From positions 1-20,675 of the IMG/VR virus record IMGVR_UViG_3300009001_000120: 20,675 nucleotides of DNA, one strand, 5' to 3'. A program made the translations under genes and the position numbers. Within the stretch, counting starts at the first letter, position 1. Every line of letters begins with the position of its first letter. The stretch is from a virus. Below, piece by piece: positions 1 to 20,675 of this stretch. The notes under the pieces were generated by a model, which was not told the origin of the DNA, did no database searches, and was given only the letters and a program-made list of their open reading frames with translations.

Positions 1-1727
1 GTATAAAATGCCCAAGGAACGTGTCCTGAGACAGCTGTATCACCTGCAACCGTAATAGATAAGCTGTTTAAAGAGTTATCAACGATGCGATTAGATTGAC
101 AAGTAAGTAGCTTAACTTCAGATGCTGTGGCCCCTTGACTTGTTGTTGTGAGCGGTTCTGTAGGTGGGGTAAACACTTGATCACCAAGGGTGGGTGAACC
201 ACTCATATCGTAGAGAGCAGATCCATTTGTTACTCTGAAGCTGTGAAAATAACCTAAAGAGTCTGCGTAATTACCTTCCCCGAGTCTCAAACTGCCTACA
301 TCTGCATAATTAGTTGTAGCAGCACCCCCTGCAATAAACACGCCATCTGCAAATATGCGCAATACCCCATTTTCCCTAACCATAGCATAATGTTGCCATT
401 TAGAAAAACCTGGGTCGGGCATAGTAGCATAATGAATAGAAGAGCCTGGTGTAGATTGATAATAAAGAGCGTTGCTATAAATTAACATACAAGGACCAGA
501 GCTAAACTGCCATATTTGTTCAGTTCTTATCGCGCTCGTTAATCTATAAAAGAAAACTTCTATAGTAAAATCTCCGGTACCAAAGTCCATGGACGTTGTA
601 TCAGCAGCATCAATTTCAATATAGTCGCCAGCACCGTCATGCCTAGTACTATAATAACTACCTTTATATGGACTAAATGAAGTGGGTTTTACATCTCCGT
701 TCTCTGTTAATAAATGTTGACTAGAACTTACATCTGCTAAATATATGTCATTATCAGCTTGTAATAGTGCTGTGACATTTTTAAAATAAGGATCGGCAGC
801 AACCTGGATAGACCAGGTAATTGTTCTAGTTGCAGTTCTACTAGTAGTTGCTGCTGTAGCAGTCAAAGTTGTATATTGTGAACCAACAACGGTAGGTGTG
901 CCACTAATACTATCATTTGCCAGTGTAAGACCTGTGGGTAATGAATCAGCGGCATATGACACACCATATCCTACAGCACTTGATGCACTTAAGGTCAACG
1001 GTGTTATTGCTGAATTAACATATAGTGTTTGACTCGTATCTGGTGCAGACCATGTTACAACATCGGTATTTACTGTAAGCGTAAATGAACGCAGCGTATC
1101 CTGAAGATCACTATCTGTTGCTTTAATTGTAAATGAATATGTGGTACTACCACCATCAACAGGTGCAGTACCTGATAGAGTACCCGCATTACTATCTAAT
1201 GTAGCACCAGCAGGAAATGCACCATCATACAAACTATAGACAATAGATGAACCAGCATCTTGTGGATTTGTTGCTTCAAATGAATCTAAATAACTTGTTG
1301 TCTCATAGTATGGACCCAATTCAGCACCTGCCGCAGGACTGGTCCATGATGGGAAACCGGAATACAATACACCAGGTGTAAGAACTGCAGTACCACCATT
1401 TGGATTAGTAACATAAAGTGTATAAGTACCTGCAGTCTTGGCCGGTGCTGTAAAAGAAATTGCTGTTGGTGTTACTGATACTGAACCTATTACACTATTA
1501 TCAAGTCTAACTTGAGCACCAGATTTAAATCCAGAACCATTAATTGTAATCGTTTGACCACCGGCAGTATCTAGTGCAAGATCGTCTGCTTCATAGTCAG
1601 AATCACCAGTAACGCTATAACCAGTGATAGTAGGAATCAGAAATTCTTGTTGGTTAAAATGTGCACCAACTGAAATAATACCCGCACCATCTTTGGTGCG
1701 TTTACCTCTACGGCCAGCATTAAACAT
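1..1727 (-). CDS. Large multi-domain adhesin (IPT/TIG, Ig-like, LamG-like), 3' end outside window
   Basis: An open frame of at least 575 codons starts at ATG 1725-1727 and runs without a stop off the left edge. The product begins MFNAGRRGKR. Residues about 32-122 look like an IPT/TIG Ig-fold (GGQTITINGSGFKSG, then TYTLYVTNPNGG). Residues about 125-215 and 215-305 look like putative-Ig (He_PIG) domains, with PAGATLDSNAGTLSGTAP and PTGLTLANDSISGTP. Residues about 325-500 resemble a LamG/concanavalin-A-like jelly roll (YIEIDAADTTSMDFGTGDFT, then WQHYAMVRENGVLRIFADG). A second similar region seems to start near the edge (LLTCQSNRIVDNS). This architecture suggests a virion-surface, carbohydrate-binding protein; the virion location is inferred from context. 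The start overlaps the stop of the upstream gene as TAATG. The GRRG beginning is shared with the discoidin-like protein at 11422-12096. Confidence 0.85.
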   Translation of the reverse strand, partial: MFNAGRRGKRTKDGAGIISVGAHFNQQEFLIPTITGYSVTGDSDYEADDLALDTAGGQTITINGSGFKSGAQVRLDNSVIGSVSVTPTAISFTAPAKTAGTYTLYVTNPNGGTAVLTPGVLYSGFPSWTSPAAGAELGPYYETTSYLDSFEATNPQDAGSSIVYSLYDGAFPAGATLDSNAGTLSGTAPVDGGSTTYSFTIKATDSDLQDTLRSFTLTVNTDVVTWSAPDTSQTLYVNSAITPLTLSASSAVGYGVSYAADSLPTGLTLANDSISGTPTVVGSQYTTLTATAATTSRTATRTITWSIQVAADPYFKNVTALLQADNDIYLADVSSSQHLLTENGDVKPTSFSPYKGSYYSTRHDGAGDYIEIDAADTTSMDFGTGDFTIEVFFYRLTSAIRTEQIWQFSSGPCMLIYSNALYYQSTPGSSIHYATMPDPGFSKWQHYAMVRENGVLRIFADGVFIAGGAATTNYADVGSLRLGEGNYADSLGYFHSFRVTNGSALYDMSGSPTLGDQVFTPPTEPLTTTSQGATASEVKLLTCQSNRIVDNSLNSLSITVAGDTAVSGHVPWAFY

Positions 1728-2086
1728 TAACTAATCTCCTCATAAGAACATACTGCTTGCAAGTCGCCGGTAGCACTAGCAGTGAGTCTTAGAGCATCTC
1801 CTTCTTCAAGGTATAACACCAGCGATTTATCAATCGCCGTAAATGATGTATCAGCAGCAACAGAAACTGTTTTTACAACATGATACGCAGTGGATGATCT
1901 ATATAGATCAACAGTAATATCTGCTGCGCTTGTACCATCCACGTTTGAAATAATCAAACAATTAATTTTATATATTTTACCACTTGCTACAGCATTTTCA
2001 ACAATGGCTGTAGCTGATTCACCTACTGATTGTACAGCGGTTTTACCATTAATAGTACTTACATTTACAATATTGGGGTTAGCCAT
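1727..2086 (-). CDS. Small MANPN-family beta-rich protein, copy 1
   Basis: This 119-aa protein (MANPNIVNVS...CSYEEIS) has no function I recognise. The sequence alternates short strand-like segments, has no cysteine cluster, no membrane segment and no signal peptide, and ends EEGDALRLTASATGD...CSYEEIS. It is a clear paralogue of the 117-aa protein at 12097-12450: by eye a little over half the residues match, including MANPN, GKTAVQ, SATAIV, ISNVDGT, YRSSTAYH, RLTAS and the last eight residues. I chose ATG 2084-2086 over a TTG 18 bases upstream because it matches the paralogue's start and has a GGAGGA ribosome site (2091-2096) formed by the end of the preceding gene. The stop overlaps the next gene's ATG. 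It is probably a small virion or adhesin-accessory protein, inferred only from the neighbours. Confidence 0.85.
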   Translation of the reverse strand: MANPNIVNVSTINGKTAVQSVGESATAIVENAVASGKIYKINCLIISNVDGTSAADITVDLYRSSTAYHVVKTVSVAADTSFTAIDKSLVLYLEEGDALRLTASATGDLQAVCSYEEIS

Positions 2087-2087
2087 T

Positions 2088-2279
2088 TTATCCTCCGAAT
2101 ACAATAGACATCGCTATTGCCTTACCCGTTGATGCCGCAGTTGTTGTTACAGTAACAGTATTATTGTTGGGGTCTTTAGTAATTGTGATATTATCGCCTT
2201 CGGTGAGTTCAACCGCACCATCAGAGTCAATATATGCTCCTGCGGCTTTTGCTAATCTAACACTCTTTGACTCAGCCAT
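2088..2279 (-). CDS. 63-aa miniature fibre-N-terminus-like protein
   Basis: The product (MAESKSVRLAKAAGAYIDSDG...) contains the pattern AGAYIDSDGAVELTEGDNIT followed by TVTVTTTA. This closely parallels the first 40 residues of the long fibre at 15031-19071 (AGSYFDSTGKLNLIAGTNVS, then FTISAT). It therefore looks like a stand-alone copy of a fibre attachment or cap segment. The C-terminus (AMSIVFGG) resembles that of the 62-aa protein at 12454-12642 (YSLIFGE), and both genes directly precede a MANPN gene. The ATG overlaps the portal stop codon as TAATG, and GGTGAG in the portal gene's end can act as ribosome site. The role is unknown; an adaptor or tip subunit for the downstream adhesin is possible. 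Confidence 0.8.
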   Translation of the reverse strand: MAESKSVRLAKAAGAYIDSDGAVELTEGDNITITKDPNNNTVTVTTTAASTGKAIAMSIVFGG

Positions 2280-3805
2280 TACTGCTCACCCTGTTGTTGA
2301 TCTTGTTGTTCCGGTTCCATAATATCACCGGCTTTCTTTTCAGCTTCAATTTCCTCTTTCATTTTCTCAATATCATCATCAGACATCATGAGAACATTCT
2401 TATATATGTACTCTTTTGAGAAGAACTCACCAACATAATTTTGCATTTGATCCATCATCTGAACACGTTCTCTAAGCATCTCTGCATCACGTAGTTCAGT
2501 GAAATGATTATCGCGAACATAATCAACTACAATATCTTGTTCCCATTCTTTCCAATCTTCATCGGTAATAATACCTTTAAGAATTAATTGCTTTTTAAGA
2601 ATACCAAGGAACAAGTGAGAGAATCTTCTACGCAATCTATCAATAAACTTTTGGAATTTAAGTTCATCTCTGGAAACTTCTGTTGATCTACCAAGACTAA
2701 ATTGAGCTTCTTGCTCTAGCCTATTAATAGGTACATTCAGTGAACGATAAAGTTTCTTTTGGAAATAAATGATATCATCAATTTGTCCAAGATTCTCACC
2801 GCCAGGTAGCGTGGTAATCTCTGTGCCACGACCACCTTCTCTACGTGGTAGCCAAAAATCTTCAAGCATTGACATATGCTTACGGTCATCACGAATCTCA
2901 CCGGTCTGAGCATCATAGACAAGTTTATTACGATACTTGGCCATGATATCTTTCATATATTGCTCGGCCTTACCACGTGGTAGGTTACCAACATCAATAT
3001 AGAAAATACGACGTTCTGGTGCTCTGGCCAATCTATAAATGACCAAAGAATCTTCCATCATTCGCAATTGGTTGATGGGCTTTAATGCTTTATGTAGGTA
3101 TGAAACAACCTTCTTACGGCTTTCATCTAAAAGACCAGACGTAATATAACTCACCGAATCATTTGTGAGCTTTACACCACCAGTTTGTGAACCAGGCTTT
3201 TCTTGATAGATGTAAAACTCTTCAACGTTCTCAATAAGTTCAACACCTGTTTGCTGATCTTTTTTCTTTTTAATTTGTTTTACTTTACGAATCTTAGAAG
3301 CATCAATAGGTCTAATCTCTTGGATGCCCGCTTTTAATTGTGATTCGTTGACTACAAGATGGTGATACAATCTACCATCAATATACCATCTACGGAAAAT
3401 ATCGTGACCATACTCACCAAACTGGAGCATGTTGTACACATTATCGAATTCTTCTTTAATTTGCTTTTTAATTGCGTCAGTAATTTCAAGATTATCTAAA
3501 TTAATATCTACGTTTTGTTTAAGTTCTGACGTTGAAACAGACTCATTTGTAATATCTTCAATTGCCATATCAACTTCAGGTTGAGTAGCAACTCCACGAT
3601 ATTGCATGATAAGTTGATGGTTATCTTTTGAATCATTACCTTCAAAGTTAAGATACTGACCAAAGTACATGTTACCAGCTGTAACATATCCAGCACCATC
3701 ATCGTCTCTGGCAGGAACAATGGACGGCTTCTTTTTAGGGTCGTCCTCTACAGCACGCTTAATCTCAAAACCAAATAATTTAATGCTTCTATTATTTTCT
3801 GCCAT
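2279..3805 (-). CDS. gp20: Portal vertex protein of head (T4 gp20 family)
   Basis: This 508-aa protein is close in length to T4 gp20 (524 aa). The portal forms the dodecameric ring at the unique head vertex through which DNA is packaged and ejected, and it nucleates head assembly. Family features include a low-complexity N-terminus, then YQLIMQYR-type segments (HQLIMQYRGVATQPEVDMAI), DDPKKKP near the start, and the conserved core with RIFYIDVGNLPRGKAEQYMK, LEDFWLPRREGGRGTEITTL and SLNVPINRLEQEAQFSLGRS. The C-terminus is charged and glutamine-rich (MEPEQQDQQQGEQ). It lies just after tail tube gp19, as in T4. The start ATG 3803-3805 has an upstream AGGA. A GC-rich hairpin sits in the 54-base gap before it. 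The next gene overlaps its stop by one base. Confidence 0.97.
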   Translation of the reverse strand: MAENNRSIKLFGFEIKRAVEDDPKKKPSIVPARDDDGAGYVTAGNMYFGQYLNFEGNDSKDNHQLIMQYRGVATQPEVDMAIEDITNESVSTSELKQNVDINLDNLEITDAIKKQIKEEFDNVYNMLQFGEYGHDIFRRWYIDGRLYHHLVVNESQLKAGIQEIRPIDASKIRKVKQIKKKKDQQTGVELIENVEEFYIYQEKPGSQTGGVKLTNDSVSYITSGLLDESRKKVVSYLHKALKPINQLRMMEDSLVIYRLARAPERRIFYIDVGNLPRGKAEQYMKDIMAKYRNKLVYDAQTGEIRDDRKHMSMLEDFWLPRREGGRGTEITTLPGGENLGQIDDIIYFQKKLYRSLNVPINRLEQEAQFSLGRSTEVSRDELKFQKFIDRLRRRFSHLFLGILKKQLILKGIITDEDWKEWEQDIVVDYVRDNHFTELRDAEMLRERVQMMDQMQNYVGEFFSKEYIYKNVLMMSDDDIEKMKEEIEAEKKAGDIMEPEQQDQQQGEQ

Positions 3806-3826
3806 TATGGTTATCCTGTTAGAATT

Positions 3827-3846
3827 GGGGTGGGAAACCCCACCCC
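3827..3846 (-). other. GC-rich hairpin between gp19 and gp20
   Basis: A perfect 8-bp inverted repeat, GGGGTGGG / CCCACCCC with a 4-base loop, lies in the 54-base gap between the gp19 stop and the gp20 start. It is strikingly GC-rich against AT-rich surroundings. On the transcribed strand it is followed by AATTCTAACAGG rather than a run of T, so it is not a classical intrinsic terminator. It could stabilise the 3' end of the gp18-gp19 message, be a processing site, or be a leaky terminator. Confidence 0.7.
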
Positions 3847-3859
3847 TCCTCTATATCTA

Positions 3860-4399
3860 TTAAGATGTAGTAGCGACAGGATCTGTAGCTTCAAAGTATT
3901 GGTATGCAAACGTGACCTGGAATCTTTCGATTTCATCTGTTGTTGCATAGCTCAGATCAATTGCCGAAAGGTCAGTCGGGAAAGAACCTCTAAAGACATA
4001 TTTCTTAACCGATTCACCTGAACGATCAAGTTGCTCAATAAACAAATCAGCTTCGTAGGCAATGGGACTTGCCAAACCTGTGTTTTGCGAATGAGCATTG
4101 ATACCGTTCATCCATCTTTCAAATGAGTTACGAACCGTAAAGTCTGTATCATTGATGATGGTAACTGTCCATTCTGGGAATGTACGGTCACCAGCCAATT
4201 TCAAGATACGACCACGGAAAGGAACATTAATAATACCAAACGTGGAACCGGGCAACTGAGCTGCTTCGCACAAGAACGAAGTCAATTCAGCATCGCCATT
4301 GGCGTAACCCGGAAAGTTGATGGTCGCCTTAAATAAATTAGGTCTAGCGCCACCACCTCTGAGTTTGGCTTTAAAATCATCTACGCCTAAAACTGCCAT
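3860..4399 (-). CDS. gp19: Tail tube protein (T4 gp19 family)
   Basis: This 179-aa protein (T4 gp19 is 163 aa) polymerises into the hexameric rings of the inner tail tube through which DNA passes. Family features: an N-terminal MAVLGVDDFKAKLRGGGARP, then NLFKATINFPG, LCEAAQLPGSTFG, the strand pair VPFRGRILKLAGDRTFPEWT, VTIINDTDFTVRNSFERWMN, and a C-terminal FQVTFAYQYFEA. The gene lies between sheath gp18 and portal gp20, as in T4. The ATG at 4397-4399 has a good GGAG ribosome site about 7 bases upstream, in the 23-base gap after gp18. No promoter is visible in that gap, so it is probably co-transcribed with gp18. Confidence 0.97.
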   Translation of the reverse strand: MAVLGVDDFKAKLRGGGARPNLFKATINFPGYANGDAELTSFLCEAAQLPGSTFGIINVPFRGRILKLAGDRTFPEWTVTIINDTDFTVRNSFERWMNGINAHSQNTGLASPIAYEADLFIEQLDRSGESVKKYVFRGSFPTDLSAIDLSYATTDEIERFQVTFAYQYFEATDPVATTS

Positions 4400-4422
4400 T
4401 TTATTTCTCCTATGACGCTAGA

Positions 4423-6228
4423 TTAAACTGTGCCGACGACTTCTTCGAAGTCAACGCCAGTTCTGACGGCCACGAAGTTCAGTGTGACGTAGTTGATTGA
4501 CCGAGCAGGTTTAATGAAGATACTTGCAATAAACTCGTTACGATCAATGACTTCAGGTGTGTTATTGGTTTCATCTGCAACAACACGGAAGTCGGTAATA
4601 CCACGTCTACCTTGAATTTCACGGAGGACCGGCTCGACAATGTTGACGAACTCGGCACGTGTAAATTCATCGTTGAACTCGAACAATACTTGTTCAGCGG
4701 CTCTACCAATTGCTCTCTCAAGGATGAGGAACAATCTACGGACGTTAATTCTATCAAAGGCAGAAGGATAGCCTAAGAAAGTTTTATCGCCAAAGAGCAA
4801 TACGCCTTGACCAGGGATGTTTGCAATGGGGTTTACACCAGCCTTATACAGAGTATCTCTCTGACCTTTGGTTGGGCTATATGCCAAAGCAGTAACGCCT
4901 AGTAGTTGACCTCTTCTGGAACCAGCAGGTGAGAACCAAGGTGCCCGGTTATAATCCGTAGCAGCCATGATACCAGCTGTGGTCGAGGCAGCAGGAATAT
5001 TAACATATTTGTCGTTATACTTGTCATAAACCTTTAGGTAGTTGTTATCAACAACCAAGTACGAGGACTTGGTATAACCACTAACGGTTGTGACAGTATT
5101 GGAAACTCTTGTTGCATCATTGGATGTACCAAGAACTGCTTCACTGTTAGGCGAAGCAACAACGACACAATCTTTACGAGTAGATTGAGCAGTTGAAACA
5201 AGATCATTAACCACGGTTCTTTGATTTGTGGCAGAAGCAAGGCCTGGAGCGATAATGAAATCAACTTCAACTTGGTCTTTATCTTCAAATAAATCATAAC
5301 CTGTCAGGTATTCAGATGTTGTAAGTGTAGCTGAGTTAGCACCACCAGCCAAACTAAACGATTCAGCATCACGATCGGCCGAATCTAAGAAATAGCTTGT
5401 GCTCAATGAAGAGGCTGAACCAGCAGACTTAGCAACTTGAGCTGAATCAAAGTTCAACATCCAAATATATTCGGATTTGTTATTGACAACTTCTTTAGCA
5501 TAAATGCTTGTGCCTTCTGTATTCTTGGCATCTGTAAGGATAGACATATTGGGGAATGTTTCCAGAATTGTACCGCGGGTACCTGTAAACAAACCATCTT
5601 CGTCAACAACAACCAAGTGCATTTCGTCACCAGACGAACCTTTGCCAGAAGCAAAAGTAGACGTTTCAGGACGAGCATCAAAGCTAGAAGCATATGCCCA
5701 TGAATCAAACTTAGTGCTAGTTGTATCAGCTGGGATATAAGAAACTTTAAGTGAGTTACCAAGTGCGCCAGGATAACGAGCAACAAATTGAGTTTTGTAT
5801 GTCGTAGCAGATCCATCACTATCCGTTTCGGCAACCAGAGTAGCTTCTCTTGTGTCAAAGTCGGTAGAGTTTAGAATCAGTGGGTTATCCCAACCAGCAA
5901 CATCATCAGCACTATCAACGGAAAATCCACTTTGATATGCCAATGCGCTCTGTGCGGCATCGGTAATCTCGCGCACAACTTGAAGTGTGCTAGAATATCT
6001 GAGATATTGTGAAGCTGTGAGAAAATCTACAGCGTTATCATCTGTCGGTGTAGCGAACGTAGCAGCAAGTTCTGCCTCATTGGCAATTAATCTTCTTTGC
6101 TGTACAGGACCCCACCGAAAATTACCTACAATTGCGCCAGTGGTTGATTGAACGTTGGGTACGCCGCCGGTCAGATCAATCTCTTTAACTACAACCGCAG
6201 GAGACTCGGAAGGTGTAAAAAGTGCCAT
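4423..6228 (-). CDS. gp18: Contractile tail sheath protein (T4 gp18 family)
   Basis: This 601-aa protein (T4 gp18 is 659 aa) forms the contractile sheath around the tail tube. The N-terminus has the family signature: SPAVVVKEIDLTGGVPNVQS, TGAIVGNFRWGPV, then ASQYLRYSSTLQVVREI. The middle, about residues 100-350, is Ser/Thr/Ala/Asp-rich and corresponds to the surface-exposed variable domains. The C-terminal core is conserved: APWFSPAGSRRGQLLGVTAL, GVNPIANIPGQGVLLFGDKT, FDRINVRRLFLILERAI, FEFNDEFTRAEFVNIVEP, and the final IKPARSINYVTLNFVAVRTG. The ATG at 6226-6228 has an AAGGA site 8 bases upstream. A TATAAATA late-promoter element lies at 6291-6298, so the sheath gene probably starts its own late transcript, as expected for a highly abundant protein. 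Confidence 0.98.
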   Translation of the reverse strand: MALFTPSESPAVVVKEIDLTGGVPNVQSTTGAIVGNFRWGPVQQRRLIANEAELAATFATPTDDNAVDFLTASQYLRYSSTLQVVREITDAAQSALAYQSGFSVDSADDVAGWDNPLILNSTDFDTREATLVAETDSDGSATTYKTQFVARYPGALGNSLKVSYIPADTTSTKFDSWAYASSFDARPETSTFASGKGSSGDEMHLVVVDEDGLFTGTRGTILETFPNMSILTDAKNTEGTSIYAKEVVNNKSEYIWMLNFDSAQVAKSAGSASSLSTSYFLDSADRDAESFSLAGGANSATLTTSEYLTGYDLFEDKDQVEVDFIIAPGLASATNQRTVVNDLVSTAQSTRKDCVVVASPNSEAVLGTSNDATRVSNTVTTVSGYTKSSYLVVDNNYLKVYDKYNDKYVNIPAASTTAGIMAATDYNRAPWFSPAGSRRGQLLGVTALAYSPTKGQRDTLYKAGVNPIANIPGQGVLLFGDKTFLGYPSAFDRINVRRLFLILERAIGRAAEQVLFEFNDEFTRAEFVNIVEPVLREIQGRRGITDFRVVADETNNTPEVIDRNEFIASIFIKPARSINYVTLNFVAVRTGVDFEEVVGTV

Positions 6229-6290
6229 CTTTGAATTCCTTTTTGGTTAATGATATGAAGTCATAATACGGTTGTTTTTCAATTTCCTAT

Positions 6291-6298
6291 TATTTATA
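6291..6298 (-). promoter_or_regulatory. T4-type late promoter upstream of gp18
   Basis: On the minus strand this reads TATAAATA, an exact match to the T4 late -10 element. It lies in the 73-base gap between the gp17 stop (6302-6304) and the gp18 start, about 60 bases before the ATG. By analogy with T4 it would be used by host RNA polymerase carrying gp55/gp33 and the sliding clamp; those genes are not in the window. Confidence 0.75.
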
Positions 6299-6301
6299 AT
6301 T

Positions 6302-7894
6302 TTACAAATTTGGGTCATACTCTACGGCCCAATCTGTAGCACCTGGTCTTTCTATCGTAGCAATGTGTTGGCTTCCATCGTCAATAAATCCAAAAGGAAC
6401 TATATCTTCTTCGATCTCTTTCATTCTTTGATCAAATAACATCTGCTTTAAATCAATGTTTGTCATATCAGAAAAGTATTGAGTTGAGACAAAATAACCA
6501 AACATTACTAGGTTCATCATCAAATCATCGTGGTTACCATCACTTGCCTCATACGATTGACCCCTTGCTTCGAACGTAGAGATCTCAAGAATCGTGTTCT
6601 CATCTACAATATCCAATTTACTATTCTCTAAAATATCTTTAATTGCAGAACAACCAAGGCGTTTTACTTTACGCGTCATCTCTACACCTAAAGCATTTGC
6701 TTTTACTGTCGATTCAACATGCATGTTTTCATATTCAAGTTCGTGATATAAACCATTACACACTACTCCTCCTTGATCATTTGATTCAATCACCACATAA
6801 GCATCATTGTAGAGTTTCGCATACTTATAGATAATGTTAGGGAAGAGAATTGGAGAGATAGTATTGTTGCGATAAACAGCAACCTGCCTGAAAGGGCGAA
6901 CGCTAATATCGATCACGTTAAACGTAGAATAATCCTGCCCTCTCCCTTTACTTACGTCTACAGTCATAATGTAGTCGTGTTTTCTGATAGTGTCTTCGTA
7001 GACATAAAGACTATTATTCTCTAGCAGCCTTTTATATGGCTTTGCTCTAAACGCCATCAGCGTATCGGCGTTAATCAGAGTGTCGCCTGTTCCGAAAAAA
7101 GTATTGCCAAATTCTTGGTCAAATTGTAATTGACTAGTATTGGCAATTGTTTGTTTTTTCCACGCTTCATCTCTTCCTGGAACGTCAAACCAGTCAACAC
7201 GAAACGGTTTGAACTCGTTCACTCCTTGCACAGCACCTTCCCATATCTTATGATACGTATTGCCGATACCGTTTGCGGTAGAAGTGACAATTACCTTTGT
7301 GTCTTTACCTGCGGCAATTACAGGATACGTTGAAGTGTAGAACTCAGTGGCACGTTCAACAAATGCAAACTCATCAAGGTATAGTAAGTTTACCGACAGG
7401 CCACGAATGGATGAACCAGATGTAGCTCTGGCAAGAATACGTGAATTATTTGAGAATTCAATTGAACCTTTATTTAATGCTTTACAACCAGGTTGCAAAA
7501 AGAATGGTAGGTTCTCAAGCATGAGCGTAACACGACTTAACATCTCACGTGCTGTATCACCTTTGTTTGCAAGGATTACTACAAGTTTTTCTGAGTGAAA
7601 CAGTGCGTACCAAAGTAAGTATGCACAAGAGGATATTGACTTACCCGATTGTCGGCAAGCAAGCACGACGTTAAACCTGTTCGAATTAAAGTGCTCAAAC
7701 ATGTTCTTTTGATATGGGTAAAGTGTAAAGGGTACTAATCCCTTATCAAGGGAAATGACCTTTAGATATTTCTCTGCAAAGTACGCAGGGTTGTGCATAC
7801 ACTTAGAGTACTCAAGAACTTGTTCCTGAGTCCATTGTTGTATTACACCGTCTCTCTTTACATTGTTATTACCTAAGTAGGTATCAGTTTGCAT
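6302..7894 (-). CDS. gp17: Terminase large subunit (T4 gp17 family)
   Basis: This 530-aa packaging motor and nuclease (T4 gp17 is 610 aa) docks on the portal, translocates DNA with ATP, and cuts concatemers. ATPase domain: the variant Walker A ACRQSGKS at residues 79-86 (T4-like RQxGKT/S), Walker B LLYLDE with D174/E175, and coupling motif VIVTSTANG at 201-209. The RNase-H-like nuclease domain carries TVDVSKGRGQDYS (D313), YVVIESNDQGG (E370) and HDDLMMNLV (D456/D457), which match the three acidic metal-binding positions of gp17. All motifs are intact, so the enzyme should be active. The start overlaps the upstream small gene by 11 bases; the AGAGG is directly against the ATG, so translation probably relies on coupling. 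A late promoter for gp18 follows its stop. Confidence 0.98.
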   Translation of the reverse strand: MQTDTYLGNNNVKRDGVIQQWTQEQVLEYSKCMHNPAYFAEKYLKVISLDKGLVPFTLYPYQKNMFEHFNSNRFNVVLACRQSGKSISSCAYLLWYALFHSEKLVVILANKGDTAREMLSRVTLMLENLPFFLQPGCKALNKGSIEFSNNSRILARATSGSSIRGLSVNLLYLDEFAFVERATEFYTSTYPVIAAGKDTKVIVTSTANGIGNTYHKIWEGAVQGVNEFKPFRVDWFDVPGRDEAWKKQTIANTSQLQFDQEFGNTFFGTGDTLINADTLMAFRAKPYKRLLENNSLYVYEDTIRKHDYIMTVDVSKGRGQDYSTFNVIDISVRPFRQVAVYRNNTISPILFPNIIYKYAKLYNDAYVVIESNDQGGVVCNGLYHELEYENMHVESTVKANALGVEMTRKVKRLGCSAIKDILENSKLDIVDENTILEISTFEARGQSYEASDGNHDDLMMNLVMFGYFVSTQYFSDMTNIDLKQMLFDQRMKEIEEDIVPFGFIDDGSQHIATIERPGATDWAVEYDPNL

Positions 7895-8171
7895 CCTCTA
7901 CGTCATCGTCCTCATCATCTTCTTCGTCATCTTCTAAATCTACTTCCCATGATTCTTCCCAAAAATTTGCTGCTTCGTCAAAATACATCTGTACTTTATC
8001 TTCAGCTTCTTCTTGAGTAAGAGCTACAACTAAAGCTTGTCCCATTCCTTCTGAGATTTTGAGATCGAATGGAATAGGGCCATGAAAACAAAAATCTTCT
8101 GGCAATTCAAATGTAACAATGAATTGATCAAGGTTCATTACTCTATTTAAAGCTTGTTCGGCTTCTTTCAT
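7884..8171 (-). CDS. Small acidic protein between terminase genes
   Basis: This 95-aa protein is inserted between gp16 and gp17, which are adjacent in T4. I do not recognise its family. The first ~70 residues look like a small mixed alpha/beta domain (FIVTFELPEDFCFHGPIPFD, then ALVVALTQEEAEDKVQMYFD). The last ~20 residues are almost all Asp/Glu (VDLEDDEEDDEDDDVEDAN). I chose the ATG at 8169-8171 over a GTG two codons earlier because a perfect AGGAGG (8177-8182), overlapping the gp16 stop, lies 5 bases upstream of it. Its end overlaps the gp17 start by 11 bases, implying coupled expression. A packaging accessory or a DNA-mimic-like acidic partner of the terminase are speculative options. Confidence 0.85.
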   Translation of the reverse strand: MKEAEQALNRVMNLDQFIVTFELPEDFCFHGPIPFDLKISEGMGQALVVALTQEEAEDKVQMYFDEAANFWEESWEVDLEDDEEDDEDDDVEDAN

Positions 8172-8180
8172 ACACACCTC

Positions 8181-8519
8181 CTATTCTTTTGGTGTTACAT
8201 CAATTGGTTGTTGCTGTAGTAGTTTTTGTAGGTCGGTTGTGGATCCTAGAAATATATTATTTTGTTGATTTTCAATCTGCTTTGGTTTATCTTCTTCTTT
8301 TTTGTTGATGTCTTTGTTCTTTTTATTTAGATCCATCAACCGATCATTTACATCACTGATGTTCTTGATCATGGTAGCAAGAACTTCAAATGCTCGTGGA
8401 TGTTCAGATTCACGAGCAACCTCTACCATGAGATCTAATGATTGTTTGCCTTTTTCGATCAACTCGTAATATGTTTCACGCGAGTAATCATAATCTGTTT
8501 TTACGTTGTCTGAGTCCAT
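8181..8519 (-). CDS. gp16: Terminase small subunit (T4 gp16 family)
   Basis: This 112-aa protein is shorter than T4 gp16 (164 aa) but keeps its two recognisable blocks. A central helical region (VARESEHPRAFEVLATMIKN, then DRLMDLNKKNKDIN) aligns with the T4 oligomerisation coiled coil (SPRHMEVFATL...KLHKDMKDI). The C-terminal NIFLGSTTDLQKLL matches T4 TVFMGSPTELMDEI. The small terminase is the regulatory oligomer that recognises DNA and stimulates gp17 ATPase during packaging initiation. Most of the missing length is N-terminal, the part that includes the DNA-binding region in T4. The gene sits directly after gp15, two bases past its stop; no clear ribosome site is visible, so translation is probably coupled. 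Confidence 0.93.
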   Translation of the reverse strand: MDSDNVKTDYDYSRETYYELIEKGKQSLDLMVEVARESEHPRAFEVLATMIKNISDVNDRLMDLNKKNKDINKKEEDKPKQIENQQNNIFLGSTTDLQKLLQQQPIDVTPKE

Positions 8520-8521
8520 AT

Positions 8522-9310
8522 TTAATCATCAAATGCTAAATCAATATCTGTATCAAATCCAAAATCACTGTCGGCAGTACCTAGAGTGTTAGATGGATTT
8601 GGTGTAACCGTAATTGTCTCAAGTTTTACATCCGAATCCAATAAACCAGCATTGATCTGATTAATATTGGCAATCGACGTACGAATAATATCCTTGTTCT
8701 CTATTGGTCCATGGAAACTTACTTTCATTTCAAAGTCTAATGTATATATGATAGTTCTACGAGTCTCTAATTGACCATCAAAGTCATCGGTAAACGATAC
8801 AGCTTGAATAGCAATTGGAATATCCTCTCTGAATGTAGGATACTCTACTAAAAATGGTTTTATTGTAAGTGTGTATTGTGGATTAAAATAAGGTAGTATT
8901 TGCTCAACAACTTGCAAAGCATCGTCTTGTGTCTTTGCATAGATGTTAAGTTGAAAATTAATTGTGTATGGTACGGGTGCAAAGAACTTTTGTCTATTTG
9001 CCGGACCAGAACCTATAGTATTAAAATTACTTGTTTTGGCTAATTGCCGTGTCGTATCATAAGTAAATGCTGTAATTTCAAATGACATCCGTGGCAACTT
9101 AATTGCAACTTTTGTATCCGTATCAAGATCTGGATTTTCTCTAATGCGTTCCAAATATTTGGCTTTTGGTGCGTACGACAATGGTACCTTCACTTGGCTA
9201 ATCACCGCACCAGAAGAGTTCTTCCGCAAGACATATAGATTATTAAACATGCGTCCAAAAATCGACACACACTTTCTAATTTTTTCATGGTAAAAATATG
9301 TACCAAACAT
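8522..9310 (-). CDS. gp15: Tail completion and sheath stabiliser protein (T4 gp15 family)
   Basis: This 262-aa protein (T4 gp15 is 272 aa) forms the hexameric terminator at the top of the tail, where the finished tail joins the head neck. The N-terminus is typical of the family: MFGTYFYHEKIRKCVSIFGR, then FNNLYVLRKN. The middle contains VKVPLSYAPKAKYLERIREN, IKLPRMSFEITAFTYD, APVPYTINFQLNIYAKTQDD and EQILPYFNPQYTLTIKPF, all conserved elements of gp15. The C-terminal ~40 residues are acidic (GTADSDFGFDTDIDLAFDD). The start overlaps the gp14 stop as TAATG, and a strong GGAGG ribosome site lies in the end of gp14. Confidence 0.96.
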   Translation of the reverse strand: MFGTYFYHEKIRKCVSIFGRMFNNLYVLRKNSSGAVISQVKVPLSYAPKAKYLERIRENPDLDTDTKVAIKLPRMSFEITAFTYDTTRQLAKTSNFNTIGSGPANRQKFFAPVPYTINFQLNIYAKTQDDALQVVEQILPYFNPQYTLTIKPFLVEYPTFREDIPIAIQAVSFTDDFDGQLETRRTIIYTLDFEMKVSFHGPIENKDIIRTSIANINQINAGLLDSDVKLETITVTPNPSNTLGTADSDFGFDTDIDLAFDD

Positions 9311-10200
9311 TAGTTAGCCTCCGGATCCCCGAATGGGTTATCCTCGGTAAAATCAAGGAAGTCGGTAGAGAATGTACTAAATGCATCGTTCTGTTCATTC
9401 TCTGAAATTTGATTATCTTGTGCAAGTGCTATTACTGTAAAGTCGGAATCAACTCTTGCATCACCACTAAGTGTAATTGTTGTGGATGTAAGGAAGTTAT
9501 GGAACTTACCATCACTGGCACCACAATGGATGAGATGTAGTTTCTGATCTGAGTCAGACCAACTGGCAACTTCACCTGACATTGTCACACCAGACGATAT
9601 GGTTTGTGTAGCAGTATTACCTATTTCGATAACAGGACTTGTGCCATTGAGTGTTAGAATATATTTGAAACTATTATCACGCTCAATAGCATCAATGGCA
9701 TCAACATCAGTATTAAGATTTTCATCATTGTACTCAAAGAGTTGACAACGCATTTTATAAATCGGCAGATTGCTCAATTGATAGAATGGTTGCTCATGCT
9801 CTACATGGTTAATTTGAAATAAAGAGCGCGATAATGGTAGATAAATTAAATCACCTTCACGAGGTCTTTCACCAGTAATTTCATTATCATATTTACTTAC
9901 AGCACTATTCCAACGCTTACGTGCTACAACAAATGTAGCCTCATCACGAATCTCTACACCAAAGCGAGTAAAGAGATCACCTTCCCCGTCAAAGCCTTCC
10001 GTATTCTCAACATACATCTCAATCTTATAAGACGAATTAAAGCTAGATGGTACATCGTCACCAAAGATTGTATTTTCATTTACAATTGTTCTAGGTAAGT
10101 AGTACACATCTTGTCCATAAATCTTAAGAGATTCAATGATGATGTTTTCGTAAAGGTTCTGTTCAGACCTTACGCTTTGTGAGAAATACGGATTTAACAT
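9310..10200 (-). CDS. gp14: Neck protein / head completion (T4 gp14 family)
   Basis: This 296-aa protein is longer than T4 gp14 (256 aa). With gp13 it builds the neck that seals the filled head and accepts the tail. Family signatures: MLNPYF, ESLKIYGQDVYYLPRTIVNE, IFGDDVPSSF, EMYVENTEGFDGEGDLFTRF, GVEIRDEATFVVARKRW, and RPREGDLIYLPLSRSLFQIN followed by QPFYQL. After about residue 180 comes a beta-rich segment (YILTLNGTSPVIEIGNTATQ, then VTMSGEVASW) and an acidic end (FSTDFLDFTEDNPFGDPEAN), which accounts for the extra length. It lies one base after gp13, and its stop overlaps the gp15 start. Confidence 0.95.
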   Translation of the reverse strand: MLNPYFSQSVRSEQNLYENIIIESLKIYGQDVYYLPRTIVNENTIFGDDVPSSFNSSYKIEMYVENTEGFDGEGDLFTRFGVEIRDEATFVVARKRWNSAVSKYDNEITGERPREGDLIYLPLSRSLFQINHVEHEQPFYQLSNLPIYKMRCQLFEYNDENLNTDVDAIDAIERDNSFKYILTLNGTSPVIEIGNTATQTISSGVTMSGEVASWSDSDQKLHLIHCGASDGKFHNFLTSTTITLSGDARVDSDFTVIALAQDNQISENEQNDAFSTFSTDFLDFTEDNPFGDPEAN

Positions 10201-10201
10201 C

Positions 10202-10954
10202 TTAACCTACAAAAAAGTCAATTGGCAGTTCATGTTCAAGACGAACTGATTCCCTGAGCTTTTCTATCTCAGCCGTTGCGTCATCATAAATTTGTCTACC
10301 GTTAAGCGTAACACCACCAGGTAATTGCATTCCATCAAACTTAATTAGATTTGCACCCCATTGTTGTTTAATAAGTGCTGTGGTATATTCCTTCAACCAT
10401 TTATCATTATAGATTGAAGTATGTGTTTGTGGATTAATTGTTTGAATTACTTCAGCGACGACATAATCGCCTACTTTAATATCCTCATCAGCAAAATCAC
10501 CGAAGATATAAAGACGATTTTGTCTACGAGCGAAATGAACTTGAGGTAAACCGTTGAGCTTCATCTCTAGCAAAGAGAGATATTGTTGCATCTGTTCATA
10601 GTAATATAGATCACCAACAAACGATGCAAGGTTATGCATATCATTCAACATCATTTGATACTTGATGTCAAAAAAGTTACGTGAATTGGCAAATGTAGAT
10701 GTTAGCGGAAACATCTTAGTGACGTGGATAATATCAGACGCAGTCGTAATATACTCATTATCTACATCATCTTGAGTAATGAGATGTTTTAAATATGTTT
10801 TAATTGTAGCGTCTGAATGATACTCTTGATAATATTCTATTGCCTCATCAACTCGGTCTTCAACTTGATCATCATCAACATTAATCTCAATGACCGGGTC
10901 GCCAAGTTTACGTTTGCAATAGTCAATCAGAGTAGCTCTGCTTGTCACAGCCAT
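10202..10954 (-). CDS. gp13: Neck protein / head completion (T4 gp13 family)
   Basis: This 250-aa protein (T4 gp13 is 309 aa) works with gp14 to complete the head after packaging and connect it to the tail. The N-terminus matches the family: TLIDYCKRKLGDPVIEINVD, then DDQVEDRVDEAIEYYQEYH. Further conserved stretches are DVDNEYITTASDIIHVTKMF, FFDIKYQMMLNDMHNLASF, YLSLLEMKLNGLPQVHFARR and LKEYTTALIKQQWGANLIKF, and the C-terminal helical part ends RLEHELPIDFFVG. The ATG at 10952-10954 has a GGAGAA site a few bases upstream. The gene heads the neck-packaging transcription unit: a TATAAATA late element lies at 10985-10992, about 30 bases before the ATG, in the 75-base gap after the adhesin block. 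Confidence 0.96.
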   Translation of the reverse strand: MAVTSRATLIDYCKRKLGDPVIEINVDDDQVEDRVDEAIEYYQEYHSDATIKTYLKHLITQDDVDNEYITTASDIIHVTKMFPLTSTFANSRNFFDIKYQMMLNDMHNLASFVGDLYYYEQMQQYLSLLEMKLNGLPQVHFARRQNRLYIFGDFADEDIKVGDYVVAEVIQTINPQTHTSIYNDKWLKEYTTALIKQQWGANLIKFDGMQLPGGVTLNGRQIYDDATAEIEKLRESVRLEHELPIDFFVG

Positions 10955-10984
10955 AGAGTTCTCCGGTTATAAATCCTCTATAGC

Positions 10985-10992
10985 TATTTATA
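10985..10992 (-). promoter_or_regulatory. T4-type late promoter upstream of gp13
   Basis: The minus strand reads AACATATAAATAG around this point, an exact TATAAATA late element, in the 75-base gap between the 130-aa gene and gp13. Its flanks match the promoter at 19096-19103 (both read AACATATAAATAG). It should drive gp13 and the genes behind it. Confidence 0.8.
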
Positions 10993-11029
10993 TGTTTTTA
11001 ATTTTATTATCCGGTAAATGTACCTGAGG

Positions 11030-11422
11030 TTATTGTGATTGAATATGATTAACAATAGTATCTAGATTATAACTGCTTGTTAGTTGTAGATCACAATCGG
11101 CTTTTAAATATTCTTTATCATCAAAATCTACATCTAGCCATAAACCTATAACATTGTCTATAGCTCCTCTCCAGCCTTGAAGCTGCTCAATGGTATCGAT
11201 GATAGAAGATCCACCCGTAGTAAAAAATACTATGTTCGTTCCATCACTTAACGCGTTTTTTATAACATTAAGAACTTGAGGAAAACCTTCAGCCTCAGTG
11301 TTACCAGTCAGATTTCTTACATCAGACTCATTGTATTGCTTAGCCGATAAAGCGGTCTTTAAGGAAGCAACCAATGTGTCTTGATAGTTGTTTGACGATC
11401 CAAAAATTAGTATATTAGTCAT
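11030..11422 (-). CDS. Uncharacterised alpha/beta (Rossmann-like) protein
   Basis: This 130-aa protein is unlike its beta-rich adhesin neighbours. It starts with a hydrophobic strand and a glycine/serine loop (MTNILIFGSSNNYQD), followed by a helix (TLVASLKTALSAKQ). Further strand-helix units follow: FPQVLNVIKNALSD, TNIVFFTTGGSSIIDTIEQL, and NVIGLWLDVDFDD. This is the pattern of a flavodoxin- or Rossmann-like three-layer fold. There is no Walker A lysine, no signal peptide and no membrane helix, and I cannot assign a function. The start overlaps the stop of the discoidin-like gene as TAATG, so the two are probably co-translated. It is the last gene of the adhesin block before the gp13 promoter. 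A role in adhesin folding or modification is only a guess. Confidence 0.8.
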   Translation of the reverse strand: MTNILIFGSSNNYQDTLVASLKTALSAKQYNESDVRNLTGNTEAEGFPQVLNVIKNALSDGTNIVFFTTGGSSIIDTIEQLQGWRGAIDNVIGLWLDVDFDDKEYLKADCDLQLTSSYNLDTIVNHIQSQ

Positions 11423-12096
11423 TATCCTGCATACACCTCTATTTCATTTAAAGTGACTCCGTAAGAAGCGTTCCTAGTCAATGTAAATCTTACATACGGA
11501 TAAGTCTGTAAATTTACCGGTGGGTCAAAAATATGAATATAATCTGTTCCATAGTTTGTGGATGTATCACTTGTTTCTGAAATGACCCCATCTGTATCAG
11601 ATAGATTAAGCCACGTGCTATTATCTGCACTGTACTGCATTGTCCAGTTAGAAGATGCATCAGTCCTTGTTCGTGGATATACAACCATTTTATCCATTCT
11701 TACTAGTGTAGTCGAACTAAAATCAAATGTTAGTGTCTGATCTCCTGTGCTATTTGTAAGCCAATAAGTAGTAGTTGCGTTCGAACCGTTGCTGCCATCA
11801 AATAGATATTCTATAAAATATGCGGAGGGGTTGCTATAGCTATTTGCACTAGATGTAATAACTAAACCATCTTCTGGGTAACTTGTTCTTGATACCGTCC
11901 ATTGATTGCCAGCCTGGCCCCCACCTGTACCATTACTCAGATCTAATAATACAGCCTCGACAACGCTGGGATATGCTTGATTTAAAACATCTCTATAAAC
12001 CTGGTATAAGCTCTGTATACCAGAAGCACCGTTTGTATTTCCAGATGCGTTGGTTACAATCTTTCCAACTATGCCGACGTCACCTCTACGTCCCAT
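11422..12096 (-). CDS. Discoidin-like (F5/8 type C) adhesin
   Basis: This 224-aa protein has a short N-terminal part (MGRRGDVGIVGKIVTNASGN, then YQVYRDVLNQAYPSV) and a C-terminal domain, about residues 65-224, with the look of an F5/8 type C / discoidin galactose-binding jelly roll. Visible elements are AYFIEYLFDGSNGSNATTTY, then LTFDFSSTTLVRMDKMVVYP, then NWTMQYSADNSTWLNLSD, and finally YPYVRFTLTRNASYG followed by TLNEIEVYAG. Such domains usually bind sugars on surfaces, so host-glycan binding on the virion is a reasonable inference. It starts directly after the MANPN protein's stop, and its GRRG start resembles the large adhesin at 1-1727, which occupies the same place in the other cassette copy. 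Confidence 0.85.
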   Translation of the reverse strand: MGRRGDVGIVGKIVTNASGNTNGASGIQSLYQVYRDVLNQAYPSVVEAVLLDLSNGTGGGQAGNQWTVSRTSYPEDGLVITSSANSYSNPSAYFIEYLFDGSNGSNATTTYWLTNSTGDQTLTFDFSSTTLVRMDKMVVYPRTRTDASSNWTMQYSADNSTWLNLSDTDGVISETSDTSTNYGTDYIHIFDPPVNLQTYPYVRFTLTRNASYGVTLNEIEVYAG

Positions 12097-12450
12097 TTAA
12101 CTAATCTCCTCATATGAGCAGACAGCTTCCAAATCACCATCAACACTGGCTGTCAATCTAAGAGTGTCGCCTTCCTCGAGATAAACATCTTTTGTAATAA
12201 TGTCAAGTGTAGCATCAGCTGGAATTGTAATTGTTTTAGCTAAATGATAAGCTGTGCTACTACGGTATACATCTGCATTAACTGTAGCATCGTTAGTACC
12301 ATCAACGTTGGATATGTATAACGCTTTTACGCGTATAAGTTTACCGCTTGCTGCAGAATTAGTAACAATGGCGGTTGCAGACGTTGTGATTGCTTGAACA
12401 GCCGTCTTACCGCTCACTGTTGTTATACTCAATAAATTGGGGTTAGCCAT
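12097..12450 (-). CDS. Small MANPN-family beta-rich protein, copy 2
   Basis: This 117-aa paralogue of the protein at 1727-2086 shares MANPN, GKTAVQ, SATAIV, ISNVDGT, YRSSTAYH, YLEEGD, RLTAS and the C-terminal AVCSYEEIS. The protein is beta-rich, without a recognisable catalytic motif, signal peptide or membrane segment. The ribosome site GGAGAG is formed by the last codons of the preceding 62-aa gene (FGE), the same arrangement as in the other cassette. Its TAA is followed immediately by the ATG of the discoidin-like adhesin. The conserved position immediately before a GRRG-adhesin suggests a partner role, such as anchor, collar or chaperone, but this is inference. Confidence 0.85.
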   Translation of the reverse strand: MANPNLLSITTVSGKTAVQAITTSATAIVTNSAASGKLIRVKALYISNVDGTNDATVNADVYRSSTAYHLAKTITIPADATLDIITKDVYLEEGDTLRLTASVDGDLEAVCSYEEIS

Positions 12451-12453
12451 TTT

Positions 12454-12642
12454 TTACTCTCCAAAAATAAGTGAATAGGTATAAACATCACCAACATCAG
12501 TACCCCCACCACCACTTCTTGCTGAAACGTATGCCGAATCAATTAGATCTTGAACACTGGCGAGTGTTGGGGTAACAACACCTGTATCTTGATCTAAACT
12601 TAAAATTTGCTTTACGCTTGAAACTGCTCTATTGCTTGGCAT
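12454..12642 (-). CDS. 62-aa miniature fibre-repeat protein
   Basis: The product (MPSNRAVSSVKQILSLDQDTG...) contains LASVQDLIDSAYVSARSGGG, which closely resembles one repeat unit of the long fibre (SALVIDLIDSAYVQARQSAG near 16140-16190). It is therefore a single-repeat, fibre-like mini-protein. It ends TYSLIFGE, comparable to SIVFGG in the 63-aa protein at 2088-2279 that occupies the same cassette position. A good GGAGG ribosome site lies 6 bases before ATG 12640-12642 in the 19-base gap after the chaperone-like gene. The function is unknown; attachment of the following adhesin to the fibre shaft is a possible idea. Confidence 0.8.
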   Translation of the reverse strand: MPSNRAVSSVKQILSLDQDTGVVTPTLASVQDLIDSAYVSARSGGGGTDVGDVYTYSLIFGE

Positions 12643-12661
12643 CCTACACCTCCATTCCTAT

Positions 12662-13138
12662 TTATTCTGGTTTTGTTGGCCAAGTAATTGTATTGGGAAA
12701 ACCGGCTTGTTGTGGCACATCAAGTAATGCTTGACGATACGTTGTCCAGGCAGTTTGTTGTTCAGCCGTCATTGCATTCCATCTCACAGCATTGATTGGA
12801 TCAACATCAGATTTCAGAAGGTCATCCCTGGTTTCTCTTTCTACCATGGCTATTGACTCGGTATTTGCTGTAATCTCGTCATCAGTTAAATCAACAATAC
12901 TTTTCGTTATTGTCCATGCATTATCAACCAAAGTTGGGGTTGAGGCTCGTTGTATTCTTTGAGTTCCTTCAGTGAATGATGGATCACTTGCTAATACTAC
13001 ACTATAAACACCAAAAGAGTTTAGTGTAGCTTCATCTATAACTTTTGGAAATGATGTGTTAGGATTATCACGGCGAAGTTGGCCAATCGTGTATGGGTAT
13101 TGATCGACCGCACCGTTTGTTACCTTAACGTATGCCAT
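12662..13138 (-). CDS. Tail-fibre assembly chaperone-like protein
   Basis: This 158-aa protein has a C-terminal block typical of phage tail-fibre assembly chaperones (Phage_tail_APC type): RETRDDLLKSDVDPINAVRW, then TAEQQTAWTTYRQALLDVPQ, then FPNTITWPTKPE. The N-terminal half (MAYVKVTNGAVDQYPYTIGQ, then LRRDNPNTSFP) resembles the usual front domain of such proteins, which presents the expected value/offset segment. Known members help fold or trimerise tail fibres and in some phages stay on the fibre tip. The location after two large fibre/propeller genes fits a dedicated helper for one of them. The ATG at 13136-13138 has a GGAG site 8 bases upstream that overlaps the preceding gene's TAG stop. 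Confidence 0.85.
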   Translation of the reverse strand: MAYVKVTNGAVDQYPYTIGQLRRDNPNTSFPKVIDEATLNSFGVYSVVLASDPSFTEGTQRIQRASTPTLVDNAWTITKSIVDLTDDEITANTESIAMVERETRDDLLKSDVDPINAVRWNAMTAEQQTAWTTYRQALLDVPQQAGFPNTITWPTKPE

Positions 13139-13149
13139 TTAGTTTTCTC

Positions 13150-15018
13150 CTATGTGCCTGAAACCGTAAATTGTGTGAGTCTTCCCGACCTATAATCTCT
13201 TACATAAAATCTTTCAGCTGTGTCATCAATAGAAAATCCTATGTGAAGTGGCGCTTCAACACTGGGTAATGGTAAACCACCACTAAAATTCAGATTGAAA
13301 GAACCATCATATGAACCCGATGTAAGGTCCCATGCAGTTGATAGAGTAAATTGTTCAACTTCTGGGTATGATCTCTTAAACAACCACACTTTTGTCCCAT
13401 CCGGATTAAAAAGACCTCCAACCAAATAATTACTAGAAGTATTCATTGGGAGTGATTGACTAGAATTATATGATGCGGTTGATAGATCCCATGCTGTAGA
13501 CAAATCAGCCCTATAAAGCTCTCTTTTTGAATAGGTGGTATAATATAATTTAGTGCCAGAATCACCAAAAAACATTCCAGGAAAAGAACTTATTCCAGTT
13601 GGAGCATAAGAAACACTATCATAAGAAAGTGTGGTAATATCCCAAGCAGTTGACAACGAGTATTGATAAACGGTTTTATTTACGTGGCCTAGTAGATACA
13701 TTTTGGTGCCATCATCTTTAAAGGATAAAGAGGTTGGTGAGCCTTCTTGAGCACCTACATATACATTTCCAACCCAATTTGCCCCGGTTGAGCCTGAAAC
13801 TATTTCATAAGGTTCATCTAATGTGAACTGCATAATCCAATCATAATTTGTAGTCACATAAAGTTTTGTTCCGCTATCACCAACAAAACTAGCGCCAAAT
13901 GCGGTAGCATTTTGTTCAGCAGTTGATGTTCCTCCAGCACCTGGCCTGATTGGCCCCCAACTTCTATGTACCATTTCTATGGCTGGTACATTTAAACCAT
14001 CCATTGATGTGTCATATATTGTGCCAACAAAATTTTTACCATTTGCATTGTCACAGGTTGTCCTAAATGGAGAAATTCCCCATGGATATGTTGTAGTGGT
14101 TGTTCCAATTGCAAAGATATTAAATTGTGTGCCTTCTGCCATAGTGACACCGGATGATAAATCATCCGGGTCTGAAACGGTCACTTTAAATGCTGATCCG
14201 GAAGCGGATTGTGTTGTAGAATGAAGTAATAATTCTGTGCCGGTACTATTTGCAATTGTTGTCATACCAGTAGCGATCGCTGCAGCATTAAGCCATTCTA
14301 CTCTGGCTGTGGCCGCGCCGTCATATTGGTAATCGTCCAAATCATAAGCAGTACCACCTGAAATTAATCTATAAACATAAAGATAATTGTCGCCCGCGCC
14401 AGTAGCATAATAAATGTATTGTCCGTTATTTGCAAAAGTTAAATTTCCACTTGACCATGTCGTTGGTGCATTAGTGCTGGTGCCACTATTTTGCGCTGCA
14501 AAAGCAGTTGGGGTTTTTGTTACAACATGAGTTAATGTTGAACTTAAATCCCAAGCAGTGCTTAATGTAAAATGAATAAAATTATCATTATTATTTACAT
14601 ATAAATTTGTTCCATCATGACACCAAAAACCATAATAATCAGTAGTTGTACCGGTACCAAATGAAACTCTATCTGTCCACGTTATTGTAGATAAATCCCA
14701 TGCAGTAGACATGGTACCACCATAAAAATAAAAATCATCACCATCAATCCAAAAGAATTTCAGTCCATCGGATTTAAATGCCCATTGACTCGCACCAAAC
14801 ATAGACTGGGAGCTGGGATAAGCACCAAATGCAGTGTATATATCGCCTCTAATAGAAGTTGCATAATTAGTAGAATTAGTCAAACTTCTGGGATTAAAAG
14901 TTATGGCATAATCTCCACGGTCAGATGCTTCAGCATAATTATAAAAATCACCGGCATTGGGGTTTACTGCATCACCACCAACACCTGCCGCTGCTTGTAC
15001 TATATCTCTTGAACTCAT
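13150..15018 (-). CDS. Virion protein with STAWD repeats, likely beta-propeller receptor binder
   Basis: This 622-aa protein begins MSSRDIVQAAAGVGGD. It contains five clear copies of the motif (L/M)STAWD(L/I) at about residues 104, 153, 456, 507 and 560, plus degenerate versions near 222 (GGTAYDLDDYQYD) and 399 (TLDEPYEIVS). Each motif follows a phrase such as DSGTKLYxTT or DGTKMYLLG and a short strand ending in QFTL or QYSL. The ~50-residue spacing within each cluster and the strand pattern suggest the blades of a beta-propeller. A receptor-binding or fibre-associated role is inferred from fold and location. The ATG at 15016-15018 is preceded by GGTGGTG. It lies 12 bases after the long fibre and probably belongs to the same transcript. 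Confidence 0.85.
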   Translation of the reverse strand: MSSRDIVQAAAGVGGDAVNPNAGDFYNYAEASDRGDYAITFNPRSLTNSTNYATSIRGDIYTAFGAYPSSQSMFGASQWAFKSDGLKFFWIDGDDFYFYGGTMSTAWDLSTITWTDRVSFGTGTTTDYYGFWCHDGTNLYVNNNDNFIHFTLSTAWDLSSTLTHVVTKTPTAFAAQNSGTSTNAPTTWSSGNLTFANNGQYIYYATGAGDNYLYVYRLISGGTAYDLDDYQYDGAATARVEWLNAAAIATGMTTIANSTGTELLLHSTTQSASGSAFKVTVSDPDDLSSGVTMAEGTQFNIFAIGTTTTTYPWGISPFRTTCDNANGKNFVGTIYDTSMDGLNVPAIEMVHRSWGPIRPGAGGTSTAEQNATAFGASFVGDSGTKLYVTTNYDWIMQFTLDEPYEIVSGSTGANWVGNVYVGAQEGSPTSLSFKDDGTKMYLLGHVNKTVYQYSLSTAWDITTLSYDSVSYAPTGISSFPGMFFGDSGTKLYYTTYSKRELYRADLSTAWDLSTASYNSSQSLPMNTSSNYLVGGLFNPDGTKVWLFKRSYPEVEQFTLSTAWDLTSGSYDGSFNLNFSGGLPLPSVEAPLHIGFSIDDTAERFYVRDYRSGRLTQFTVSGT

Positions 15019-15030
15019 TTCACACCACCA

Positions 15031-18000
15031 TTATGCAACTGCTTGGGCCAATACTAAACCTCTCCATGTTGTACCGCCATCTCTTGTAAAGAAGCCAAGA
15101 ATATCCAAACCGGATGTGGTAAGAGTAGGTGCAGTTGCTGCCGCCCATGTTACACCAGAGAACCAGTTAACTGTAGCCGAACCACCATTTGTCAGTTCAA
15201 GAATAAACGAACTGACATTACCTGAAGAAGCTACATTACTAACTGTAAATGTAGTTGTACCGGAAATTGTTTTACTAAAGTAATTAGCAGTACTTAGATC
15301 AATATCCGATGCACCGATTGCACTATATGTTTCAACGACAGCACCGATTGTAATGTCGTTATTCGCCAGTAGTGCAAGAGTATGTACCGAATCCAAGAAA
15401 TCAGCAGTGCTGTATGTTGTTTGATTGCTTTGAATATAACTAGCATTAATCACACCAGTAACGGTTGTGCTATCCAGGTAATTAGCATCATTAGTAAATT
15501 CACTTACATTGGAATAAGTCGTTTGATTAGCTTGGATATATGCCGCATTAATAACGCCTTGAACTGTTGTTGAATCCAGGTAGTTTGCATCATTGGTAAA
15601 TGTACTAATAGGTAATGCAGTAGCAAGAGAAATTGCCGTAGCCGAGTCAATACCATTATCACCAATAAACTCTGAAATTGAGATATAATCATTGCTATCT
15701 GCAGCAGATACAAGTGTAATTGATGTACCATTTGTTGCTGTATAATCATCACTATCTTTTAGCAATACACCATTTCTAAACACCATGATTTTACCTGGTG
15801 TGTAGGTACGTGCAAATACTGTTTGACCAAATACAGCAGATGAGTCTGTAACATCAATACCTAGTCTACCGGAGATTGATTGATAACCACCGAAGGCAGA
15901 GATGGAAATTACGTCAGCACTATCAGCACCAAATGTAAGTGTTACTGTATTTGAACTTGCCGTATAGTCATCGGTAGATAACAATACACCATTTCTAAAT
16001 ACTTGTATTAGGCCAGATGATGCAAATGTAAGGGTAGCACCATTTACATCAGTACCACTAAAGATGGTATCGCCACTATCAGCTTCATAAGTATATGTGG
16101 TAACACCTAAAGTACCTACAGTAGTAGAACCACCAGCAGATTGTCTTGCTTGAACATAAGCTGAATCAATTAGATCTATAACAAGTGCTGAATCAAGACC
16201 ACCGCCGCTGCTTTGTGCAACCCAATCATAATCACTACCAGTCCAACTTAGTACTTCACCAGCTCCTGCTGTACCAGTATTTAAATGATTATCAATAACA
16301 TCTAGAACAGTAGTACTATCTAGTGTTCCACTACCACCACCGGAAATACTTAGATCACCACTTCCAAGAAGTGAATTGCCATTTACTGTCTTGATATTTG
16401 TGCCAGAGACTAGTAGTGCTTGAACGGTTGAACCAATGGCTGATGTTATTGCAGTATTAGCAAGAGTTGTTGCACCAGCAGAATCCGGAAAATCAGCAGT
16501 ACTATATGTAATTTGATTTGCCTGAATATAACTTGCATCAATAACATTCTGAACTGTCGTGCTGTCAAGATAATTGGCATCATTAGTAAATTCAGATACG
16601 TTCGTATATGTCGTCTGATTTGCCTGAATATACGTTGCGTCAATGACACCAGTAACAGTCGAGGAATCAAGGAATGAATTTTCGTTGAAGATTACAATAT
16701 CTCCAACCATTCCAGAGTGTACTGTACATTGATAGACCAATGAATTAGGTGCATTCATTGGCACTGTAAAGATTACATCACCAACTTGAGCTCCGTTATT
16801 GGTTACACCGTCACTATATGCTGAACCACCATCTGACAATCTGATTTGGAATGGATGGCTAGATGCGTTAACACTAAACTTATATGTCTTACCTCTTGCA
16901 AGATATAGTGTAGGATTATCTACAGTTGATGGGAATCCATCACCACTAAATGTATAGGCGGATGAGCCATTATTAACAACACCAAAAATTGTCTCTGCTG
17001 GTCTTCTTGCTTCAATATATGCAGAATCAATTACAGGTATAGATATCGAATCAAACGATAGTGTACCTTCACCATTTGTTTTTAAGAATTGACCTGTAGT
17101 ACCATCACTTGTTGGAAACTTATAGGCATTGTTAAATGTAATAGCACCACTATCATTACCATCAATCTTAAATTGCACATCGTCATTTGAACTGGCTTCA
17201 ACTGATGTACCGTCTGTGGTAACTGCAACGGTAAACTGTGTTCTGTTGGCATTATTGGTGTTGTCAAAAGCAAACTGTCCACCGACAATAAGTGCTGAAC
17301 CATTGTAGAATTCGTGGTTACTTCTAAATAGATAATCACCTGATTGTATAGCACTTGGTGAGGAAATTGTACCTCTGTATCTTCTTGTTCTTACATCTGG
17401 AGCGTCAGCACTATTATTGTACTGTTCCATACGGATCTGTGCTGTTTGAGCACCTTCACCTGTCATATGTAGTGTTACTTCAGGTGAAGTTTGGTTAATA
17501 CCTAGATAGTTACTAGCAGGGTCCACCGACAGTGTCGTATCTTGTATTAAATTATTACTGTCGCCCACAATCACAAAAGCGTTTTGTGTGGTTAAGTTAT
17601 CAGCACGTAGGCTATTACCTGTGAGATTTCCAGTGACTGTTAATTCTGAAAGTGATGCAGAATCTCCAGTAGAGATATAATTGGCATCATTAGTAAATTC
17701 AGATACATTCGTATATGTAGTTTGATTTGCTTGGATATATGTGGCATCTACAACATCTAGAACAGTAGTACTATCTAAATAATTTGCTGAATTAACAAAT
17801 GATATATCAATCTCGTTGCCACCGGCATCAGTGATGATTCGAATACCGTTATTACCTACTAGATTGAGAGTATCATTAGCATTATCAGCAGTAACTGTAG
17901 TTTGGCCAGTTATTGCAATATTACCAAATGCATTTGCCTCGTTGGCTGTAATAACTGATACGGCTGTAGTACTATCCAAATAGTTAGCATCATTTGTAAA

Positions 18001-19071
18001 TGTACTAACCGGCAAGGACTGGACCCAATCAGAGTCAGCCATACCATTAATTAATTTTACAAGAGAACTATAGGCTTGTGAATCATTATTAAGAGCATTA
18101 GCAATTTCTTCAAGCGTGTCTAATGTACCAGGCGCACTTCCGATTAGATTATTAATTTGTGTTGTAACGTATGCAGAGTCTACAAAATCACTTGTGTTGT
18201 AAGTAATTTGCCTAGCTTGTACATACGCAGCATCTACAACATTTTCAACGGTTGTAGAATCTAGAAAATCTGATGTATTATAGGTCGTTTGTCTGGCCTG
18301 AACATATGCTGCGTCAACATGCCCTTGAACCAAAGTACCGGCATTTGCTTCATGCCAAATTGTGTATTCACCAGTTGAAGTACCAATGCTATCAGTTCCG
18401 GTATCAACGGAGGTTGCAAGAAGAAATTTTAATCCGTTAGAATCCTTTGCTTGAAAAATAATTTGATCTTCAGCATCAGATCCAATACCAATTACAAGTT
18501 TGGCATTTTGCTGATTACCAGAATTATATGCTGGTGATCCTACATTATCGGTATCATCAACACTACGTGGGTGATATTGAATAAATGCTACATCTTTATT
18601 TGTAGCGCCACCGTGGCCAAATAAAATACCTGATCTATACCGCGCGCTATCTTCACTATATCCATTTGGTATATAATTTGGGTCATAATTGTTATTATGG
18701 AGCCATAGTGAAATACCATCTTTTCTAAAATAACCTTGATTTTGAGCAGATGATAAATTTAACGCCGATGTAGGAATTGTGCTACCAACAATTAAACCTT
18801 TACGGGTGTTCAATGTATCAATTGATTCTATTTTAATTTCTACATAAGAAGAATCAATAACATCAGTTACAGTCGAAGAATCTAAATAATTGGCATCATT
18901 TATAAATTCAGAAACATTAGTATATGTGGTATTTGTATCAGTAGCAGAGATAGTAAAAGACGAATCAGTAGAACTAATTGATACGTTCGTGCCAGCAATT
19001 AGATTCAACTTACCTGTTGAATCAAAATATGAACCGGCATTTGATAAGTCTAAATTTCTTCTCTTAGTCAT
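15031..19071 (-). CDS. Long tail fibre with repeat shaft and embedded cupredoxin-like domain
   Basis: This is a 1346-aa fibre. I chose ATG 19069-19071 (MTKRRNLDLSNAG) over a TTG 12 bases upstream because a GGA site lies 7 bases before it. The N-terminal segment resembles the 63-aa mini-protein. More than ten shaft units (NDANYLDSTTV, VIDATYIQANQ, VDAAYVQARQ, TYNTSDFLDS) link globular domains: residues ~60-220, a region with LGINQTSPEVTLHMTG (~500-680), a cupredoxin-like domain (~693-797), a tandem pair with VFRNGVLL (V1024 and V1097), and a C-terminal domain (DGGTTWRGLVLAQAVA) shared with the partial fibre gene upstream. It is probably a trimeric host-recognition fibre. The late promoter at 19096-19103 lies 25 bases before the ATG, so it likely heads the transcript of the adhesin block. 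Confidence 0.93.
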   Translation of the reverse strand: MTKRRNLDLSNAGSYFDSTGKLNLIAGTNVSISSTDSSFTISATDTNTTYTNVSEFINDANYLDSSTVTDVIDSSYVEIKIESIDTLNTRKGLIVGSTIPTSALNLSSAQNQGYFRKDGISLWLHNNNYDPNYIPNGYSEDSARYRSGILFGHGGATNKDVAFIQYHPRSVDDTDNVGSPAYNSGNQQNAKLVIGIGSDAEDQIIFQAKDSNGLKFLLATSVDTGTDSIGTSTGEYTIWHEANAGTLVQGHVDAAYVQARQTTYNTSDFLDSTTVENVVDAAYVQARQITYNTSDFVDSAYVTTQINNLIGSAPGTLDTLEEIANALNNDSQAYSSLVKLINGMADSDWVQSLPVSTFTNDANYLDSTTAVSVITANEANAFGNIAITGQTTVTADNANDTLNLVGNNGIRIITDAGGNEIDISFVNSANYLDSTTVLDVVDATYIQANQTTYTNVSEFTNDANYISTGDSASLSELTVTGNLTGNSLRADNLTTQNAFVIVGDSNNLIQDTTLSVDPASNYLGINQTSPEVTLHMTGEGAQTAQIRMEQYNNSADAPDVRTRRYRGTISSPSAIQSGDYLFRSNHEFYNGSALIVGGQFAFDNTNNANRTQFTVAVTTDGTSVEASSNDDVQFKIDGNDSGAITFNNAYKFPTSDGTTGQFLKTNGEGTLSFDSISIPVIDSAYIEARRPAETIFGVVNNGSSAYTFSGDGFPSTVDNPTLYLARGKTYKFSVNASSHPFQIRLSDGGSAYSDGVTNNGAQVGDVIFTVPMNAPNSLVYQCTVHSGMVGDIVIFNENSFLDSSTVTGVIDATYIQANQTTYTNVSEFTNDANYLDSTTVQNVIDASYIQANQITYSTADFPDSAGATTLANTAITSAIGSTVQALLVSGTNIKTVNGNSLLGSGDLSISGGGSGTLDSTTVLDVIDNHLNTGTAGAGEVLSWTGSDYDWVAQSSGGGLDSALVIDLIDSAYVQARQSAGGSTTVGTLGVTTYTYEADSGDTIFSGTDVNGATLTFASSGLIQVFRNGVLLSTDDYTASSNTVTLTFGADSADVISISAFGGYQSISGRLGIDVTDSSAVFGQTVFARTYTPGKIMVFRNGVLLKDSDDYTATNGTSITLVSAADSNDYISISEFIGDNGIDSATAISLATALPISTFTNDANYLDSTTVQGVINAAYIQANQTTYSNVSEFTNDANYLDSTTVTGVINASYIQSNQTTYSTADFLDSVHTLALLANNDITIGAVVETYSAIGASDIDLSTANYFSKTISGTTTFTVSNVASSGNVSSFILELTNGGSATVNWFSGVTWAAATAPTLTTSGLDILGFFTRDGGTTWRGLVLAQAVA
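15655..16110 (-). repeat. Tandem duplicated VFRNGVLL domain in the fibre
   Basis: Two consecutive ~73-residue domains share VFRNGVLL, then DDYTA, then ADS(N/A)D and ISIS(E/A)F. Their VFRNGVLL valines are residues 1024 and 1097 of the fibre. The motif is common in phage fibre proteins, so this is an internal domain duplication. Confidence 0.75.
16570..16599 (-). repeat. 30-base perfect direct repeat, copy A (fibre shaft)
   Basis: Identical over 30 bases to 17677-17706; it encodes the shaft motif VSEFTNDANY and flanking bases. Similar but imperfect copies occur near 15480 and 18886. Confidence 0.85.
16681..16997 (-). other. Cupredoxin-like domain with complete type-1 copper ligand set
   Basis: Fibre residues ~693-797 read like a cupredoxin: a strand ending in LARGKTYKFSVNASSHPFQI and a C-terminal LVYQCTVHSGMVGDIVIF. 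Candidate ligands are H739 (in SSHPF), C782, H785 and M788. The CxxHxxM spacing is that of amicyanin, and the 43-residue distance from the first His to the Cys is within the range seen in plastocyanin and amicyanin. Copper binding itself is inference. Confidence 0.75.
17677..17706 (-). repeat. 30-base perfect direct repeat, copy B (fibre shaft)
   Basis: Matches 16570-16599 base for base, about 1.1 kb away inside the same gene. It is part of the shaft repeat family and long enough to support homologous recombination. Confidence 0.85.
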
Positions 19072-19095
19072 CGATGATTCCAAATAATTCTTTAC

Positions 19096-19103
19096 TATTT
19101 ATA
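19096..19103 (-). promoter_or_regulatory. T4-type late promoter upstream of the long fibre
   Basis: The minus strand reads AACATATAAATAG, an exact TATAAATA late element in the 45-base gap between the propeller gene's stop and the fibre's ATG (25 bases upstream). The flanks are the same as those of the gp13 promoter. Confidence 0.8.
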
Positions 19104-19116
19104 TGTTTCCAAAATA

Positions 19117-20436
19117 TTAAACATTAGGTTTCCACTTAAAAACTACGACATTCATATGTGTTGTGGTTTTATAAGTATAATGAACTAAATATTCATCATT
19201 AGAAGCCCAAGAACCTTGATATGTTACATCACTATCAGCTTGTAATGTTTGCAGTAAACCGCCGGTAGCAAAATCGTAAATATAAATGTGGTCGTCGGTA
19301 TCGGTCCCCTGTTCATTTGCTGAAATTAAAGCTTGTGTACCATTTTTAATTGCAGTAGTTCTTTGACCGAATCTATCTAAATATTGACCGGACCCAGCTG
19401 CTGCTGGGCTTTGGAATCTATAAGCCAAACTACCATCAGATGCATTAAACGCATAAACTTTACCAATTTGGTCAGTACCATCGGTAGAATCCTCATAAAC
19501 GGCAGATACTGCAAAATAATCTGGACCAACAGCATCACGGTTGTAGTTACCATCGGCAAAAAATTCACTTTTACCAGAACCAGCTAATCTGTCGGCCACC
19601 GGTTGTGTCACTTTACCGAGATAAGTACCATTTTCCACATCAAATCTTAAAACAACACCGTTGTTATAATCTTCGTTATTTACACCAGCAACTGAGGCAG
19701 CTGAATCTGCTGGTAAATGTGCGGAATAAGCATAAACAATACCGTCATACATATTAAGTGTCGCACTGCCGCCGGCGCCATATATCCAAAGAGGAGTATT
19801 TTCCAATGCACTTCTAGATAAACCAGGTATTAATGGTGCTACGACATCACCATAAAATATTTCCCGTATTTCATTAAAATTTGAATCATATACATGCAAA
19901 CAACCTTTATATGATAAACCGTCATATGATGATGTATAAGGTTTTAGTGAGGTAATTACCAGGTAATTTCCATCTGTAGCAATCCCACCTCCAAAGGATC
20001 CCGCTGAGGCATCAGAATCATCTAATGATTTAACCGAAGTTAGATTGCTATCAAGCACATGGACCATACCAGTACCACCAACATCGCCCACGCTTCTAAT
20101 ATGTTCTGATATTACATAAAGACCTTTGAATTTTACAAATTGATAACCATAAAACTTACCACCATAAGGTGATACCCCATCAGACATATTTTTAAATGTA
20201 TCACCATTTATTGAAATAGCAATAGCCTTATCTGCACTGCCGTCACTTATTAAAATTTCATTATCTGCTGTAAGTGTAAAATCATCTGCGTTTTGGGCCA
20301 GCGATGAAGCATTTGGTGACGGTGAATCCCAAACTGTATTTACTAAACTAAATCTAGATTCTATCTGCCAGGAATATGGTATGGCAGATAAACCTACTAT
20401 TGGATTAATATTAGATAAACTAGTGAGACGTGGCAT
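19117..20436 (-). CDS. Beta-propeller (FG-GAP/PQQ-like) virion protein
   Basis: This 439-aa protein (MPRLTSLSNINPIVGL...) appears built from about seven similar strand-rich units. The clearest are GKVYAFNASDGSLAYRFQSP followed by YLDRFGQRTTAIKNGTQALI, HIYIYDFATGGLLQTLQ, GVVLRFDVENGTYLGKVTQP, GCLHVYDSNFNEIREI, and GTGMVHVLDSN. The G-x-(V/L)-x-x-(Y/F)-D...G pattern is typical of FG-GAP_2- or PQQ-like beta-propellers. No signal peptide or catalytic motif is visible. In this position, between two fibre genes, a receptor-binding or fibre-associated structural role is likely but inferred. It starts 3 bases after the stop of the upstream fibre gene, so the two are probably co-transcribed. The start ATG is 20434-20436; GGATAA just before it is a weak ribosome site. 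Confidence 0.8.
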   Translation of the reverse strand: MPRLTSLSNINPIVGLSAIPYSWQIESRFSLVNTVWDSPSPNASSLAQNADDFTLTADNEILISDGSADKAIAISINGDTFKNMSDGVSPYGGKFYGYQFVKFKGLYVISEHIRSVGDVGGTGMVHVLDSNLTSVKSLDDSDASAGSFGGGIATDGNYLVITSLKPYTSSYDGLSYKGCLHVYDSNFNEIREIFYGDVVAPLIPGLSRSALENTPLWIYGAGGSATLNMYDGIVYAYSAHLPADSAASVAGVNNEDYNNGVVLRFDVENGTYLGKVTQPVADRLAGSGKSEFFADGNYNRDAVGPDYFAVSAVYEDSTDGTDQIGKVYAFNASDGSLAYRFQSPAAAGSGQYLDRFGQRTTAIKNGTQALISANEQGTDTDDHIYIYDFATGGLLQTLQADSDVTYQGSWASNDEYLVHYTYKTTTHMNVVVFKWKPNV

Positions 20437-20439
20437 ATC

Positions 20440-20675
20440 TTATCCGTAACTAGATAGCTGACCCAACACTGTCCAAGAGCCAGATCTTCTGATTAAAGTG
20501 AATGCCACTAGATCTTTCTTGTTTGCATTACCTGCAGGTGCGCTTCCACCAAACCAATTAATGGTTTGAGCAACACCTCCAACTTGTAATGCGTTAGGAA
20601 TATATGCCGTAGCTCCTTGATCTAAAATAAGCGAAACAACAATCGCTTTACCATTTGTCGTTGGGAAATTGGTAA
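20440..20675 (-). CDS. C-terminal end of a tail-fibre-like protein (5' end outside window)
   Basis: This open frame enters from the right edge and ends at TAA 20440-20442, giving 77 residues ending RRSGSWTVLGQLSSYG. The visible part (AIVVSLILDQGATAYIPNAL, then AQTINWFGGSAPAGNANKKD, then LVAFTLIRRSG) parallels the C-terminal domain of the 1346-aa fibre (SFILELTNGGSATVNWFSG, then DILGFFTRDGGTTWRG). It is therefore probably the distal end of another fibre or structural protein. Nothing can be said about its N-terminal part. The stop lies 3 bases before the propeller gene's ATG. Confidence 0.85.
   Translation of the reverse strand, partial: TNFPTTNGKAIVVSLILDQGATAYIPNALQVGGVAQTINWFGGSAPAGNANKKDLVAFTLIRRSGSWTVLGQLSSYG

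Follow-up and report, generated by a model that had tools for sequence, protein, structure and literature searches.

A cupredoxin-fold domain with an intact type-1 ligand set in a phage tail fibre and its relatives among marine phages

Tail fibres and the baseplate sockets that hold them are usually viewed as protein-only or iron-binding structures. The locus described here raises the question of whether a phage fibre can also carry the fold and ligand set of a copper protein. The window (the whole stretch of DNA that was analysed, 20,675 nucleotides of IMG/VR record IMGVR_UViG_3300009001_000120) is a T4-like structural block with genes for the portal (2279-3805), tail tube (3860-4399), tail sheath (4423-6228) and large terminase (6302-7894), followed by the sheath stabiliser, head closure and head-tail adaptor and then by fibre-type genes. 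One of the latter matches PHROG families of the baseplate wedge tail fibre connector (phrog_677, E 9.5e-27) and of tail fibres (phrog_9017, E 3.1e-9; phrog_18185, E 2.3e-6), and an alternative TTG start at 19083 would lengthen its product by four residues to 1350 aa. The features discussed below, with residues numbered from the ATG, are:

15031-19071, minus strand: tail fibre gene, open reading frame from ATG (MTKRR...), 1346 aa
16675-16998, minus strand: cupredoxin-fold domain, fibre residues 692-799, from AlphaFold2, Foldseek and hhalign
16855-16857, minus strand: H739, the His of HPFQI, predicted as the N-terminal His ligand and modelled immediately ahead of strand 5; kept in 51/59 non-redundant copies and matched in the alignment to the ligand His of the bacterial cupredoxins
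16726-16728, minus strand: C782, predicted as the Cys ligand, where the penultimate strand ends; kept in 51/59 copies and aligned with the cupredoxin Cys
16717-16719, minus strand: H785, predicted C-terminal His ligand; kept in 51/59 copies and aligned with the cupredoxin His
16708-16710, minus strand: M788, predicted axial Met ligand (C-x2-H-x2-M); kept in 55/59 copies, including copies that lack the Cys and both His
16513-16674, minus strand: fibre repeat/linker segment directly after the cupredoxin domain, residues 800-853, with repeat motif positions FLDSSTV..YIQANQ..NYLDSTTV..YIQANQ

The domain thus lies in the middle of the 1346-aa fibre, flanked by repeat segments. HPFQI starts at H739, and YQCTVHSGM supplies C782, H785 and M788. 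C782 is the single cysteine of the fibre, and CxxHxxM occurs once across all six frames of the window. The original prediction had named exactly these four residues, had pointed to the C-x2-H-x2-M spacing of amicyanin, at which M788 does stand, and had placed the domain at 16681-16997, within a few bases of the limits found here. Comparison with the nearest relative (88% identical) gave 33 synonymous and 13 non-synonymous codon differences, with the ligand residues identical.

For the fold, we gave AlphaFold2 an alignment of 34 sequences, comprising the window domain and its relatives; residue 1 of the model is fibre residue 692. The model has eight strands, a mean pLDDT of 94.3 and a pTM of 0.87, and its best 50 Foldseek matches in the PDB all belong to the cupredoxin superfamily (probability 1.00). 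These include a three-domain nitrite reductase (1.1e-4), two amicyanin entries (9.2e-4 and 1.3e-3), rusticyanin, AcoP, pseudoazurin, plastocyanin, laccase, ceruloplasmin and CuA-type or quinol oxidase subunits. Against solved cupredoxins, TM-scores reach only moderate values (0.44-0.63 over the query), and we therefore regard the domain as a divergent cupredoxin. The earlier reading that the surrounding strands fit a cupredoxin fold, for which a confident model lacking that fold had been named as counter-evidence, is thus borne out by a confident model that does show it. In the model, H739 (residue 48) stands just ahead of strand 50-53, C782 (residue 91) is the last residue of the penultimate strand 86-91, and H785 and M788 (residues 94 and 97) lie in the loop preceding the last strand, 98-104. 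As modelled, the order of the four residues and their places in the secondary structure are those of a type-1 copper arrangement. Among predicted viral structures (BFVD), the best fold match is the P-SSM2 tail spike PSSM2_298 (1.6e-13). The same search also matched small 'beta-sandwich proteins' of Pithovirus and Marseillevirus metagenomic genomes (1e-5 to 1e-6), and cupredoxin-like proteins may therefore exist in giant viruses.

Sequence comparison points the same way at the level of profiles. We aligned, with hhalign, a profile of 50 intact copies of the domain against bacterial proteins found by Pfam PF00127 (plastocyanin/pseudoazurin-type), which gave a probability of 94.7%, an E-value of 6.1e-8 and a score of 46.2, with scores of at most 13.4 for 30 column-shuffled controls. 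In this alignment, H739, C782 and H785 coincide with the known copper ligands of the bacterial proteins. The search against cupredoxin families that had been suggested for the domain hence succeeds as a profile comparison and fails for the window domain taken by itself, which has no Pfam match, falls below the PF00127 (Copper-bind) gathering cut-off of 21.2 bits and does not match the NCBIfam amicyanin model TIGR02657, against which a bacterial relative also scores only 14.8 bits (cut-off 110.2). Because it lies below the PF00127 cut-off, we class the domain by its cupredoxin fold and leave it outside PF00127. Within the P-SSM2 tail spike, the second copy does pass Copper-bind (23.3 against 21.2 bits), and since one member passes, automated databases probably flag single members of the family as Copper-bind. 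In the PDB, phmmer with the domain returned weak matches only (pseudoazurin, E 0.54) and a profile hmmsearch returned nothing below 0.1, so that sequence search knows of no solved structure of this domain family. We also considered PF25489 (At5g54830-like) as the family: some relatives match it (best 3.9e-5), but their full-protein scores are below the cut-off, and the literature on PF25489 was uninformative.

If the four residues form a metal site, they should be kept or lost together. Our first alignment showed strict conservation of YSDGVTNN, which we discarded as a selection effect, as the collection scans had selected for that peptide. Because of this bias we recounted ligand conservation with independently fetched phage records, using 59 non-redundant copies (below 80% identity). 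The full His-Cys-His-Met set (HCHM) is present in 50 of the 59, and the ligand columns rank among the most conserved of the domain (M788 first, H739 fifth, C782 sixth and H785 seventh). Across 5,896 residues of the family, 51 of 52 cysteines fall in the ligand column. Nine copies have an incomplete set: four poorly aligned paralogues and five well-aligned copies, which read QSGM, YAQM, YCQM, FAVM and NGTM. Both His are absent from all five of the latter and the Cys from four. By parsimony this amounts to three changes on the tree, although the tree is too weak to support more than one. Homologues without conserved ligands had been named as evidence against the original prediction; we find that the ligands are conserved and that the broken copies lose both His together. 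Like the fold and the ligand set, the conservation and the near-all-or-none loss are computed observations, and such loss is what a metal site predicts. The Met is kept where the other three are lost, so its conservation is partly structural, with a packing role as well. Some phage copies work without the site, which means that not every copy needs the metal.

The domain is not confined to this fibre. With tblastn we found it in 360 of 50,697 phage records, nearly all of them Synechococcus or Prochlorococcus phages, and it is present in 74 IMG/VR loci; a plasmid collection gave no match. It matches the C-terminal part of phrog_677 (positions 304-410 of 412) at E 2.4e-37, which, with the ligands among the top conserved columns, is far above chance. 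Very often it forms the C-terminal domain of gp9 in cyanophages, a baseplate protein that holds the long tail fibre: in P-SSM7, ACG-2014g and P-TIM68, gp9 consists of the T4 gp9/10 N-terminal domain (PF07880) followed by the cupredoxin domain. By Pfam, PF07880 is absent from the window fibre. Other carriers are tail spikes (P-SSM2), a podovirus structural-region protein (P-GSP1, Autographiviridae) and a T7-like fibre; the virion context of the domain is thus known by homology. The mention in the original prediction of YxC-x2-H-x2-M segments in marine T4-like phages proved correct, most of these being gp9 C-terminal domains. Its surprise at a metal-binding type of fold in a fibre was justified as to the presence of the fold and less so as to its being peculiar to this fibre, since it is rather a widespread virion domain of marine phages. 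One further protein (locus L058, 2652-9485, plus strand) holds three copies, two with HCHM and one broken (QSGM). The nearest fully sequenced phage is C48C1 (Kyanoviridae), whose large terminase shares 74% identity with that of the window (about 47% for cyanophages) and which shares its gene order. The C48C1 fibre gene at the matching place has no similarity to the window fibre at E 1e-5 and no domain-profile match, and genome-wide the sole domain-like match is weak and at another place (E 2.4e-9). The absence of the domain from this fibre despite the same gene order indicates an exchangeable fibre module.

Set beside known systems, the fold and the site are familiar, whereas their setting is new and widespread. 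The fold is that of the small blue copper proteins which serve photosynthesis and respiration. Like amicyanin, pseudoazurin and plastocyanin (PF00127), the window domain has the cupredoxin fold with a His before a strand, C-x2-H ending the penultimate strand and a Met after it, and with amicyanin it has the C-x2-H-x2-M spacing in common. Those proteins, however, are free soluble electron carriers, whereas the window domain is a module inside a fibre, and it has HPF at the first ligand His in place of their usual His-Asn. The third copper motif of laccases likewise begins with HPF. Among phage proteins, gp9 of phrog_677 shares a homologous C-terminal domain, with four identical ligands in the copies read, but is about 410 aa long in several cyanophages and has the T4 gp9/10 N-terminal domain, whereas in the window the domain sits within a long, repeat-rich fibre. 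PSSM2_298, annotated as a tail spike or proximal tail fibre, differs from the window fibre in having two HCHM cupredoxin copies and a C-terminal Peptidase_S74 intramolecular chaperone domain. Among published ideas, the closest is that of iron-binding HxH tail fibres in T4 gp37, Alteromonas phage R22Y and marine phages, known as the Ferrojan or Trojan horse hypothesis (PMC11705849). These likewise have metal-binding residues in a phage fibre in a marine setting, but the iron is held in octahedral His cages on the trimer axis, with no cupredoxin fold and no Cys or Met, and the two differ in both chemistry and structure. We also considered the domain as an auxiliary photosynthesis plastocyanin and ruled this out, since in cyanophages petE is a gene of its own, 324-369 bases long (PMC3037559). 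Among the open papers searched, we found none that ties cupredoxins to phage tails, and papers on cupredoxin together with cyanophage or tail fibre were unrelated.

Outside phages, the same HCHM domain occurs in secreted bacterial proteins of Methylotenera, Flavobacterium and genome G355, which are up to 50% identical to the domain but are cellular, stand-alone or CHRD-joined, and are not virion proteins. Examples are a 149-aa Methylotenera lipoprotein and a Flavobacterium CHRD-domain protein, each with HCHM. The domain is rare in the bacterial genomes sampled: 9 of 198 carry it in the phylum to which the Flavobacterium genome belongs, and 2 of 200 in the phylum of the Methylotenera genome. 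Phages may plausibly have captured it from secreted proteins of the host type. G355 itself (L146, 915-2034, minus strand) encodes a tandem pair of small exported proteins, each with an HCHM cupredoxin domain. A few Bacteroidota copies (L143/L144, genome G116) read C-x2-H-x3-M in place of C-x2-H-x2-M; changes in ligand-loop length are typical of cupredoxins.

On the basis of fold and ligand set, we consider it likely that the domain binds copper. For its role we lean, with some reserve, towards residues 692-799 being an autonomous cupredoxin-fold domain whose intact type-1 ligand set makes it a copper-stabilised, rigid docking or spacer module. Each chain of a trimeric fibre would fold the domain as one lobe, and its thiolate/His/His/Met pocket would acquire a copper ion after lysis, in the lysate or in seawater. 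The bound metal would lock the loop between the last two strands, which would yield a stable, rigid module. The gp9 copies could serve as the model, as the C-terminal position in cyanophage gp9 would put the domain where the long tail fibre attaches. In this picture the copper occupancy, the geometry of the trimer and the part played in stabilisation or docking are inferred.

How far does this reading hold against others? That the resemblance arose by chance, with His, Cys and Met accidentally placed on an Ig-like beta-sandwich, might be suggested by the missing Pfam match of the window domain and the weak single-sequence PDB matches, but it is refuted at the level of the analyses used by Foldseek, by hhalign with its shuffled controls, by the family-wide ligand conservation and by a family member above the Copper-bind cut-off; we give it almost no credence. 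A purely structural bead, in which the ligands bind another metal (zinc or iron) or the virion domain is apo with relic residues, could account for the persistence of copies without the site (QSGM, FAVM, NGTM, YAQM) and for a Met retained whatever the state of the site. Judged by sequence, zinc may take the place of copper. Yet 50 of 59 divergent copies retain the site, and relic residues would decay singly, whereas YCQM is the sole partial break; the joint loss of both His puts His, Cys and His under shared constraint, and we hold the bead to be unlikely.

The remaining two readings give the metal an active part. By analogy with the iron hypothesis, a copper-carrying fibre might serve host attachment, with the metal or the metal-end surface contacting a host surface protein or copper-uptake receptor. 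The domain does sit in fibres, tail spikes and gp9, metal-binding fibres are already published for iron (PMC11705849), and the marine bias of the matches fits a trace-metal theme; its commonest place, however, is gp9, at the joint of fibre and baseplate rather than at the tip, it lies mid-fibre in the window, no receptor is known, and it is spread across phages of different hosts, all of which makes attachment distinctly improbable. Still less probable is a redox role in which the site would cycle between Cu(I) and Cu(II), for example in oxidant detoxification or the passage of electrons at the cell surface. Electron transfer is what a full type-1 ligand set normally serves, and the cellular relatives are secreted proteins or lipoproteins, but we recognised no redox partner domain or enzyme in the window, the domain is found in several unrelated virion proteins, and a free phage has no electron donor. 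Copper-dependent adsorption and redox use are thus possible but unsupported, and we retain the copper-stabilised docking or spacer module as our working interpretation.

Since relatives of the domain occur in the tail-fibre and fibre-attachment proteins of hundreds of sequenced ocean phage genomes, copper may be present in many phage particles of the ocean. An intact-site cupredoxin in hundreds of marine phage records suggests copper as a possible virion cofactor, brings copper, alongside iron, into the discussion of trace metals carried by phages, and allows 'hypothetical' and 'gp9' annotations to be replaced by a fold and a site. The metal content of purified cyanophage offers a direct test. 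It is a doubtful further step that T4-like marine virions would as a rule contain type-1 (blue) copper centres, with as many as one on each gp9 subunit (18 by T4 stoichiometry) in addition to those of the fibres, and that fibre deployment or adsorption would be copper-dependent. If true, phages would be a pool of copper-binding ligands in seawater and copper a determinant of infection.

Several other genes of the window, all on the minus strand, deserve mention. Two small paralogues of 125 and 117 aa (1727-2104 and 12097-12450; 59.7% identity, E 7e-50), without a Pfam family, lie about 10 kb apart and flank the portal-to-adaptor block. Adjoining the portal gene, 3-1727 encodes a protein with a TIG domain, two putative Ig domains (He_PIG) and a concanavalin A-like lectin domain (Laminin_G_3). 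Among the fibre genes, 11422-12096 encodes a protein with an F5/8 type C (discoidin) carbohydrate-binding domain. Two large fibre-region proteins (13150-15018 and 19117-20436) have no PHROG or Pfam match, and the former contains repeated TKLYxxxxxxxxVxQFTLSTAWDL-like units that are suggestive of a beta-propeller.
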